From contig CABIKM010000017.1 in the NCBI GenBank assembly GCA_902196205.1, positions 1 through 56,181 of the forward strand: 56,181 nucleotides of DNA, given 5' to 3'. A model generated the notes under the pieces. That model was not told the origin of the DNA and made no database searches. It saw only the letters and a list, made by a program, of their open reading frames with translations. The translations under genes and the position numbers were made by a program. This document shows, piece after piece, positions 1 to 56,181 of the stretch; position 1 is the first letter of the stretch; every line of letters starts with the position of its first letter. This stretch comes from Candidatus Methylomirabilis lanthanidiphila (GTDB lineage: Bacteria > Methylomirabilota > Methylomirabilia > Methylomirabilales > Methylomirabilaceae).

Positions 1-42
1 GGGGGATTTCGGGACCGGAGCAAGAGACGTTCTAACCAATGA
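1..42. repeat. right end of a truncated GC-hairpin repeat
   Basis: The window opens with the GGGGGATTT tail that ends other members of the CCCCCC/GGGGGG hairpin family. Positions 17-42 align with 54544-54569, which lies just 3' of another hairpin, with about 6 mismatches in 27 bases. The repeat therefore seems to extend beyond the stem. The left part lies outside the window. Confidence 0.55.
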
Positions 43-66
43 GACACCGACACTAGTGAGGTTCGT

Positions 67-858
67 ATGTTCGCATCGCCCGGTCCATTTGTCCTTCAAA
101 TCGGCCCGCTCTCGCTTCGTTGGTATGGCCTGCTCTTTGCCACCGGCGTCATGCTGGGGACCTGGCTGGCGCAGCGCGAGGCGGTCCGTCGCGGGGAGGA
201 CCCCGAACAGCTCCTCAACGTCATCGTGTTCGGCGTGATGGCGGGCTTGATAGGCGCGCGGCTCTACTATGTCCTGTTCAACTGGGGCTACTACGGCGCG
301 AGTCCGCTGAAGATCCTGGCGGTGTGGGAGGGGGGGTTGGCGATTCACGGCGGGCTGTTGGTCGGAGGATTAGCTGCGGTCATCTATTCCGTCCGGAAGA
401 GGCTGCCCGTACTTACCTACCTGGACATCATGGCCCCTTCGGCGCCGCTTGGACAGGCGATCGGTCGGTGGGGCAATTTTTTCAACCAGGAGGCCTTCGG
501 GACGCCGACCGACCTGCCGTGGAAGCTCTACATTGAGCCGTACCATCGGCCACCAGAGCTTTCCACCTATGAGTATTTTCATCCGACGTTCCTGTACGAG
601 TCGATCTGGAACCTCCTGGTCTTTATGATACTGTACTTCCTGCTTCGCGGCCGGCTGCAGCGGATTCCTGGCGCGCTGCTGCCCTGTTATGTCGGGTTGT
701 ACTCTGTCGGTCGGTTCTTTGTTGAGGGCCTTCGCATCGACAGTCTGATGCTCGGGCCGCTTCGCGCGGCACAGGTCATGAGCCTGATTCTGATCGTGCT
801 TTCGGCGGCTGGGCTCGCCTGGCTGCATGCCGCGGCCAAGCGGTCTCATCGCGCATAG
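67..858 (+). CDS. lgt: prolipoprotein diacylglyceryl transferase Lgt
   Basis: This inner-membrane enzyme transfers the diacylglyceryl group of phosphatidylglycerol to the lipobox cysteine of prolipoproteins, the first step of lipoprotein maturation. The 263-residue protein has the usual family length and several hydrophobic spans. It carries the HGGLLVGG segment (His94) and the Lgt signature GRWGNFFNQEAFG (residues 134-146), followed by HPTFLYES. Seven bases or fewer separate it from gpsA, so the two are probably co-transcribed. Start: ATG at 67, matching the family N-terminus. A possible client in this window is the Tat-exported beta-helix lipoprotein at 37863. Confidence 0.96.
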   Translation: MFASPGPFVLQIGPLSLRWYGLLFATGVMLGTWLAQREAVRRGEDPEQLLNVIVFGVMAGLIGARLYYVLFNWGYYGASPLKILAVWEGGLAIHGGLLVGGLAAVIYSVRKRLPVLTYLDIMAPSAPLGQAIGRWGNFFNQEAFGTPTDLPWKLYIEPYHRPPELSTYEYFHPTFLYESIWNLLVFMILYFLLRGRLQRIPGALLPCYVGLYSVGRFFVEGLRIDSLMLGPLRAAQVMSLILIVLSAAGLAWLHAAAKRSHRA

Positions 859-870
859 GGGCGTGTGGGG

Positions 871-1869
871 ATGGAACGGATCGGCGTCGTAGGAGCGGGG
901 GCCTGGGGGACGACACTCGCGAAGCTCTTAGCGGAGAAGGGACACCCCGTCATCCTCTGGGCGTGGGAGCGCGACCTGTCCATCACCATGGCGAAGGAGC
1001 GCGAGAACAGTCTCTATCTTCCTGGGGTTGAGCTGCCAGAGGCGCTTGAGATCACCAACTCTCTCACTGAGGCGGCTCGCGGTTGTTCGGCCATCCTGCT
1101 GGGTACGCCCTCTCACGTCCTGCGTTCCGTATACGCGGAGTTGCATCCCCTGATCAGGGAATCGACATTTCTGATAATCGCAACGAAAGGCCTGGAACCA
1201 ACAAGTTGTATGACGATGTCGCAAGTGGCACATGAGGTTAATCCGTCGCTGCGGACATTGGCCGTACTGTCGGGTCCCACCTTTGCGAAGGAGGTGAGCA
1301 GAGGACTGCCTGCCGCTGCGGTGGCGGCATCAGCGGAGGCAACTGTGGCCGCACAGGCTCAGCGCCTGTTAACCACGCCAACCTTTCGCGTGTATGTCGG
1401 AAGCGATCCGTTGGGCGTTGAGTTGGGGAGTGCGATCAAGAACGTAATTGCCATCGCGGCCGGCATCGTGGACGGCCTTGGACTCGGGCACAATGCGCTG
1501 GCTGCCCTCATTACACGGGGGTTGCACGAAATGACCCGCCTTGGGGTTGCCATGGGCGCGCGCGCCGGGACATTTGCCGGACTGGCGGGGTTGGGGGACC
1601 TTGTACTGACATGCACCGGAGACCTTTCACGAAACCGGCAACTCGGGCTGGCGCTTGGCAGGGGCGTGGCGCTTTCTGAGTTGCTGGAACGCAGCCCGAC
1701 GGTGAAGGAGGGGGTCAATGCGTCAAAGGGCGCCGTCGAGCTGGCCCGTCGCTTTTCCGTGGACATGCCGATCTGTCAGGAAACCTATGCGGTCCTTTTT
1801 GAGCATCGTTCGCCGCACGACGCGGTGGCCAGTCTCCTGGGCAGGGCGTTGAAATCGGAAGGGGCGTAG
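871..1869 (+). CDS. gpsA: glycerol-3-phosphate dehydrogenase (NAD(P)+) GpsA
   Basis: GpsA reduces dihydroxyacetone phosphate to sn-glycerol-3-phosphate for phospholipid synthesis in the cytosol. The N-terminal Rossmann loop GAGAWGTTLA, the catalytic-domain segment KNVIAIAAGIVDGLGLGHN and the later GLGDLVLTC stretch are typical. Length (about 333 residues) is normal. The ATG at 871 gives the usual MERIGVVGAG start; a GTG six bases upstream (865) is also in frame. It follows lgt closely, so both genes serve envelope lipid metabolism. Confidence 0.95.
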   Translation: MERIGVVGAGAWGTTLAKLLAEKGHPVILWAWERDLSITMAKERENSLYLPGVELPEALEITNSLTEAARGCSAILLGTPSHVLRSVYAELHPLIRESTFLIIATKGLEPTSCMTMSQVAHEVNPSLRTLAVLSGPTFAKEVSRGLPAAAVAASAEATVAAQAQRLLTTPTFRVYVGSDPLGVELGSAIKNVIAIAAGIVDGLGLGHNALAALITRGLHEMTRLGVAMGARAGTFAGLAGLGDLVLTCTGDLSRNRQLGLALGRGVALSELLERSPTVKEGVNASKGAVELARRFSVDMPICQETYAVLFEHRSPHDAVASLLGRALKSEGA

Positions 1870-1878
1870 GGGTGCGAC

Positions 1879-2652
1879 GTGCCGTACGTGCAGGTTGGGC
1901 GCGCTCGAATCCATTTCGTTGAACAACGTCCGACGCCGGCGAGTCAACTGCCGCCGATTGTATTTATTCACGGGGCCGGTGGGAGCCATCAGGTGTGGCT
2001 CGAGCCGCTCAGGACGTTAGGGCGGCGGCGGAGGGCCGTCGCGATAGACCTGCCCGGCCATGGCGATTCCGAGGGAAGCGGGGCTGATCGAGTCGAGACC
2101 TACCGCGACGTTGTCAAAGAGTTTGTTGCGGCGGTCGGGCTTGAGCGAGCTGTCGTCGTGGGCCACTCGATGGGCGGCGCCATCGCCCAGAGCCTTGCAC
2201 TGGCGTACCCCGAACTGCTCGCGGGGCTGGTGCTGGTAGGGACCGGGGCAAGACTACGCGTCCAGCCGCAGATCCTCGCCGGCCTGCGAGCCGACACAAG
2301 ACGAACAGTGGAACTGGTGACCGGATTGGCGCGCGCACCCGGCGCACCGGCGGAACTGCTCAGACAGGATGCCGACGCTCTGCTGCGTACCCCCGTCCCG
2401 GTCATCGAGGGCGATCTTCTGGCGTGCGATGCCTTCGACCTCATGGAGCACGTCAAGACGATCACCCTGCCGACCCTGATCATCTGTGGGACCGACGACC
2501 GGATGACCCCGCCGAAATATGCCGACTATCTGCACCGGCAGATCAACGGATCGCAGCGTACGCTGATTCCCGCAGCGGGCCACATGGTGATGCTGGAGCA
2601 GCCCGACAAGGTCAGCCGCGAGATTGAAGCATTTCTTGAGCGATTGGCATGA
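1879..2652 (+). CDS. alpha/beta-fold hydrolase
   Basis: A 257-residue cytosolic alpha/beta hydrolase. It has the oxyanion region HGAGG (31-35), the nucleophile elbow GHSMGG with Ser97, a late acid in GTDDRMTPP and the catalytic His in AAGHMVML. No signal peptide is seen and the substrate cannot be told from sequence. The start is GTG at 1879, nine bases after gpsA, so it may be the third gene of the lgt operon. Its stop overlaps the ATG of the small fragment at 2649. Confidence 0.85.
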   Translation: MPYVQVGRARIHFVEQRPTPASQLPPIVFIHGAGGSHQVWLEPLRTLGRRRRAVAIDLPGHGDSEGSGADRVETYRDVVKEFVAAVGLERAVVVGHSMGGAIAQSLALAYPELLAGLVLVGTGARLRVQPQILAGLRADTRRTVELVTGLARAPGAPAELLRQDADALLRTPVPVIEGDLLACDAFDLMEHVKTITLPTLIICGTDDRMTPPKYADYLHRQINGSQRTLIPAAGHMVMLEQPDKVSREIEAFLERLA

Positions 2653-2913
2653 AACTCGTTGGTAACATCGGCTCAGAGCGGGTCATCGACCTGATCCTGC
2701 GCCGGGGCGACCGACTGGAGGGCATACCGCTTCATCCCCGACGACCGTCTTCGTGTGGAAGACGTTGTCCGGGGCAAAGTCTGGGCATTCATGGACGATA
2801 CGCGCCGCCCCAGCAAGCGCCAAAAGGATCTTGCCGACATTGCGCGACTGATCGAGACCTACCCGTTTCTGCGTGAGCAGGTGCCTTCCGAGGTGCATAG
2901 TAAACTGTTATAA
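2649..2913 (+). pseudogene. broken gene: nucleotidyltransferase (AbiEii-like) C-terminal remnant
   Basis: Two frames are joined. The ATG at 2649 opens a short stretch (KLVGNIGSERVIDLILRRGD) that resembles the head of a phospholipase-D/helicase-type protein, but this is weak. From about 2725 another frame reads AYRFIPDDRLRVEDVV, then SKRQKDLADIARLIETYP, and stops at 2911-2913. This second part looks like the C-terminal tail of AbiEii-type nucleotidyltransferase proteins. Neither part is a full gene. It is best read as a decayed junction of two genes. Confidence 0.55.
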
Positions 2914-2929
2914 CGCAGGAAGCCTGCCT

Positions 2930-3205
2930 CATATCCCCTCACCCTCACCCTCGCCATCTCTCCTGCGTAGGGGAGAGGAGGGAGTTTTCTCGCTTGTGTT
3001 GTGAAACCGTTCCCCCTACTGCCTCGCGACAACAATACCCGCACCGTCATTGTCCAGCAAGTCTCTTACTCCGATCCAAAAACCCCCCGTTCCCCTCTTT
3101 TCAAAAGGGGGATTGGGGGGGATTTCCTGATCGTTCAAATCCCCCCTGACCCCCCTTCGCGAAAGGGGGGTGCAAGCTATTGTATGCTCTGCGTACGATG
3201 TGCGG
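2930..3205. repeat. intergenic repeat cluster: GAGAGG hairpin plus double GC hairpin
   Basis: The gene-free stretch 2914-3326 holds three parts. First, a CCCTCACC-rich hairpin at about 2937-2980 (CTCTCC/GGGGAGAG arms). Second, a C-run/G-run hairpin at 3083-3124. Third, another at 3137-3172. The left flank (from 3046, GTCATTGTCCAGCAAGTCTC) recurs at 15138. The right flank (3171-3192) is the exact reverse complement of 52576-52597. The unit is therefore a composite mobile repeat. The rest of the gap shows no gene. Confidence 0.7.
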
Positions 3206-3326
3206 TAACTTTCGCAATTCAGCGCGAGATGGTTTATGATGACCGGTGTGCTTGACGGAGCCGTTAACGTGATGACGGGCAGCCAGGCATGGCTGCATAT
3301 TTCAGAATCGCGCGGAGAAAACGGCA

Positions 3327-5339
3327 ATGCCTGGTCATGACGTAGTGAGAGATCTGCTGGCGATATTTGCCCTCTCGATCGCCGTCGTCTCTCTCTTTCA
3401 GAAGATTCGTTTGCCCTCCATTGCGGGGTTCCTTGTCGTTGGCGCACTCGTTGGGCCGTACGGCTTGAACCTGATCTCGGATCTGGATCAGATACGCGTC
3501 GTCGCCGAGATCGGTGTGGTGTTGCTTCTATTCACCATCGGGGTCGAGTTTTCGCTGGGACAACTAATCGCATCCCGCCGGCTCTTGTTGGTAGCAGGGC
3601 CTTTGCAGGTGATCTGCGTGCTGACGCTTGTCGCGATCGGCGTGACGGTGTGGGGCGTCCCGCTTCGTGAAGCCGTGTTTTGGGGCTGCCTTCTGTCGCT
3701 CAGCAGTACGGCGATTGTGCTGAAGGCCCTGGAGGAGCGTGGCGAGACCGATGCGTTGCACGGGCGTGTCACAATCAGTATTCTGATCTTTCAGGACCTG
3801 GCAGTCGTGCCGATGATGTTGCTGATCCCGCTGCTGGCCCAATCCGACGATCAGAGTATCTGGGGAATAGCGCTGCCGCTGACCACATCGGTGGCGTTTG
3901 TCGGCATGATCATCGTCACGGCGCGGTGGCTTATCCCCCGGCTGCTGGAACTCATCGTCCAGACCCAGATTCGGGAGTTATTCCTGCTTGCGATCATCGT
4001 TCTGTGTCTCGGCATCGCCTGGATCACCTCACTGACGGGCCTGTCGCTCGCACTGGGAGCGTTCATTGCAGGTCTGGTGATCTCCGAGTCCAGATACAGC
4101 CATCAGGCTATTGCCGAGGTGATCCCGTTTCGAGACAGTTTTACCAGCCTGTTCTTTGTCTCTGTCGGAATGCTCATGGATACTCGCGTCATGCTCAACC
4201 ATCCTTTCCTGATTCTCGGACTTGTCGGGGCAATCATCACGGCAAAACTGATCGGCGGTACGGCCTCAATCATCGCGATCGGCTTTCCGCCGCGAGCCGC
4301 CGTACTGAGTGGAATTGCATTGGCTCAGGTGGGAGAATTCGCCTTCATTCTGGCAGAAAAGGGGCAAGCGATCGGTCTATTAGCGGAGGAGCCGCGCCAA
4401 CTGTTTCTTGCCGTTTCGGTGTTGACCATGGTCGGTACGCCGTTTTTGATCAAGGCAGCGCCGAGGATAGCCAGACGCGCAGAGGGTCTCGATACGCTTC
4501 GGTGGTGGCTGCCGAGACAAACGGCGGCGCAGGTGGCCGCCGGGAATCCGCACCGCCTGACGATTACGGATCACGTCATCGTAGTAGGCTACGGGATTAA
4601 TGGGCGCAACCTTTCCCGCGTGCTTGAGGAGACCGGGATCCCGTACCTCATTCTGGATCAGCACGGCGAGGTTGTGCGAAGGGAGGCCGGCAAGGGTGTG
4701 CCGATTATTTACGGAGACGCGACAAATTCGACTGTACTCCGCCACGTTCGAATCGGGCAGGCGAAGGTCCTGGTCGTAGCGGTTTCGGATCCCTTGGCTG
4801 CGAGACGAATCATACAGCTCGCACGAGGTATCAATCCGACCATCCACACCATCGTGCGGACGCGCTATCTGAAGGCAGTTGACGAGCTGCTTCACCTGGG
4901 CGCGGATGAAGTGGTGCCGGAGGAGTTTGAGACCTCAATTGAGATCTTCGCCCTCGTGCTCCGAACCTATGGGATACCTCATGACCTGATCGTAGAGAAA
5001 ACCGAGCAGATCCGCGGGGAGGGGTACGAGTTGCTGCGGCGGGGGAAACTGCAGAGCGTGACCCATCACCTGCATGGCCGGGCTCTGACGGATGTTCACG
5101 TGGAGAGCGTAACGATCAAGGACGTGTCGCCTTCAGCCGGAATGACGATAGGTCAGGTATCTACAACGGCGCCCACGAGCGCCTCGATCATTGCGGTCAT
5201 CCGGAGTGGACGAACTCTTTCCCACTTATCTGAGAAGATGCATCTGGAGTCGGGTGACGTCGTGGTGTTATTGGGAACACGTGAACAGATCCGCCATGTA
5301 GCAACTATGTTGACGGACCACGAGACCGAGCGAGTATAG
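3327..5339 (+). CDS. Kef-type K+/H+ exchanger with RCK domains (CPA2 family)
   Basis: A 670-residue monovalent cation:proton antiporter of the CPA2 family. Residues about 10-385 form the multi-span exchanger domain (segment GVEFSLGQL, then LGAFIAGLVISES). A TrkA-N/RCK-N domain starts near residue 415 (HVIVVGYGINGRNL), and a TrkA-C-like domain ends the protein (residues about 575-660). Such proteins let K+ or Na+ out under nucleotide or redox control. It faces a convergent K+ uptake operon (5342-8700), so influx and efflux genes meet tail to tail with two bases between them. Start: ATG at 3327. Confidence 0.92.
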   Translation: MPGHDVVRDLLAIFALSIAVVSLFQKIRLPSIAGFLVVGALVGPYGLNLISDLDQIRVVAEIGVVLLLFTIGVEFSLGQLIASRRLLLVAGPLQVICVLTLVAIGVTVWGVPLREAVFWGCLLSLSSTAIVLKALEERGETDALHGRVTISILIFQDLAVVPMMLLIPLLAQSDDQSIWGIALPLTTSVAFVGMIIVTARWLIPRLLELIVQTQIRELFLLAIIVLCLGIAWITSLTGLSLALGAFIAGLVISESRYSHQAIAEVIPFRDSFTSLFFVSVGMLMDTRVMLNHPFLILGLVGAIITAKLIGGTASIIAIGFPPRAAVLSGIALAQVGEFAFILAEKGQAIGLLAEEPRQLFLAVSVLTMVGTPFLIKAAPRIARRAEGLDTLRWWLPRQTAAQVAAGNPHRLTITDHVIVVGYGINGRNLSRVLEETGIPYLILDQHGEVVRREAGKGVPIIYGDATNSTVLRHVRIGQAKVLVVAVSDPLAARRIIQLARGINPTIHTIVRTRYLKAVDELLHLGADEVVPEEFETSIEIFALVLRTYGIPHDLIVEKTEQIRGEGYELLRRGKLQSVTHHLHGRALTDVHVESVTIKDVSPSAGMTIGQVSTTAPTSASIIAVIRSGRTLSHLSEKMHLESGDVVVLLGTREQIRHVATMLTDHETERV

Positions 5340-5341
5340 GA

Positions 5342-6049
5342 TTACGGCCTACCCTGGTCACGCGTGTCGTCCGGCATAGGCTGATCCGGTCGGCCGAACA
5401 GCGTGGCCAGCTCTTCGGCTCCTTCATGATCTGCAATTGCGAGCACCTCATCTCCGACTTCAAATCGGGTATCGCCGCGCGGAATCAGGATCTGGCCGTG
5501 CCGGATGATGGTGGCGATGACCGAGTTCGACGGCAACGTGAGATCTTTGATGGCGACGCCCAGGGCGCGGGCTCCTGCCGGGATCTTTTCCTCCACCAGG
5601 GAGTAGCGGCCCCTGCGCAGTTTGAGCAACGTCATCATGTCGCCCAGCGACATCTCTTCTTCGATCAGGCTGCTGAAGATCTGCGCCTGATTGAGCGCCA
5701 CATCGACGTGAAACTTCTCGTCGAAGAGCCAGGCGGCGCGAGGATTATTGACCCAGGCGATGATGCGGGGCACGTTGTAGCGGGTGCGGGCAAAGAAACA
5801 GAGCGCAAGATTGTCTTCATCGACAGACGTACACGCAGCCAGTACCTTCGCCCGACCGATGCCGGCCTGTTCCAACACCTGCGGATCGATGGGGTTGCCT
5901 TCGTAGATGACTTCAGTGGGCAACTCATGGTGAAGGTTCGCGAGGACGTCGCGTCGGTGCTCGAGCAGTCGGACCTCATGCTGATGAGCCAGCAAGAGCG
6001 TGGCCAGGTGTGCAGCGGTTCGGCCTCCGCCGGCGATCAGCACAAACAT
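5342..6049 (-). CDS. TrkA-type RCK regulatory subunit (downstream copy)
   Basis: A 235-residue soluble protein. It has an N-terminal Rossmann RCK-N domain (FVLIAGGGRTAAHLA; acidic residue after beta-2 in RLLEHR) and a C-terminal TrkA-C domain (about 140-225). RCK proteins bind NAD(H), ATP/ADP or c-di-AMP and gate K+ transporters. It is the last gene of the kimA-like operon, one base after the preceding RCK gene. Two different RCK subunits in a row suggest a hetero-oligomeric gating ring; this is inference. Confidence 0.88.
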   Translation of the reverse strand: MFVLIAGGGRTAAHLATLLLAHQHEVRLLEHRRDVLANLHHELPTEVIYEGNPIDPQVLEQAGIGRAKVLAACTSVDEDNLALCFFARTRYNVPRIIAWVNNPRAAWLFDEKFHVDVALNQAQIFSSLIEEEMSLGDMMTLLKLRRGRYSLVEEKIPAGARALGVAIKDLTLPSNSVIATIIRHGQILIPRGDTRFEVGDEVLAIADHEGAEELATLFGRPDQPMPDDTRDQGRP

Positions 6050-6050
6050 G

Positions 6051-6710
6051 TTACCCCCCTTGCGGCATCGTGAGCCGCTCGCGCAACATTTCGATGCCGT
6101 CCATTGTGGAACTCAGGTGCAGAATATCGCCTGCCTCCAGACGCTCCTCCGGGCCGGGGAGCATCGCCTTGCCCGCCCGGGTCAGCGCCACGGGCAGACA
6201 CTGACTGCCATGGAGGAACTCCTGGAGGATGCGGCCATGCCAGACCTCAGGCACGGAGAGTTCATAGATTTCGACCTCGCCGTTGCCGGCCGAGAACACG
6301 CATCTGGCGAAAGAGGGATAGAGCAACTCCTCGATGCGCTGCGCGCCCCAACTGGTCGAGCTGACCACCTGGAGGCCGAATGCCTCGTGCAAGGCCCGCC
6401 AGCGTGGGTGGTAGTTGCGGACCACCACTTGGGGCACACGGTAGACGGTTCGCGCGATATGTGCGACTACCGCGTTGAGCGAGTCGGAGTTGGTGACGGC
6501 CGCCAGACCGTCGGCCTGCTCGATGCCCGCTCGGCGCAGCACATCCGTTGCCAGCACTTCGCCATGCACGGTGCGTCCGCGAAAGTCGGTCGGTAGATTA
6601 TCTAACGCCGAGGCCACCTGGTCGATGACAGCCAGTTGATGTCCCTTCTGGAATAAACGATACGCCAACTCCGCGCCTACTCGTCCACACCCGACGATGA
6701 TGATATACAT
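6051..6710 (-). CDS. TrkA-type RCK regulatory subunit (upstream copy)
   Basis: A 219-residue protein with RCK-N (MYIIIVGCGRVGAELAYRL, GxGxxG nucleotide loop, Asp in VIDQVA) and TrkA-C (about 135-215). It lies 34 bases after the KimA-like transporter gene and directly before a second RCK gene, on the same strand. It differs clearly from the downstream copy, so this is not a recent duplication. The likely role is nucleotide-dependent control of K+ uptake at the membrane. Confidence 0.9.
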   Translation of the reverse strand: MYIIIVGCGRVGAELAYRLFQKGHQLAVIDQVASALDNLPTDFRGRTVHGEVLATDVLRRAGIEQADGLAAVTNSDSLNAVVAHIARTVYRVPQVVVRNYHPRWRALHEAFGLQVVSSTSWGAQRIEELLYPSFARCVFSAGNGEVEIYELSVPEVWHGRILQEFLHGSQCLPVALTRAGKAMLPGPEERLEAGDILHLSSTMDGIEMLRERLTMPQGG

Positions 6711-6744
6711 AGCGTGGTCTGTTCCTCCGATACCCTTGCCGCTA

Positions 6745-8700
6745 TCACTCTATTTGATAGGGTACGTCGGTAATGACGATTCCCGGTTTAAACAACAGCA
6801 TCAGTCGCAACCACATGGCAGTCTGGGTGTGTAGGAAGTTGTGCCACCAGCGGCGGGGGACAAACTGCGGCACGATGATCGTGATGATTTCGTTCGGCTG
6901 GCGCTGCGCCGCGATCTCCTCAATGTACCCTAACAAGGGTTCCAGAAGCAATCGATACGGGGAATCGAGCACGACCAGACGGACCCCATCGCCCCACGAT
7001 TCCCACTTGCGGCGCAGACTGTCGATTTCCGCCTGATCCATGCCGATATGCACGGCCGTGATGTCATCGGAAAGCGTGCGGGCGTAGCGGAGCGCCGCCA
7101 ACGTGCCGCGGTGAACGCCGCTGAGCGGCAGGATCACCCGCTGGCGAGTGACGCGGCCCGGCGCGCCATATCGTTCAAGCGACAGACGCGCGGCCAGATC
7201 GCGGTAATGATAATGGATGGCAAAGAAGACGAGGGTGAGGAGGGGGATCAAGAACATCACGATCCACGCCCCCTCGTGAAACTTTGTCACGGCAAAGACC
7301 AGCGTCACGACGGCCGTACAGCATGCGCCAAAGCCGTTGATCGCCATCTTCAGCGCCCAGCGCGGTTCGTAGCGGAGTGTTGAGCCGCGCTCGGTCGCTT
7401 CCTCACCGGGTCTGAGACGGCCGACCTTCCACCAACGGTGCGCCATCCCGGCCTGCGCCAGCGTGAACGAGACGAATACTCCGATCGCATAGAGGGGGAT
7501 CAATGTATTGACGCTGGCGCCAAACAGGACGATCAGGCCTGACGCCACGAGGGCCAGCGCCACGATGCCCCGTGAATAGACGAGCCGGCTCCCGCGATAG
7601 GTAAGCTGTCTGGGCAGAAAGCCATCCTCTGCGAGCAGGGCGCTGAGCCGCGGAAAGCCGGCGAACGACGTGTTGGCGGCCATAATCAGGATAAGCGTCG
7701 TACCGCCGATGGTCGCCAGATACAGCAGACCCCTTCCGCCGTATGCCGTCCGCGCCAGTTGTGAGATGATCGTTTCGGTTTCCGAAGGGATCGCGCCGAT
7801 CTTGCCGGTCAGAAAGGTGATACTGAAGAACAGGATACCCAGGATAACGGACATCCAGATCATGGTAATGCCGGCGTTGCGGCTGCGGGGCTCCTTAAAT
7901 GCCGTGACCCCGTTCGAGATGGCCTCGATGCCGGTCAGCGCGGTGGTGCCGTTGGAAAAGGCGTGGAGAATCAAAAATAGCGCGACCGACTGCAGGTGGG
8001 GCTCTTTCTCCAGATGAGGCGGGTTCTCAACGATCCCGAGATCGCCCATCAGATACCGAAGGGCGCCGCTGCCGACTGTCAGCAGGATGATCCCCAGGAA
8101 GAAATAGCTGGGGATGGCGAGGATCGCCCCGGATTCTCTGACGCCCCGAAGATTGATGACCATCATCATCAGCACCATGGCGACCGCCAGCAGCACGCGA
8201 TGATTGAAGAGAAACGGGAACGCCGAAGACATCTGGGCGACACCGGACGCCACGGAGACGGCGACGGTTAAGATGTAATCAACGAGCAGTGCCGCACCCG
8301 CAATCTGGGATGGCGCCTCTCCCAGGTTGTCACGGGCGACGATATAGGCGCCGCCGCCCCCGGGATAGGCATGGATGGTCTGCTCATAGGAGAGCGTGAC
8401 AATGGCCAGCAGCGCTACGATGGCCAGTGAAATCGGGAGGGCATAGACGAACGCAGCGGTTCCGGCAGCGGCCAGCACGAACAGGATCTCATCCGTGGCA
8501 TAGGCGGTAGACGAGAGTGCATCGGATGCAAACACGGCCAGCCCGACGGCTTTGCCGATGGTCTGATGGGGCGCGTCGGCGGTTCGAAGTGGCCGCCCGA
8601 TCAGCCAGGTTCGCCAGGAGCCAGGCGGCTGGTATTTGGTGGTTCGTCGCAAGAGAGCCGTTTCGCTCTCTTTTTTGAGTGCGGGCACAGATTGCCTCAC
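6745..8700 (-). CDS. kimA: KimA-like APC-superfamily K+ transporter
   Basis: A 651-residue membrane protein with about 12 hydrophobic spans and a cytosolic C-terminal domain of roughly 170 residues. Motifs match the KUP/KimA group: ASDALSSTAYATDEIL, YPGGGGAYIVARDNLG, DYILTVAVSVASG and TGIEAISNG. The pairs Asp60/Tyr67, Asp/Thr in DYILT and Thr/Glu in TGIE have the spacing I recall for the K+ sites of Bacillus KimA (D36/Y43, D117/T121, T230/E233). The two RCK genes that follow support K+ uptake over amino-acid transport. The N-terminus is about 25 residues longer than Bacillus KimA, and the true start may lie downstream of 8700. Confidence 0.85.
   Translation of the reverse strand: MRQSVPALKKESETALLRRTTKYQPPGSWRTWLIGRPLRTADAPHQTIGKAVGLAVFASDALSSTAYATDEILFVLAAAGTAAFVYALPISLAIVALLAIVTLSYEQTIHAYPGGGGAYIVARDNLGEAPSQIAGAALLVDYILTVAVSVASGVAQMSSAFPFLFNHRVLLAVAMVLMMMVINLRGVRESGAILAIPSYFFLGIILLTVGSGALRYLMGDLGIVENPPHLEKEPHLQSVALFLILHAFSNGTTALTGIEAISNGVTAFKEPRSRNAGITMIWMSVILGILFFSITFLTGKIGAIPSETETIISQLARTAYGGRGLLYLATIGGTTLILIMAANTSFAGFPRLSALLAEDGFLPRQLTYRGSRLVYSRGIVALALVASGLIVLFGASVNTLIPLYAIGVFVSFTLAQAGMAHRWWKVGRLRPGEEATERGSTLRYEPRWALKMAINGFGACCTAVVTLVFAVTKFHEGAWIVMFLIPLLTLVFFAIHYHYRDLAARLSLERYGAPGRVTRQRVILPLSGVHRGTLAALRYARTLSDDITAVHIGMDQAEIDSLRRKWESWGDGVRLVVLDSPYRLLLEPLLGYIEEIAAQRQPNEIITIIVPQFVPRRWWHNFLHTQTAMWLRLMLLFKPGIVITDVPYQIE
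8651..8676 (+). terminator. terminator-like hairpin antisense to the 5' end of the KimA-like gene
   Basis: A perfect 8-bp stem (AAGAGAGC / GCTCTCTT) with a 6-base loop runs directly into a T-run on the plus strand. It lies inside the first 17 codons of the minus-strand transporter gene, in the part of the N-terminus that looks longer than in relatives. It could stop antisense transcripts. On the sense strand the A-run precedes the stem, so it is not a normal terminator for the operon. Confidence 0.4.
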
Positions 8701-8968
8701 GATACGGTGTGCAGGATCAACAGGGTTGGTTGGTCGCCTGCACGCTTACATGCTTGCAAGGATGCTATCCCGGTCAGCGTATTCCGTCAAGTTGGCAGGC
8801 GTCATACTGAAGACCTTCGCTCGCACATGTCTATTCGTGTGATAGCATAGAGCCTGAAGAGTACGGAATTCAGCAAAATCGGCTCAATCTAGCCACTCTC
8901 CTTGAGCCTGTCAAGTATTATTCCGCGTGGAGACAACCGGCACAATGCGCCCGAGAGAGGAGGAGCCG

Positions 8969-9373
8969 ATGAGCCTGCATGAAGGGATGAGGTTTGAGAG
9001 AGCCTGGAGGGTGACTGCGGCCGAGGCCGCCGATCGGCACGGCAACCCGTTCGTCCATGCGCTGACGACGCCGGTCGTGATTGAGTGGATAGAGGAGACG
9101 GCGACAGCCGGTGTGCAGCCGTATCTGCCGGATGGACAGGGTACCGTCGGCAGCATCATCAGAATGAGACACGTGGCGCCGACTCCGATCGGGCTTATGG
9201 TGAAGGTCGCGGCGACGCTGACCCGGATCGATGGACGGCGTCTCGTTTTCCAAATCGACGCATTCGACGAAATGGAGAAGATTGCCGAGTGTGAGCATGA
9301 GCGGGTGATCGTCGATCTGGCACGCTTCCACGAGAAGGCTCGAAGAAAGGAGGCAGCCGCGAAGACCACGTGA
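8969..9373 (+). CDS. hotdog-fold thioesterase (FlK-like)
   Basis: A 134-residue protein that resembles fluoroacetyl-CoA-thioesterase-like hotdog proteins: HALTTPVVIEWIEETA near the N-terminus, then GTVGSIIRMRHVAPTPIG and a closing beta-sheet with ECEHERVIVDLARF. It probably hydrolyses an acyl-CoA in the cytosol; the substrate is unknown. The ATG at 8969 has a good ribosome binding site (AGAGAGGAGG, 8954-8963). An in-frame ATG at 8927 lacks one. It is divergent from the KimA-like operon. Confidence 0.78.
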   Translation: MSLHEGMRFERAWRVTAAEAADRHGNPFVHALTTPVVIEWIEETATAGVQPYLPDGQGTVGSIIRMRHVAPTPIGLMVKVAATLTRIDGRRLVFQIDAFDEMEKIAECEHERVIVDLARFHEKARRKEAAAKTT

Positions 9374-9517
9374 GTGAAGCTGTTGGAATAGAGGCCCAAG
9401 AGTTTCCTTGACAGTTTGTATCGACAGGAAAATAATACCATTCCGGATTCAGACATGCGCGGGATAGCTCATGTGTCTGGGGTAGGCCCACGGGTATGAA
9501 CGTTACGACGCCCAGCG

Positions 9518-9572
9518 AAATCCCTCCTCGCCCCCCCCTTTATCAAAGAGGGGAATGGGGGGATTTGGGGCG
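9518..9572. repeat. GC hairpin repeat
   Basis: Member of the family AAATCCC..CCCCCTTT-AAAG.GGGG..GGGGATTT, here around TATCAAAGAGGGG. It lies in the 240-base gap before rtcA. A promoter-like TTGACA (9408-9413) with an AT-rich box at 9431-9438 sits upstream of it, but its use is uncertain. Confidence 0.7.
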
Positions 9573-9613
9573 GGGCTGGGGACTTTCGCGGCGATGGCCG
9601 ACATGGTGTAGAT

Positions 9614-10702
9614 GTGGCGAAGACCTCTGTACTTACGATCGATGGCTCATACGGAGAGGGAGGCGGGCAGGTTCTCAGGACGGCGCTGGCCCTATCCGCC
9701 GTCCTTGATCGGCCCATAGAGCTTGTCAAGATTCGGGCGGGTCGGAGAAACCCCGGTCTTCAGCCGCAGCATCTCTCCGGTGTCAAGGCGCTTGCGGAGA
9801 TCACGGGCGCCGAGGTGCATGGGGCCGAGATCGGGTCGTCCCGCCTCTATTTTGCTCCCGAGCGGATCACTGGCGGATCACGGCGTTTCGATGTCGGGAC
9901 CGCCGGAGCGGTGTCGCTGGTTTTTCAGGCGATCCTGGGACCGCTGGCATTTGCCGACAGACCATCGACCCTTTTGCTGACGGGCGGGACGCACGTGCCA
10001 TGGAGTCCGCCGGCTCCATACGCCTCCCAGGTGTTCCTGCCGATGGTGAAGAGAATGGGGCTGGAGGCTGACTGGCAACTGGAACGTGGCGGCTTTTACC
10101 CGAAGGGGGGTGGGCGGGTTCAGGTCGCTGTGCAGCCGATGACACAGCTTAGCTCGATTGACCTGACGACTCGCGGTGCGCTGTTGGCGATTCTGGGGAT
10201 ATCAGCCGTAGCCGGACTCCCTGCGGAGATCGCCAAGCGCCAGGCCGATCGCGTCCGATGTCGGCTTACCGATGCGGGTTATACGATCCACATCGAGATT
10301 GCCGAGATTGATGCCGCCTGTCCGGGCGATAGCCTGTTTGTATGGGTTGAATTCGAGCAGGCTCGCGCCGGCTTCAGCGCGCTCGGCGAGCGCGGCAAAC
10401 CGGCCGAGCGCGTGGCTGATGAAGTAGCCGATGCCGTGCTCGACTTTCTTGCCGGCGATGCCGCGACGGAGGGGCATCTGGCGGATCAGCTCGCGCTGTT
10501 TATGGCGCTGGCGAACGGTCGCTCGGTCCTGACGACGGCGCGCGTAAGTCGACATCTGCTCACAAACCTGTGGACGATTCAGCAGTTTCTACCGTTAGGG
10601 ATATCGGTAGAGGGGCAGCTTGGCGGGCGAGGCCGGGTTACTATAGACGGGATCGGACTGAAAGCCGCGTCGTGGGCGACGACGACGACGGCCAACGCCT
10701 GA
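9614..10702 (+). CDS. rtcA: RNA 3'-terminal phosphate cyclase RtcA
   Basis: RtcA converts RNA 3'-phosphate ends to 2',3'-cyclic phosphates using ATP through an enzyme-AMP intermediate. The N-terminal signature GSYGEGGGQVLRTALALS and the late segment EGHLADQLALFMALA, which holds the expected nucleophilic His, are present. Length (362) is normal. The start is GTG at 9614. No RtcB ligase or RtcR regulator is nearby, which is common. The acetyltransferase gene begins eight bases after its stop. Confidence 0.92.
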   Translation: MAKTSVLTIDGSYGEGGGQVLRTALALSAVLDRPIELVKIRAGRRNPGLQPQHLSGVKALAEITGAEVHGAEIGSSRLYFAPERITGGSRRFDVGTAGAVSLVFQAILGPLAFADRPSTLLLTGGTHVPWSPPAPYASQVFLPMVKRMGLEADWQLERGGFYPKGGGRVQVAVQPMTQLSSIDLTTRGALLAILGISAVAGLPAEIAKRQADRVRCRLTDAGYTIHIEIAEIDAACPGDSLFVWVEFEQARAGFSALGERGKPAERVADEVADAVLDFLAGDAATEGHLADQLALFMALANGRSVLTTARVSRHLLTNLWTIQQFLPLGISVEGQLGGRGRVTIDGIGLKAASWATTTTANA

Positions 10703-10710
10703 GGCAGCGC

Positions 10711-11160
10711 ATGGTGAGGAAGGCGAAGACGACGGACGTCCCGGCGATTGCGAGCCTGGTGAATCTGTACGCCGGTAAGGGCGATCTGCTGCCGCTGACG
10801 GCGCAGGAACTCTCCGGCCGGATCGACGATTTTTACGTGTGTGAGCTGGATGAGCGGATTGCCGGAGTGTGCTCTCTCTTCGTCTATGGGATAGAGCTGG
10901 CGGAGATTCGATCGCTGGCCGTCCGGCCGGAGTATGAGGGCAAGGGCATCGGCCGCGCGGTGACCGAGACGTGCATTGCCGCAGCAAAGGCGCGCTCGAT
11001 CAGGCGTCTCTTTGCCCTGACCTACAAACCCGCCTTTTTTGAGCGTGTGGGATTCCGCATCGTTGACAGGCTGACATTGCCGGAGAAGGTCTGGAAGGAT
11101 TGCCGCCACTGCACCAAGTGGGATTACTGCGACGAGGTGGCGGTTCTGCTCGATCTATGA
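10711..11160 (+). CDS. ArgA-type short N-acetyltransferase (GNAT)
   Basis: A 149-residue GNAT protein. The acetyl-CoA loop is in RPEYEGKGIGRAV, and the C-terminus carries the family signature LPEKVWKDCRHCTKWDYCDE with three cysteines. This pattern fits the short N-acetylglutamate synthase type found in bacteria without long ArgA; the reaction would be acetylation of glutamate, the first step of arginine synthesis. The assignment to glutamate is by family and not proven. The ATG at 10711 (GAGG just upstream) is preferred over an in-frame start inside rtcA at 10570. Confidence 0.83.
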   Translation: MVRKAKTTDVPAIASLVNLYAGKGDLLPLTAQELSGRIDDFYVCELDERIAGVCSLFVYGIELAEIRSLAVRPEYEGKGIGRAVTETCIAAAKARSIRRLFALTYKPAFFERVGFRIVDRLTLPEKVWKDCRHCTKWDYCDEVAVLLDL

Positions 11161-11179
11161 TGGGGATGACAGGAGCACT

Positions 11180-12067
11180 GTGATGGACCGGTTATCGGGC
11201 AAAGGGCGTCATCAGATCTTTGTCGTGTCAGACGCCACGGGCGCTACCGCGGAGCTGGTCGTCCGGGCCGCGCTGGCGCAGTTTCAGGCCGCAGAGGTGG
11301 AGATCCGCCGGCTGCCGAATATCCGGACGGTGGGCGAGGTGCGCCGCGCGATTGATGCCGCCCACATGGGCAATGCGATCATTGTGCATACCCTGGTATC
11401 GGAAGAGCTTCGTCAGGCGCTATTGCTGGAGGGCCGAGAGCGGGGGGTTGAGACGATCGATCTGATCGGACCGCTCCTGCTTCGCCTGAGCGATCAACTG
11501 CGTGTTCCGCCGCTCATGCAGCCCGGTCTGTTCCGACAATTGGGGCAGGAATACCTCCAGCGGATCGAGGCCATCGAATATACCGTCAAACACGACGATG
11601 GCCAGAACCCGCCGGGACTTGATCGGGCGGACATCATCCTGGTCGGCATTTCGAGGACCTCGAAGACGCCGTTGAGCATCTACCTGGCCGGCAAGGGTTG
11701 GCGGGTGGCAAACGTTCCGGTCATTCTCAACCTGCCGCTGCCGGGCCGGCTGATGACGATCGATCAGGTCCGGATTATCGGGCTTATTGTCGGCGTCGAT
11801 CGATTGGTGGAGCTGCGGCGGGCCCGACTCGAGCGCAAGCATGCGCCGGTCGCTGAAGCCTATGCGGAGGCGGAGAAGGTGCGCGCTGAGCTGTCGTACA
11901 GCCGATTGCTGTTTCGGAAGGCGGGCTGGCCGGTCATCGATATGACCAATAAATCGATCGAGGAGGCGGCGAGCGAACTGCTCACGATCATCGCTCCGCC
12001 TGAGGCGGCGCAACCGGTCGAACCGAAGCATGCCGGCGCGCCTCGGAAGCGCAAAGTAAAAACCTAG
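11180..12067 (+). CDS. ppsR: PEP synthase regulatory protein PpsR (DUF299)
   Basis: A bifunctional kinase/pyrophosphorylase that switches phosphoenolpyruvate synthase (or pyruvate, phosphate dikinase) off by ADP-dependent phosphorylation and on by Pi-dependent dephosphorylation. Signatures are QIFVVSDATGATAE at the N-terminus and the P-loop-like GISRTSKTPLSIYLA near residue 157. Length (about 294) is slightly above the usual 270-280 owing to a basic tail. GTG (11180) and ATG (11183) are both usable starts. The target enzyme gene is not in the window. Confidence 0.93.
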   Translation: MMDRLSGKGRHQIFVVSDATGATAELVVRAALAQFQAAEVEIRRLPNIRTVGEVRRAIDAAHMGNAIIVHTLVSEELRQALLLEGRERGVETIDLIGPLLLRLSDQLRVPPLMQPGLFRQLGQEYLQRIEAIEYTVKHDDGQNPPGLDRADIILVGISRTSKTPLSIYLAGKGWRVANVPVILNLPLPGRLMTIDQVRIIGLIVGVDRLVELRRARLERKHAPVAEAYAEAEKVRAELSYSRLLFRKAGWPVIDMTNKSIEEAASELLTIIAPPEAAQPVEPKHAGAPRKRKVKT

Positions 12068-12124
12068 CCTGGTCGGGAAGGCCGGTCGTAGAGAAAGAAA
12101 AGAGAGGATACACGGGGGGGATCG

Positions 12125-12721
12125 ATGGCAAAGCCACAGATTGAAAAGTCGCAAGCCAAAAAAGACGCAAAACAGAGAGCAAAAGAAGAACGGGCCGAAG
12201 ACCAGCGGATGAAGCACCGTCAGCAGCGTACGGGACAGCTCGGGCTGTACGCCGCTGTCGCCATGGTCCTGCTGGTTGCCGGTTATTGGGGCTATGGCAA
12301 GATGACGGAGAAGCACACCTGGACCACGGTCCCAGTTCTTCCGAGCCCCCACATTGCCCCTGGTCTCCCGCATCCGCCATATAACAGCGACCCGCCTACG
12401 TCAGGGCCCCATGCGCCGGGACTGGCCCGATGGGGTGTATACACCGAACCGGTTCCCAAGGAGCTGCAGGTGCATAATCTCGAAGACGGCGGGGTGGTGA
12501 TCCAGTACTCCTGCCAGGATTGCGCAGACCTGGTCAAACAGCTCACCACGATTGCGGAGCGCTATGATCGCGTTATTCTTGCGCCCTACACCGGCCTGGA
12601 TCGGAAGATTGCGTTGACCGCTTGGGGGACGATCGATAAGTTTGATGAGTTCGATGAGGCGCGCATCGTTACGTTCATCAAGGCCCACATCGGGATCGAC
12701 CACCACGGCGCGGGGGGCTAA
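12125..12721 (+). CDS. DUF3105 membrane-anchored protein
   Basis: A 198-residue protein. It has a charged, lysine-rich cytosolic head (1-35), one membrane span (about 39-58) and an exported DUF3105 domain with the signature YNSDPPTSGPHAP and a later HNLEDGGVVIQYSC. A CxxC pair (CQDC) follows. The function of DUF3105 is unknown; the His and Cys residues hint at metal or redox chemistry, which is inference. Its last four bases overlap the convergent hpnD gene. Confidence 0.82.
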   Translation: MAKPQIEKSQAKKDAKQRAKEERAEDQRMKHRQQRTGQLGLYAAVAMVLLVAGYWGYGKMTEKHTWTTVPVLPSPHIAPGLPHPPYNSDPPTSGPHAPGLARWGVYTEPVPKELQVHNLEDGGVVIQYSCQDCADLVKQLTTIAERYDRVILAPYTGLDRKIALTAWGTIDKFDEFDEARIVTFIKAHIGIDHHGAGG

Positions 12722-13590
12722 TGGGGTTGTGGCCGTGGACTCAGCGCCGATCGCAGCCAGAGACCGCCGGCCAATAACAGCTTTCGCGGTTTGCCGATGG
12801 TGATATCCCCATGAAAGACATCGTATCGCTGCGCTTCGATCCTCAGCAGCAGGCGATAGTAAATGGCCCGCATGATCTCCGCGGCCAGCAGCGACCGCTC
12901 GTCTTCGGCGGTCAGGGCGGCTGAGGCGGCTCGAAAAAAGTCATGCGCTCGCTCGCATTGAAACCGCATCAGCTCCGTAAAGGCGTGGTTGTAACGTCCG
13001 GCCAGCAGCTCTTCTTCAGAATAACCAAACCGTCGCAGGTCATCCTGCGGAAGGTAGATTCGTCCTCGTTGCGCATCAACCCTCACATCCCTGAGAATAT
13101 TGGTCAGTTGAAAGGCGATGCCCAGTTGTTCGGCGTAGGTCTTGGTCAACGGATTCGTATAGCCAAAGATTTCGATACAGATCAGCCCCACGATGGACGC
13201 CACACGATAACAATATAGATACAGCTCCTCGAACGTTCCATATCTGGCGCGCGCGAGGTCCATCTCCATCCCGTTGAGCAACTCCTCGAAATAGACCTTC
13301 GGGATATGAAACTGGCGCGCGGCTCGGCCGACGGCGTTCATCACGGGGGAATCCACGCCGTCCTCGATGGCGGTATCGAGTGTGCGCCGCCATCGGGTCA
13401 ACGCGTCTGCCGGGTTGGCGCCGGCCGTTGTCTCGTCTACCAGATCGTCGCTCAGGCGACAGAAGGCATATACGGCGTAGAGCGCCTCGCGTTTCGGCTT
13501 TGGGAGGAAGAGAAAGGCGTAATAGAAGTTCGACCCGCTCTGCTTGGTGATGGTGCGGCTGTTGGTTCGAGGGTCATCCACCTGATTCAT
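12718..13590 (-). CDS. hpnD: squalene/phytoene synthase family protein, HpnD type
   Basis: A head-to-head prenyl synthase of about 290 residues. Both Mg-diphosphate motifs are present (DDLVDE; NILRDVRVDAQRGRIYLP). Sequence style fits HpnD, which makes presqualene diphosphate from two farnesyl diphosphates for hopanoid synthesis; CrtB-type phytoene synthase is the alternative. No hpnC or hpnE gene is adjacent. The ATG at 13590 (MNQVDDP) is preferred; an upstream ATG at 13626 adds 12 residues. Confidence 0.82.
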   Translation of the reverse strand: MNQVDDPRTNSRTITKQSGSNFYYAFLFLPKPKREALYAVYAFCRLSDDLVDETTAGANPADALTRWRRTLDTAIEDGVDSPVMNAVGRAARQFHIPKVYFEELLNGMEMDLARARYGTFEELYLYCYRVASIVGLICIEIFGYTNPLTKTYAEQLGIAFQLTNILRDVRVDAQRGRIYLPQDDLRRFGYSEEELLAGRYNHAFTELMRFQCERAHDFFRAASAALTAEDERSLLAAEIMRAIYYRLLLRIEAQRYDVFHGDITIGKPRKLLLAGGLWLRSALSPRPQPH

Positions 13591-13679
13591 GTATCGTATT
13601 ATAGAAAAATCGGCGCTCCGAGGCAAACTGCTAATGACTGCCTAAGAATAAAGCGATCGCGCAACCCATTCAGGTGCCT

Positions 13680-13792
13680 GTCATTGCGAGCACCCGAAGG
13701 ATGCACGGTAATTTCCCATCAAATCCCTCCCTTGGCCCCCCTTTATAAAAGGGGGGTGCGGGGGGGATTTCGGTCGCGACGCTCGCAATGAC
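13680..13792. mobile_element. MITE-like repeat with 12-bp terminal inverted repeats around a GC hairpin
   Basis: The ends are perfect inverted copies (GTCATTGCGAGC at 13680-13691; GCTCGCAATGAC at 13781-13792). Between them sits the C-run/TTTATAAA/G-run hairpin (about 13721-13770). There is no coding capacity. It fills most of the gap between hpnD and the exported hydrolase. Confidence 0.7.
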
Positions 13793-13829
13793 GGATCCCA
13801 CACTCTTTTCCAGGGACCGTGAAAAGGAG

Positions 13830-13860
13830 TTGACACTCCCGCCTCTCGTAGCCCTATACT
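13830..13860 (+). promoter_or_regulatory. putative sigma-70 promoter of the exported hydrolase
   Basis: TTGACA at 13830-13835 and TATACT at 13855-13860 with a long 19-base spacer. A strong ribosome binding site (AAGGAG, 13921-13926) follows seven bases before the ATG at 13933. Confidence 0.45.
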
Positions 13861-13932
13861 AAGGAACTTTTACTAAAGCATATAAAGAACACAGTAATAT
13901 TTCATCATCATTTCCGGAGAAAGGAGCGTGAG

Positions 13933-15003
13933 ATGAATCAATGGTTGCGAATCGGCATGATCTGCCGGATGGCGGTTGCTGTCGTCGCAATAAGCACATC
14001 TGCCGCGGGCGCAGTGGAGCAGGGTAACGCTATTGTGAAGGAGGAATTCTTAGTCCAAGGCAAGGATCAGGGCGTCAAGCTATTTGTTCGAGAGAAGCGG
14101 CTTGCAAATCTACCGAAGATCGCGAAAGAGAATGTTGTGCTTTTTGTTCACGGTATTCCAGGTCCAGGCTCAGTCATCTTCGACCTGGCCGTTCCCGGAT
14201 ATTCATGGTTAGAGTATGCCGCCGAACGCGGTTTTGACGCGTTTACTCTGGATATCAGGGGGTTCGGACGTTCGACCAGACCGACGGAGATGAAAGAGTT
14301 GCCGTATCAGAACCTTCCCATCGTTCGCACAGATCAGGTGATGCGGGATCTCGATGTTGCCGTTGATTTCATCCGATCCAAGCGAAAAGTGGAGAAGGTC
14401 AATATCATCGGATACTCCATTGGCGCGTCCTGGTCGGCCCTCTATGCGACGTTGCACCCGGAAAAGGTGGGCAAGTTGGTGATGTATGGGGCGATTTATG
14501 GAAGGAACTCGACCTTCGTCAGCGCGTTCGGTGACCCGACCAATCCGGACCGACCGAATCTTGAGATGGGGGCCTATCGCTATCTGGGCCGGAAAGAGTT
14601 GCTTGATCAGTGGGATGGGTGGATTAAGCTTGAGTTGCAGGATGAATGGCGAGACAGAGAGGTCATCGATGCGTGGATCGATGCCCTGTTGGGCTCCGAT
14701 CCCACAGCCAAACAACGTAGTCCGGAATCGGTCCAGGTTCCTAACGGCCCGTACATCGATTGGCATGAAATTCACGCGGGCCGGTCGCTGTTTGATCCGG
14801 CGAGGATCAAGGCGCCGACCATGATTGTCCGAGGGAGCGCGGAAGAGCTGATCACCAACGAAGCTGCCGACGAACTGCTCCAGAGGTTGACCTCGGCGCC
14901 ATCCAAGCGACGCCTGGATATCGGCGATTCGACGCATTACGCCGTCCTGGAAAAGAACCGCCTGCAGCTCTATCGAGGCGTTCAGAATTTCCTCGAGGAG
15001 TAA
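13933..15003 (+). CDS. exported alpha/beta hydrolase
   Basis: A 356-residue protein with a Sec-type signal peptide (residues 1-26, cut after SAAGA). The hydrolase fold shows HGIPGPGS, DIRGFGRS, the nucleophile elbow GYSIGAS and the catalytic His in DSTHYAVL. It probably acts in the periplasm; the substrate is unknown. It is a single gene with its own promoter and strong ribosome binding site, bounded by repeat clusters on both sides. Confidence 0.82.
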   Translation: MNQWLRIGMICRMAVAVVAISTSAAGAVEQGNAIVKEEFLVQGKDQGVKLFVREKRLANLPKIAKENVVLFVHGIPGPGSVIFDLAVPGYSWLEYAAERGFDAFTLDIRGFGRSTRPTEMKELPYQNLPIVRTDQVMRDLDVAVDFIRSKRKVEKVNIIGYSIGASWSALYATLHPEKVGKLVMYGAIYGRNSTFVSAFGDPTNPDRPNLEMGAYRYLGRKELLDQWDGWIKLELQDEWRDREVIDAWIDALLGSDPTAKQRSPESVQVPNGPYIDWHEIHAGRSLFDPARIKAPTMIVRGSAEELITNEAADELLQRLTSAPSKRRLDIGDSTHYAVLEKNRLQLYRGVQNFLEE

Positions 15004-15135
15004 ATCCGGTTGATGGTGAATCGCCCTTGAAGTCAGGGAGAACGATGCGTTATGATGAGGATGCTGGTGGACTGCGGAGGAATGGAGTCCGCCTGGTGTA
15101 GTGTATCTCACGCTTCTTTACATTTATTCTGGAGC

Positions 15136-15486
15136 CGTCATTGTCCAGCAAGTCTCTCACTCCGGTCCCGAAATCCCCCCAACCCCCCTTTTAAAAAGGG
15201 GGGGAATAGGAGCATGGGAGGTAGCACGGCGAGCCGCGAGCTCGCACCCCCGCGATCGAAGGGGGAAAAGAGGCGGGTACGGGAGCCGCACGTGGCGCTG
15301 ATAGGTCCCCCCCCCTTTACAAAAGGGGGGTACGGGGGGATTTGAACGAGCAGAAAATCCCCCTCAATCCCCCTTTGCCAAAGGGGGAGGGTACTTGAGA
15401 TGTTGTGCAACAGTGCAAGCTCTTCAGTGCTCCTCTCAATAAATCATTTCCCCCCCTTTACAAAAGGGGGGTTGGGGGGATTTGGC
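15136..15486. repeat. cluster of four GC hairpin repeats
   Basis: The 577-base gap before the rhodanese gene is filled by C-run/G-run hairpins at about 15172-15205, 15304-15347, 15352-15390 and 15446-15486. The left flank (15138 on) repeats 3046 on. The stretch 15340-15430 repeats 52624-52722, including GTGCAAGCT near 15413-15421. Successive insertions of related elements into each other are likely. No gene is seen in the cluster. Confidence 0.75.
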
Positions 15487-15580
15487 ACTGGGCAGTATAA
15501 CTTTCATCCCCATGGGCGCGCCGGCGGCGTATGCGGTATTGGTTATGTAGTGACAACTATCAAGCTGCGAGAGGGGAGTC

Positions 15581-15919
15581 ATGGCGTTGCAAGACGAGTT
15601 TCAAGATCCGTTCGAACGTATCGATGTCGAGACGGCGAAGAAGCTGATCGAACAGGGCGGCACGGTCGTCGTTGATGTGCGGGAGCCCGCGGAGTGGAGC
15701 CAGGGGCATATCGCCGAGGCCGTACATATCCCTTTAGGAACGCTGATGAACCGTCCGCGGGAGCTGCTCCAGCAGGATGGCATCATCTTCGTGTGCGCCG
15801 AGGGAATCCGGAGCGCGGTGGCCTGCGAGGTGGCCGCGGCGATCGGCAGGACGCAACTGTATAACCTCGAAGGGGGAACGAAAGCCTGGCTGAAGCAAGG
15901 CTACCCCCTGACGCGATGA
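15581..15919 (+). CDS. single-domain rhodanese
   Basis: A 112-residue rhodanese/sulfurtransferase domain. It has VDVREPAEWSQGHIAEAVHIP, the active-site loop CAEGIRS with Cys72, and the closing LEGGTKAWLKQGYP. It carries persulfide sulfur in the cytosol; partner unknown. It lies 37 bases before the phosphohexomutase gene on the same strand. A GAGAGGGGAG ribosome binding site precedes the ATG. Confidence 0.9.
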   Translation: MALQDEFQDPFERIDVETAKKLIEQGGTVVVDVREPAEWSQGHIAEAVHIPLGTLMNRPRELLQQDGIIFVCAEGIRSAVACEVAAAIGRTQLYNLEGGTKAWLKQGYPLTR

Positions 15920-15956
15920 TTACGATCCGCGCATGGTCATCTGACTCGATCCACTG

Positions 15957-17405
15957 ATGCCGACGCCGCCGCGGATTCGGTTCGGGACGGATGGGTGGCG
16001 CGGGGTCATCGCCGGGGATTTCACCTTTGAGGGGGTCCGACTGGTTGCCCGCGCTGTGGCTGCGACCCTTCGGGCGGCTCATCCGGAAGGCGAGCGTTGC
16101 CTCGTCGCCATCGGTCACGATACCCGCTTTCTCTCGCGGCGGTTCGCGCAGGCAGCGGCCGACGTGATGGGTGCGCTTGATGTGGACACCTGCCTGACGA
16201 CCTCTCACGTTCCCACACCGATATTGGCGTGCGCGATCCCGGTTCTCAAGGCGCAGGGCGGGCTGATGGTCACCGCCAGCCACAATCCTCCATCCTATAA
16301 CGGATTGAAGGTTCGCACCGCCGATGGCGGCGCCGCGCCCGTCAGCCTGACGGATCAGATTGAGGCAGAGGTCCGTCGCCTCCTGAACAGTCCGGGGGGA
16401 TGGGCCGGACGCGCCATGGCGCCTGCCGATGCAACGTTTGATCCTCTCCCGCCGTATCAGGCGCGGCTGCGCGACCTGGTCGATATGGAACGGATCGGCC
16501 GCTCGCGCCTCCACGTCGTCATTGATCCGATGTACGGCGCGGCGCAGGGGATCGCGGCAGGACTGCTTCGTGGAATCGGCCTTCAGGTGGAGGAAATCCA
16601 TGCGGAGTTGAACCCCTGGTTTGGCGGGGTATCCCCGGAACCGCTTGGCGGCAGCCTTGGAGAGCTCGCTGAACGGGTCAGGGGCCTGCAAGAGTCGAGG
16701 AAGATCGGACTGGCCTTTGACGGCGACGGCGATCGTCTGGGAGCCATTGATGAGACCGGAACGTTTGTCACGCCGCACCAGATCTTCGCGCTGCTGCTGC
16801 AGCATCTGGTGGCCAGACGCGGACTGACCGGTACAGCCATCAAAACCTTTTCCACCACCACGATGATCGACCGGTTGGCGGCGAGCCATGGCCTGCCGCT
16901 GACGGTGACCCCGATCGGATTCAAGTATATTGCCGAGGTCATGCGACGGGAGCCATTTCTGATCGGGGGAGAGGAGAGCGGGGGGATCGGGGTCGCGGGC
17001 CACATTCCCGAGCGGGATGGGATTGCGAGCGCGTTGCTGCTGCTGGAGTGCCTGGCGACAGAGGAGAAACCGCTCGGAGTAATGGTCAGGGAGCTGGAGG
17101 CGAAGGTGGGACCCCATTGCTACCGCCGCCTTGATCTGCGGCTGGCCAGCCGGGAGGATGGGCGGGAGCTCGGAAGGCGCGTGGGCAGCGATCCGCCGGC
17201 CTCCATCGACGGGTGGCGGGTAAAAGAGGTGCAGACGCTGGACGGCGTCAAGCTGGTCGGGACGGACGGCGGCTGGCTGCTCATCAGACCGTCCGGGACA
17301 GAGCCCGTACTTCGCCTGTACGCCGAGGCGCCAACCCAGGATCAGGTCTCCCGGTTGCTCGACTGGGCAAAGCGCTATGCGGACGGCATTCAGGGGACAG
17401 GGTAG
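15957..17405 (+). CDS. phosphohexomutase (phosphoglucomutase/phosphomannomutase family)
   Basis: A 482-residue alpha-D-phosphohexomutase with all four motifs: active Ser108 in TASHNP, metal loop DGDGDR, sugar loop GEESGG and phosphate loop RPSGTEP. It interconverts hexose 1- and 6-phosphates. The GEESGG loop suits glucose/mannose substrates; the exact sugar is not certain. It could supply glucose-1-P or mannose-1-P to the polysaccharide locus, which lacks its own sugar-nucleotide genes here. Confidence 0.9.
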   Translation: MPTPPRIRFGTDGWRGVIAGDFTFEGVRLVARAVAATLRAAHPEGERCLVAIGHDTRFLSRRFAQAAADVMGALDVDTCLTTSHVPTPILACAIPVLKAQGGLMVTASHNPPSYNGLKVRTADGGAAPVSLTDQIEAEVRRLLNSPGGWAGRAMAPADATFDPLPPYQARLRDLVDMERIGRSRLHVVIDPMYGAAQGIAAGLLRGIGLQVEEIHAELNPWFGGVSPEPLGGSLGELAERVRGLQESRKIGLAFDGDGDRLGAIDETGTFVTPHQIFALLLQHLVARRGLTGTAIKTFSTTTMIDRLAASHGLPLTVTPIGFKYIAEVMRREPFLIGGEESGGIGVAGHIPERDGIASALLLLECLATEEKPLGVMVRELEAKVGPHCYRRLDLRLASREDGRELGRRVGSDPPASIDGWRVKEVQTLDGVKLVGTDGGWLLIRPSGTEPVLRLYAEAPTQDQVSRLLDWAKRYADGIQGTG

Positions 17406-17460
17406 AGCCGATCCGGCGTAAGGAACATCCAACTCGGAAACAGGAGCAAACACTCATCCT

Positions 17461-19134
17461 ATGATTCGTACACTGAAGGCACAGCTTACTGAGTCGCTGC
17501 TGACAACGATCACACAGTCCGATTTGGAGGCCGGGCTTTCGCCGGCCGCGTCACCGTCGGTTGCGTGGGAATATCCGAGCGACCCGGCGTTCGGCGATCT
17601 CTCGACCCCGGTGGCCTTTGGCCTGGCGAAGGCGCTGCGGCGGAAGCCTCGCGAGATCGCGGCGCAGATTGCCGCGTCCGCAGCCTTCCCTCATGATCTG
17701 GTCGATCGTGTCGAGGTGGCGGGCGCCGGCTATCTGAACTTCTTCATCGCGAAGCCGTTCTGGCGTCATCTGGTTCAGGAGATTCTCCACGCCGGACCGA
17801 TGTATGGAAGAACGGATGTCGGCGCGGGGCGGCGGGTCCTTGTAGAGTTTGTCAGCGCAAATCCCACCGGTCCGCTTGTCGTCGTCAATGCCAGGGCGGC
17901 GGCCGTCGGTGACGCCATTGCCCGGCTGTTGGAAGCCGTGGGCTATCAGCCGTACCGGGAGTATTATGTGAACGATGCGGGGAACCAGTTTCGGATGCTG
18001 GCGTTGGCCATGGAGGTCCGATGCCGTCAACTGCTCGGCGAGGACTGCCCGATGCCGGACGAGGCCTATCCGGGAGAGTACGTGATCGATCTGGCCCGCG
18101 AATACATCGAGCAGCAGGGGCCTGACGCGCTGTCCACGCCGGAGCCGGAGCGCCGCGATCGACTGGGTCGCTTTGCGGTCGGACGGATCCTCGACTGGCA
18201 GCGGGCCTCGCTGGAGGCGTACGGGGTCGCCTTTGACAGGTGGTTCAGCGAGCGCGAACTGCGGGACCGCGGCGAGACGGAGCAGGTGCTGGAGGCGTTG
18301 AGGGCGCGCGATTTCCTGTATGAGCAAGAAGGCGCCCTGTGGTTTCGCTCCACCCTCTTTGGCGATGATAAAGATCGGGTCCTTGTCAAGGGCGACGGCG
18401 AGATCACCTATTTTCTTCCGGATATCGCCTATCACCAGGACAAGTTTACCCGCGGTTTTGAGCGGGTGATCGACCTCTGGGGACCGGACCACCACGGCTA
18501 TGTGCCCAGGATGCAGGCGGCGATGCAGGCCCTCGGCCATCCGCCTGAGGCGCTGACGATTCTGATTGTACAACTCGTCCGGCTCATGCGCGGAACCGAA
18601 CAGGTCCGGATGTCCAAGCGGGCGGGACAGTTCGTGACGATGGGCGAAGTGGTTGAGGAGGTGGGGCGTGATGCGGCGCGCTTCACCTTTCTGACCAGAC
18701 GGTGCGACAGCCAGTTGGACTTTGATCTCGAGCTCGTCAAGTCGGCGTCGGAGGACAACCCGGTCTACTACGTACAGTACGCGCACACCCGCCTGTGCGG
18801 CATCCTCCGGGAGGCGGCAAAGACCCAGCTTCCGGCCCCATCTCCAGAAGATAACATCGAGCGGCTCGAACTGCCGGAAGAGATCGGATTGATCAAGCAA
18901 CTGGCGCTGTATCCCGAACTGGTGGCCGGGGCGGCGCAGGCGCTGGAGCCGCACCGACTGACGACCTATCTGCATGACCTTGCCGCCCGGTTTCACGGCT
19001 ACTATACCCGCCACCGGATTATCTCGGCCGATCGCGACGTGACGCGCGCCCGCCTGGCGCTGGTCGACGCGCTTCGCGTCGTCATGGCCAATGCGCTGGC
19101 CCTGCTCGGCGTCTCCGCCCCGGAGCGGATGTAA
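17461..19134 (+). CDS. argS: arginyl-tRNA synthetase with degenerate HIGH motif
   Basis: A 557-residue class I arginyl-tRNA synthetase that charges tRNA-Arg. The family core is clear: VEFVSANPTGPL, then EYYVNDAGNQ, WGPDHHGYVPRM, the KMSKS-type loop RMSKRAGQFVT, and the DALR anticodon domain at the end. Odd: where most enzymes read HVGH after ANPTGPL, this one reads VVVN (about residue 141), so both HIGH histidines are missing. The frame is intact and the KMSKS loop is good, so the gene looks functional. No second argS is visible in the window. Confidence 0.93.
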   Translation: MIRTLKAQLTESLLTTITQSDLEAGLSPAASPSVAWEYPSDPAFGDLSTPVAFGLAKALRRKPREIAAQIAASAAFPHDLVDRVEVAGAGYLNFFIAKPFWRHLVQEILHAGPMYGRTDVGAGRRVLVEFVSANPTGPLVVVNARAAAVGDAIARLLEAVGYQPYREYYVNDAGNQFRMLALAMEVRCRQLLGEDCPMPDEAYPGEYVIDLAREYIEQQGPDALSTPEPERRDRLGRFAVGRILDWQRASLEAYGVAFDRWFSERELRDRGETEQVLEALRARDFLYEQEGALWFRSTLFGDDKDRVLVKGDGEITYFLPDIAYHQDKFTRGFERVIDLWGPDHHGYVPRMQAAMQALGHPPEALTILIVQLVRLMRGTEQVRMSKRAGQFVTMGEVVEEVGRDAARFTFLTRRCDSQLDFDLELVKSASEDNPVYYVQYAHTRLCGILREAAKTQLPAPSPEDNIERLELPEEIGLIKQLALYPELVAGAAQALEPHRLTTYLHDLAARFHGYYTRHRIISADRDVTRARLALVDALRVVMANALALLGVSAPERM

Positions 19135-19162
19135 CCACACGGTCACGATCCCGCCCCCTCTT

Positions 19163-19300
19163 CACGCCATCGCCGCACCCAACGCGCCAACGCGATAAAC
19201 GCGCCGCCGCGACGACGCACCCAACGCGACGACGCGACGACGCGATAAACGCGACGACGCAATAAACGCGCCAACGCGATCGACGCGCCTCCGCGGTACG
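19163..19300 (+). repeat. word array 1 (GCGACGAC / GCGATAAAC type)
   Basis: Tandem 8- and 9-base words with the consensus GCRAYSRAC: GCGATAAAC, GCGCCGCC, GCGACGAC, GCACCCAAC, GCAATAAAC, GCGATCGAC. The words vary but keep a GC start and an AC end. It fills the gap between argS and the AbrB gene, just upstream of the AbrB promoter. Confidence 0.85.
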
Positions 19301-19312
19301 CTAAAGAGATAC

Positions 19313-19370
19313 TTGACAAAACTTTTGTGCCGGCTTATCGTATTATCAGATAAGCTGACTGTCTGATAAT
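19313..19370 (+). promoter_or_regulatory. promoter and 9-bp inverted-repeat operator of the AbrB/PIN operon
   Basis: TTGACA at 19313-19318 with TATCGT at 19336-19341 (17-base spacer). A perfect inverted repeat ATTATCAGA / TCTGATAAT (19342-19350 and 19362-19370) overlaps the start region, 17 bases before the ATG. This fits autoregulation by the AbrB-type antitoxin. Confidence 0.6.
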
Positions 19371-19387
19371 CAGGTAGAAGAGGGCGT

Positions 19388-19684
19388 ATGATGGTAGAGA
19401 CAAGCAGGGTAGGAAGGCGGGGAACTATCGTTATTCCGGCGGCGATCCGCCATCGTCTCAAAATCGAAGAGGGCGCATTCGTCATTGTTGAAGAACGAGA
19501 GGACGGAGTCCTGATCCGCCCGGCGGCCCTCATGCCGATTGAGATCTACACGGCCGAACGCCGGGCCGAGTTCCTTCTCTCAAATGCAGTTGATGCTGAG
19601 GATTACGCCCGAGCGCGTGAAGAGGTCAGGGCCATGGGACTCGACCCCGATGCGATTCCCCACTATACGGCCGCCGGGAATTGA
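19388..19684 (+). CDS. AbrB/SpoVT-type antitoxin
   Basis: A 98-residue protein with an N-terminal swapped-hairpin AbrB DNA-binding domain (TSRVGRRGTIVIPAAIRHRL) and a C-terminal tail for toxin binding (YTAERRAEFLLSN). It lies three bases before a PIN-domain toxin gene. It probably neutralises that toxin and represses the operon at the adjacent inverted repeat. Confidence 0.85.
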   Translation: MMVETSRVGRRGTIVIPAAIRHRLKIEEGAFVIVEEREDGVLIRPAALMPIEIYTAERRAEFLLSNAVDAEDYARAREEVRAMGLDPDAIPHYTAAGN

Positions 19685-19687
19685 CGG

Positions 19688-20101
19688 GTGGACCGGCTCT
19701 TCCTGGATGCCAAAGTCCTGTTTTCTGCGGCCTATCGACCTGATGCCGGCCTCCGGCGCTTGTGGGGGATCGCCGGCGTCCAGCTCATCACCTCGACCTA
19801 CGCAGAGGAGGAGGCCCGTCGCAACCTGGAAACCCCTGTTCAGCATGCGACCTTGGACGAGCTGCTTCGTCATGTCAAGATACTGAGCTTCCAGTCCGGC
19901 TTCTCTCTTCTGCCTACCGGTCTGGAGCTTCCGGACAACGACCGGCCGATTCTTGAGGCCGCCATCTTCAGTCAAGCCACGCATCTGCTCAGTGGGGATA
20001 TGAAAGCCTTTGGCGCGTATTACGGTCGCGCACTCGCAGGGGTTCTTATCCTGCCGCCGGCTGCGTATCTCCGCTTTTTACTTGACAAGCCCAATGTGTG
20101 A
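19688..20101 (+). CDS. PIN-domain toxin (VapC-like RNase)
   Basis: A 137-residue PIN-fold protein with the first acidic residue in FLDAKVLFSAAYR, a conserved Glu in YAEEEARRNLE and a closing pair of acidic positions (DNDRPILEAA, SGDMKAFG). PIN toxins cut RNA with Mg2+. The start is GTG at 19688. It is paired with the AbrB antitoxin. Confidence 0.82.
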   Translation: MDRLFLDAKVLFSAAYRPDAGLRRLWGIAGVQLITSTYAEEEARRNLETPVQHATLDELLRHVKILSFQSGFSLLPTGLELPDNDRPILEAAIFSQATHLLSGDMKAFGAYYGRALAGVLILPPAAYLRFLLDKPNV

Positions 20102-20151
20102 AGTAAAAAACTGCACTAACGTGGCCTGAGTCGAGACAATCTGATCAGTCG

Positions 20152-20232
20152 TCAGATGAGTCGTCCCCATCATCTCCTCCAGCAATCCGTGACCGTGGCC
20201 CTGCACCCCGACCACGCCGTCCCCCACGCCAT
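20152..20232 (+). pseudogene. NusG/RfaH-like antiterminator C-terminal remnant, copy 1
   Basis: With one missing base near 20170, this reads as the same tail (LLQQSVTVALHPDHAVPHAIA) found at 27693 and 29221. That tail is the end of a NusG/RfaH-type KOW domain. It runs straight into a word array. It has lost most of the gene and is frameshifted, so it is dead. Confidence 0.6.
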
Positions 20233-20350
20233 CGCCGCACCCAACGCGCCAACGCAATCGACGCCATCGCCGCAACGACGCTCTCGACGCGATGACGCCA
20301 TAGACGCGATGACGCCATAGATGCAATCGCCGCGCCGCCGCGATCGACGC
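20226..20350 (+). repeat. word array 2
   Basis: About 14 words of the GCAATCGAC/GCGATGAC/GCCATAGAC family. The array begins at the end of the NusG-like remnant and stops exactly at the ATG (20351) of the next fragment. Confidence 0.85.
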
Positions 20351-20476
20351 ATGACAATCTCCCGTTTCGAAGATCTGGAGTGCTGGCAGGAGGCGACGGT
20401 CCCTGCTCTACTGCTGATATATGAAGCGATCTCGATGCGTAATCCGTACCGATGGAAGATCAGGGCGAGATGCTGA
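20351..20476 (+). pseudogene. four-helix-bundle (S23/IVP-type) protein, N-terminal fragment
   Basis: A 41-codon frame starting ISRFEDLECWQEATVPAL. This is the usual beginning of the small four-helix-bundle proteins first found in 23S rRNA intervening sequences (normal length about 120). Similarity ends near codon 30 and the frame stops at 20476, overlapping the next gene. Its ATG directly follows the GACGC that ends array 2. Confidence 0.6.
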
Positions 20477-21171
20477 CTGACCTTGATGGAGTTGTCGAGC
20501 GATTGATCGCGGCGTACGATCCCGAGAGGATCATTCTCTTTGGCTCACACGCCGCCGGTCGCGCCCAAGAGGGGAGTGATTTTGATCTCTTAATTCTTAA
20601 GGAGTCCGACAGAGAGCCCCTCGATCGACAGATCGAAGTGGAGAGGATTCTCTCGGATCGGCTCGTGCCTCTGGACCTGTTCGTCTACACCCCTCAAGAG
20701 GTGTGGGCTCTGTACGCAGCCGGCAGTCCATTCCTGGAGGAGGTCCTTGGCCGGGGGAGGGTACTGTATATGAGAAAAGCCACAGGGGCATGGATCGCAG
20801 AGGCCAGGGACGAGCTGGAGAGTGCGGCCATTCTCTTTGATCACCACAAGTATAGAGGAGTCTGTCTACATAGCCAGCAGACGGTGGAGAAGTGCCTGAA
20901 GGCCTTGCTTCTGGAGAAGGCTCGACCGCTGACGCGAACCCACGATATCGTTGAGTTGCTCAACCTTGTCACCGCCGAAGGGTGGACCGTAAGCGTGCCC
21001 ATGGACGAGGCGGTTTTCCTCAACAGTGTCTACAGAGGGTGTTACCCCACTGAGCGGGGGCTGTTGCCGCACGGGGAACCAGGCGAAAAGGATGCGCACC
21101 GCGCCCTTCAGGCTGCCAAGACCCTGATGCAACGCGTAGATGAACTCCTGGGCAAATCAGGTGCACCATAG
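20452..21171 (+). CDS. fused MNT nucleotidyltransferase-HEPN protein
   Basis: A 239-residue fusion of the two halves of an MNT/HEPN TA system. Residues about 10-100 form the minimal nucleotidyltransferase, with GSHAAGRAQEGSDFDLLI and a later acidic residue in VPLDLFVY. Residues about 110-235 form a HEPN domain, with the RX4H motif RGLLPH. In split systems MntA adds AMP to HepT to silence its RNase activity; here both are in one chain. The ATG at 20452 may be replaced by the ATG at 20470. Confidence 0.82.
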   Translation: MEDQGEMLTDLDGVVERLIAAYDPERIILFGSHAAGRAQEGSDFDLLILKESDREPLDRQIEVERILSDRLVPLDLFVYTPQEVWALYAAGSPFLEEVLGRGRVLYMRKATGAWIAEARDELESAAILFDHHKYRGVCLHSQQTVEKCLKALLLEKARPLTRTHDIVELLNLVTAEGWTVSVPMDEAVFLNSVYRGCYPTERGLLPHGEPGEKDAHRALQAAKTLMQRVDELLGKSGAP

Positions 21172-21276
21172 CATGAGCGCGATCGCACGGTACCGTCAAT
21201 GACCACCGAACCGACCCTCTGCGGACGCAGGATGCGGGTCATCATAGTCACCAACCCCCCGCCCCGACCAACAGAC

Positions 21277-21325
21277 CATGTCGACGCAACCAACGCGATC
21301 GACGCGACGACGCTATCGACCAGGC
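21277..21325 (+). repeat. word array 3 (short)
   Basis: Words GCAACCAAC, GCGATCGAC, GCGACGAC and GCTATCGAC in a row. The remaining gap (21172-21430) shows no gene. GATGCAGGCGTGATAAA at about 21356-21372 resembles a segment at 25635-25652 and may be a shared promoter region. A GGAGGC ribosome binding site precedes the next ATG. Confidence 0.75.
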
Positions 21326-21430
21326 AGATCATCTAGTGAAGGTGCTGGCGGTGGGGATGCAGGCGTGATAAATTAAAACTCGTGTTCAGCTTCAAGGAAC
21401 GAAGTATGAAGTCGCCAGGAGGCAGCAACT

Positions 21431-21727
21431 ATGGCAACGGTCACTGATATTGGAACACTTATCGTGAGGTCACCGGAAATCCGGGGGGGACGCCCACGGA
21501 TCGCTGGGACCGGGGTCACGGTACGGCGTATCGTAGGGTGGTACAAATTAGGATTGGCTCCGGAAGAGATAGCCGGCCGGATTGGCCACCTGTCATTGGC
21601 GCAAGTCCATGCAGCTCTCGCGTATTACCACGCGAATCGAGAAGAGATCGAAATCGACATTGCCGCTGAGGACATTGAAGCTGATCGCCTTGAGCGAGAG
21701 CACTTCCTTTCCCGAAAGAGCCCGTGA
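21431..21727 (+). CDS. DUF433 antitoxin
   Basis: A 98-residue DUF433 protein, the antitoxin half of a DUF433/DUF5615 pair. The core IVRSPEIRGGRPRIAGTGVT followed by AQVHAALAYYHANREEIE is typical. Its stop overlaps the GTG start of the toxin gene, so translation is probably coupled. Confidence 0.88.
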   Translation: MATVTDIGTLIVRSPEIRGGRPRIAGTGVTVRRIVGWYKLGLAPEEIAGRIGHLSLAQVHAALAYYHANREEIEIDIAAEDIEADRLEREHFLSRKSP

Positions 21728-22083
21728 CAGTCCGGCTATATGTGGACGAGGATGCTTTAGATAGCGACTTGGTGTCTGCTTTGCGTGCACGCGGTGTAGA
21801 CGTTATCACCGCACGTGAAGCGAGCTTGATCGAGCAGAAGGACGAAGTACACCTGGAATATGCGACAAGGCAGGGTCGCGCGTTGTTTTCCTTCAATGTA
21901 GGAGATTTCTATCGTCTACATACCGGCTTTCTGAGAGGGGGCAAGTCGCATGCGGGAATCATCCTCGCACGTCAGCAGCGCTATTCAGTGGGCGAGCAAA
22001 TGCGTCGCCTCCTGAAACTTGTTGTCACCAAGTCGGCTGAGGAAATGAGCAATCAGGTTGAATATCTCAGCGCCTGGGACTGA
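21724..22083 (+). CDS. DUF5615 (PIN-like) toxin
   Basis: A 119-residue DUF5615/Mut7-C-like protein of the PIN superfamily. The first acidic cluster is in RLYVDEDALDSDL, then NVGDFYRLH (the usual RN.DF region, here FNVGDF) and a C-terminal helix. It is probably an RNase toxin paired with the upstream DUF433 protein. GTG start, 4-base overlap. Confidence 0.87.
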   Translation: MTVRLYVDEDALDSDLVSALRARGVDVITAREASLIEQKDEVHLEYATRQGRALFSFNVGDFYRLHTGFLRGGKSHAGIILARQQRYSVGEQMRRLLKLVVTKSAEEMSNQVEYLSAWD

Positions 22084-22260
22084 TAGCCGCTACAGACAGA
22101 TAAGCGACAGTGCCATCTGCGTGGACGATTTTGAGCATGCGTTACCGCATTTGGCCGTTCGAGGGCTGCAAGGGCGTGTGCGATATCATGATCGATTCCT
22201 TGTAACGTCCCTTGCGCACAGATGGCTCTGCTATATGATCGAGTAGACCAGATCGGCCCA
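22084..22260. other. unassigned intergenic stretch
   Basis: No gene is recognised. Short open frames exist on both strands (for example 22058-22246 plus), but none resembles a known family and base use is not gene-like. It separates the second TA pair from the next word array. Confidence 0.4.
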
Positions 22261-22282
22261 CCCACTCAATCGACCTAACAAA

Positions 22283-22482
22283 CTCGACGCCGCGATGACG
22301 CTATGGACGCGATGACTCAATCGACTCTCTGGTCTCGCTCGTCTCGCTTTTCCCGCTCGTCTCACTAATCTCGCAGACGAACCCGACGCGACGACGCAAT
22401 CAACGCAATCGACGCAATCGACGCGCCGCCGCAATCGACGCCATCGACCAAGACCAGACCAGACCAGACCAGACCAAGAAGC
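22283..22482 (+). repeat. word array 4 with mixed short-word satellites
   Basis: Three word types follow each other: GCGATGAC-type words (22283-22325); a CTCGTCTCGCTTTTCCCGC segment (about 22329-22372) that recurs near 23748, 25815 and reversed at 50714; and GCAATCGAC words (22384-22455). It ends in five copies of GACCA (22455-22480). Confidence 0.8.
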
Positions 22483-22596
22483 CGCACTATTGACTAGTAT
22501 CAAGGGAGAAGAATAAGGTAAAATGAAAACGTGTGAGGCCCTCTTGATACGGAGCGCGTATGGCTGTACATGTGGTACACCCCCACGTTACACAGG

Positions 22597-22728
22597 TTGA
22601 AGGCATCGTTTCACACCCTCTCCTTCTACTACGATCAGCAAGCAGAGATCGATGCCGACCTTGACGCGAACCGAGAAGAATACGTCCGGCGTCGCCTGAC
22701 CGGTGAAGATCCGTCTCTACCTCGATGA
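22597..22728 (+). pseudogene. DUF433 antitoxin, C-terminal fragment
   Basis: The frame reads TLSFYYDQQAEIDADLDANR and ends at 22728, clearly the C-terminal third of a DUF433 antitoxin. The preceding bases (from about 22555) hold matching sequence in another frame (PHVTQVEG), so the gene is frameshifted and lacks its N-terminus. Confidence 0.72.
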
Positions 22729-22831
22729 GGACGTCGACGTGGCGTTGGCTGCAGCCCTCCGTCAACGTGGGATCGACGTACTCACCACTCAGGAAGCCGG
22801 ACACCTCACCCACGATCCTATACGGTTGTAG
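22703..22831 (+). pseudogene. DUF5615 toxin, N-terminal fragment
   Basis: The frame opens at GTG 22703 with KIRLYLDEDVDVALAAALRQ and stops after 42 residues, where a full protein has about 115. It overlaps the DUF433 remnant as in intact pairs. Both halves of this TA module are broken. Confidence 0.75.
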
Positions 22832-22866
22832 CATGCATAGCCACATGGCGGATAAGGCAAAAAATG

Positions 22867-23235
22867 TCTAGGACGGCGTTAGAGCTGACGACCGAGGAGT
22901 GGCGAGCATACCGACCTATCCAGAAGCCGAGTGAGCCGCAGGCAGAGGAGCGCTTTGGGCAGGCATGGGAGATCGCATGTCGAGCGGCACGCCTGTTGCG
23001 GGAGAGGTTTGGTGCCACGCGGGTGGTGATCTTCGGCTCGTTGGCCCACCGAACCCGGTTTCATCCCTGGTCGGACATAGACTTAGCTGCGTGGGGAATC
23101 CCAGCCGCTCAGTTCTATCGTGCTGTTGCCGCCGTCACGGGCCTCACCCCGGACTTTGAGGTAAGTCTGGTGGACCCGGAGGGCTGTCGGCCTGCTGTAC
23201 AGGAGTCTATCGAGCGCGAAGGGGTCGACCTGTGA
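22867..23235 (+). CDS. MNT-type nucleotidyltransferase (antitoxin)
   Basis: A 122-residue minimal nucleotidyltransferase with the signature IFGSLAHRTRFHPWSDIDLA and a later acidic residue (DFEVSLVD). The N-terminal 40 residues form a helical lead. It is the antitoxin half of a split MNT/HEPN system, and its stop overlaps the next start. It would AMP-modify the HEPN partner. Confidence 0.84.
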   Translation, partial: SRTALELTTEEWRAYRPIQKPSEPQAEERFGQAWEIACRAARLLRERFGATRVVIFGSLAHRTRFHPWSDIDLAAWGIPAAQFYRAVAAVTGLTPDFEVSLVDPEGCRPAVQESIEREGVDL

Positions 23236-23726
23236 GCGAACGGCTCCTCGAGTTGGCCGAGCGAATCCGGTCTGAACTCAGTGACGTGGAGCGATTGGTG
23301 GGGCGCGTACAGGAAGGATGGCTCCGAGCAGAGCGGTCGGCGGATGACCTTTACCTGGATAGTGTGGCGCTGAATCTCCATGGGTTCTACGCCGGCTTGG
23401 AGAGGCTGTTTCAAACGATTGCTGCTGCCGTTGATGGGACTATGCCCCGAGGTGCGAACTGGCATCAGGTCCTGTTGCAGCAGATGGCCGTTGAGGCTCC
23501 CTCCTCAGTGCGTCCGGCTGTGATCTCCGAGAGGTCGCGGGATGCGTTAGACGAGTATCGCGGATTCCGCCATATCGTCCGCCATGTGTACACCTTCAAA
23601 TTTGATCCTGGGAAGGTACAGCCGTTGGTAGAGCACATGCAGACAGTATTCCGGCAAGTACGCTCCGAAATGCTGGCTTTCGCGGATTTTCTGGAAGCAC
23701 AGGGACGGGAAGAAGAGAGAGATTGA
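23232..23726 (+). CDS. HEPN/HepT-like RNase toxin
   Basis: A 164-residue, mainly helical HEPN protein. The catalytic RX4HXY motif is intact as RHIVRHVY (about residues 113-120). GTG start at 23232, overlapping the MNT stop by four bases. It should act as an RNase toxin unless adenylylated by its partner. Confidence 0.85.
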   Translation: MSERLLELAERIRSELSDVERLVGRVQEGWLRAERSADDLYLDSVALNLHGFYAGLERLFQTIAAAVDGTMPRGANWHQVLLQQMAVEAPSSVRPAVISERSRDALDEYRGFRHIVRHVYTFKFDPGKVQPLVEHMQTVFRQVRSEMLAFADFLEAQGREEERD

Positions 23727-23751
23727 CTGGTACTCCCCCTATCGCTCGCCC

Positions 23752-23912
23752 CGCTCGTCTCGCAGACCAAACCGACCAAGACCAAACAGACGCAATCGCC
23801 GCGCCAACGCAACCGACGCGATAAACGCGACGACGCCATCGACGCAACGACTCGACGCAAGACGCGACGACGCGATCGACGCGATCGACGCAATCAACGC
23901 GCCAATGCGAAC
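23752..23912 (+). repeat. word array 5 with GACCAA satellite
   Basis: AGACCAAACCGACCAAGACC (23763-23782) leads into about 13 words such as GCAATCGCC, GCGATAAAC, GCGACGAC, GCGATCGAC and GCAATCAAC, ending near 23912. The rest of the gap before 24035 shows no gene. Confidence 0.8.
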
Positions 23913-24034
23913 TTTCAATAGTCCCCAAACTGGAGTAAACTGGTGTTCGATGAGACGCGAAGATTCTGCTGCCAAGTGAGATCCGGGGCGCGACGATACG
24001 CGTAGTGTACGATTGAAAGGAGTAGGGTGGTCAG

Positions 24035-24283
24035 ATGCTGTTGGGATACATTCAAGAGGCATTGGAGAGGGCGCGGTACGAGCTCATCGAGGATGAAGAG
24101 CCGTATTATGGTGAGGTGCCGGAGTTACCTGGGGTGTGGGCGACAGGGAAGACGCTGGAAGCCTGTCGTCGCCATTTGGCAGAAGCCGTTGAGGACTGGG
24201 TGCTGTTGAGTATCGCGAAAGGATTACCGATACCGGCGTTGGGCCAGATCGCTATTCACCTACCGGAGAAGGTATCGGCGTGA
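24035..24283 (+). CDS. HicB-like antitoxin (partner truncated)
   Basis: An 82-residue HicB-fold protein: YYGEVPELPGVWATGKTLEACRRHL is the typical beta-sheet and helix, followed by VEDWVLLSIAKGLPIP. Its stop overlaps the GTG of a cut-down hicA. The partner is dead, so this antitoxin is now an orphan or serves in trans. Confidence 0.83.
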   Translation: MLLGYIQEALERARYELIEDEEPYYGEVPELPGVWATGKTLEACRRHLAEAVEDWVLLSIAKGLPIPALGQIAIHLPEKVSA

Positions 24284-24354
24284 CGCCGCGGCTGACGCCT
24301 GTTTCGCGCCGCGAGCTGATCCAGCGCCTGAAGACACTGGGGATGGAAGCATAG
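24280..24354 (+). pseudogene. HicA toxin, N-terminal fragment
   Basis: A 24-residue frame (TPVSRRELIQRLKTLGMEA) equals the first helix of HicA and then stops. The dsRBD-like core and catalytic His are absent. The stop codon is directly followed by TATAAT (24355-24360), so a second TA transcription unit begins at the break. Confidence 0.72.
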
Positions 24355-24390
24355 TATAATTTCCGGAGAGATAAGGGAGGTGGCAGGACA

Positions 24391-24654
24391 ATGCGCCGCA
24401 TCGTGTACCGTACGGAGTTTTTCAAAGAAGGCGATCCGTATGTTGGCGTCGCTCCGGAGCTAGATGTTTCGAGTTTTGGAGAAACCCTAGAGGAAGCCAA
24501 GCAGTCCATTCAGGCGGCAGTAGAAGCCTTCGTCGACGAGTGTGAAGCAATGGGGACACTACAGGAAGTACTTGAAGAAGCGGGATTCAGTCAAAAAGGT
24601 GATACCTGGCTTCCCCGCCAACCCCTCGCAACAGAATTGCTCAGTGTAAGCTAA
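24391..24654 (+). CDS. HicB-like antitoxin, second copy
   Basis: An 87-residue HicB-type protein (VGVAPELDVSSFGETLEEAKQSI, then AVEAFVDECEAMG and a short C-terminal tail ending in the helix-start LQEVLEEAGF). A good ribosome binding site (AGGGAGG) lies upstream, and TATAAT at 24355 may be its -10. No hicA follows; the next bases form a short word array. Confidence 0.8.
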   Translation: MRRIVYRTEFFKEGDPYVGVAPELDVSSFGETLEEAKQSIQAAVEAFVDECEAMGTLQEVLEEAGFSQKGDTWLPRQPLATELLSVS

Positions 24655-24712
24655 GAGGTGTCGGCTCAACGGATCGTCCCGCTCTCATTCCAGTGACCCA
24701 CATTCTCACGAA

Positions 24713-24755
24713 TCAACGCTACGCAACAGACGCAATCGACGCAATTGCCGAGTCC
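24713..24755 (+). repeat. word array 6 (short)
   Basis: GCTAC, GCAACAGAC, GCAATCGAC and GCAATTGCC words in a row, between the second HicB gene and the complete HicB/HicA pair. Confidence 0.7.
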
Positions 24756-24805
24756 TGCTCAGAAAAGCCCGCGGGCGTAGGTGAAGCAGTCGAGCGAGAG
24801 GTGAT

Positions 24806-25081
24806 ATGAAGATGAAGACGCTCTATACCATGGTGGTGCGAAGAAGCGGCGACAAGTGGGTAACGCTCTGCCTGGAAAATGGCATGGTAGGCCAGGGAGC
24901 GAGTAGAGAAGAGGCGATGAGGCGGTTACGGGACGCGGTTGCGTCGTTCGAGGAGGCGGTGAAGGCAGAGGAGGACGCATATGCTGCGCCCGTTTCGATC
25001 AGAGAATTGCACGAGTTTCTGACCTACGAAGTAGATCAACCAACGGCCGAGCGCTACGAATTATGCGCCGTCTATGGCTAA
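24806..25081 (+). CDS. HicB-like antitoxin of a complete HicBA pair
   Basis: A 91-residue protein with a divergent HicB fold (YTMVVRRSGDKWVTLCLENG, then GASREEAMRRLRDAVASFEEAV). Its end overlaps the start of an intact hicA by eight bases. Assigned by fold pattern and by its partner. Confidence 0.8.
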   Translation: MKMKTLYTMVVRRSGDKWVTLCLENGMVGQGASREEAMRRLRDAVASFEEAVKAEEDAYAAPVSIRELHEFLTYEVDQPTAERYELCAVYG

Positions 25082-25316
25082 AAAGATTCCCGCGCTTAAA
25101 CCGCGGGAACTCATCCGCTTGCTGCTGGCCGAAGGGTGTATATTCTATCGCGAAGGCAAGGGCGATCACCGGCTGTACAGTCGAACGGTTGCGGGCAGGA
25201 AACGCATCGTTCCAATAGACATGGGCGCAGGTGAGCTTTCACCGCTCTACGTGTTACGCATTCTCAGGCAGCTCAGCTTCAGCGATGAAGAGATCGAGCG
25301 TCTCCTTCGGAAGTAA
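25074..25316 (+). CDS. hicA: HicA mRNA interferase toxin
   Basis: An 80-residue HicA. It has an N-terminal helix (KPRELIRLLLAEGC), the catalytic His in GKGDHRLYSR, and VPIDMGAGELSPLYVLRILRQL at the end. It cuts mRNA unless bound by HicB. Family length is normal. This is the only intact HicA among three HicB genes in 1.3 kb. Confidence 0.9.
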   Translation: MAKKIPALKPRELIRLLLAEGCIFYREGKGDHRLYSRTVAGRKRIVPIDMGAGELSPLYVLRILRQLSFSDEEIERLLRK

Positions 25317-25375
25317 CTCTGAACCGTCCGTTGTGTTCCTGCTCCCCATAGACCATCTCCGGTCTCTTTCGTCCC

Positions 25376-25545
25376 CGACCAGACAGACCAAACAGAGTTC
25401 AAGGTTCAACGAATAACGTTCAAGGTTCGACGAAGATAGTTCAAGGTTCAAGGTTCAATGTTTAACAAGTACCGTTCAACGTGCAAGGTTCAACGTTCAA
25501 CCAGATCGACCAGATGACCAGATGGGATCACATCGTTGTCAAAAC
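25376..25545 (+). repeat. satellite of GTTCAAGGTTCAAC and GACCAGAT words
   Basis: GACCAGACAGACCAAACAG leads into about ten copies of GTTCAA(G/C)(G/A) between 25396 and 25502, then GACCAGAT words (about 25502-25528). It is a different word set from the GACGC arrays but has the same loose tandem style. Confidence 0.78.
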
Positions 25546-25883
25546 CGACAAATCATATCGTTGTGTACAATATGGCATCCTAAGATACAGGACAGAAGAT
25601 AACGATTCGAAAACAGCTTTGTAATTGACAGGCGTGATGCAGACGTGATAGAAACGTATCAGCCTTGCAACGCGTGTTTCACCCTTGGAAGCGAACCAGC
25701 AACGCGGATGTCCGCCCTCGCCGCTTCAGAGTCGGTATGAGCTCCTCGCCACGCCGGCGCTGTAAGTGAGAGGGCGAAGCCACATCCGCCCCCCACACCA
25801 TGAACGTTATCGTCTCGCCGTTCCCGCTCGTCCCGCTGATCCACGCCGCTCGCCGCCCGCAATATCGGGGGATTCAGAGGAAA
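25546..25883. other. gene-free stretch with orphan promoter-like site
   Basis: No gene is recognised. TTGACA at 25626-25631 with GATGCAGACGTGATAGAA behind it resembles the region before the DUF433 gene at 21431. A segment at about 25759-25790 (TGTAAGTGAGAGGGCGAAG) resembles 29118-29140. CTCGCCGTTCCCGCTCGTCCCGC (about 25814-25836) belongs to the CTCGTCTCGC satellite. Confidence 0.4.
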
Positions 25884-26195
25884 TCAACAGCATCGGGTTG
25901 CATACTCGGCCAAAGCATCGGCGATTAAAGTGAACCGATCACCAGGCAGGCTGTAAGAGACAATGAGGACTCCATGGTGAGGGCGCTGGTTATGGAAGAA
26001 CTGGACCGTGAGGCGGATAAAATCGTCACGGTTTCTGGTCACGAAGCAACGTTCCTCTTGGGCGGCCCGGTCGAGCTGATCGGCATCAGAACGTCCTTCG
26101 GCGCCGACCTCGTGGACGCTGATCGCATCAACGCCCCGTGCGCGGAGCAACTCGGCAACCTTCTGGCTGAGGTCCTCGTCCAAGTAGAAGATCAA
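25884..26195 (-). CDS. DUF5615 toxin
   Basis: About 103 residues from a TTG at 26195 ([17 protein letters not shown]), which overlaps the antitoxin stop. An in-frame ATG at 26249 would add 18 unrelated residues. The core has the acidic residues in YLDEDL, then RNRDDFIRL and a C-terminal helix. PIN-like RNase toxin paired with the RHH-DUF433 protein. Confidence 0.84.
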
Positions 26196-26611
26196 GGCCG
26201 GTCCGGTGTCAGGGAGGGATACCGTTCGGCGAGTCGCGCCTGTGTCCAAGCGTCGTTCTGAGAAATCTGTCGGTCTATCTCCTCGGGATAGGCGGCATAG
26301 TAGCCGAGGGTGGCACGGAGTTGAGGCTCAGAGAGCCAATGATAGGCGTGGCGGAGACGCTCCACATCGCGCTCAAGGCTCTGATATGTGGCGATGATCT
26401 CCCAGACCTCAAGGCCGGCGCCGGCAATGCGGGCCCTTCGGCCGGATGGGCCGTCGGCAAAGAGGATCCCGGGACATCGTCGCATCTTCACGGCTTCAGC
26501 GATCAGCTCGTTGGCCACGGTCGAGAAGTCCCGGCCGGAAGCCTCGGCAGCCTCCTCAATGGCTTTGGCGACCTCGTCGGGAATCCGCAGACTCTTTTGT
26601 ACAGTTGGCAT
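26192..26611 (-). CDS. RHH-DUF433 antitoxin
   Basis: A 139-residue antitoxin with two parts. The N-terminal ribbon-helix-helix-like segment ([20 protein letters not shown], then FSTVANELI) binds DNA. The C-terminal DUF433 part ([16 protein letters not shown], then [16 protein letters not shown]) would bind the toxin. The ATG at 26611 has a strong ribosome binding site (GGAGGGAG); a longer frame from 26653 lacks one. Confidence 0.82.
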
Positions 26612-26644
26612 CGCTCCCTCCAAAACTCTAAAACGTCCGACATG

Positions 26645-26674
26645 AGAATACATTGGGTGACATTATCCCGTCAA
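26645..26674 (-). promoter_or_regulatory. promoter of the RHH-DUF433/DUF5615 operon
   Basis: On the minus strand TTGACG (26674-26669) and TATTCT (26650-26645) with an 18-base spacer, about 35 bases before the start at 26611. Confidence 0.5.
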
Positions 26675-26711
26675 GATAATTGAGGCTATGGCGTCTATCG
26701 CGGCCCATTCC

Positions 26712-26755
26712 CATCGCCGCAACGACGCTATGGACGCAATCGACGCAATCGACGC
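26712..26755 (+). repeat. word array 7 (short)
   Basis: GCAACGAC, GCTATGGAC, GCAATCGAC, GCAATCGAC, GC. It stops exactly at the ATG (26756) of an RfbF head. Confidence 0.8.
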
Positions 26756-26899
26756 ATGAAAGTTGTCCTCCTCGCCGGCGGTCTTGGCACCCGCCTCAGT
26801 GAAGAGACCGATGCCCGCCCCAAACCGATGGTCGAAATCGGCGGGCGGCCGATTCTCAGGCAGATATTTCTGGAAAGCTGCTTCAGTGCGTATCCCTAA
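26756..26899 (+). pseudogene. glucose-1-phosphate cytidylyltransferase (RfbF), N-terminal fragment
   Basis: The frame starts [19 protein letters not shown] and continues [14 protein letters not shown]. This is the nucleotide-binding head of sugar-nucleotide transferases, closest to RfbF. Similarity ends after about 38 residues and the frame stops at 26899. A full enzyme has about 257 residues. Its native ATG directly follows array 7. Confidence 0.78.
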
Positions 26900-27257
26900 A
26901 TTTATTACGGATGTCAATGTAGAGAAAGGCGTTGTAGATTTCCTGCGTGACGAAGGGTATGATGTGAAATGGGTGGCGGACCTCGACGTGGCAATGTCCG
27001 ACCAGAGACTCCTCGATCTGGCGAACAAAGAACAAAGAATATTGGTCACCAACGACAAGGACTTTGGCGAATTAACATTTCTACAAAAGAAGCTGTCGGT
27101 CGGGATCATTTTGATCCGAATCAAGGGTCGCAAGGCGAGTGACAAGGTGAAACTGACGAAAAAGTTGTTGCAGGATCACTCGGACCGATTGCCGAATCAC
27201 TTCGTTGTGGTGAGCAGGACAAAGTTTAGATTCATACCCATGGGGCGAAGCCAATGA
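26886..27257 (+). CDS. DUF5615 toxin (first gene of a reversed pair)
   Basis: A 123-residue DUF5615 protein from GTG 26886 ([20 protein letters not shown]), with [11 protein letters not shown] in the catalytic area and a C-terminal RFIPMG. The toxin precedes its antitoxin here, unlike most pairs in this region. The start overlaps the dead RfbF frame, so its promoter region has been replaced by the fragment. Confidence 0.84.
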
Positions 27258-27487
27258 CCGAGCAAGCGTTGCTGAAGCGAATTGTAGTGAATCCGGATAT
27301 CATGCTGGGAAAACCTGTCATTCGTGGCACCCGGCTGACAGTAGAAATGGTTGTAGAAAAGATCGCCTACGGGACGACGTTCGAAGACCTTCAGAAAGAC
27401 TATCCCTTCATCACCACAGACGATATCCGGGCCGCCCTGCTGTATGCCGCAAAAAGCTTGGCCCATGAAGACATCTACGCGGCGTGA
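27254..27487 (+). CDS. DUF433 antitoxin
   Basis: A 77-residue DUF433 protein of standard form: IVVNPDIMLGKPVIRGTRLTVE, then ITTDDIRAALLYAAKSLAHE. The start overlaps the toxin stop (ATGA). It follows its toxin, so translational coupling would make antitoxin depend on toxin translation. Confidence 0.9.
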   Translation: MTEQALLKRIVVNPDIMLGKPVIRGTRLTVEMVVEKIAYGTTFEDLQKDYPFITTDDIRAALLYAAKSLAHEDIYAA

Positions 27488-27571
27488 GGATGTGCGCGTT
27501 CCTCCCGCCTCGTTGTCATCGACCTGAGTTTCGCGATCCTGCCGGCGCTCCGATCTCGTCATTTCGCCGCA

Positions 27572-27668
27572 ACCCACGCAAGACTCGACGCCGCGACGAC
27601 GCCATCAACGCAATCGACGCAACCGACGCAAGACGCGACGACGCTATCGACGCAACGCCGCGCTCCAG
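27572..27668 (+). repeat. word array 8
   Basis: About ten words including GCAAGACTCGAC, GCGACGAC, GCCATCAAC, GCAATCGAC, GCAACCGAC and GCTATCGAC. It lies just before the second NusG-like remnant. Confidence 0.82.
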
Positions 27669-27692
27669 ACGATCAGCCGCACCCCGCGCCCC

Positions 27693-27884
27693 TTCAGCCC
27701 ATTACCGTATCGGACCGAGGGCGAGCGAATCCGGGTCATCGGTGGCCCCCTGGCCGGCCTGGCGAGCGACCAGGACGGCCGCCCCTGTCTGGTTGTCTCC
27801 GTCGATCTCCTCCAGCAATCGATAGCCGTGGCCCTGCACACCGACCACGCCGTCCTCCACGCCATCGCCGCAACGACGCGATGA
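27693..27884 (+). pseudogene. NusG/RfaH-like antiterminator C-terminal remnant, copy 2
   Basis: The frame reads PYRTEGERIRVIGGPLAGL, then GRPCLVVSVDLLQQSIAVAL, and stops at 27884. This is the KOW domain at the end of a NusG/RfaH (UpxY-like) antiterminator of the type that precedes polysaccharide operons. The NGN domain is absent, and the loop after GPLAGL is shortened. It is bounded by word arrays on both sides. Confidence 0.72.
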
Positions 27885-27953
27885 CGCAACCAACGCAACC
27901 AACGCAACCAACGCAACCAACGCAACCAACGCGATCGACGCAACCGACGCGAT
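27865..27953 (+). repeat. word array 9 with five near-perfect GCAACCAAC copies
   Basis: After GCAACGAC and GCGATGAC come five identical GCAACCAAC words (about 27885-27930), then GCGATCGAC and GCAACCGAC. It is the most regular part of all arrays. It overlaps the last codons of the NusG-like remnant. Confidence 0.88.
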
Positions 27954-27972
27954 CATTGGTGCCAGGGAGGAA

Positions 27973-28001
27973 TTGTCGAGAGGGGGTGAACGGGGTATAC
28001 T
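27973..28001 (+). promoter_or_regulatory. promoter of the fourth intact DUF433/DUF5615 pair
   Basis: TTGTCG (27973-27978) and TATACT (27996-28001) with an exact 17-base spacer. The ribosome binding site GGAGGTGGGG lies just before the ATG at 28084. Confidence 0.55.
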
Positions 28002-28083
28002 TGATTAGGCGGAGAATGAGAGACTTGGACATGGAGTATCCGTGTGGCGCGTTACCGCTGGGGTTGGCGTGCAGGAGGTGGGG

Positions 28084-28389
28084 ATGGCACCGTATGTAGA
28101 ACGAAACACGCAAGGTACGCTGGTGGTCGCCGGATCTCGGGTGAGCGTTGGGTCGGTCGTACGTGCGTTCTGGACGGGGGAGACTCCAGAGACCATCTGT
28201 CAGGCCTTCCCCGCATTGAGCCTCGAGCAGGTCTATGGGGCGATTGCCTATTACTTGGCTCACCGTCCAGAGGTCGACGCCGAGATCGCCACGTACGATA
28301 CGGAGGTGACGCGCCTGCGTGAGGCTGCGCGGATGCGAAATGCCGACCTCCGATCCCGGTTGACCGCCGCGCAGCCCGCGCGTCCGTGA
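28084..28389 (+). CDS. DUF433 antitoxin
   Basis: A 101-residue DUF433 protein (TLVVAGSRVSVGSVVRAFWTG, then LEQVYGAIAYYLAHRPEVDA). The ATG at 28084 has the ribosome binding site; a longer in-frame start at 28042 does not. Its stop overlaps the GTG of the toxin gene. Confidence 0.86.
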   Translation: MAPYVERNTQGTLVVAGSRVSVGSVVRAFWTGETPETICQAFPALSLEQVYGAIAYYLAHRPEVDAEIATYDTEVTRLREAARMRNADLRSRLTAAQPARP

Positions 28390-28742
28390 CTGCAGTACGA
28401 CTGCTCTTCGATGAGGATGCCGATCACCGCATCCTCCGCGGTCTCCGGCGGGTGGCTCCCCGGGTCGACGCATGCAGCGTCAGCGACATCGGCTTGGCGG
28501 GTCGGCCGGATCGAGAGATCCTCGCTTGGGCGGCCACCGAGGGTCGGCTCCTGGTGACACGGGATGTCCACACCATGACCGCCGAGCACGCCGCGTTCAT
28601 CCAGGACGGTTATAGCTCCGCCGGCGTGGTGTTTATCCTGCACGATGTGCCAATTGGGCGGGCAATTGCGGATTTGATCCTCATCTGCGAGGCCTCCACG
28701 GCTGCCGAGTGGGGTAATCGCACCGATTTCCTCCCCCTTTAG
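28386..28742 (+). CDS. DUF5615 toxin
   Basis: A 118-residue DUF5615 protein. RLLFDEDADHRILRGLRRV holds the first acidic residues, then TRDVHTMTAEHA and VVFILHDVPIG. GTG start with a 4-base overlap. It is the last TA pair before the polysaccharide locus. Confidence 0.85.
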   Translation: MTAVRLLFDEDADHRILRGLRRVAPRVDACSVSDIGLAGRPDREILAWAATEGRLLVTRDVHTMTAEHAAFIQDGYSSAGVVFILHDVPIGRAIADLILICEASTAAEWGNRTDFLPL

Positions 28743-28822
28743 GCGAGAACCCCCTTTTCTTCAGGGAGCGATGCCAGTCGCAGTTAAGGCAACCCTCCCC
28801 CTCGTCTCTCAGGTCTCGCTTG

Positions 28823-29085
28823 TCATCACCGCAACGACGCCAGAGACACTATGTACGCAACGGACGCGACGACGCCATCAACACGACAACGCGATGACGC
28901 AACCGACGCAATCGACCCATTATCGTCTTGACAAACCTGTCTCAATAATGATACAAACTACCGAATCGCGTCTTTTCCATTTCAACGATACGCAACAGAC
29001 GCAATCAACGCAGTCGACGCGCCAACGCAACAGACGCAACAGACGCGATCGACGCGACAGACGCGATCAACGCGATCGACGCTTC
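28823..29085 (+). repeat. word arrays 10 and 11
   Basis: Two runs (28830-28918 and 28987-29083) of GCAACGAC, GCGACGAC, GCAATCGAC, GCAACAGAC, GCGATCGAC and GCGACAGAC words. A unique stretch with TTGACA (28928-28933) lies between them. No gene is recognised between 28743 and 29220. Confidence 0.85.
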
Positions 29086-29220
29086 AGGACCCGAGCGTGA
29101 CGTCAGTCAACTCGCCCCTGTAAGTGACAGAGCGAAAGCCCATCCAGACCCTTCGGCCTCTGTGGTCTATCTCGTTTCTTCCGTCTCGCTTGTCACCCGC
29201 GCAACGACGCAATCGACGCG

Positions 29221-29358
29221 ATGGACGCAGACGGCCGCCCCTGCCTGGTCGTCTCCATCGATCTCCTCCAGCAATCGCTGGCCGTGGCCCTGCCCCCCGA
29301 CGTTGCCGTCCCCCACGCAATCAACGCGATCGACTCGACGACGCAATCGACGCGATGA
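29221..29358 (+). pseudogene. NusG/RfaH-like antiterminator C-terminal remnant, copy 3
   Basis: A 45-codon frame: GRPCLVVSIDLLQQSLAVAL, then PPDVAVPHA, then array-encoded residues to a stop at 29358. It is the same KOW tail as at 27693. The ATG at 29221 is itself part of an array word (GCGATGGAC). It lies closest to the polysaccharide locus, where a real antiterminator gene would be expected. Confidence 0.65.
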
Positions 29359-29362
29359 TGCG
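29318..29362 (+). repeat. word array 12
   Basis: GCAATCAAC, GCGATCGAC, TCGACGAC, GCAATCGAC, GCGATGAT. It joins the NusG-like tail to the next fragment, whose first ATG (29358) overlaps the last word. Confidence 0.8.
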
Positions 29363-29471
29363 ATATCGACACCTGTTGCAGGGCAACAACGGCCCCGGGG
29401 TCGTGGTCGATGTCAAGGGCGTGCTACGGGACGCGCTCCACTGCGCCACGCCCCTGTACTGGAGCCTCTGA
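29358..29471 (+). pseudogene. nucleotide-sugar dehydrogenase, C-terminal fragment
   Basis: The frame reads GPGVVVDVKGVLRDALHCAT and ends TPLYWSL, then stops. This looks like the last residues of a UDP/GDP-sugar dehydrogenase (VDVKGV motif of the NAD-dependent sugar dehydrogenase C-terminal domain). Only about 33 native residues remain of some 430. The gap from here to 29600 shows no other gene. Confidence 0.6.
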
Positions 29472-29600
29472 CGTTGTTTGGTCAGAGAGCCGGTTGGTGC
29501 CTTAGGACTTATCTGCAAAGATGACAATCATATTGCCCTCTGCCTGGCCTCATTGCCCCTCAGCTAAAAGGGACCGCAAAGTCGATTCGCAATCTTCGGT

Positions 29601-31067
29601 GTGGATAACTTTCGCATGACCTTTGCCAAACGAATAGCATCGGCCACTGCACAGCTACTGCTGAGTAATGCCTTAGTGCGCTTGTTTTCGCTGGTGACCA
29701 TGCCTGTGCTCACGCACCTGCTGGCACCGGAGGCGTACGGCACGGTTGCAATAGCGGGCACGGCGATTTCCCTGGTCTCAGTGGTCGCGTTGACAGGTAT
29801 GGATATGTCTTACGTACGGGCTTTTCACGCAAAGGGAACAGCAAGCGGGCAAGAGGCGGAAGCTTACGCTTGGCGATATGTGTTGGTGGGTGGCGTGGTG
29901 GTAGGCGGTATCAGTGCACTGCTTTGGAAATACATTGTTTCGGATATTTTCTCACTACCGGCATATCTTGCAGGATTCATAGGAATAGGTGTGCTCTTGG
30001 CTGTGTCCCGCGAAATGACAACCATTAGGGCTCGCCTTAATAATCGATACCGGGCGATGTCGCTTTCTATTGTGCTCTCAGGTCTTGGGGCTGCTGCAAT
30101 CAGCCTCGGGGTGGCATACTGGTGGCGCCAAGATGAGCTGCCATTGGTGTTATCGCTGGTTGCGGGCAACCTCATTCCCATCTTAACGCTTGGCATACCG
30201 TCATTGAAGACATTGTGCAGACCTTCCGGGCTGGACAGGACTCATCGACTCAATATTCTCAGGATCGGTTTGGCTGGCATAGTGACCGCCCCAATGCAAT
30301 GGATAATGTCTTCCGCGGATCGATGGTTTTTGGGTTATTTCGAGGATGCGGCATCGGTAGGAATTTATTCGATTGGCTACAACGTAGGCATTATGGGAAT
30401 GATGATAAATAGTTCCGTAACATCCGTATGGCTGCCAGAGGCTGCGAAGGTGTTCGAAGAAAGATCTGATCGCAATCGGGATATATTGGGTCAAACCATT
30501 GAACGTCTGGTCGCATGTTACGCAATCGTATGGCTTGCCATCAGTGCCGCTGGTGGGGATATCATCAGATTGCTGACGGCTCCAGCGTTTCATGAGGCAG
30601 CGAGCATCGTACCCCTTATTGCTGGAGCGGTCTTTTTTGATGGTGTGAACGCCCTAGGAAAAACCAATTTGTTATTGGTAAAAAAGCTACATTATTCGAT
30701 CTGGTCGTGGATCGTTGGGGGATCACTGTGTTTTTTATTCAATCTGCTGCTTGTGCCGTCAATGGGACGTGTAGGCGCCGCCCTGACACAGGCCACGACA
30801 TTTGCCGTGATTGCTGCCGGGATGTCATTTCTTTCTCATAGAGAGTTCCCGATCAGCTTCCATTGGCGCAGGTTGGGCCTTCTCCTGTGTGGGGTGACGG
30901 CTTTCGGAGTAGTGATGGTGCCCGCATGGGCAAATACTCCGATTCTCAGCCTGTTATTCAAGTTGCCTGTGGGCCTGCTTGCGGGTGTGGTCATTCTGAG
31001 ATATTGCGCGCCTGAAGAGATGCGGTGGGTCGCCCGTCGCTTTGCGTTAGCGATCCAACGGGGATAA
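29601..31067 (+). CDS. Wzx-like polysaccharide flippase
   Basis: A 488-residue MOP/MATE-superfamily membrane protein with about 12-14 hydrophobic spans spread evenly. N-terminal ATAQLLLSNALVRLFSLVTMPVLT is typical of Wzx proteins. It would flip lipid-linked repeat units across the inner membrane. The start may be GTG 29601 or ATG 29616. It is the first gene of a locus that runs on one strand to 49838, often with overlapping start and stop codons. Confidence 0.88.
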   Translation: MDNFRMTFAKRIASATAQLLLSNALVRLFSLVTMPVLTHLLAPEAYGTVAIAGTAISLVSVVALTGMDMSYVRAFHAKGTASGQEAEAYAWRYVLVGGVVVGGISALLWKYIVSDIFSLPAYLAGFIGIGVLLAVSREMTTIRARLNNRYRAMSLSIVLSGLGAAAISLGVAYWWRQDELPLVLSLVAGNLIPILTLGIPSLKTLCRPSGLDRTHRLNILRIGLAGIVTAPMQWIMSSADRWFLGYFEDAASVGIYSIGYNVGIMGMMINSSVTSVWLPEAAKVFEERSDRNRDILGQTIERLVACYAIVWLAISAAGGDIIRLLTAPAFHEAASIVPLIAGAVFFDGVNALGKTNLLLVKKLHYSIWSWIVGGSLCFLFNLLLVPSMGRVGAALTQATTFAVIAAGMSFLSHREFPISFHWRRLGLLLCGVTAFGVVMVPAWANTPILSLLFKLPVGLLAGVVILRYCAPEEMRWVARRFALAIQRG

Positions 31068-31074
31068 GCGGATC

Positions 31075-32967
31075 GTGTGCGGCATAGCGGGTCATATCAA
31101 TTTTACAGAACAACCAACCGACAGCCACGTCGCAGAACTTGTACGTCGAATCCGCCATCGCGGTCCGGATGACCAAGGGCTGTGGTCTTCCTCACAAGGC
31201 GAGTGCGTGCTCGGTCATGCTCGCCTGAGCATTATCGATCTAAGTTCATTGGGTCATCAGCCGATGCTGGATCCGGAAACCGGCAACGCCATCGTGTTCA
31301 ACGGCGAGATTTATAACTTTCAGGCGTTGCGCAAGGAATGCGAAGCGGTGGGCGATAGCTTTCGGTCGAATTCCGATACCGAGGTGATCGTAGCGCTTTA
31401 TCGGCGTCATGGCGTCGCCTGCGTCAACAAACTGCGTGGAATGTTCGCTTTTGTGATCTGGGACGACGCAAACAAGCGGGTATTTTTGGCTAGAGACCGG
31501 GTGGGCAAGAAACCGCTCAATTACGCCATCGTCAACGGCGGTATCATCTTCTGCTCTGAGATCGACCCGCTTTCCAGACACCCGGCAGTGTCCCGCGAGA
31601 TGGATTTGGAGGGGTTGGAGTTGTACCTCCAACTTCAGTACATCCCAGCACCCTGGACGATCTACAAAAGCATTCGCAAGCTGCCGCCCGCCCATTACGC
31701 CATCTTCGACCGCAATGGTTTCAAAACGGAGTGCTATTGGGATGTCGATTATACAAAAAAAATCGCCATCTCTGAGCAGGATGCGCTGGATGGTCTCGAA
31801 GAGAAACTCACAGAGGCGGTGCGGTTGCGCATGATCGCCGATGTGCCGCTTGGCGCTTTGTTAAGCGGTGGGGTGGACAGTAGCGTAGTCGTTGCGTTGA
31901 TGGCCAAACTGAGCGGTGAGCCAATCCGCACCTACAGCATCGGCTTTCGCGAAGAAGCCTTTAATGAATTACCGTTCGCTGAACAAGCGGCGAAAATCTG
32001 CGGCACTGCGCATCACTCCGAGATTGTAGAGGGGGATGTGACGCACTTGGTGCCGGCACTGGCTAGGCATTATGGAGAGCCATTCGCTGACCATTCGGCG
32101 GTTCCGTCATTCTTTGTTTGTCGGACAGCCCGCCGCCACGTCACTGTGGCCATGAATGGCGACGGCGGAGACGAATTGCTGGGAGGTTACCCTCGGTACT
32201 ATCTATCGCCCTTGCAAATTCGAATGGGTTCGGTTGTCCCGGATATTCTCTCAGCGTCGGCCCTTACGGTACTGGCTACGCGGCTTTCAACGGTCACCAG
32301 TATCCCGGAAAGGGCCATACGTAAAATGGTCATAGAATACGGTTGGCCAGAACTTCGCGCGGTACCGATAAAAAACGAGTTCTGGAACGATTGTGAAAGA
32401 ACCATTATTTTGGGCAAGCACGCTAGCCGAACCCTATTGTCATGTTGGCGTTCTACGTATTTTGCCAAGGCGGTTGAACAAGCAGCTAATCCAGTGGATC
32501 GCATGCTCTGGTATGACAACCATACCTATCTTTCGGGTTGTCTTTTGCCGAAAATGGACATTGCCTCCATGCATTGCGGCTTGGAGACGCGCTCACCGCT
32601 ACTCGACCATAAGGTGATCGAATACTGTGCAGCACTACCGGTGGAATTCAAGGTTAAGAATCGCGTCGGCAAGTATCTGCTCAAGAAGCTCGCCGAGCGT
32701 TATTTCCCTGCTTCATTTGTCCATCGTCGCAAAATGGGGTTTGGCATCCCGTTGGGCGAATGGCTGCGTGGCCCGTTGCGGCCGGCCTTGGACGCGACTC
32801 TGCGTAATCCCAAACTCATGGCTCCTTTAGATTGGCCCCTGATTGAAACAATATTGAACGAGTTCTTTCGTACACAAATAGACCACAGTAAGCGCCTGTG
32901 GGCTCTGTACATGTATGGAGCATGGCGGCAACATTGTTTGAATGACGACATTGATTACAAAGAATGA
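31075..32967 (+). CDS. AsnB-type glutamine amidotransferase, copy 1
   Basis: A 630-residue glutamine-dependent asparagine synthetase homolog. The N-terminal Ntn domain begins MCGIAG with nucleophile Cys2. The synthetase domain has an intact PP-loop SGGVDSS (about residue 263). In surface-glycan loci such enzymes are thought to amidate sugar carboxylates. GTG start at 31075. Its TGA overlaps the next ATG. Confidence 0.9.
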   Translation: MCGIAGHINFTEQPTDSHVAELVRRIRHRGPDDQGLWSSSQGECVLGHARLSIIDLSSLGHQPMLDPETGNAIVFNGEIYNFQALRKECEAVGDSFRSNSDTEVIVALYRRHGVACVNKLRGMFAFVIWDDANKRVFLARDRVGKKPLNYAIVNGGIIFCSEIDPLSRHPAVSREMDLEGLELYLQLQYIPAPWTIYKSIRKLPPAHYAIFDRNGFKTECYWDVDYTKKIAISEQDALDGLEEKLTEAVRLRMIADVPLGALLSGGVDSSVVVALMAKLSGEPIRTYSIGFREEAFNELPFAEQAAKICGTAHHSEIVEGDVTHLVPALARHYGEPFADHSAVPSFFVCRTARRHVTVAMNGDGGDELLGGYPRYYLSPLQIRMGSVVPDILSASALTVLATRLSTVTSIPERAIRKMVIEYGWPELRAVPIKNEFWNDCERTIILGKHASRTLLSCWRSTYFAKAVEQAANPVDRMLWYDNHTYLSGCLLPKMDIASMHCGLETRSPLLDHKVIEYCAALPVEFKVKNRVGKYLLKKLAERYFPASFVHRRKMGFGIPLGEWLRGPLRPALDATLRNPKLMAPLDWPLIETILNEFFRTQIDHSKRLWALYMYGAWRQHCLNDDIDYKE

Positions 32968-33779
32968 TCTTCACGATTCGTGATGATGATACGAATTTTT
33001 TTACGACTCCAGAGGAGTTGCTGACTGTTTACGGTAGGATATGGGATCAGTGCCCGGTGAGTCTATCGGTAGTACCTTTTCATGCATGCACGCCAAGCAA
33101 AGGAATTCCACGTCAGTATTGGCATGGAGATCATACCTTTCCAGTTGGTGACAATAAAGACTTGATAGTCTTTCTAAAACAAATGATTCAAGCCGGCAGG
33201 GTCTGCATCACCATGCATGGCTATCATCATAAGGATGAAGAAGATGGTCCTGAGTTTGTTGCAGGTCGGGATTTGAGCAGCAAAGTAATAAAAGGGAAAC
33301 GATATCTTGAGCAGTTGTTTGGTACTCCCATACAGGTATTCGTTCCACCACATAATGCCCTTTCATTTGAGGGCTGGAAGGCGGTCACAGACAGCCGGTT
33401 AAGTCTATCGGGCGGACTATCGGCAAGGAAGCGAGGAATTCGACTGAGCGACTTTCCAGATGTTGTGTTATCAAAAATATCCAAGCGACGTGCTTGGTGT
33501 CGACCCAGGGTCTGTCGTGGGCATGTTGAATTTGGATATGCAACCCTCTCGCCATCGGCCGACCTAAAAAGCGTCATAGAAAGACTGTCAATGTGTAGGG
33601 GTCCTTCGGATTTCTTTTGCTTGGCCACACACTATTGGGAGCTCCCGCACCACCATAACAACGAAAACGCTGTGTTGCGCGATATGCTGCATGATCTTCT
33701 TGCAAGGGCTAAGTCAATAAGTGGCGTGCAATTCACATCGCTCAATACTGCTGTAAATGTATTCAGCAAAGGATCATGA
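32964..33779 (+). CDS. polysaccharide deacetylase-like protein (DUF2334/NodB fold)
   Basis: A 271-residue protein of the NodB/DUF2334 kind. The metal motif IRDDDTN opens the chain, HGYHHKDEED holds the His pair, and VFVPPHNAL and ATHYWELPHH follow. No signal peptide is visible, so it would act on the cytosolic side on a lipid- or nucleotide-linked sugar. AT content is higher than in the 5' genes. Confidence 0.8.
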   Translation: MIFTIRDDDTNFFTTPEELLTVYGRIWDQCPVSLSVVPFHACTPSKGIPRQYWHGDHTFPVGDNKDLIVFLKQMIQAGRVCITMHGYHHKDEEDGPEFVAGRDLSSKVIKGKRYLEQLFGTPIQVFVPPHNALSFEGWKAVTDSRLSLSGGLSARKRGIRLSDFPDVVLSKISKRRAWCRPRVCRGHVEFGYATLSPSADLKSVIERLSMCRGPSDFFCLATHYWELPHHHNNENAVLRDMLHDLLARAKSISGVQFTSLNTAVNVFSKGS

Positions 33780-33789
33780 TCTCGATCAT

Positions 33790-34611
33790 ATGAACGCGAA
33801 TCCACGTTGGATGTCAGATCTTATCGACCCATTTGATGGAACGTCCCTTTCAGTTTGCCAGAACAAGCTTCTTGGTGAATCAGGAAAAGCGTACCCAATT
33901 ATCAGTGATACTCCGATATTTTTTGAAGGAGATGCGCGCGATCGAGAACATAATACACATTTGACCGACGAACCACTTCCACCGCATCAATACTACACAA
34001 AATATTTCCTCCAACAGCAGTATTCACAAGACACTCGATTGCTTGATTTGGGCTCAGGGGATGGTGTCATGTCCGCCGCCATAGCCCCGGTGTTCGGCGA
34101 GGTGTATTGGGTGAACCCAGGCTTCGAAGCGTTAAATGTAGGCGAAAAAAGGGGCATTTCGAACGTAAGGAGAATTTGCGCTGCCGCCCCACATTTGCCG
34201 TTTCCCAAAGATTACTTCGATGCAGTAATGAGCATATTCGTTATAGAACACATACCTCAGAGTGAGGTGCGTTCATATTTTGAAGCGATTCGCAAGATAT
34301 TAAAGCCGAATGGGGTGTTTCTGATCGCAACTGATACCTTCTGGTTTGATAAGTACACGGCGCCATTGTGGAAAACACTGGGTAATGTATTACAAGGACG
34401 TTTTAAGATTGCCCGGCACCGATCCAACACCATGCATGTCAACCTGATGGTTCCTTCTGAATTGCGGAGAATACTCAAGCATGAAAGTTTTCACATTGAA
34501 GAAGAGGATTTGTTTTGGTTGCTTGGAAGGACCAGGCGACTGATGCCGAAGTGGTTCGCCGAGCGTTTTGTGACATCGGTGTTTGTTTTCAAATGTAGGC
34601 TCCATAAATGA
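33790..34611 (+). CDS. SAM-dependent methyltransferase (class I)
   Basis: A protein of about 273 residues. The N-terminal part (DPFDGTSLSVCQNKLL, GKAYPIISDTPIFF) looks like the small Trm112-type lead seen in glycan-locus methyltransferases. The class I core has motif I LLDLGSGDGVMSAA and FDAVMSIFVIEHI. The ATG at 33790 avoids a 23-base overlap that the in-frame ATG at 33757 would give. It ends with an ATGA overlap to the next gene. Confidence 0.83.
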   Translation: MNANPRWMSDLIDPFDGTSLSVCQNKLLGESGKAYPIISDTPIFFEGDARDREHNTHLTDEPLPPHQYYTKYFLQQQYSQDTRLLDLGSGDGVMSAAIAPVFGEVYWVNPGFEALNVGEKRGISNVRRICAAAPHLPFPKDYFDAVMSIFVIEHIPQSEVRSYFEAIRKILKPNGVFLIATDTFWFDKYTAPLWKTLGNVLQGRFKIARHRSNTMHVNLMVPSELRRILKHESFHIEEEDLFWLLGRTRRLMPKWFAERFVTSVFVFKCRLHK

Positions 34612-35777
34612 GGATCTGTATTATCAACAGGCTGATGGGAATCCGCAGGGGCGGCGGCGAGTATTTTGATCTAAACGTCGCTCAGTGGCTCACCAGGCGG
34701 GGACATGATGTTCACCTCGTGACGGGACGCAAAGTCAGTGGCATACCTAAGCCGGTAAGCGGCTTTAAGGTGACCTATATTGCGACGCCTTACCTGGCTG
34801 ACATCCACTATCGCTTTAACCGGAACGGTGCCGGACATATCGCACGCCGTCTGGCTGGATACGCATGGCTTTACGACGGGCAATTGTTTGAACGTAAGGT
34901 GTTCACCATGATTGCGCGGGGAGCTATTCCGGATGCCGAGATATATCAGTTGTGCGGTCGCTTTCGACTTGCGGCACGGTTATCCCAGGAGTTAGCCAAG
35001 GCGGCGGTATGCTGGTGGCCGGGGCCACCGACATTGGATGATGAAACGAAGAAGAAGATACAATGTTATGCCGGCAATTTTGCCAGAGGCGACACGATGC
35101 CGATCCTGTTGCAGATCGCGCCGCAGGCGCAAAACATTCCTCCTGGTGTTGACCTTGGTCTGTTTCGTCCCCGTACGAAGCAATCGGTTAGAGAGGAGCT
35201 ACGCGTGGATCAGGCAGCAACGGTCATTTTGTTTGTCGGCCGTTTAATACCCATCAAGAATCTCCACGTACTCATAGATGCCTTTGCAAAGGCCGTATCT
35301 GTAAATCGGGCACTTCAGTTGGTATTAATTGGTGATGGAACTGAGCGGAGTGCGCTTGAGCACTCCGCACGGGCGCACGGGGTAAATGACTCAGTTGTAT
35401 TCTGCGGGCAACTCGAAGGGGAGCGACTTGCAAAATGGTACTCTGCGGCTGATATATTCGTCATTCCCAGTCGGTACGAATCGTTCAGTATAGTGACATT
35501 AGAGGCCATGGCGAGCGGCCTTCCGATAATCGCCAGTAACGTCGGACATCTGCCAATGCTGGTCAAACCGGGGCGTAACGGTGTGCTGTTCCCGTCCGAG
35601 AGTACAGATGCGTTGTCGGCGGCAATACGTGAACTGGCTGGCGACCCATTCCGCGCTAAGGCAATGGGCTGTGAAGGCCGTGCGTTTGTTGAAGCCAATT
35701 TTGGCTGGGAGCGGGTCGGCCGACTAATTGAACAGTACTATGAAAGTGTTGTCTGTAACCGCTCTTTTGCCTCATGA
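34608..35777 (+). CDS. GT4 family glycosyltransferase 1
   Basis: A 389-residue retaining glycosyltransferase with the GT-B fold. The N-terminal half starts RICIINRLMGIRRGGGEYF. The C-terminal half has VGRLIPIKNLHVLIDAF, then IPSRYESFSIVTLEAMASGL (the EX7E motif). It adds a sugar to the lipid-linked glycan in the cytosol. Donor and linkage are unknown. ATGA overlaps at both ends. Confidence 0.9.
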   Translation: MRICIINRLMGIRRGGGEYFDLNVAQWLTRRGHDVHLVTGRKVSGIPKPVSGFKVTYIATPYLADIHYRFNRNGAGHIARRLAGYAWLYDGQLFERKVFTMIARGAIPDAEIYQLCGRFRLAARLSQELAKAAVCWWPGPPTLDDETKKKIQCYAGNFARGDTMPILLQIAPQAQNIPPGVDLGLFRPRTKQSVREELRVDQAATVILFVGRLIPIKNLHVLIDAFAKAVSVNRALQLVLIGDGTERSALEHSARAHGVNDSVVFCGQLEGERLAKWYSAADIFVIPSRYESFSIVTLEAMASGLPIIASNVGHLPMLVKPGRNGVLFPSESTDALSAAIRELAGDPFRAKAMGCEGRAFVEANFGWERVGRLIEQYYESVVCNRSFAS

Positions 35778-36940
35778 CCGCTTCGATTTTGATGTTCTGC
35801 CCTCAGTTCCGGCCTATCGTTGGCGGGGCTGAGCGGCAGGCGGAAAAACTTGGCAAGGCACTGGCGCAAAGGGGCGTTCGGGTGACGGTGCTCACTCCGC
35901 AACTCGTAGCCGATACCGCGAAGCACGAAGAGAACGCGGGTGTAGTGATTCACCGTTTCCCGTTGTTTGACCTGTGTAGCCGTTTGCCCGGAGTACCCAG
36001 CATGGGACCGCTGAATCTCCTGTTGATTCGCGCCCAGGTGCTCCGAGCGATGAATCGCTATCTGGACGGTATTGATGTAGTGCATTTGCATATTGCTGCA
36101 CCGATGACCGCCTTTGCCATGCGGGGTGCGAGGACAAAAGGTATTCCGGTGTTATGCAAGGTGGCCAATGCGGGCCCTCCAGACGATCTGCACAGGCTCA
36201 ACGAAGTGGGAATTGGCGGCAATTGGCTGCGACGTTTAATGATAAGGGACCTCGACTGCTGGATAGCGACCACCCAGGCGGTTCGGCGGTCCCTGCTCGA
36301 CTGGGGCGTTGCAGCTAATAGGATCACGATGATCCCAAATGGAGTGGATACAGACGGCGGTTCTGTGCCAAGGCGGAGAATTAGCGGCGCACGACGCTTT
36401 CTTTATCTGGGACGTCTGTCTACCGGAATTCAAAGAGATGTTCCCACGCTCGTTCGAGCGTTTGACCGGTTGGCCGATCAGCTCCCCGACGCTGAACTGG
36501 CCCTCGTCGGCGATGGCAATCGTTTTCAAGAGACGGCCGATGTGATTGCGCAGTGTCACAACCGCGGCTGCATCCAGATGCCGGGACTACAAAAACCGGA
36601 TCCCTGGCTGCAATGGGCCGATTGTTTTGTCTTACCGTCGAGACGTGAAGGGCTTTCGAATGCGTTGCTGGAGGCGATGGCTCATAGCTTGCCCTGTATT
36701 GCCAACGACATTCCGCCGAATCGGGAAGTGCTGGATGATGGCCGAGCGGGCATTCTGGTGCCGATGGGCGATGAAGACCGGCTGTATCTCGAAATGATGC
36801 GAATGGCGACGGAATCTGACCACGCACATGCGCTGGGGTACGCGGGGTTAGAGCGAGTGCGGAAATGCTATTCCATCGAGGGAGTTGCAGACCGGTACAT
36901 TGAGCTGTACGGCGATCTGACGAAGTCACGATGCCAGTGA
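35774..36940 (+). CDS. GT4 family glycosyltransferase 2
   Basis: A 388-residue GT-B enzyme: ILMFCPQFRPIVGGAERQAE at the N-terminus, FLYLGRLSTGIQRDVPTLVRA and LPSRREGLSNALLEAMAHSL in the donor domain. Related in style to the GT4 at 41253 (SPQFRPIVGGYER). It overlaps the next methyltransferase gene by ten bases. Confidence 0.9.
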   Translation: MTASILMFCPQFRPIVGGAERQAEKLGKALAQRGVRVTVLTPQLVADTAKHEENAGVVIHRFPLFDLCSRLPGVPSMGPLNLLLIRAQVLRAMNRYLDGIDVVHLHIAAPMTAFAMRGARTKGIPVLCKVANAGPPDDLHRLNEVGIGGNWLRRLMIRDLDCWIATTQAVRRSLLDWGVAANRITMIPNGVDTDGGSVPRRRISGARRFLYLGRLSTGIQRDVPTLVRAFDRLADQLPDAELALVGDGNRFQETADVIAQCHNRGCIQMPGLQKPDPWLQWADCFVLPSRREGLSNALLEAMAHSLPCIANDIPPNREVLDDGRAGILVPMGDEDRLYLEMMRMATESDHAHALGYAGLERVRKCYSIEGVADRYIELYGDLTKSRCQ

Positions 36941-37869
36941 ACAAGGCCATACGCTTCGCGTGGCGCGCCACAAGAAATGTGCTGTGTCTGGTCCCTGTCG
37001 CCCGTCAAATCCTCTTTCCACGAGATCGTCTCGCGGCGCGTTTTGGCCGAGGAGATGCCGAATATGCCTGGAGTGTTTTCGCCCGCCATTTCACGCGACT
37101 ACGGGATGCGGGGTTCTCCGGTGCTGAGTTGATGCTGGAAGTCGGGCCGGGGAGGAACTTGGGGACGGCGCTGCTGTGGTGGGCATACTGTGGCGCGAGG
37201 CGTGATGATCACGTTGGAGTGGTGTGTTGGGATGTGTTTAAAAACGGGATCCCAGAGACTCGCGACTTTTGGGGGAATCTCGCGCAAGAATTGCTCGATG
37301 CGCCACACACCGAAGGGTCCGGGTTGCAAGAGTCGGAACTGGATCAGGTGCTCGCTCGGCTGCGCGAAGTGGCCACCGGGCGCCTCATTCCGCGGATTAC
37401 CTACCGCGTGGAACCGCTCACGGAGTTTGAAGACGCGATGGCCGCCAATGGTGTGCAATTCGATCTCATATACAGCCAAGCGGCGATCGAGCACATCTGG
37501 CGCATTGAGGCGTTCTGGGATGCCATGGGACGTCTGACGGCGCCGGGCGGCTGGCACAGTCATCGGATCGACTTGGCCGATCACGGTCGCCGCGATACCA
37601 ACTATATCGCAATGCTGGAGTGGTCGAGCCCTGTCTATTGGCTGACCATGCGGTTTATTCCAGGGGCTACCAATCGCTGGCGGGCCCACCAGCATCTGAG
37701 CAAGCTTGAGGGGCTTGGGATGGAGATTCTGGTGGCACGGCGCGAGTTGCGCGAGAGACCGCCGATTCCGAGAAGCCGCCTGTCCGGTGAATTCAGATCA
37801 CTGCCAGAGCAAGAACTGCGTGCGGCGAGTCTGGATGTTGTCGCGATGGCCCCATTTGACAAATGCTGA
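36931..37869 (+). CDS. SAM-dependent methyltransferase (class I), second
   Basis: A 312-residue protein with motif I LMLEVGPGRNLGTALLW, an acidic residue in VCWDVF, and FDLIYSQAAIEHIW. It probably methylates the glycan or a sugar precursor. It overlaps the GT before it and the lipoprotein gene after it (7 bases), so it is part of the tight operon. Confidence 0.8.
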   Translation: MPVNKAIRFAWRATRNVLCLVPVARQILFPRDRLAARFGRGDAEYAWSVFARHFTRLRDAGFSGAELMLEVGPGRNLGTALLWWAYCGARRDDHVGVVCWDVFKNGIPETRDFWGNLAQELLDAPHTEGSGLQESELDQVLARLREVATGRLIPRITYRVEPLTEFEDAMAANGVQFDLIYSQAAIEHIWRIEAFWDAMGRLTAPGGWHSHRIDLADHGRRDTNYIAMLEWSSPVYWLTMRFIPGATNRWRAHQHLSKLEGLGMEILVARRELRERPPIPRSRLSGEFRSLPEQELRAASLDVVAMAPFDKC

Positions 37870-39044
37870 CACGGCGGTCTTTCCTGTTTGGCGCTGCCGG
37901 GGTCATGGCCGGATGCGTGGCGCATACACCTGACCTACAGAACGAGCCACGCGCGGTTGCGCCCGATGCGGATGATACGAGGTTTCTCCAGACCGCGCTT
38001 GACAAAGGCGGCCACGTCGTTCTCGAGACGGGACGGCGATATACGGTGTCTGCCCAGACGGGGGCACGCGCAGCCTTACTGGTGAAATCGAATACCTTCC
38101 TTGACCTGGCCGGAGCTACCCTGGAACTGGCACCCGGCCAACGATGTACCATGATCGGTAGAGTCGGTAATGAAAGAATCACAAACGTCAAGATTGCAAA
38201 CGGCACCATCATTGGGAATGGCACGCGTCAACCGACTGACGTCCTGGCCGACATAGGAGCGATGACGCCGACTATCTATTTAACAAAATGCCACAATGTG
38301 AGCTTCCACAACTTACAACTGCAGGATACCTATATGTATTCCATCTATGCTCACGGCGACAATGGGGTTATGGACAACATTTCTGTTAAAGGCGCCGTGG
38401 GAGGTGGCATTCACTTAGATGGTACCCGCTGGCAAATTGATCATATACGCGTTCGTGACGTAACGTACTTCGACGACGTGTATTGCACGGGTAACCCCTT
38501 CATCGTCACGCTGAAAGACTCGGAGATCGGCAGGATCTACTGTGAAAACTATGGATTCGGCGTCAAATTTCAGGATGGCTGTGAACGCTTGACCGTTGAG
38601 GCGATCGAGGCTGTCGCTGGCCAAAACAATTACGCTCATCCGGATAAACTCGTAAAGATCCAGGGGAAGAAAACGCCGCTGGCGGAACGCCACAACCGCG
38701 ATATTCGGGTCGGCCGAATCGTATCACGCAACGGTCCGAGCAATGGGCTCTACATCTACCGCTCGAACAACGTTGAGATCGGATCATATCTCGGGGAGAA
38801 CAACGGTCGCTCTCATCCCGCGGATTCTAAAAACAGTGCAGATGTCCTGGTTGTCGCCGCAGGCGAGATCCGGTTCGGTGAGTTCAGTGCCAGAGGATTT
38901 CTCCGGTATGGTCTGTGGCTGGACGAGGAGGCCGGACGGGTCGTGGCCGACCGGGTAGAAATGACGTGCGGCGGTTCGTCGGTCTGCGACCCGATCGTGG
39001 TACGCAACGGCGAGGCAGTGCTCAACGGGGTCACATACCGGTGA
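37863..39044 (+). CDS. Tat-exported right-handed beta-helix lipoprotein
   Basis: A 393-residue protein. The N-terminus LTRRSFLFGAAGVMAGC combines a twin-arginine motif with a lipobox (Cys18), so it should be exported folded and lipid-anchored. The rest shows rungs of a parallel beta-helix (NITNVKIANGTI-like turns, HNVSFHNLQLQD, HIRVRDVTYFDD, GIHLDG). Such proteins are often polysaccharide lyases or glycan modifiers. No lyase signature is certain. It probably acts on the surface glycan. Confidence 0.8.
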   Translation: MLTRRSFLFGAAGVMAGCVAHTPDLQNEPRAVAPDADDTRFLQTALDKGGHVVLETGRRYTVSAQTGARAALLVKSNTFLDLAGATLELAPGQRCTMIGRVGNERITNVKIANGTIIGNGTRQPTDVLADIGAMTPTIYLTKCHNVSFHNLQLQDTYMYSIYAHGDNGVMDNISVKGAVGGGIHLDGTRWQIDHIRVRDVTYFDDVYCTGNPFIVTLKDSEIGRIYCENYGFGVKFQDGCERLTVEAIEAVAGQNNYAHPDKLVKIQGKKTPLAERHNRDIRVGRIVSRNGPSNGLYIYRSNNVEIGSYLGENNGRSHPADSKNSADVLVVAAGEIRFGEFSARGFLRYGLWLDEEAGRVVADRVEMTCGGSSVCDPIVVRNGEAVLNGVTYR

Positions 39045-39122
39045 AACAATTTAAGCTCTTTCACGCGCTAAAACAGTATAACGTTGCTTGTTGCTGCTCG
39101 ATAGATTGCCGGGAGGCCGCTG

Positions 39123-39998
39123 ATGAACACGATGCACGCACAAGAACTCGCTCAGGGTCAGCGCTTTGCCTTTGGTCAAAACTGGGCGAGCTTTCTACGG
39201 ACACTTAATGATGTACGCATACAGGAAGCCGAACGCTCACTCAGGCAGATGCTGGAAATCGATTCTCTCATGGGAAGAACATTTCTGGATGTCGGAAGCG
39301 GTAGCGGGTTATCCTCCCTGGCCGCACGGAGGTTGGGAGGTCGTGTCCACTCCTTTGATTTTGACCCGGAGTCAGTGGCCTGCACCGTCGAATTGAGGAG
39401 GCGTTACTTCCCTGATGATTCCGATTGGACTGTCGAAGGGGGATCTGTTTTGGATACGGAATATTTGGCAAGCCTCGGCCAATTCGATGTCGTGTATTCG
39501 TGGGGTGTCCTGCATCATACAGGACGGATGTGGGATGCAATGGAGAACATCGTTTCCCTGGTTCGTGCGACGCGAGGAAGGGTGTTCATTGCTATATACA
39601 ATACAAGCGCTTACAGTCGTCGCTGGAGAGTTATCAAGCATACATATTGTCGCCTGCCAACAATACTAAGACCACTTTTTGCCTTTGTCGTCATTGCTCC
39701 GATTCAACTTAATGAAATCGTAAACGCAGCCATTCGCTTGAAGTTAGGCGGCTATATTTCTAACATATTGAATTACAAGGCAAAACGCGGTATGAGCTGG
39801 TGGCATGATCAAATTGATTGGCTTGGTGGTTACCCTTACGAAACCGCGAATCCAGAGGAAGTATTCGATTTCTTCAGAAAGCATGGCTTCTATCTGCAAA
39901 AAATGATCACTTGTGGGGGGGGGGACTGGGTGCAACCAGTTCGTCTTTGTAAGGGGAACTACACATATTTGATGCATGGGTGGACCGACAGATCATGA
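39123..39998 (+). CDS. SAM-dependent methyltransferase (class I), third
   Basis: A 291-residue methyltransferase: TFLDVGSGSGLSSLAARRL is motif I, SFDFDPESV the acidic end of beta-2, and FDVVYSWGVLHHTG motif II. It has a long C-terminal part (NWLGGYPYETANPEEVFDFF-like). ATG 39123 has GGGAGG upstream. It is the last GC-normal gene before the AT-rich polymerase. Confidence 0.86.
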   Translation: MNTMHAQELAQGQRFAFGQNWASFLRTLNDVRIQEAERSLRQMLEIDSLMGRTFLDVGSGSGLSSLAARRLGGRVHSFDFDPESVACTVELRRRYFPDDSDWTVEGGSVLDTEYLASLGQFDVVYSWGVLHHTGRMWDAMENIVSLVRATRGRVFIAIYNTSAYSRRWRVIKHTYCRLPTILRPLFAFVVIAPIQLNEIVNAAIRLKLGGYISNILNYKAKRGMSWWHDQIDWLGGYPYETANPEEVFDFFRKHGFYLQKMITCGGGDWVQPVRLCKGNYTYLMHGWTDRS

Positions 39999-41253
39999 CT
40001 ATTCATCTAACTGTGATATTTCCTCCGCGCCAATGATTAAATTAACCGTATATGCATATGCGGTTTTGATCGGCACAAACTGTTTGGCTTATTATTCAAA
40101 GGATGTTCCATATTTTTCATATGCTGCGCTGACTATGTTGATAGTATGTCTATTTAATTTAGCATTTACCAAACAAGCACAAAATATGTTCAAATCGTTA
40201 CAATCGATAGATGTGATGTTGTGGTGTGTGTTATTGTGTTTACCATTATTGTATTTAGTGTTATCGGATGAAATATTTGAGCGTGGTGTGTGGATGTCTT
40301 ATATTATTTCACTTGTTATGTTTGGATTGATGTTCATTTTTACCGTGAACTCAAATTTTCGTTCGATCATTGCGTATGCTGCATTGACGATCGTGATCAT
40401 CAGTTCTGGAATGAATATCTATGAGCTTCTATTTGAAAATAATCTATGGAGTACTGCTCCTGGACGTTCCGCTGGCTGGTATGAGAATCCAAACATCAGT
40501 GCTGGAGCAATTACCGCGTATGGAATCATATATTTCTCACATCGCAAGATAAGCCATAAACGATTAGATTTTGCCATATTGAGCCTTACTGGAGCCGGTG
40601 TTTTGAGCACCTTCAGTCGAATGGGCTTCTTTTTGTTGCCTTGCGATGTCCTGGCGATGTCTTTATCTTATTTTGAATCTAATAATGTTAAAACTGCTGC
40701 GATAAAAACTGCTGGTATATACATCACGATGCTGACTCTTTTTCTGCTGGGCGCCAATGTAATCTCGGAAAAGATGGATCTATCTCAGGATGCTCTTATT
40801 CGATTGATGTCGTTCGAACAACAGTCAGTACGCGATGTTTATGTTGAAAATCGTGGAGGAATGGCACTTGCGGCGTGGGATTTGTTCTTACAACATCCCT
40901 TAACCGGTTTGGGTGTGAGAACATCGCTACAACCTAGCGTAATTCCACATAACATGTTTGTAGGTGTGGCCGTTGATTATGGCATATTTGGTTTACTTGT
41001 GTATCTCGGCGCAATATTACGGTGGTTATGGTTAGGTATAAAAAAATTAACTGTTGATTCAAAAATGGCGTGGCTAATGTTAATAGCATGGGTTTGGATC
41101 GTAATTTTTAGCTTTGCGTCACACAATATTATTTACGACGCTACAGATTTACTAGTAGTCGCAATCGTACTTGCAATGTCCAGTGCATCGAGCAGACTAC
41201 CGAATGCCAGCAAAAGCACAGCAACCAGGGCATGGCCTAGCAGCTATCCGTAG
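39976..41253 (+). CDS. Wzy-like O-antigen polymerase/ligase
   Basis: A membrane protein of 406-425 residues with about 10-12 spans. A long external loop near residues 270-330 ends in HPLTGLGVRTSLQPSVIPHN, which matches the Wzy_C/O-antigen ligase pattern (HN near a membrane span). It polymerises repeat units in the periplasm. Start is ambiguous: ATG 39976 overlaps the previous gene by 23 bases; ATG 40033 begins just before the first span. The gene is far richer in A+T than its neighbours. Confidence 0.82.
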   Translation: MGGPTDHDYSSNCDISSAPMIKLTVYAYAVLIGTNCLAYYSKDVPYFSYAALTMLIVCLFNLAFTKQAQNMFKSLQSIDVMLWCVLLCLPLLYLVLSDEIFERGVWMSYIISLVMFGLMFIFTVNSNFRSIIAYAALTIVIISSGMNIYELLFENNLWSTAPGRSAGWYENPNISAGAITAYGIIYFSHRKISHKRLDFAILSLTGAGVLSTFSRMGFFLLPCDVLAMSLSYFESNNVKTAAIKTAGIYITMLTLFLLGANVISEKMDLSQDALIRLMSFEQQSVRDVYVENRGGMALAAWDLFLQHPLTGLGVRTSLQPSVIPHNMFVGVAVDYGIFGLLVYLGAILRWLWLGIKKLTVDSKMAWLMLIAWVWIVIFSFASHNIIYDATDLLVVAIVLAMSSASSRLPNASKSTATRAWPSSYP

Positions 41254-42413
41254 TGAGCTTATCTATCCTCATGATTTCCCCGCAGTTCCGCCCTATAGTC
41301 GGCGGCTACGAACGGGCCGCGGAACGTCTGTCCGCCGGCCTGGCGGCGCTAGGCCACGCGGTAACGGTGATCACTGAGCGCCGGGATCGAGCTTGGCCGG
41401 CGCAAGAGGAGCGCGACGGCTTTCGAGTCCGGCGCCTATGGTGCCTATACCGGCCTCGGCTGCATATGTTGACGTCGATGACCGCATTCGCGTGGTTTCT
41501 TGTCACGCAAGGCCGGCGATTTCAGATCTGGCATCTCCATCAATATGGCTTGCATGCAGTACTCGCTGTGGGGTTGGGCAAATTCTTGCACCGTCCTGTC
41601 GTGCTGAAGCTGGCAAGCACTAAAGATCAAGGCTTGGAACGGACAGCAAGCGCGTTGCCATTAGCGCGCATCGCGCAGGCCTTGCTGCGCCGGGTGGATG
41701 CGGCGGTGGCCTTGACATATGAGATGAAAGAAGAGGCTTTAAGGTTCGGTATCCCTGCATCCCGTATACATGTCGTAGGAAACGGCGTCGATACGTTGGC
41801 CTTCCGACCTCATGGTGAGGAAGAGCGGACACACTTCAAACGACAACTCGGAATCGATGCCAAAGGCATGGTGGTTTCTGTGGGACGCTTGTCTGAGGAA
41901 AAGAATCCTGACGGACTGTTGCGAGCCTGGCAGATAGCCCTTTCTGATCTTCCGACCAATTGGAAGCTCGTGCTGGTGGGTGATGGTCCGATGCGTGCGG
42001 AGCTCGAAGCGTTCGTCAATGATCATGGACTCGTGGCGAGCGTGATTCTTGCGGGTCAGCAAAGCAGGGTAGAGGACTGGATGAAGGCCGCGGATATCTT
42101 CGTGTTAGCTTCTCATTGGGAGGGGCTGTCCAATACGATGCTGGAGGCCATGGCCAGCGGCTTACCAGTGATTTCTACTCGTGTCTCGGGTTGCGTCGAT
42201 CTTTTAGAGAAGACTGGTGCGGGGGCTGTCGTGGAAACCGGGGATATCGCGACCTTCGCAGAGATGATCGTACGTTTAGCAAAGGACCCGACATTGCGTT
42301 ATCAGATGGGATACGCCGGTAGGCCGGCCGTCGAGAGAGAATACTCGATAAAAGTTATCGCTGCACACCACAAACAACTTTATCACAATCTGCTCGATGG
42401 AATCGGCGATTAA
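41253..42413 (+). CDS. GT4 family glycosyltransferase 3
   Basis: A 386-residue GT-B enzyme: SILMISPQFRPIVGGYERAA, later VVSVGRLSEEKNPDGLLRAW and LASHWEGLSNTMLEAMASGL. GTG start that shares one base with the polymerase stop. GC content returns to normal here. Confidence 0.9.
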   Translation: MSLSILMISPQFRPIVGGYERAAERLSAGLAALGHAVTVITERRDRAWPAQEERDGFRVRRLWCLYRPRLHMLTSMTAFAWFLVTQGRRFQIWHLHQYGLHAVLAVGLGKFLHRPVVLKLASTKDQGLERTASALPLARIAQALLRRVDAAVALTYEMKEEALRFGIPASRIHVVGNGVDTLAFRPHGEEERTHFKRQLGIDAKGMVVSVGRLSEEKNPDGLLRAWQIALSDLPTNWKLVLVGDGPMRAELEAFVNDHGLVASVILAGQQSRVEDWMKAADIFVLASHWEGLSNTMLEAMASGLPVISTRVSGCVDLLEKTGAGAVVETGDIATFAEMIVRLAKDPTLRYQMGYAGRPAVEREYSIKVIAAHHKQLYHNLLDGIGD

Positions 42414-42430
42414 GGGCGCCAATACTTCTG

Positions 42431-44332
42431 ATGTGTGGCATCGCCGGGGTGTTCTTGCATCAGAGTGAAATGCCTGAACGGGAACGCTTGCAGCAGATGG
42501 GTGATGTCATGCGCTATCGTGGGCCGGACGACGAGGGCTTCTTCCTGGCACCACACATCGGCCTTGTCCACCGACGCTTAAGTATTCGTGATCTGAGCCC
42601 GGCAGGTCGTTGTCCCATGGCCTCCGCCGATGGACTTATTCAGGTGATCTTCAACGGGGAAATCTATAATTGGCGGGAGCTGCGTAGAGCACTTGCAGAC
42701 GCCGGGATCGTATTTGTGACGCAGAGCGACACCGAGGTCATCCTCTACGGCTATCTGAGTTGGGGTCAGGAGGTAATTTCACGTCTGAGGGGCATGTTTG
42801 CGATTGCCATCTGGGATGGCCGTACCCAGCGCCTGCTTCTAGCGAGGGACCGAGCCGGTGAAAAGCCCCTTTTCTATTATCGTACCCCAAGAGGATTGGC
42901 TTTTGCTTCGTCGGTAGAGGCGCTGAGGTCGCGGCAGTTGGATAATCGGATCGATCCCACCGCGATGGGCTGCTATCTCTCGCACAGCTTCATTCCTTCT
43001 CCCCACACGATCTGGGAGGGCATTCAAGTCTTGCCACCCGCCCACACCTTAAGCGTTGCGCCATTCGTAGAACCCGTAGTCAGCCGGTACTGGGATTTCC
43101 CCCGTGTTGGCCCCGCCCGGAAGACGGTACCGGAGTGCGAGGCGGAGGTTAATAAAGCGCTTGATGACGCCGTGGTGGAGTGCCTGGATGCGGATGTGCC
43201 CGTCGGTGTATTCCTCAGCGGGGGTGTAGATTCTTCTCTGATCGCTGCGCTAGCGGCTCGCCATCGGCCAGGCATCGAGGCTTTTTCTCTCGGATTTTCC
43301 GAGGTCCCTTACAGTGAGTTGCCGTATGCGAGGCGCGTTGCTGCACATTTGGGTCTCTCCCACCACCTGTTTGAAATCACAGCAGACGATGTCGTTGCCT
43401 GTCTGCCGCACTTGGTGAAACAGTATGGCCAACCCTTCGGGGATGCATCGGCAGTGCCGTCGTATCTTTTGGCTCGATTGACCCGGAAACATGTGAAAGT
43501 GTGTTTGAGTGGCGATGGAGGGGATGAGTCGTTCGGCGGTTACTGGCGCCTACAAACAGGTGTCTACTCGGCTCGGTACGGCAAAATGGTTCCGCGAGCG
43601 GTTCGGGAGCATTGGGTGCCTCGTATTGCCGGCTGCTTGGGGCCGCTGAGCAGGCGCTGGTTGGCACTGAATACGCTCTCCCTCTCTCCCCCTGGTGCTG
43701 GATTTACCAACTCCTTAAGTTGGTTTAATCAACTTAAGGAGTTATCGGGTCCTGCCTTGAGTCCGGTCTTGCATGCGGATCTTGCAGCGTTACGCGTCGG
43801 TCATGCCTTGGGGCGGCCTGGGGGGTGCAGCGTAGTCCAGAGGATACTTTACGATGATTTCCAGGTGCAGTTGCCGGATGCCTATTTGACTAAAGTGGAT
43901 GTCGCGAGCATGGCGGCGTCATTAGAGGTCAGAGCGCCGTTTCTTGATCAAAGAGTCATCGAATTGGCCTGGGGGCTACCGGATTGGGCGAAATTGAATT
44001 GGTGGCAACTCAAGTGGTTGCTCAAACGGATCGCGGCTCGTTACATTCCGCCGGAGGTCATCTACCGGCCCAAGATGGGGTTCGCCATGCCATTGCCTCA
44101 GTGGTTCCGTGCCCAATTGGGCGAAGTCCTGGAGGGACTTCTGAAAGACAGCGTGGCGGCAAAGGAAGGGTGGATTCAGCTAGAACCGGTAAGACGATGT
44201 CTTGAAGATCATCGAAAAGGGGAGGACCACGCGACACGTCTTTGGCTAATACTCTGGTTGGAGCTATGGTTCCGGCTGGTCGTATATGCTGATAAGTGTG
44301 AGGGATGGAACGAATCATATTGCGTGTCATGA
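42431..44332 (+). CDS. AsnB-type glutamine amidotransferase, copy 2
   Basis: A 633-residue AsnB homolog with Cys2 (MCGIAGVF), an intact PP-loop SGGVDSS and the C-terminal KMGFAMPLPQWFRAQL. It overlaps the following GT4 gene. It differs enough from copy 1 that both were probably acquired separately. Likely role: amide formation on a sugar acid of the glycan. Confidence 0.9.
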   Translation: MCGIAGVFLHQSEMPERERLQQMGDVMRYRGPDDEGFFLAPHIGLVHRRLSIRDLSPAGRCPMASADGLIQVIFNGEIYNWRELRRALADAGIVFVTQSDTEVILYGYLSWGQEVISRLRGMFAIAIWDGRTQRLLLARDRAGEKPLFYYRTPRGLAFASSVEALRSRQLDNRIDPTAMGCYLSHSFIPSPHTIWEGIQVLPPAHTLSVAPFVEPVVSRYWDFPRVGPARKTVPECEAEVNKALDDAVVECLDADVPVGVFLSGGVDSSLIAALAARHRPGIEAFSLGFSEVPYSELPYARRVAAHLGLSHHLFEITADDVVACLPHLVKQYGQPFGDASAVPSYLLARLTRKHVKVCLSGDGGDESFGGYWRLQTGVYSARYGKMVPRAVREHWVPRIAGCLGPLSRRWLALNTLSLSPPGAGFTNSLSWFNQLKELSGPALSPVLHADLAALRVGHALGRPGGCSVVQRILYDDFQVQLPDAYLTKVDVASMAASLEVRAPFLDQRVIELAWGLPDWAKLNWWQLKWLLKRIAARYIPPEVIYRPKMGFAMPLPQWFRAQLGEVLEGLLKDSVAAKEGWIQLEPVRRCLEDHRKGEDHATRLWLILWLELWFRLVVYADKCEGWNESYCVS

Positions 44333-45510
44333 TGGTGGTTCCGCAATATCCTTACCCAGTAGTGGGCGGGCTGGAACGACAGGCGCACGAGTTGGCCAAG
44401 GCGCTACGCGAATTAGAGATCGAAGTACGGGTCCTGTCGGGTAAGGTGGCATTGGGGCAACCGTCGAATGACTTGGTAGAAGGCATCCCCATACGCCGTA
44501 TTCCCTGGCCGCGACAAAAGTGGCTGCGCTTTTTGCGTACGCCGTTCGATCTGTTGCGACACCTCGTTACTCAGCGCAAGAACTACGACGTCATCCACCT
44601 CCACCAGCACAGTTGGTTCGGACTGTTGACGATCTCGGCGGCAAAGCTCTTAGGAAAGCCGATCCTTACCAAACTGCCCAACGTGGGCGAGTTTGGCTTG
44701 CCGGGCTTAGCATCCCAACGCTTGGGTCGGCTGAAGCTGGCAATCTTGTTGCGTGCGGACGCTCTGGTGGCCATGTCGCGTCAGAGTCTGGCAGAGCTCA
44801 TCCAGGCCGGATTCCCATCGGGACGGATTTTAGCGGTACCCAACGGGATTCGACTCAATGGAATGCGAAAAACAAAGGCCGTTGGTGAGGCAACCGCCGC
44901 GCCGCCATGCCGGGTGGTATTTGTGGGACGGCTGAGCAAGGAGAAAGCGCTAGATGTGCTCCTTGCCGCCTGGCGTCAGGTGATTCACGCCCGGACGTCC
45001 AACGCGATTCTGGAAATATGGGGAAGCGGCCCGCTGGAATCCGAGCTACAGCAACGGTGTCATGAAATGGGTGTTGCCCAATCAGTGCGCTTTCTCGGGC
45101 ATGTGGACGGTGTGAGCGATCGGTTACCGGAGAAGGATATGTTCGTCCTCCCTTCGTGCGCTGAGGGTAACTCGAACGCTATTCTGGAAGCGATGGCCGC
45201 GGGGTTGCCCATCGTCAGCACGGATGTGGGTGGCACCGCTATGCTGGTGGGCAAGGAGGGTGCGGAGTTTTTGTGTCGACCGGGTGATTCGGATGTCTTA
45301 GCTGCCAACCTGCTTAGGCTGATTCGGGATCCGGCGTTACGATTGCAGATCGGATCAGCAATGCGCCGCCGGGTGGAGCGACATTTTGATATTCATCGGG
45401 TAGCAGAAACTTATGCATCAGCCTATCGCCTTCTCGTCGCCGGCCGACGCGAACGAATCAAGGACGCGAGCCATCCGGTTATTCTGGAAGAACCGGCATG
45501 TGCGGATTAG
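44305..45510 (+). CDS. GT4 family glycosyltransferase 4
   Basis: A GT-B enzyme of 393-401 residues: MMVVPQYPYPVVGGLERQAH, VVFVGRLSKEKALDVLLAAW, LPSCAEGNSNAILEAMAAGL. Possible starts are ATG 44305, TTG 44320 or ATG 44329; the last makes an ATGA overlap with the AsnB stop, as elsewhere in the operon. Overlaps the next asnB by 13 bases. Confidence 0.9.
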   Translation: MERIILRVMMVVPQYPYPVVGGLERQAHELAKALRELEIEVRVLSGKVALGQPSNDLVEGIPIRRIPWPRQKWLRFLRTPFDLLRHLVTQRKNYDVIHLHQHSWFGLLTISAAKLLGKPILTKLPNVGEFGLPGLASQRLGRLKLAILLRADALVAMSRQSLAELIQAGFPSGRILAVPNGIRLNGMRKTKAVGEATAAPPCRVVFVGRLSKEKALDVLLAAWRQVIHARTSNAILEIWGSGPLESELQQRCHEMGVAQSVRFLGHVDGVSDRLPEKDMFVLPSCAEGNSNAILEAMAAGLPIVSTDVGGTAMLVGKEGAEFLCRPGDSDVLAANLLRLIRDPALRLQIGSAMRRRVERHFDIHRVAETYASAYRLLVAGRRERIKDASHPVILEEPACAD

Positions 45511-47312
45511 TCGGAATTGTTGCTTATCGGGCCGAAGCCCCACCTGTCGATCTGGCGGAGTTACTGCGCATTCGAGAGCGTATGGTTTCCCGCGGCCCTG
45601 ATGGAGCCGGCCTGTGGTTGGACGATGATTGCCGTGTTGGACTAGCTCACCGGCGGCTTTCCATTATCGATTTGTCTGCACGAGGTGCTCAGCCGATGCT
45701 AGATCCGGAAACGGGCAACCGCATTGTTTTCAACGGCGAAATTTATAACTATCCGCAACTCCGGACCGAACTCGAGACCTTCGGCTACCGCTTCTCTTCC
45801 AATTCCGACACTGAAGTCCTGCTCAAACTGTATGCGGAATACGGACAAGAGATGCTCACGCGATTGCGAGGCATGTACGCCTTCGCCATCTGGGATAAAA
45901 CAAAGCGTGGCATCTTCCTTGCCCGCGACCCGTTCGGCATCAAGCCGCTGTACTTGGTGGATGACGGCAATACACTGCGCTTTGCCTCGCAGGTCAAGGC
46001 GCTACTTGCGGGTGGGCAAGTGGATACGACGCCAGAGCCGGCCGGGCATGTGGGGTTCTTTCTCTGGGGGCATGTGCCGGAGCCGTTCACCCTTTATAAA
46101 AACATCCGGGCGTTGCGGGCGGGATCATGCCTTTGGATTGATTCGAGCGGCCGAAAGGACACGGGGCTGTTTTTCGAACTGACTGCCGAGTTGCGGGAGC
46201 ATGGGAGTGAACGGATTTCACAAGAGTATGCCCGTAAGAGCCTGAGCGCGGTACTGCTTGATTCCATCCAGCACCACCTTGTTGCCGACGTGCCGGTCGG
46301 AGTCTTTCTTTCCGCCGGACTCGATTCGAGCTCCGTCGTGGCACTCGCCGCCGAAGTGGGTAGTTCCGCCCTACAGACGCTTACCCTTGGATTCAAAGAA
46401 TACCAGGACACCCCGCAGGACGAGGTGACGATCGCGGAGTCGGTGGCCCGACACTATGGCACGCGGCATCACACGTACTGGGTACAACGGGACGATTTCG
46501 TGGCCGACCGTGATCGATTGCTCGATGCGATGGATCAACCTTCCATAGATGGCGTCAACACGTATTTTGTCGCGAAGGCGGCGCATGAGATGGGTCTCAA
46601 GGTGGCGCTCTCCGGCACCGGGGGTGATGAGCTCTTCGGCGGATATCCGGACTTCGTCGATATTCCCCGTCTGGTTCACACGTTTCGCCCCTTTGCGCGG
46701 GTACCCGGCTTGGGAAGAGGATTCCGCTATCTCACTGCACCACTGGTGAAGCGACTCATCTCGCCAAAATATGCCGGGTTGTTCGAATATGGCGGCGACT
46801 GGGCCGGGGCCTACCTGTTGCGCCGCGGCCTTTTCATGCCGTGGGAATTGCCGGATGTCCTTGACGGCGAACTCGTGCGCAAAGGCTGGAGCGAACTTCA
46901 TACCCTGGCCGCCATGCATCAGTCCGTCGAGAGTATCGGTTCCGACCGACTTAAAGTGACGGCTCTTGAGACCGGTTGGTACCTGAGAAATCAACTCTTA
47001 CGTGACACCGACTGGGCGAGCATGGCGCACTCGCTGGAGGTGCGTGTGCCACTAGTGGATTTGGCACTGTTTCGCGCCGTTACCCGGTGGGTGCACGCTG
47101 GGTTTATCCCGACCAAGCACGATATGGCCGCTTGCCCTACCGTACCGTTACCTCAGAGCGTACGTGAACGCCCCAAAACCGGGTTCGGTATACCGGTTCG
47201 GCAATGGCTGATGGCCGACCAGAACGTGAACGGGATGGGCCAACGAGGGCTGCGGGGGTGGGCAGGAGTGGTGTATAGAAATGCAGCGACGAGGGACGCG
47301 ACTCATGCCTAA
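45498..47312 (+). CDS. AsnB-type glutamine amidotransferase, copy 3
   Basis: A 604-residue AsnB homolog with Cys2 (MCGLVGIV). The PP-loop reads SAGLDSS in place of SGGVDSS, and the C-terminus after PKTGFGIPVRQWL is short and unusual compared with copies 1 and 2. The changes suggest a different substrate or lower activity. It overlaps the next GT gene. Confidence 0.87.
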   Translation: MCGLVGIVAYRAEAPPVDLAELLRIRERMVSRGPDGAGLWLDDDCRVGLAHRRLSIIDLSARGAQPMLDPETGNRIVFNGEIYNYPQLRTELETFGYRFSSNSDTEVLLKLYAEYGQEMLTRLRGMYAFAIWDKTKRGIFLARDPFGIKPLYLVDDGNTLRFASQVKALLAGGQVDTTPEPAGHVGFFLWGHVPEPFTLYKNIRALRAGSCLWIDSSGRKDTGLFFELTAELREHGSERISQEYARKSLSAVLLDSIQHHLVADVPVGVFLSAGLDSSSVVALAAEVGSSALQTLTLGFKEYQDTPQDEVTIAESVARHYGTRHHTYWVQRDDFVADRDRLLDAMDQPSIDGVNTYFVAKAAHEMGLKVALSGTGGDELFGGYPDFVDIPRLVHTFRPFARVPGLGRGFRYLTAPLVKRLISPKYAGLFEYGGDWAGAYLLRRGLFMPWELPDVLDGELVRKGWSELHTLAAMHQSVESIGSDRLKVTALETGWYLRNQLLRDTDWASMAHSLEVRVPLVDLALFRAVTRWVHAGFIPTKHDMAACPTVPLPQSVRERPKTGFGIPVRQWLMADQNVNGMGQRGLRGWAGVVYRNAATRDATHA

Positions 47313-48531
47313 ACCAACAATCCTCACTTTTGTCCACTGGTACTGGCCTGGCTATAAAGGCGGTGGTCCGATACGAACTATCTTGAACATGGTTGATGTC
47401 TTAGGCGACGACCTGGAGTTCCGAATCGTTACCTCTGACCGAGATTTGAAGGACAAAGCTCCGTACGCAGGAATTGCTGCTGATTCGTGGCAGAGAGTTG
47501 GTAAAGCACGGGTACATTATACTTCGTCAGGCAAACAGGGAATCTTAAATTGGGCGCATCTTATTCAGAACACGCCGCATGACGTGGTCTATCTCAACAG
47601 CTTGTTTGACCTTGCGTTCACCTTCCGTCCGCTGCTCGCTTGCAAGCTGATGGAGGCGACAAAAAACCCCATTATCATCGCCCCACGCGGTGAACTATCA
47701 CCTGGAGCTATAAGCCTGAAGCGATGGAAGAAGGTGCCATTCCTACAGATAGCCAAAAGGTTGGGCTTGTATCGAAACATCGTATGGCAGGCGACGACCG
47801 AGGACGAGGGAGAATTGATTCGTCGACAGTTTGGCGTCAATGTCAAAGTTGCAGTTGCCGGGAACCTTCCTAGAACCATAGTCGATTTGCCGCCCCGTTC
47901 TGATGCCGGTGTTCCACGAGGGCCTTTGCGCATCGCATTCCTGTCACGTATATCGAGAAATAAGAACCTCGATTATGCGCTCAGGGTACTTTCTGGGGCG
48001 AGAAGCGCCATTCAATTTGACATCTGGGGACCGTTGGAAGATCCGGTTTATTGGGAAGAGTGTCAAACTTTCATGGAGGTACTGCGAGCCAATGTGAAGG
48101 TGCAATACTGCGGACTGGCTAAACCTACGAATGTGATCGGTATATTATCGAATTACGATTTATTGTTTCTTCCTACCAGGGGTGAAAACTATGGTCATGT
48201 TATTGCTGAAGCTTTTTCAGCCGGAACACCGGTTCTGATTTCTGACACGACTCCCTGGCGTAATCTGCAAGCAGAGGGAGTTGGGTGGGATTTGCCCTTG
48301 GATGCGGGCGAGCACACCTTTGTGAAAGTTATAGAAGAAAGTGGGCAAATGATTCCTGCCAATAGGGAAGTTTGGCGTAAGCGAGTACAAGACTTTGCCC
48401 AAAAACGCCTATATGATCCAAACCTGGTTTCCGCCAATTTTGGTTTGTTCCTGCGCGCCAGCGGTCGCCCGTGTCGGGCTGAGGACAAAGCCACCACACT
48501 AGGCCGCGACCTGGGAGACCCGGCATTATAG
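47305..48531 (+). CDS. GT4 family glycosyltransferase 5
   Basis: A GT-B enzyme of about 408 residues: TFVHWYWPGYKGGGPIRTI at the start, IAFLSRISRNKNLDYALRVL and LPTRGENYGHVIAEAFSAGT in the donor half. ATG 47305 has GAGGGA in front and overlaps the AsnB stop; an upstream ATG at 47281 is less likely. Confidence 0.88.
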   Translation: MPKPTILTFVHWYWPGYKGGGPIRTILNMVDVLGDDLEFRIVTSDRDLKDKAPYAGIAADSWQRVGKARVHYTSSGKQGILNWAHLIQNTPHDVVYLNSLFDLAFTFRPLLACKLMEATKNPIIIAPRGELSPGAISLKRWKKVPFLQIAKRLGLYRNIVWQATTEDEGELIRRQFGVNVKVAVAGNLPRTIVDLPPRSDAGVPRGPLRIAFLSRISRNKNLDYALRVLSGARSAIQFDIWGPLEDPVYWEECQTFMEVLRANVKVQYCGLAKPTNVIGILSNYDLLFLPTRGENYGHVIAEAFSAGTPVLISDTTPWRNLQAEGVGWDLPLDAGEHTFVKVIEESGQMIPANREVWRKRVQDFAQKRLYDPNLVSANFGLFLRASGRPCRAEDKATTLGRDLGDPAL

Positions 48532-48644
48532 GATTGCTACGCAAAGTTGTGTCAGGGTCAGGTTCACTGCGGGCCAGATACTCAGGAAACTTTCCAGGAA
48601 GTCGCGGCGGCGTTTGGCTCTAATGTTCAACTCAGGGAATTGTT

Positions 48645-49838
48645 ATGAGCATGGACTATACCGAGGCCAATTTCCTGTTCAAATTGAAGAAAGCAGCTCG
48701 ATATATTCGGCTTTACGGTATATCGAGAACGTTGGCGAAAATCAGAGCCCAATACCACATGAAAGCCGTAGCGAGCTTTGAGGGATCTCGATGGATTAAT
48801 CCAAATTGCAGAAACCCAGATTCGCCGGAGCGAAATGTGGCGATGATTGGTTGTGGAAATTATGCATTTTCGACCATCGCTTACTACATTAATAAGTGCA
48901 ATCGCGGTTTGCTGCGCTGTGTCTTCGACATCCAGAAAAGCAGGGCCATGTCCCTTTGCAAGGCGCATGGTGGCGCGTTTGCCGTTACCGATTGGCAGGA
49001 GATTGTTGCCGATCCGCAAGTAAAGATTGTGTTCATTGCTTCGAATCATGCGTCTCATGCCGAGTATGCAGTGGCCTGTATCGGGGCCGGTAAGTGTGTT
49101 CATATAGAAAAGCCGCACGTGGTATCACAGGAACAGCTCGACTGGTTGACCATAGCACTAGCCCATAACTCGAAATCGAAGGTCTTTCTCGGGTTCAATC
49201 GCCCCAGAAGCGTGTTGTTCAGGCAGCTTCAGGAGTTGCTTGCGAAAGAATCGGGGCCGGTTATGATCAATTGGTTCGTAGCCGGGCATGAGATCCCAGA
49301 TGGGCATTGGTATTTTGATGAAAAAGAGGGCGGGCGGGTTCTTGGCAATTTATGCCACTGGACAGACCTCGCACTTCACTTGGTAACGATGGAAAAGGCA
49401 TTTCCGTGTACGATCGTGCCATCTGCGCCCATCGGAGCAAAATCCGACTTTGTCTCGTCGGTTATTTTCGCTGATCAATCATGTGCCACCTTCACGTTTT
49501 CCGCCAAAGGTCATACCTTTGAAGGGGTTCGTGAGGTGTTGAACATCCATAAGGGCAATGTATTGGCGAACTTGACAGATTTCCAAAGGCTGACTGTCGA
49601 GGTAGTCGACAGGAAGATAGTAACTCGTCTCAGGCATCGGGACCATGGCCATGAGGCCAATATCGTGCATTCCCTCGCTGGTGCCAACGAAGATGGTGTG
49701 CCAGGGGAAGACATGGCTTACATCATTGCCACAGCGAAGTTCTTCCTGGCGGTTCGCCAAGCTATCGATAGTGGCGAAAAGGTAGTTGTATCTAGGGAAG
49801 ATATCGGAGGAGTAGTGCCGCGTCTTATCAAGCTCTGA
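48645..49838 (+). CDS. Gfo/Idh/MocA family oxidoreductase
   Basis: A 397-residue NAD(P)-dependent sugar oxidoreductase. A basic helical lead (1-60, AARYIRLYGISRTLAKIRAQ) precedes the Rossmann domain (VAMIGCGNYAFSTIA). EKPH is the catalytic-lysine motif (about residue 158), followed by VFLGFNRPRS. It resembles the C-terminal half of the two-domain enzyme at 54566. It probably makes or modifies a nucleotide-linked sugar. Last intact gene of the locus. Confidence 0.86.
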   Translation: MSMDYTEANFLFKLKKAARYIRLYGISRTLAKIRAQYHMKAVASFEGSRWINPNCRNPDSPERNVAMIGCGNYAFSTIAYYINKCNRGLLRCVFDIQKSRAMSLCKAHGGAFAVTDWQEIVADPQVKIVFIASNHASHAEYAVACIGAGKCVHIEKPHVVSQEQLDWLTIALAHNSKSKVFLGFNRPRSVLFRQLQELLAKESGPVMINWFVAGHEIPDGHWYFDEKEGGRVLGNLCHWTDLALHLVTMEKAFPCTIVPSAPIGAKSDFVSSVIFADQSCATFTFSAKGHTFEGVREVLNIHKGNVLANLTDFQRLTVEVVDRKIVTRLRHRDHGHEANIVHSLAGANEDGVPGEDMAYIIATAKFFLAVRQAIDSGEKVVVSREDIGGVVPRLIKL

Positions 49839-49896
49839 TCTGATCTGCAGTGAAACGGTGCAGGGATGTGTGCTGGAAGCGACCATCGACTGCCTC

Positions 49897-50130
49897 AAGG
49901 CGGGTTTTGGTGCGCCGTACCGGAAATGGCTGCGCTATGACCTGGCCGAACTGTGGGACGATCTGACGTCGGAGCAGGCGGTTCGCGCCAGAGGATGGTT
50001 CGACTATAAGGCGCTTCAGAGCGCGCGGGCCCGCAGTCAAGCCGGCAAAGACGATCTGTACATGCTTCAGTGGGCGGTGTTGACCATGGAACTGTGGGCG
50101 CGCCAATTCATCGATCGGAATCCTGCGGAG
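49897..50130 (+). pseudogene. AsnB amidotransferase, C-terminal fragment
   Basis: The frame KAGFGAPYRKWLRYDLAELW, then RARGWFDYKAL, then LQWAVLTMELWARQFID is the end of an AsnB protein. The first 500 or so residues are missing. Its native end runs into a word array that adds ASIASIAS before a stop at 50175. It is not a copy of the tails of the three intact asnB genes. Confidence 0.78.
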
Positions 50131-50218
50131 ATGGCGTCGATTGCGTCAATCGCGTCGTTGCGTCTATCGCGTTGATAGCGTCGTTGCGTCTATCGCGTCG
50201 TTGCGGCGATGGCGTCTA
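50131..50218 (-). repeat. word array 13, reversed
   Basis: Words GCGTCGATT, GCGTCAATC, GCGTCGTT, GCGTCTATC, GCGTTGATA and so on are reverse complements of the left-flank words. It starts inside the last codons of the asnB fragment and ends at GCGTCTATTTGGTCTG, where a GGTCTGTTCGGTCT satellite begins. Confidence 0.85.
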
Positions 50219-50261
50219 TTTGGTCTGTTCAGTCTCTCTAGTCTGTTCGGTCTATTCCTCA

Positions 50262-50387
50262 GGAAATCGCGTTTGGCAGTGAGCACGCAGCCGTCAGCGC
50301 CGGAGAAATCCCTCCGTTCCCCCCTTTTGAAAAGGGGGGGTTGGTTGGGAGGTGGGTGCGCTTCCGGCGCATGGGGTATTGGTCGGT
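50262..50387. repeat. dispersed 126-bp repeat with GC hairpin, copy 1
   Basis: Left end AGGAAATCGCGTTTGGCAG, central C-run/TTTTGAAAA/G-run hairpin (about 50318-50341), right end GCGCATGGGGTATT. A close copy lies at 51925-52050 and the right half recurs at 54430-54470. Confidence 0.75.
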
Positions 50388-50588
50388 GAGGCCTACCGTC
50401 TGTTTGAGCAGTTTTCCGCGATCAGCATCAAGACCGTGCTTATCCACGGTGATCTGCTGTCGTCCGGTGTGGACCAACGGCATCACGGCGCCCTCTTGTC
50501 GATAGCCCGAACGATCTGGCCGCGTTGGTTCATTCGCCTGTGTTTCCCGAAAGCCGGCCTGTTTATGTTGATTGAAGTGAGGAAATAG
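50385..50588 (+). pseudogene. methyltransferase, C-terminal fragment
   Basis: The frame GEAYRLFEQFSAISIKTVL, GVDQRHHGALLSIARTIWP and KAGLFMLIEVRK resembles the last 65 residues of a class I methyltransferase from glycan loci. The catalytic half is absent. It is bounded by a hairpin repeat on the left and a reversed word array on the right. Confidence 0.55.
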
Positions 50589-50616
50589 TGTGCTGGTGGC
50601 GGGTGGGACGAGCGCG

Positions 50617-50705
50617 TCCATCGCGTCCATAGCGTCCATTGCGTCGATCGCGTTATCGCGTCGATCGCGTCTATGGCGGCTGTTGCGTTGTTGCGTCCAT
50701 AGCGT
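50617..50705 (-). repeat. word array 14, reversed
   Basis: GCGTCCATC, GCGTCCATA, GCGTCCATT, GCGTCGATC, GCGTTATC, GCGTCTATG and GCGTTGTT words. Beyond it, GCGAGCGAGACGGGAAAAGG (50717-50736) is the reversed CTCGTCTCGCTTTTCCCGC satellite. No gene is recognised from 50706 to 50948. Confidence 0.83.
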
Positions 50706-50948
50706 CAGGACTAGCGGGGCGAGCGAGACGGGAAAAGGCGTGAGAACTGGCTGGGGAGCGCAGGGGACTCTGATCCTCTTCGTGCAAAGATGTTTCAGCT
50801 CTTCCAGCAATGATGTGAATTGCTGACCGCACCTGCGCTATGCTCTTGTCCGGAAAGAGCGGGGAACAGGGGAGTAACGGATGGTAACGGGGCTGCAGGG
50901 ATGGGAGAAGGGCGGAAAGGCGTGGAAGCGAGGAGGCGTGGGATGGGG

Positions 50949-51380
50949 TCAGGATTGAACACTACCCCAGCTTTTGAAGAAATCCGCAGGAGGAACGACA
51001 GCGATCTCTTCGATGAAGTGGAAATCCTGGACGTTACCCGTGACGAGCATCAGACCTTTCGCCCAGGCTGTCGCGGCAATGAGCGCGTCGGCTTTCAAGA
51101 GGCCGCAACTGTGGTAGTTCCGAAGAAGCGTGTCGAAGCATTCTAAAATGCGGGCGTCCAGATTGACCTGGCGCAGTGTCTGCAAGAGCGCGGCGATTGC
51201 CTTGGCCTCGGCTCCGCTCAGCCCTCGTTTCCCATAGAGTTCCTTCTTGGAGATCGAGGCATAGTAGAGCGCGGGTGGATAGCGGTGAGAAAGAAGACGA
51301 TAGCCTGGGGCGTGCTTCAAGAGGTTGATCAAGACATCCGTGTCCAACAGGAAACCCCGCGGTTGGCCTTGTCGCCTCAT
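50949..51380 (-). CDS. PIN-domain toxin (VapC-like)
   Basis: A 143-residue PIN protein with acidic residues in LLDTDVLINLL, a Glu in SKKELYG, KADALIAATA and TGNVQDF. It is the RNase toxin of an operon with an HTH antitoxin, overlapping it by four bases. Confidence 0.88.
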   Translation of the reverse strand: MRRQGQPRGFLLDTDVLINLLKHAPGYRLLSHRYPPALYYASISKKELYGKRGLSGAEAKAIAALLQTLRQVNLDARILECFDTLLRNYHSCGLLKADALIAATAWAKGLMLVTGNVQDFHFIEEIAVVPPADFFKSWGSVQS

Positions 51381-51685
51381 TCAGCAGCCTTGATCTCTGC
51401 AAGGAACGCTTCCTTCGTCTTCTTTGTACCGTCGCGTGCTTGTTCCGAACGCCGCCGTATGCTCCGGACATACGCCGAGGGCTTCTTGATGTCGACAAAG
51501 AGTTTTATGGCGCCGAACCCCAGTTCGTCGATCGCTGATTCTGGAATGAGATATCGCCGCCCGATTTTCACGAACCTCAATTCTCCGCGGCGGATCATAG
51601 CCCTGACCCCTCCGGGGCTGATGTGGAGGAGTTCGGCCACTTCTTCAACGGCATAGGTTGTTTCATACTTTGCTGCCAGAGCCAT
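51377..51685 (-). CDS. excisionase-type HTH antitoxin
   Basis: A 102-residue protein with a MerR/excisionase-type HTH (YAVEEVAELLHISPGGVRAM, then ELRFVKIGRRYLIPESAI) and a basic C-terminal tail (KTKEAFLAEIKAAE) that would hold the PIN toxin. The ATG at 51685 follows GGAGGA by eight bases. It probably represses its own promoter. Confidence 0.84.
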   Translation of the reverse strand: MALAAKYETTYAVEEVAELLHISPGGVRAMIRRGELRFVKIGRRYLIPESAIDELGFGAIKLFVDIKKPSAYVRSIRRRSEQARDGTKKTKEAFLAEIKAAE

Positions 51686-51719
51686 TAGGGTGTCCTCCAT
51701 AAGGTCCCGTAAAATAAGA

Positions 51720-51760
51720 TACTTTAAAGTAACTATATGCTTTGTGGTCAGTAATGTCAA
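51720..51760 (-). promoter_or_regulatory. promoter and palindromic operator of the HTH/PIN operon
   Basis: On the minus strand TTGACA (51760-51755) and TATAGT (51737-51732), spacer 17. The perfect palindrome TACTTTAAAGTA (51720-51731) sits directly after the -10 box, where a bound antitoxin would block initiation. Confidence 0.65.
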
Positions 51761-51833
51761 TAACATCATTAAGTTCTAACTATCGAGACTGCGATCCGGG
51801 GATCGAACCTGTCGAACGTGTGCCGTTGAAGGA

Positions 51834-51895
51834 GCGTCGATCGCGTCAATCGCGTCGATCGCGTCGTCGCGTTGATTGCGTCGATTGCGGCAATA
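51834..51895 (-). repeat. word array 15, reversed
   Basis: GCGTCGATC, GCGTCAATC, GCGTCGATC, GCGTCGTC, GCGTTGATT and GCGTCGATT in tandem. It is followed by the GGTCTGTTCGGTCTATGCC satellite (51908-51926). Confidence 0.83.
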
Positions 51896-51924
51896 GTGAC
51901 TATTTGGTCTGTTCGGTCTATGCC

Positions 51925-52085
51925 TCAGGAAATCGCTTGTGGCGGTGAGCACGCAGCCGTCAGCGCCGGAGAAATCCCCCCGGTCCCCCCTTTTGAAAAG
52001 GGGGGGTGGTTGGGAGGGGGGAGCGCTGCCGGCGCATGGGGTATTCTCCCCCCCTTTATAAAAGGGGGGTGTGGGGGGATTTGAT
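51925..52085. repeat. dispersed repeat with two GC hairpins, copy 2
   Basis: Positions 51925-52050 repeat 50262-50387 with few differences. A second C-run/TTTATAAA/G-run hairpin (about 52049-52083) is added at the right. Both copies directly follow a reversed word array plus GGTCTGTTC satellite. Confidence 0.75.
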
Positions 52086-52116
52086 CGATCTGGTTCTGAC
52101 CAAGACCAATTGCCGA

Positions 52117-52165
52117 CGCAATCAACGCTATTAACGCTATCGACGCAACAGACTCGACGACGCGC
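52117..52165 (+). repeat. word array 16, forward
   Basis: GCAATCAAC, GCTATTAAC, GCTATCGAC, GCAACAGAC, TCGACGAC. It is the only forward-oriented array on the right flank, followed by GACCGAACAGACCAAAGAGAC. No gene lies between 52086 and 52295. Confidence 0.75.
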
Positions 52166-52295
52166 AGACCGAACAGACCAAAGAGACAAGTGGATGGGGA
52201 CTGACAGGGGGTGCGGCGTGGTGTACTATGAAGCCGGGTGGAACGCGACGAAGCGATGCTGTTGAGCGCCGTAAAGATAGGAGAGGGGATCGGTC

Positions 52296-52556
52296 ATGAC
52301 GACGAAAGAAAAGGTTGCTGAGCTTATCGAACGCCTGCCTGAGGAACTTCTCCAAGAGGTTCAACACTATGCCGAGTATCTCTATGCCAAATCGCAAGGC
52401 GAACAGTGGTCACGGATCTCTCTCGCCCAACTGGGTGCGCGTTACGAGCCAGATGAGGCGGAATATGCACGGTTGTTCGAAGAAGACAAGATGCTGTCTG
52501 GCCTCATCGCGTCAATAAACACCAACAATCACGCGTCTTTTGCTCCTCACTCCTAA
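52296..52556 (+). CDS. DUF2281-type antitoxin
   Basis: An 86-residue protein with the DUF2281 head (TKEKVAELIERLPEELLQEVQHYAEYL) and a C-terminal toxin-binding segment (SLAQLGARYEPDEAEYARLF). No toxin gene follows. The last residues (IASINTNNHASF) come from array-like DNA (GCGTCAATAAAC), so the native end may have been lost. Confidence 0.78.
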   Translation: MTTKEKVAELIERLPEELLQEVQHYAEYLYAKSQGEQWSRISLAQLGARYEPDEAEYARLFEEDKMLSGLIASINTNNHASFAPHS

Positions 52557-52575
52557 CTCTTAACTTTAATATTAC

Positions 52576-52724
52576 TCAGAGCATACAATAGCTTGCACCC
52601 CCCTTTCGCAAAGGGGGGCGAGGGGGGATTTGAACGATCAGAAAATCCCCCTCAATCCCCCTTTTCCAAAGGGGGAGGGTGCCTGAGATGTTGTGCACGA
52701 GTGCAATCTATTAAGTGCTCCCCT
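52576..52724. mobile_element. MITE-like element with about 20-bp terminal inverted repeats
   Basis: Left end GAGCATACAATAGCTTGCAC and right end GTGCAATCTATTAAGTGCTC are inverted copies with four mismatches. Two GC hairpins (about 52598-52630 and 52645-52680) lie inside. Parts recur at 15340-15430 and, reversed, at 3137-3192. No coding capacity; no clear target duplication. Confidence 0.7.
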
Positions 52725-52753
52725 TAATAACTCCTCACTCCTCACTTCCAAAC

Positions 52754-53566
52754 ATGTTGCGTCCCCGAATTATTCCCTGTCTGCTGGTCAAGAACGGTGG
52801 CCTGGTCAAGACGGTTCAGTTTGACCAGCCGAAATATGTTGGCGATCCTATCAATGCGGTGCGCATCTTCAATGAAAAAGAGGTCGATGAGCTGATTGTG
52901 GTCGATATTGACGCGACCGTTCAGAGCCGCGAACCTGACTACACGCTGATCAAGAATCTTGCGACGGAATGCCGGATGCCGTTGTGCTACGGCGGCGGCG
53001 TCAAGACGGTCGACCAGATCGAGCGGATCATCAGCCTCGGAGTGGAAAAGGTGGCGATCAGTTCTGCGGCGGTGAGCACGCCTGAGCTGATTTCGGAGGC
53101 GGCCGCGCGGGTGGGCAGCCAGAGCATCGTAGTGGTGATGGATGTCACAAAGAACGGGCGTAACTCCAACCGTTACGAGGTGTGTACCCACAACGGCACC
53201 CGGTCAACCGGGCTGCATCCTGTGGCGTGTGCCAAGCGGGCTCAGGCGTTAGGGGCCGGTGAGGTTGTGGTGAATTCAATAGACCAGGATGGGACGATGC
53301 AGGGCTACGACCTTGATCTGATCCGAGAGGTACGAGAGAGCATCAGCCTGCCGCTGACGGCATTGGGCGGGGCGGGCTCGCTGAAGGACATCGCCGGGTT
53401 GATCGACTTGTTCGGGATCATCGGCGCGGCGGCAGGCAGCCTGTTTGTCTTCAAGGGGAAGTATCGGGCGGTGTTGATAAATTATCCGAGTCGGGCGGAG
53501 AAAGACGGGATTGCGTCGGTCGCGTCTATAGCGTCTGTTGCGTCGGGTGGGGCGAGTGAGGAGTGA
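52754..53566 (+). CDS. WbuZ/HisF-like glycan amidation protein
   Basis: A 270-residue TIM-barrel protein of the HisF family. The catalytic-type Asp residues are present (VVDIDAT; NSIDQDGT), and it ends FVFKGKYRAVLINYPSRAEK. This ending and CLLVKNGGLVKTVQFDQPKY mark the WbuZ/AglZ-type subgroup that works with a HisH-like partner and a WbpG-type amidotransferase in sugar amidation. Neither partner is here. The last 18 residues (IASVASIASVAS and on) are encoded by a reversed word array. ATG 52754 is preferred. Confidence 0.85.
   Translation: MLRPRIIPCLLVKNGGLVKTVQFDQPKYVGDPINAVRIFNEKEVDELIVVDIDATVQSREPDYTLIKNLATECRMPLCYGGGVKTVDQIERIISLGVEKVAISSAAVSTPELISEAAARVGSQSIVVVMDVTKNGRNSNRYEVCTHNGTRSTGLHPVACAKRAQALGAGEVVVNSIDQDGTMQGYDLDLIREVRESISLPLTALGGAGSLKDIAGLIDLFGIIGAAAGSLFVFKGKYRAVLINYPSRAEKDGIASVASIASVASGGASEE
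53508..53545 (-). repeat. word array 17, reversed, inside the end of the HisF-like gene
   Basis: GCGTCGGTC, GCGTCTATA, GCGTCTGTT, GCGTCG in four in-frame 9-base steps. It forms the C-terminal tail of the HisF-like protein. Confidence 0.8.
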
Positions 53567-53702
53567 GGGGTGAAGGGTGGAAAGAATGCTTGCATGAGTC
53601 GGAGGCGCGGGCTATCGTGTAGCTGGGGGGGTGAGACGGCGAGGACGACCGAAAGGTTAGGGGTGGGGCGGGAGCCCTCCAGCAGAAGTGAGGCCATGTA
53701 CG

Positions 53703-54257
53703 ATGACGACGAAGGTTCGGATGACAGCTCAGGACTTGTGGCGCCTCGGGGAAGGCGATGTTCGGCGCGAGTTGGTCAACGGCGAGGTCATAGAGATGAC
53801 CCCAGTTGGTGGAGTGCATGGTAAAATTACATTGCGGGTGAGCCGCAAGCTGGTAGAGCATGTGGACCAGCAGGGAGGCGGAGAGGTGCTGGTAGGCGAT
53901 GTGGGCTTCGTACTGAACCTCCCGACCGATCCCGAGCGGGTACGCGCTCCCGATGTCGCCTTTGTCGCGAGCGACCGGCTCCCTGAAGGGCAACTCCCCC
54001 AGGGTTTTCTTCATGGTGCTCCTGATCTGGCGGTAGAGGTCCTCTCGCCCACGGATAACCCGGTCGATATCCAGCAGAAGGTGCGCGATTACTTAGACGC
54101 GGGAGCGCGCCTGGTATGGGTCATTGCGCCGGCTGCGCGGACCGCCACCGTGTATCGCGCCGATAGTTCGGCACGCCTGCTTCGTGAAACCGAGGCGCTG
54201 GAAGGTGAGACGGTCTTGCCGGGATTCCTGCTGCCGTTGGCCGAGATCTTCCGTTAG
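53703..54257 (+). CDS. Uma2 family (DUF820) putative endonuclease
   Basis: A 184-residue PD-(D/E)XK-like Uma2 protein: RRELVNGEVIEMTPVGGVHG, then RAPDVAFVASDRL, LAVEVLSPTDNPVDIQQKV and GARLVWVIAPAARTATVYR. The Asp and EVxSP motifs for metal binding are intact. These genes are often abundant and single; the cellular role is unclear. ATG 53703 is preferred to 53688. Confidence 0.87.
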   Translation: MTTKVRMTAQDLWRLGEGDVRRELVNGEVIEMTPVGGVHGKITLRVSRKLVEHVDQQGGGEVLVGDVGFVLNLPTDPERVRAPDVAFVASDRLPEGQLPQGFLHGAPDLAVEVLSPTDNPVDIQQKVRDYLDAGARLVWVIAPAARTATVYRADSSARLLRETEALEGETVLPGFLLPLAEIFR

Positions 54258-54395
54258 CTTCAGGTCCGCTTACCACGTTCCATTCCTTCATGCGACAATC
54301 CGAGCCCGCTCATCGGGCGATCGTCCATTCTTGAATTCCTACTGCGAACAGGTCTGATCTGGTACCCCCTGCCTGCTTTTCGATAGGATCCTGTG

Positions 54396-54530
54396 CAAAA
54401 TCCCCCCTCGCCCCCCTTTATTAAAGGGGGGGTGGTTGGGGGGGGTGCGCTGCCGGCGCATGGGGTATTCCCCCCCTTTATTAAAGGGGGGGGAATATTA
54501 AAGGGGGGGGAATGGGGGGATTTGAAGCGG
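54396..54530. repeat. GC hairpin cluster with internal duplication
   Basis: Two C-run/TTTATTAAA/G-run hairpins with the GCGCTGCCGGCGCATGGGGTATT segment between them (shared with 50387 and 52045). A partial duplication GGGGAATATTAAAGGGGGG follows. The gap 54258-54565 holds nothing else gene-like. Confidence 0.75.
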
Positions 54531-54565
54531 GGATGTCGGAACGGGAACGAGAGAGTTTCTAATCA

Positions 54566-56181
54566 ATGAAACAGATCCTTCAAAACCTAAGAACCGGCGT
54601 GACTGAGCTGGCTGAGGTGCCGTGCCCGCGGGCGGGCAGCGGCCAACTGTTGATCCGCACGACGCGATCGTTGATCTCGGCGGGGACGGAGCGGATGCTC
54701 GTCGAGTTCGGGAAGGCCAACCTGATCGAGAAGGCGCGGCGGCAGCCGGATAAGGTCCGCATGGTGCTGGACAAGGTCAGGACCGACGGCCTGTTGCAGA
54801 CGATCGAGGCGGTGCGCCGGAAGCTGGATCAGCCGCTGCCGCTCGGGTACTGTAATGTGGGCGTGGTGCTGGAGGTGGGGGAGGGTCTCACACAATTTCA
54901 GGTGGGCGACCGGGTCGCATCAAACGGCAAGCACGCCGAGGTGGTGTGTGTACCCGGGAACCTCTGCGCGAAGATTCCGGACGGTGTCGGCGACGAGGCG
55001 GCGGCCTTCACGGTGATCGGCGCGATTGCGTTGCAGGGGATCCGCCTGGCCCAACCGGCATTGGGGGAGACCTGTGTGGTGACGGGATTGGGGCTGATCG
55101 GGCTGGTGGCGGTGCAGCTTCTGATCGCCCACGGGTGCCGGGTGCTGGGCGTCGATCGTGACCCGGCGAGGCTGGAGCTGGCCCGGCGGTGTGGCGCGGA
55201 GACGGTCGACCTGTCACGGGGAGAGGACCCTCTTGCTGCAGCGCAGGCGCTGTCGCGCGGACGCGGGGTGGATGCGGTGGTCGTGGCCGCCTCGACCACG
55301 AGCAGTGAGCCGATGCATCAAGCGGCGCTGATGTGCCGCAAGCGCGGGCGGATCGTGCTGGTGGGGGTGACGGGGCTTGAACTGTCGCGGGCCGATTTCT
55401 ATGAGAAGGAGCTGACGTTTCAGGTCTCCTGCTCCTACGGTCCCGGCCGCTACGACCCGGCGTACGAGGAAAAAGGGCAGGATTATCCGGTCGGATTCGT
55501 CCGCTGGACCGCGCAACGCAACTTTGAAGCGGTGCTGGACATGATGGCGGCGGGACGGCTGGATGTGACGCCGTTAATCTCGCACCGGTTTACCGTCGAG
55601 CAGGCCGAGCAGGCGTATGTGCTGGTAGGCGGCGCAGGACCCTCGCTGGGCATTCTGTTGGAGTATCCGGGTCAGGAGGAGACACCAGCCAATGAACTGC
55701 GCCGTTCATCGCTGGTTCTGGCCCCGCCCGCTGCTGTCGGAGGGCAGGCGACCGTGGCCTTTATCGGGGCCGGCAACTACGCCTCCGGGGTGTTGATCCC
55801 GGCCTTCAAGGCGACCGGTGCGCGGCTGAAGTCGGTGGTGTCGAGCGGTGGGGTCAGCGGCCTGCACGCGGGACGCAAGTTCGGCATCGAGACGGCCACG
55901 ACCGACGCTGATAGCGTCTTTGCCGATCCGCAGGTGAATGTGGTGGTCATTGCGACGCGCCATGACAGCCATGCGCGCCTTATCTGCCGGGCCCTCCAGG
56001 CCGGCAAGCATGTCTTCGTCGAAAAGCCGCTGGCGCTGACGATGGATGAGTTGGCGGAGATTGAGCGGGTGTATTGGGAGGTACGAGACACTCCCCCCGC
56101 ACCCCCCCGAAATCCCTCCGCACCCCCCTTTAATAAAGGGGGGGAAAGAAAGGGGGGACAGGCGCCGGGGCCGCCGTTGTT
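54566..56181 (+). CDS. two-domain oxidoreductase (Zn-type alcohol dehydrogenase + Gfo/Idh/MocA), partial
   Basis: The frame is open to the window end (538 codons). Residues 1-375 form an MDR-type dehydrogenase (MKQILQNLRTG; RSLISAGTERMLVEFG; VTGLGLIGLVAVQLL). A Gfo/Idh/MocA domain starts near 393 (VAFIGAGNYASGVLI) with VEKPLALTMDELAEIE. Such fusions occur in surface-glycan loci. Odd: codons for about residues 510-532 (PPAPPRNPSAPPFNKGGERK and on) come from a GC hairpin repeat inserted in frame at the loop before the expected LLMVGFNRRF-type strand. The ATG lies in a repeat flank. The 3' end is outside. Confidence 0.86.
   Translation, partial: MKQILQNLRTGVTELAEVPCPRAGSGQLLIRTTRSLISAGTERMLVEFGKANLIEKARRQPDKVRMVLDKVRTDGLLQTIEAVRRKLDQPLPLGYCNVGVVLEVGEGLTQFQVGDRVASNGKHAEVVCVPGNLCAKIPDGVGDEAAAFTVIGAIALQGIRLAQPALGETCVVTGLGLIGLVAVQLLIAHGCRVLGVDRDPARLELARRCGAETVDLSRGEDPLAAAQALSRGRGVDAVVVAASTTSSEPMHQAALMCRKRGRIVLVGVTGLELSRADFYEKELTFQVSCSYGPGRYDPAYEEKGQDYPVGFVRWTAQRNFEAVLDMMAAGRLDVTPLISHRFTVEQAEQAYVLVGGAGPSLGILLEYPGQEETPANELRRSSLVLAPPAAVGGQATVAFIGAGNYASGVLIPAFKATGARLKSVVSSGGVSGLHAGRKFGIETATTDADSVFADPQVNVVVIATRHDSHARLICRALQAGKHVFVEKPLALTMDELAEIERVYWEVRDTPPAPPRNPSAPPFNKGGERKGGQAPGPPL
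56090..56152. repeat. GC hairpin repeat inside a coding sequence
   Basis: The familiar ACCCCCC..AAATCCC..CCCCCCTTTAATAAAGGGGGG unit sits in frame within the two-domain oxidoreductase gene. It adds about 20 Pro/Gly-rich residues without a stop. Confidence 0.82.

Follow-up and report, generated by a model that had tools for sequence, protein, structure and literature searches.

KimA of Bacillus subtilis is a K+/H+ symporter of the KUP/APC type (PDB 6s3k, 8b70 and 8b71) and is described as being controlled by c-di-AMP (PMC10284832). In the TrkH–TrkA/Ktr systems the membrane partner of the RCK protein is a channel, and TrkA causes TrkH to open in response to ATP and to close in response to ADP (PMC6987127). 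A separate RCK protein also regulates a carrier in KhtTU and CpeAB, where the membrane component is a cation/H+ antiporter and the partner is a single c-di-AMP-binding RCK_C protein (PMC10117811). The locus investigated here shares features with all three. The likeness of its transporter to B. subtilis KimA extends over nearly the whole length and includes the K+ and proton residues and the cytosolic c-di-AMP pocket, its two RCK proteins (RckA and RckB) are related to TrkA, and the partner proposed for these separate RCK proteins is again a carrier. It differs from TrkH–TrkA/Ktr in that no TrkH or KtrB is encoded in the host genome, the RCK halves are separate genes and the proposed membrane partner is an APC-fold carrier rather than a channel.

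The following features were located in the window, which is the whole stretch of 56,181 nucleotides that was analysed.

8886–8914, minus strand: promoter-like site upstream of KimA (TTGACA-17-TAGATT; consensus match only)
8762–8790: second, weaker promoter-like site upstream of KimA (consensus match only)
6745–8700, minus strand: gene for a KimA-type K+/H+ symporter (ORF of 651 aa, GTG start); from its sequence, the protein has an APC/KUP-fold membrane domain and a C-terminal cytosolic domain with c-di-AMP pocket residues
6051–6710, minus strand: RckA gene (ORF of 219 aa; TrkA_N and TrkA_C; GCGRVG...D nucleotide-binding motif)
5342–6049, minus strand: RckB gene (ORF of 235 aa; TrkA_N and TrkA_C; GGGRTA...E motif)
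3327–5339, plus strand: Kef-type cation/H+ exchanger with its own RCK (ORF and Pfam), judged to lie outside the system

An earlier note on this DNA had described a KimA-like transporter and two RCK genes in one operon faced by a Kef exchanger, and this layout was confirmed. The three ORFs lie on the minus strand in the order KimA, RckA (after a gap of 34 bp) and RckB (after a gap of 1 bp), and the Kef gene is convergent with them, 2 bp from RckB. Ahead of the RCK genes stand GGAGG (RckA) and AAGGGGGG (RckB). Four promoter-like sites were observed in the region against 0.9 expected.

The assignment of the transporter to KimA, previously made from the spacing of residue pairs, is now carried by a long alignment to the solved protein. 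The window transporter was matched by phmmer to B. subtilis KimA (PDB 6s3k) at E 3.2e-144 over 620 residues, spanning residues 30–649 of the window protein and 6–604 of KimA, with the cytosolic domain included. Residues assigned to the K+ and proton sites (PMC6994465 and PMC10284832) are identical, KimA D36, Y43, T121, T230, Y377 and E233 corresponding to D60, Y67, T145, T256, Y404 and E259 of the window protein. In the c-di-AMP pocket, for which the residue roles were taken from the same sources, R337, P479, H579 and Q581 are retained (window R364, P525, H624 and Q626), and V506, N580 and S582 are replaced by similar or polar residues (I552, T625 and T627). AA_permease_2 was the sole Pfam result, which might be taken to indicate an amino-acid permease and not a K+ importer. 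That reading is scarcely credible, however, as the K+ and proton residues are kept over an alignment of such length and B. subtilis KimA was the only PDB sequence relative of the transporter at E<=0.001; the grouping with amino-acid permeases that the earlier note had set against its own proposal was not found. By homology over almost its entire length and by its site residues, the window transporter is of the KimA type.

RckA and RckB each exceeded the Pfam cut-offs for both TrkA_N and TrkA_C, and the Rossmann motif and acidic residue expected of RCK/TrkA proteins are present in both. The N half of TrkA and TM1088A (E 4e-18) were among the best PDB relatives of RckA, and the PDB relatives of RckB included TrkA (E 3e-33) and TM1088B (E 2.8e-22); TM1088A and TM1088B both appear as chains in PDB entry 3l4b. 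The signature of c-di-AMP-binding RCK_C proteins, (I/L)(I/L)X2DXRX5N(I/L)(I/L) (PMC10117811), was searched as a relaxed pattern and had no match in RckA or RckB, which distinguishes the pair from KhtTU and CpeAB.

A search for TrkH/KtrB gave no PF02386 match in the host genome (the control matched in 11 of 14 genomes), and TrkH was absent from all 15 genomes of the genus; this leaves KimA as the natural partner of RckA and RckB. Kup was not found in the host genome, which is 99.98% complete. Kdp, a diadenylate cyclase (DAC) and an additional TrkA_N protein of 343 aa (at G000:C6) are encoded there. A search for a ydaO riboswitch detected none; the region's single match was to a snoRNA family and lay far below the cut-off. 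The suggestion arising from the earlier note that RCK control might operate instead of c-di-AMP was rejected, because the c-di-AMP pocket residues are kept and DAC is present.

The linkage of the RCK pair to KimA was compared across genomes. Within the genus, 13 of 15 genomes carry the pair and an orthologous KimA (12 contiguous, one split by a contig end), and the remaining two lack both. The identical three-gene order is kept on one contig in 12 genus genomes, the window included, and the arrangement is therefore not due to chance. A second family of the phylum shows the arrangement RckA-RckB-KimA-KimA (five of five pairs), with the pair directly upstream of KimA in all five genomes that have a close RckA. 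All 122 RckA genes of an actinobacterial (Nocardia) family are adjacent and divergent to KimA, with a median gap of 157 bp; TrkH is missing from 96 of these 122 RckA genomes and also present in 26 (Fisher p 1.9e-6 for RckA against TrkH, with genomes counted irrespective of kinship). Three gene orders that place RckA next to KimA occur among distant bacteria, and a Chloroflexota trio (L142) is a near relative of both the window RckA and the window KimA. Given the lack of TrkH in the genome and the linkage in the genus and two further bacterial groups, it is very probable that RckA and RckB belong with KimA. To this extent the KimA-RCK-RCK unit envisaged in the earlier note holds good, but it is not a new design peculiar to this locus, as the actinobacterial linkage is without exception.

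Among 80 RckA relatives on genome contigs, the available flanks contained KimA in 44, a P-type ATPase in 16 and TrkH in five; the occurrence of related pairs beside P-type ATPases or TrkH indicates that this type of pair is not specific to KimA. An apparent P-type ATPase–RckA fusion in L152 was discarded, the long ORF being a stop-poor frame with no fused ATPase. No RCK was found nearby at 64 of the 80 KimA loci examined in the phylum, from which it appears that KimA needs no RCK, and the genus itself harbours a 74%-identical KimA paralogue without an adjacent RCK. KimAs with linked RCK genes fall into more than one clade: a quick tree search gave at least six changes and an AU p of 7e-58, the label changes including one very long row (L249) and the figure holding only under that model. 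Plasmid-borne KimA was represented by 102 records, from which nine hits were opened and six scanned for RCK; the pair was detected in Nonomuraea only. The six did not include the Listeria record, which is unannotated in the stretch. For two Bacillaceae plasmid KimA genes, the annotation showed no RCK within 4 kb, unlike the window.

Compared with B. subtilis KimA, the window KimA is extended at its N terminus and its TM10–11 loop is longer. Both features were considered as markers of RCK docking and dismissed, since the RCK-free paralogue L054 has them too. Comparison of RCK-linked with RCK-free KimA yielded seven group-fixed positions, with cytosolic enrichment at p 0.09 and no clear docking signature. 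Conserved linkage of the RCK pair to KimA is, in itself, no proof of binding.

The earlier note had also included the Kef exchanger in the design, and this part was not upheld. Nine of the 11 other trio loci in the genus span at least 3.3 kb past RckB; Kef was found in one of these (L044) and in none of the other eight, which rule it out as a component of the unit. Kef neighbours the trio in the window and L044 only and is an incidental neighbour. In the G029 fragment L246, RckB is followed directly by a hydrolase, GpsA and Lgt, names that were assigned from similarity to the genes at the start of the window.

Taken from the sequence comparisons, KimA and the split-TrkA pair RckA/RckB probably constitute a K+ uptake system in which the RCK proteins gate KimA in addition to c-di-AMP. 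RckA and RckB would together form a TrkA-like gating assembly whose two halves are produced as individual proteins, and the Rossmann domains of both may bind adenine nucleotides, either NAD(H) or ATP/ADP. The two would assemble with each other and attach to the KimA dimer on its cytosolic side, and the energy or redox state of the cell would act through them on the level of KimA activity. c-di-AMP, in KimA's own cytosolic domain, would provide a second, separate brake.

It is unlikely that the RCK pair serves another transporter, for instance Kef next to it or a two-TM K+ channel, and shares an operon with KimA merely for co-expression in K+ homeostasis. Such an arrangement would suit the relation of these pairs to TrkA and their position elsewhere beside TrkH, the convergent Kef gene and the further TrkA_N protein of the host. 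However, TrkH is lacking in the host and throughout the genus, Kef possesses its own RCK and accompanies just two of the trios, and RckA lies beside KimA in different gene orders in distant bacteria. There is a still smaller chance that RckA and RckB govern how KimA is expressed, localised or turned over, or are stand-alone nucleotide sensors, with no gating involved. RCK domains are general ligand-binding modules, and they are absent from most KimA loci of the phylum. KimA also works without RCK in E. coli complementation (PMC6994465). Against a role of this kind, the relatives of the pair adjoin transporters (the 44 KimA, 16 P-type ATPase and five TrkH loci of the 80), and Pfam reported no DNA-binding domain in RckA or RckB.

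If RckA and RckB do gate KimA, a widespread carrier family would come under the control of RCK subunits, a type of regulator associated chiefly with channels and exchangers. Mycobacterium tuberculosis similarly has two single-RCK proteins, CeoB and CeoC, beside a membrane protein, the putatively KimA-like Rv2690c; the actinobacterial order is divergent between RckA and KimA, whereas that of the window is co-directional. Published M. tuberculosis work presents CeoB/CeoC as a 'Trk' K+ uptake system and, in its available text, names no TrkH and no membrane subunit. The KimA-RCK trio in relatives of the tuberculosis bacterium may supply the missing membrane part of this known system, and CeoBC would then gain Rv2690c as its membrane subunit; a transposon study already ties the two genes together, insertions in ceoB and the adjacent Rv2690 both raising rifampicin survival (PMC12216072). 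More tentatively, and at somewhat less than an even chance, split RckA/RckB could be a portable gating module that was attached separately to cation transporters of differing mechanism, namely TrkH channels, P-type ATPases, KimA with its APC fold, and further APC permeases. The version built on KimA would then be the real membrane partner of mycobacterial 'Trk' CeoBC, a proton-coupled secondary carrier gated by a nucleotide-sensing RCK assembly together with c-di-AMP. The available text of PMC10117811 lists the KimA-like Vnz_27465 and the RCK_C protein Vnz_27460 of S. venezuelae apart, with no link drawn between them, and reports that the RCK_C domain of Vnz_27460 does not bind c-di-AMP; their adjacent locus numbers suggest the same linkage in Streptomyces.

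The earlier note had described a KimA-like transporter followed by two distinct RCK genes, and this arrangement was borne out as a real, conserved three-gene unit in the window and in the loci of its genus, with K+ uptake as its predicted function. The genes are listed below in transcriptional order.

6745-8700, minus strand, KimA-like transporter, first gene
6051-6710, minus strand, RckA, second gene
5342-6049, minus strand, RckB, third gene

The intergenic gaps in the window are 34 bp (KimA-RckA) and 1 bp (RckA-RckB), a good ribosome-binding sequence precedes both RckA and RckB, and a sigma-70-like promoter match, by consensus only, precedes the KimA start by ~190 bp. The facing Kef-type exchanger (3327-5339, plus strand), which had been proposed as part of the same design, was judged incidental; in a related locus (L246) an alpha/beta hydrolase, GpsA and Lgt lie directly after RckB, and the Kef gene may be an insertion between the hydrolase and RckB.

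Pfam assigned the window transporter to AA_permease_2 only, therefore the family label alone would read amino-acid permease. Bacillus subtilis KimA was the only solved relative recovered by sequence search. Residues with known roles were taken from the accessible text of PMC6994465 and PMC10284832; KimA D36, Y43, T121, T230, Y377 and E233 are kept in the window protein as D60, Y67, T145, T256, Y404 and E259 respectively. Four residues of the KimA c-di-AMP pocket, R337, P479, H579 and Q581, are unchanged in the window protein (R364, P525, H624 and Q626), while V506, N580 and S582 are replaced by I, T and T. Of 90 KimA rows from the phylum, 88 keep R at R337 and all 90 keep H at H579 and Q at Q581, with or without RCK genes nearby. 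KimA is a dimer, and its c-di-AMP brake sits in the cytosolic domains, according to the accessible part of PMC10284832.

Both RckA and RckB carry TrkA_N and TrkA_C (Pfam). RckA resembles TM1088A (E 4e-18) and the N half of TrkA; RckB resembles TM1088B (E 2.8e-22) and TrkA. TM1088A and TM1088B are both listed among the chains of a single PDB entry, 3l4b. The Rossmann motif ends with D in RckA and E in RckB. The RCK_C c-di-AMP signature, as given in the accessible text of PMC10117811, was not found in either protein, even in relaxed form.

Neither TrkH/KtrB nor Kup was found in the window's own genome, which is 99.98% complete, while KdpA was present; KimA and Kdp are therefore the K+ importers that the searches recovered, and the RCK pair is without a canonical TrkH partner. 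A DAC-domain c-di-AMP synthase is also encoded. TrkA_N scored above cut-off at five places in this genome: Kef, RckA, RckB and frames on contigs 6 and 22, the last weakly. The strongest of these matches (G000:C6:54803-55150, L032) falls within the contig 6 frame, which is 343 aa long and may encode a K+ channel.

KimA relatives (E <= 1e-30) were detected in 81 of 95 phylum genomes. RckA-RckB lay beside KimA in 16 of 80 fetched stretches, a subset of all matches, and was absent beside the gene in 64. The linked stretches were 11 genus loci in the window's order and five from another family (f2), in which RckA-RckB is upstream of KimA and, in most, a second KimA is next. Counting the window, the orthologous trio was found in 13 of 15 genus genomes; the two others (G022 and G028) are without a close KimA and without a close RckA. 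In one of the 13 genomes with the trio (G029), KimA is at the end of one contig and the RCK pair at the start of another. TrkH was found in no genus genome and in 10 of the 95 phylum genomes. A second KimA in the genus, ~74% identical (eight stretches, L053-L060), has no adjoining RCK gene in the flanks examined, and this RCK-free paralogue provides a natural comparison for the contribution of RCK control. Tandem KimA duplication is common in the phylum (L070, L080, L114, L119; in f2 L068, L087, L097, L098) and would permit heterodimers.

An RckA alignment was scanned against genome contigs; 455 relatives were confirmed, of which the best 80 were analysed. In the examined flanks of these best 80, the partner was KimA at 44 loci, a cation P-type ATPase at 16 and TrkH at five, the latter two being confirmed by Pfam on examples; none of the three was near 15, several of which are on short contigs, and three of the 80 are f2 genomes also counted in the phylum survey. 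TrkH was found in 24 of the 49 genomes searched from this set, which included 23 KimA-linked loci, 12 of them in genomes without TrkH. An even sample of 151 Nocardia-family genomes, taken from a larger group, contained 122 with RckA, 126 with KimA and 46 with TrkH. All 122 RckA genes lay <2 kb from KimA and divergent to it (gap 64-798 bp, median 157), and four genomes had a KimA match without RckA. TrkH was absent from 96 of the 122 RckA genomes and was rarer with RckA (26/122) than without it (20/29), in counts that ignore kinship.

In the KimA tree (50 rows) the RCK-linked copies require at least six label changes and a single group of them was rejected (AU p 7e-58), although this was a quick tree including a very long row (L249), so that little weight attaches to the exact figure. 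A Chloroflexota trio (L142), ordered KimA-KimA-RckA-RckB, fell within the window's KimA group (support 100, starred). In the RckA tree (44 rows) the window genus had L142 as its sister (support 92, unstarred), the TrkH-linked RckA formed one clade (100, starred) and the KimA-linked rows required three label changes. Between them, the two trees indicate that transporter partner and RCK regulator tend to travel together.

Most likely, an RckA/RckB assembly would be docked on the cytosolic face of the KimA dimer, where it would report nucleotide or redox state to the transporter and would act alongside c-di-AMP. A known transporter is here joined to a known type of regulator in a combination that was not found described in the literature; in the accessible text of mainly open-access sources, no statement was found that RCK subunits gate KimA. 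What makes the case interesting is the partner assigned to the RCK pair, since it opens the membrane subunit of CeoBC-type systems to direct testing. Rv2690c of Mycobacterium tuberculosis, adjacent to the genes of the RCK proteins CeoB and CeoC, is presumably KimA-like, a reading that the Nocardia-family survey supports only indirectly.

CeoB/CeoC are described as an M. tuberculosis K+ uptake system in the accessible parts of PMC6375644, PMC4553272 and PMC12136442, which name no TrkH or other membrane subunit for it, and no mention of TrkH, Rv2690 or KimA was found in those of PMC13163235. In the portion available of a transposon study (PMC12216072), insertions in ceoB and the adjacent Rv2690 both raise rifampicin survival and the two are alike assigned to the Trk system; Rv2690c and ceoB are also both in a table of mutation-enriched regions in the available text of a preprint (PMC13308281). 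A Streptomyces review, in its accessible text, lists a KimA-like Vnz_27465 and, separately, the RCK_C protein Vnz_27460 with no c-di-AMP binding (PMC10117811).

The ATPase-linked RckA-RckB relatives (Cation_ATPase_C, E1-E2; 16 of the best 80 loci) come mostly from Chloroflexota and actinobacterial assemblies (L129, L131-L135, L137-L141, L143, L146, L148, L149, L152); regulation of a P-type ATPase by RCK proteins would be unusual. In the phylum genomes G028 and G013 a split RCK pair adjoins an APC permease other than KimA (~530-550 aa, AA_permease_2 and AA_permease), and on a Chloroflexota contig such a permease is found near a pair of this kind.

L245, 4906-8092, minus strand, APC permease and RCK locus
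L243, 577-4144, plus strand, APC permease and RCK locus
L135, 4986-9221, plus strand, APC permease and RCK locus

In G008, also a genome of this phylum, a PiT (PHO4) phosphate transporter is followed on its 3' side by a split RCK pair with no KimA, and G012 has a similar pair (L241, L242).
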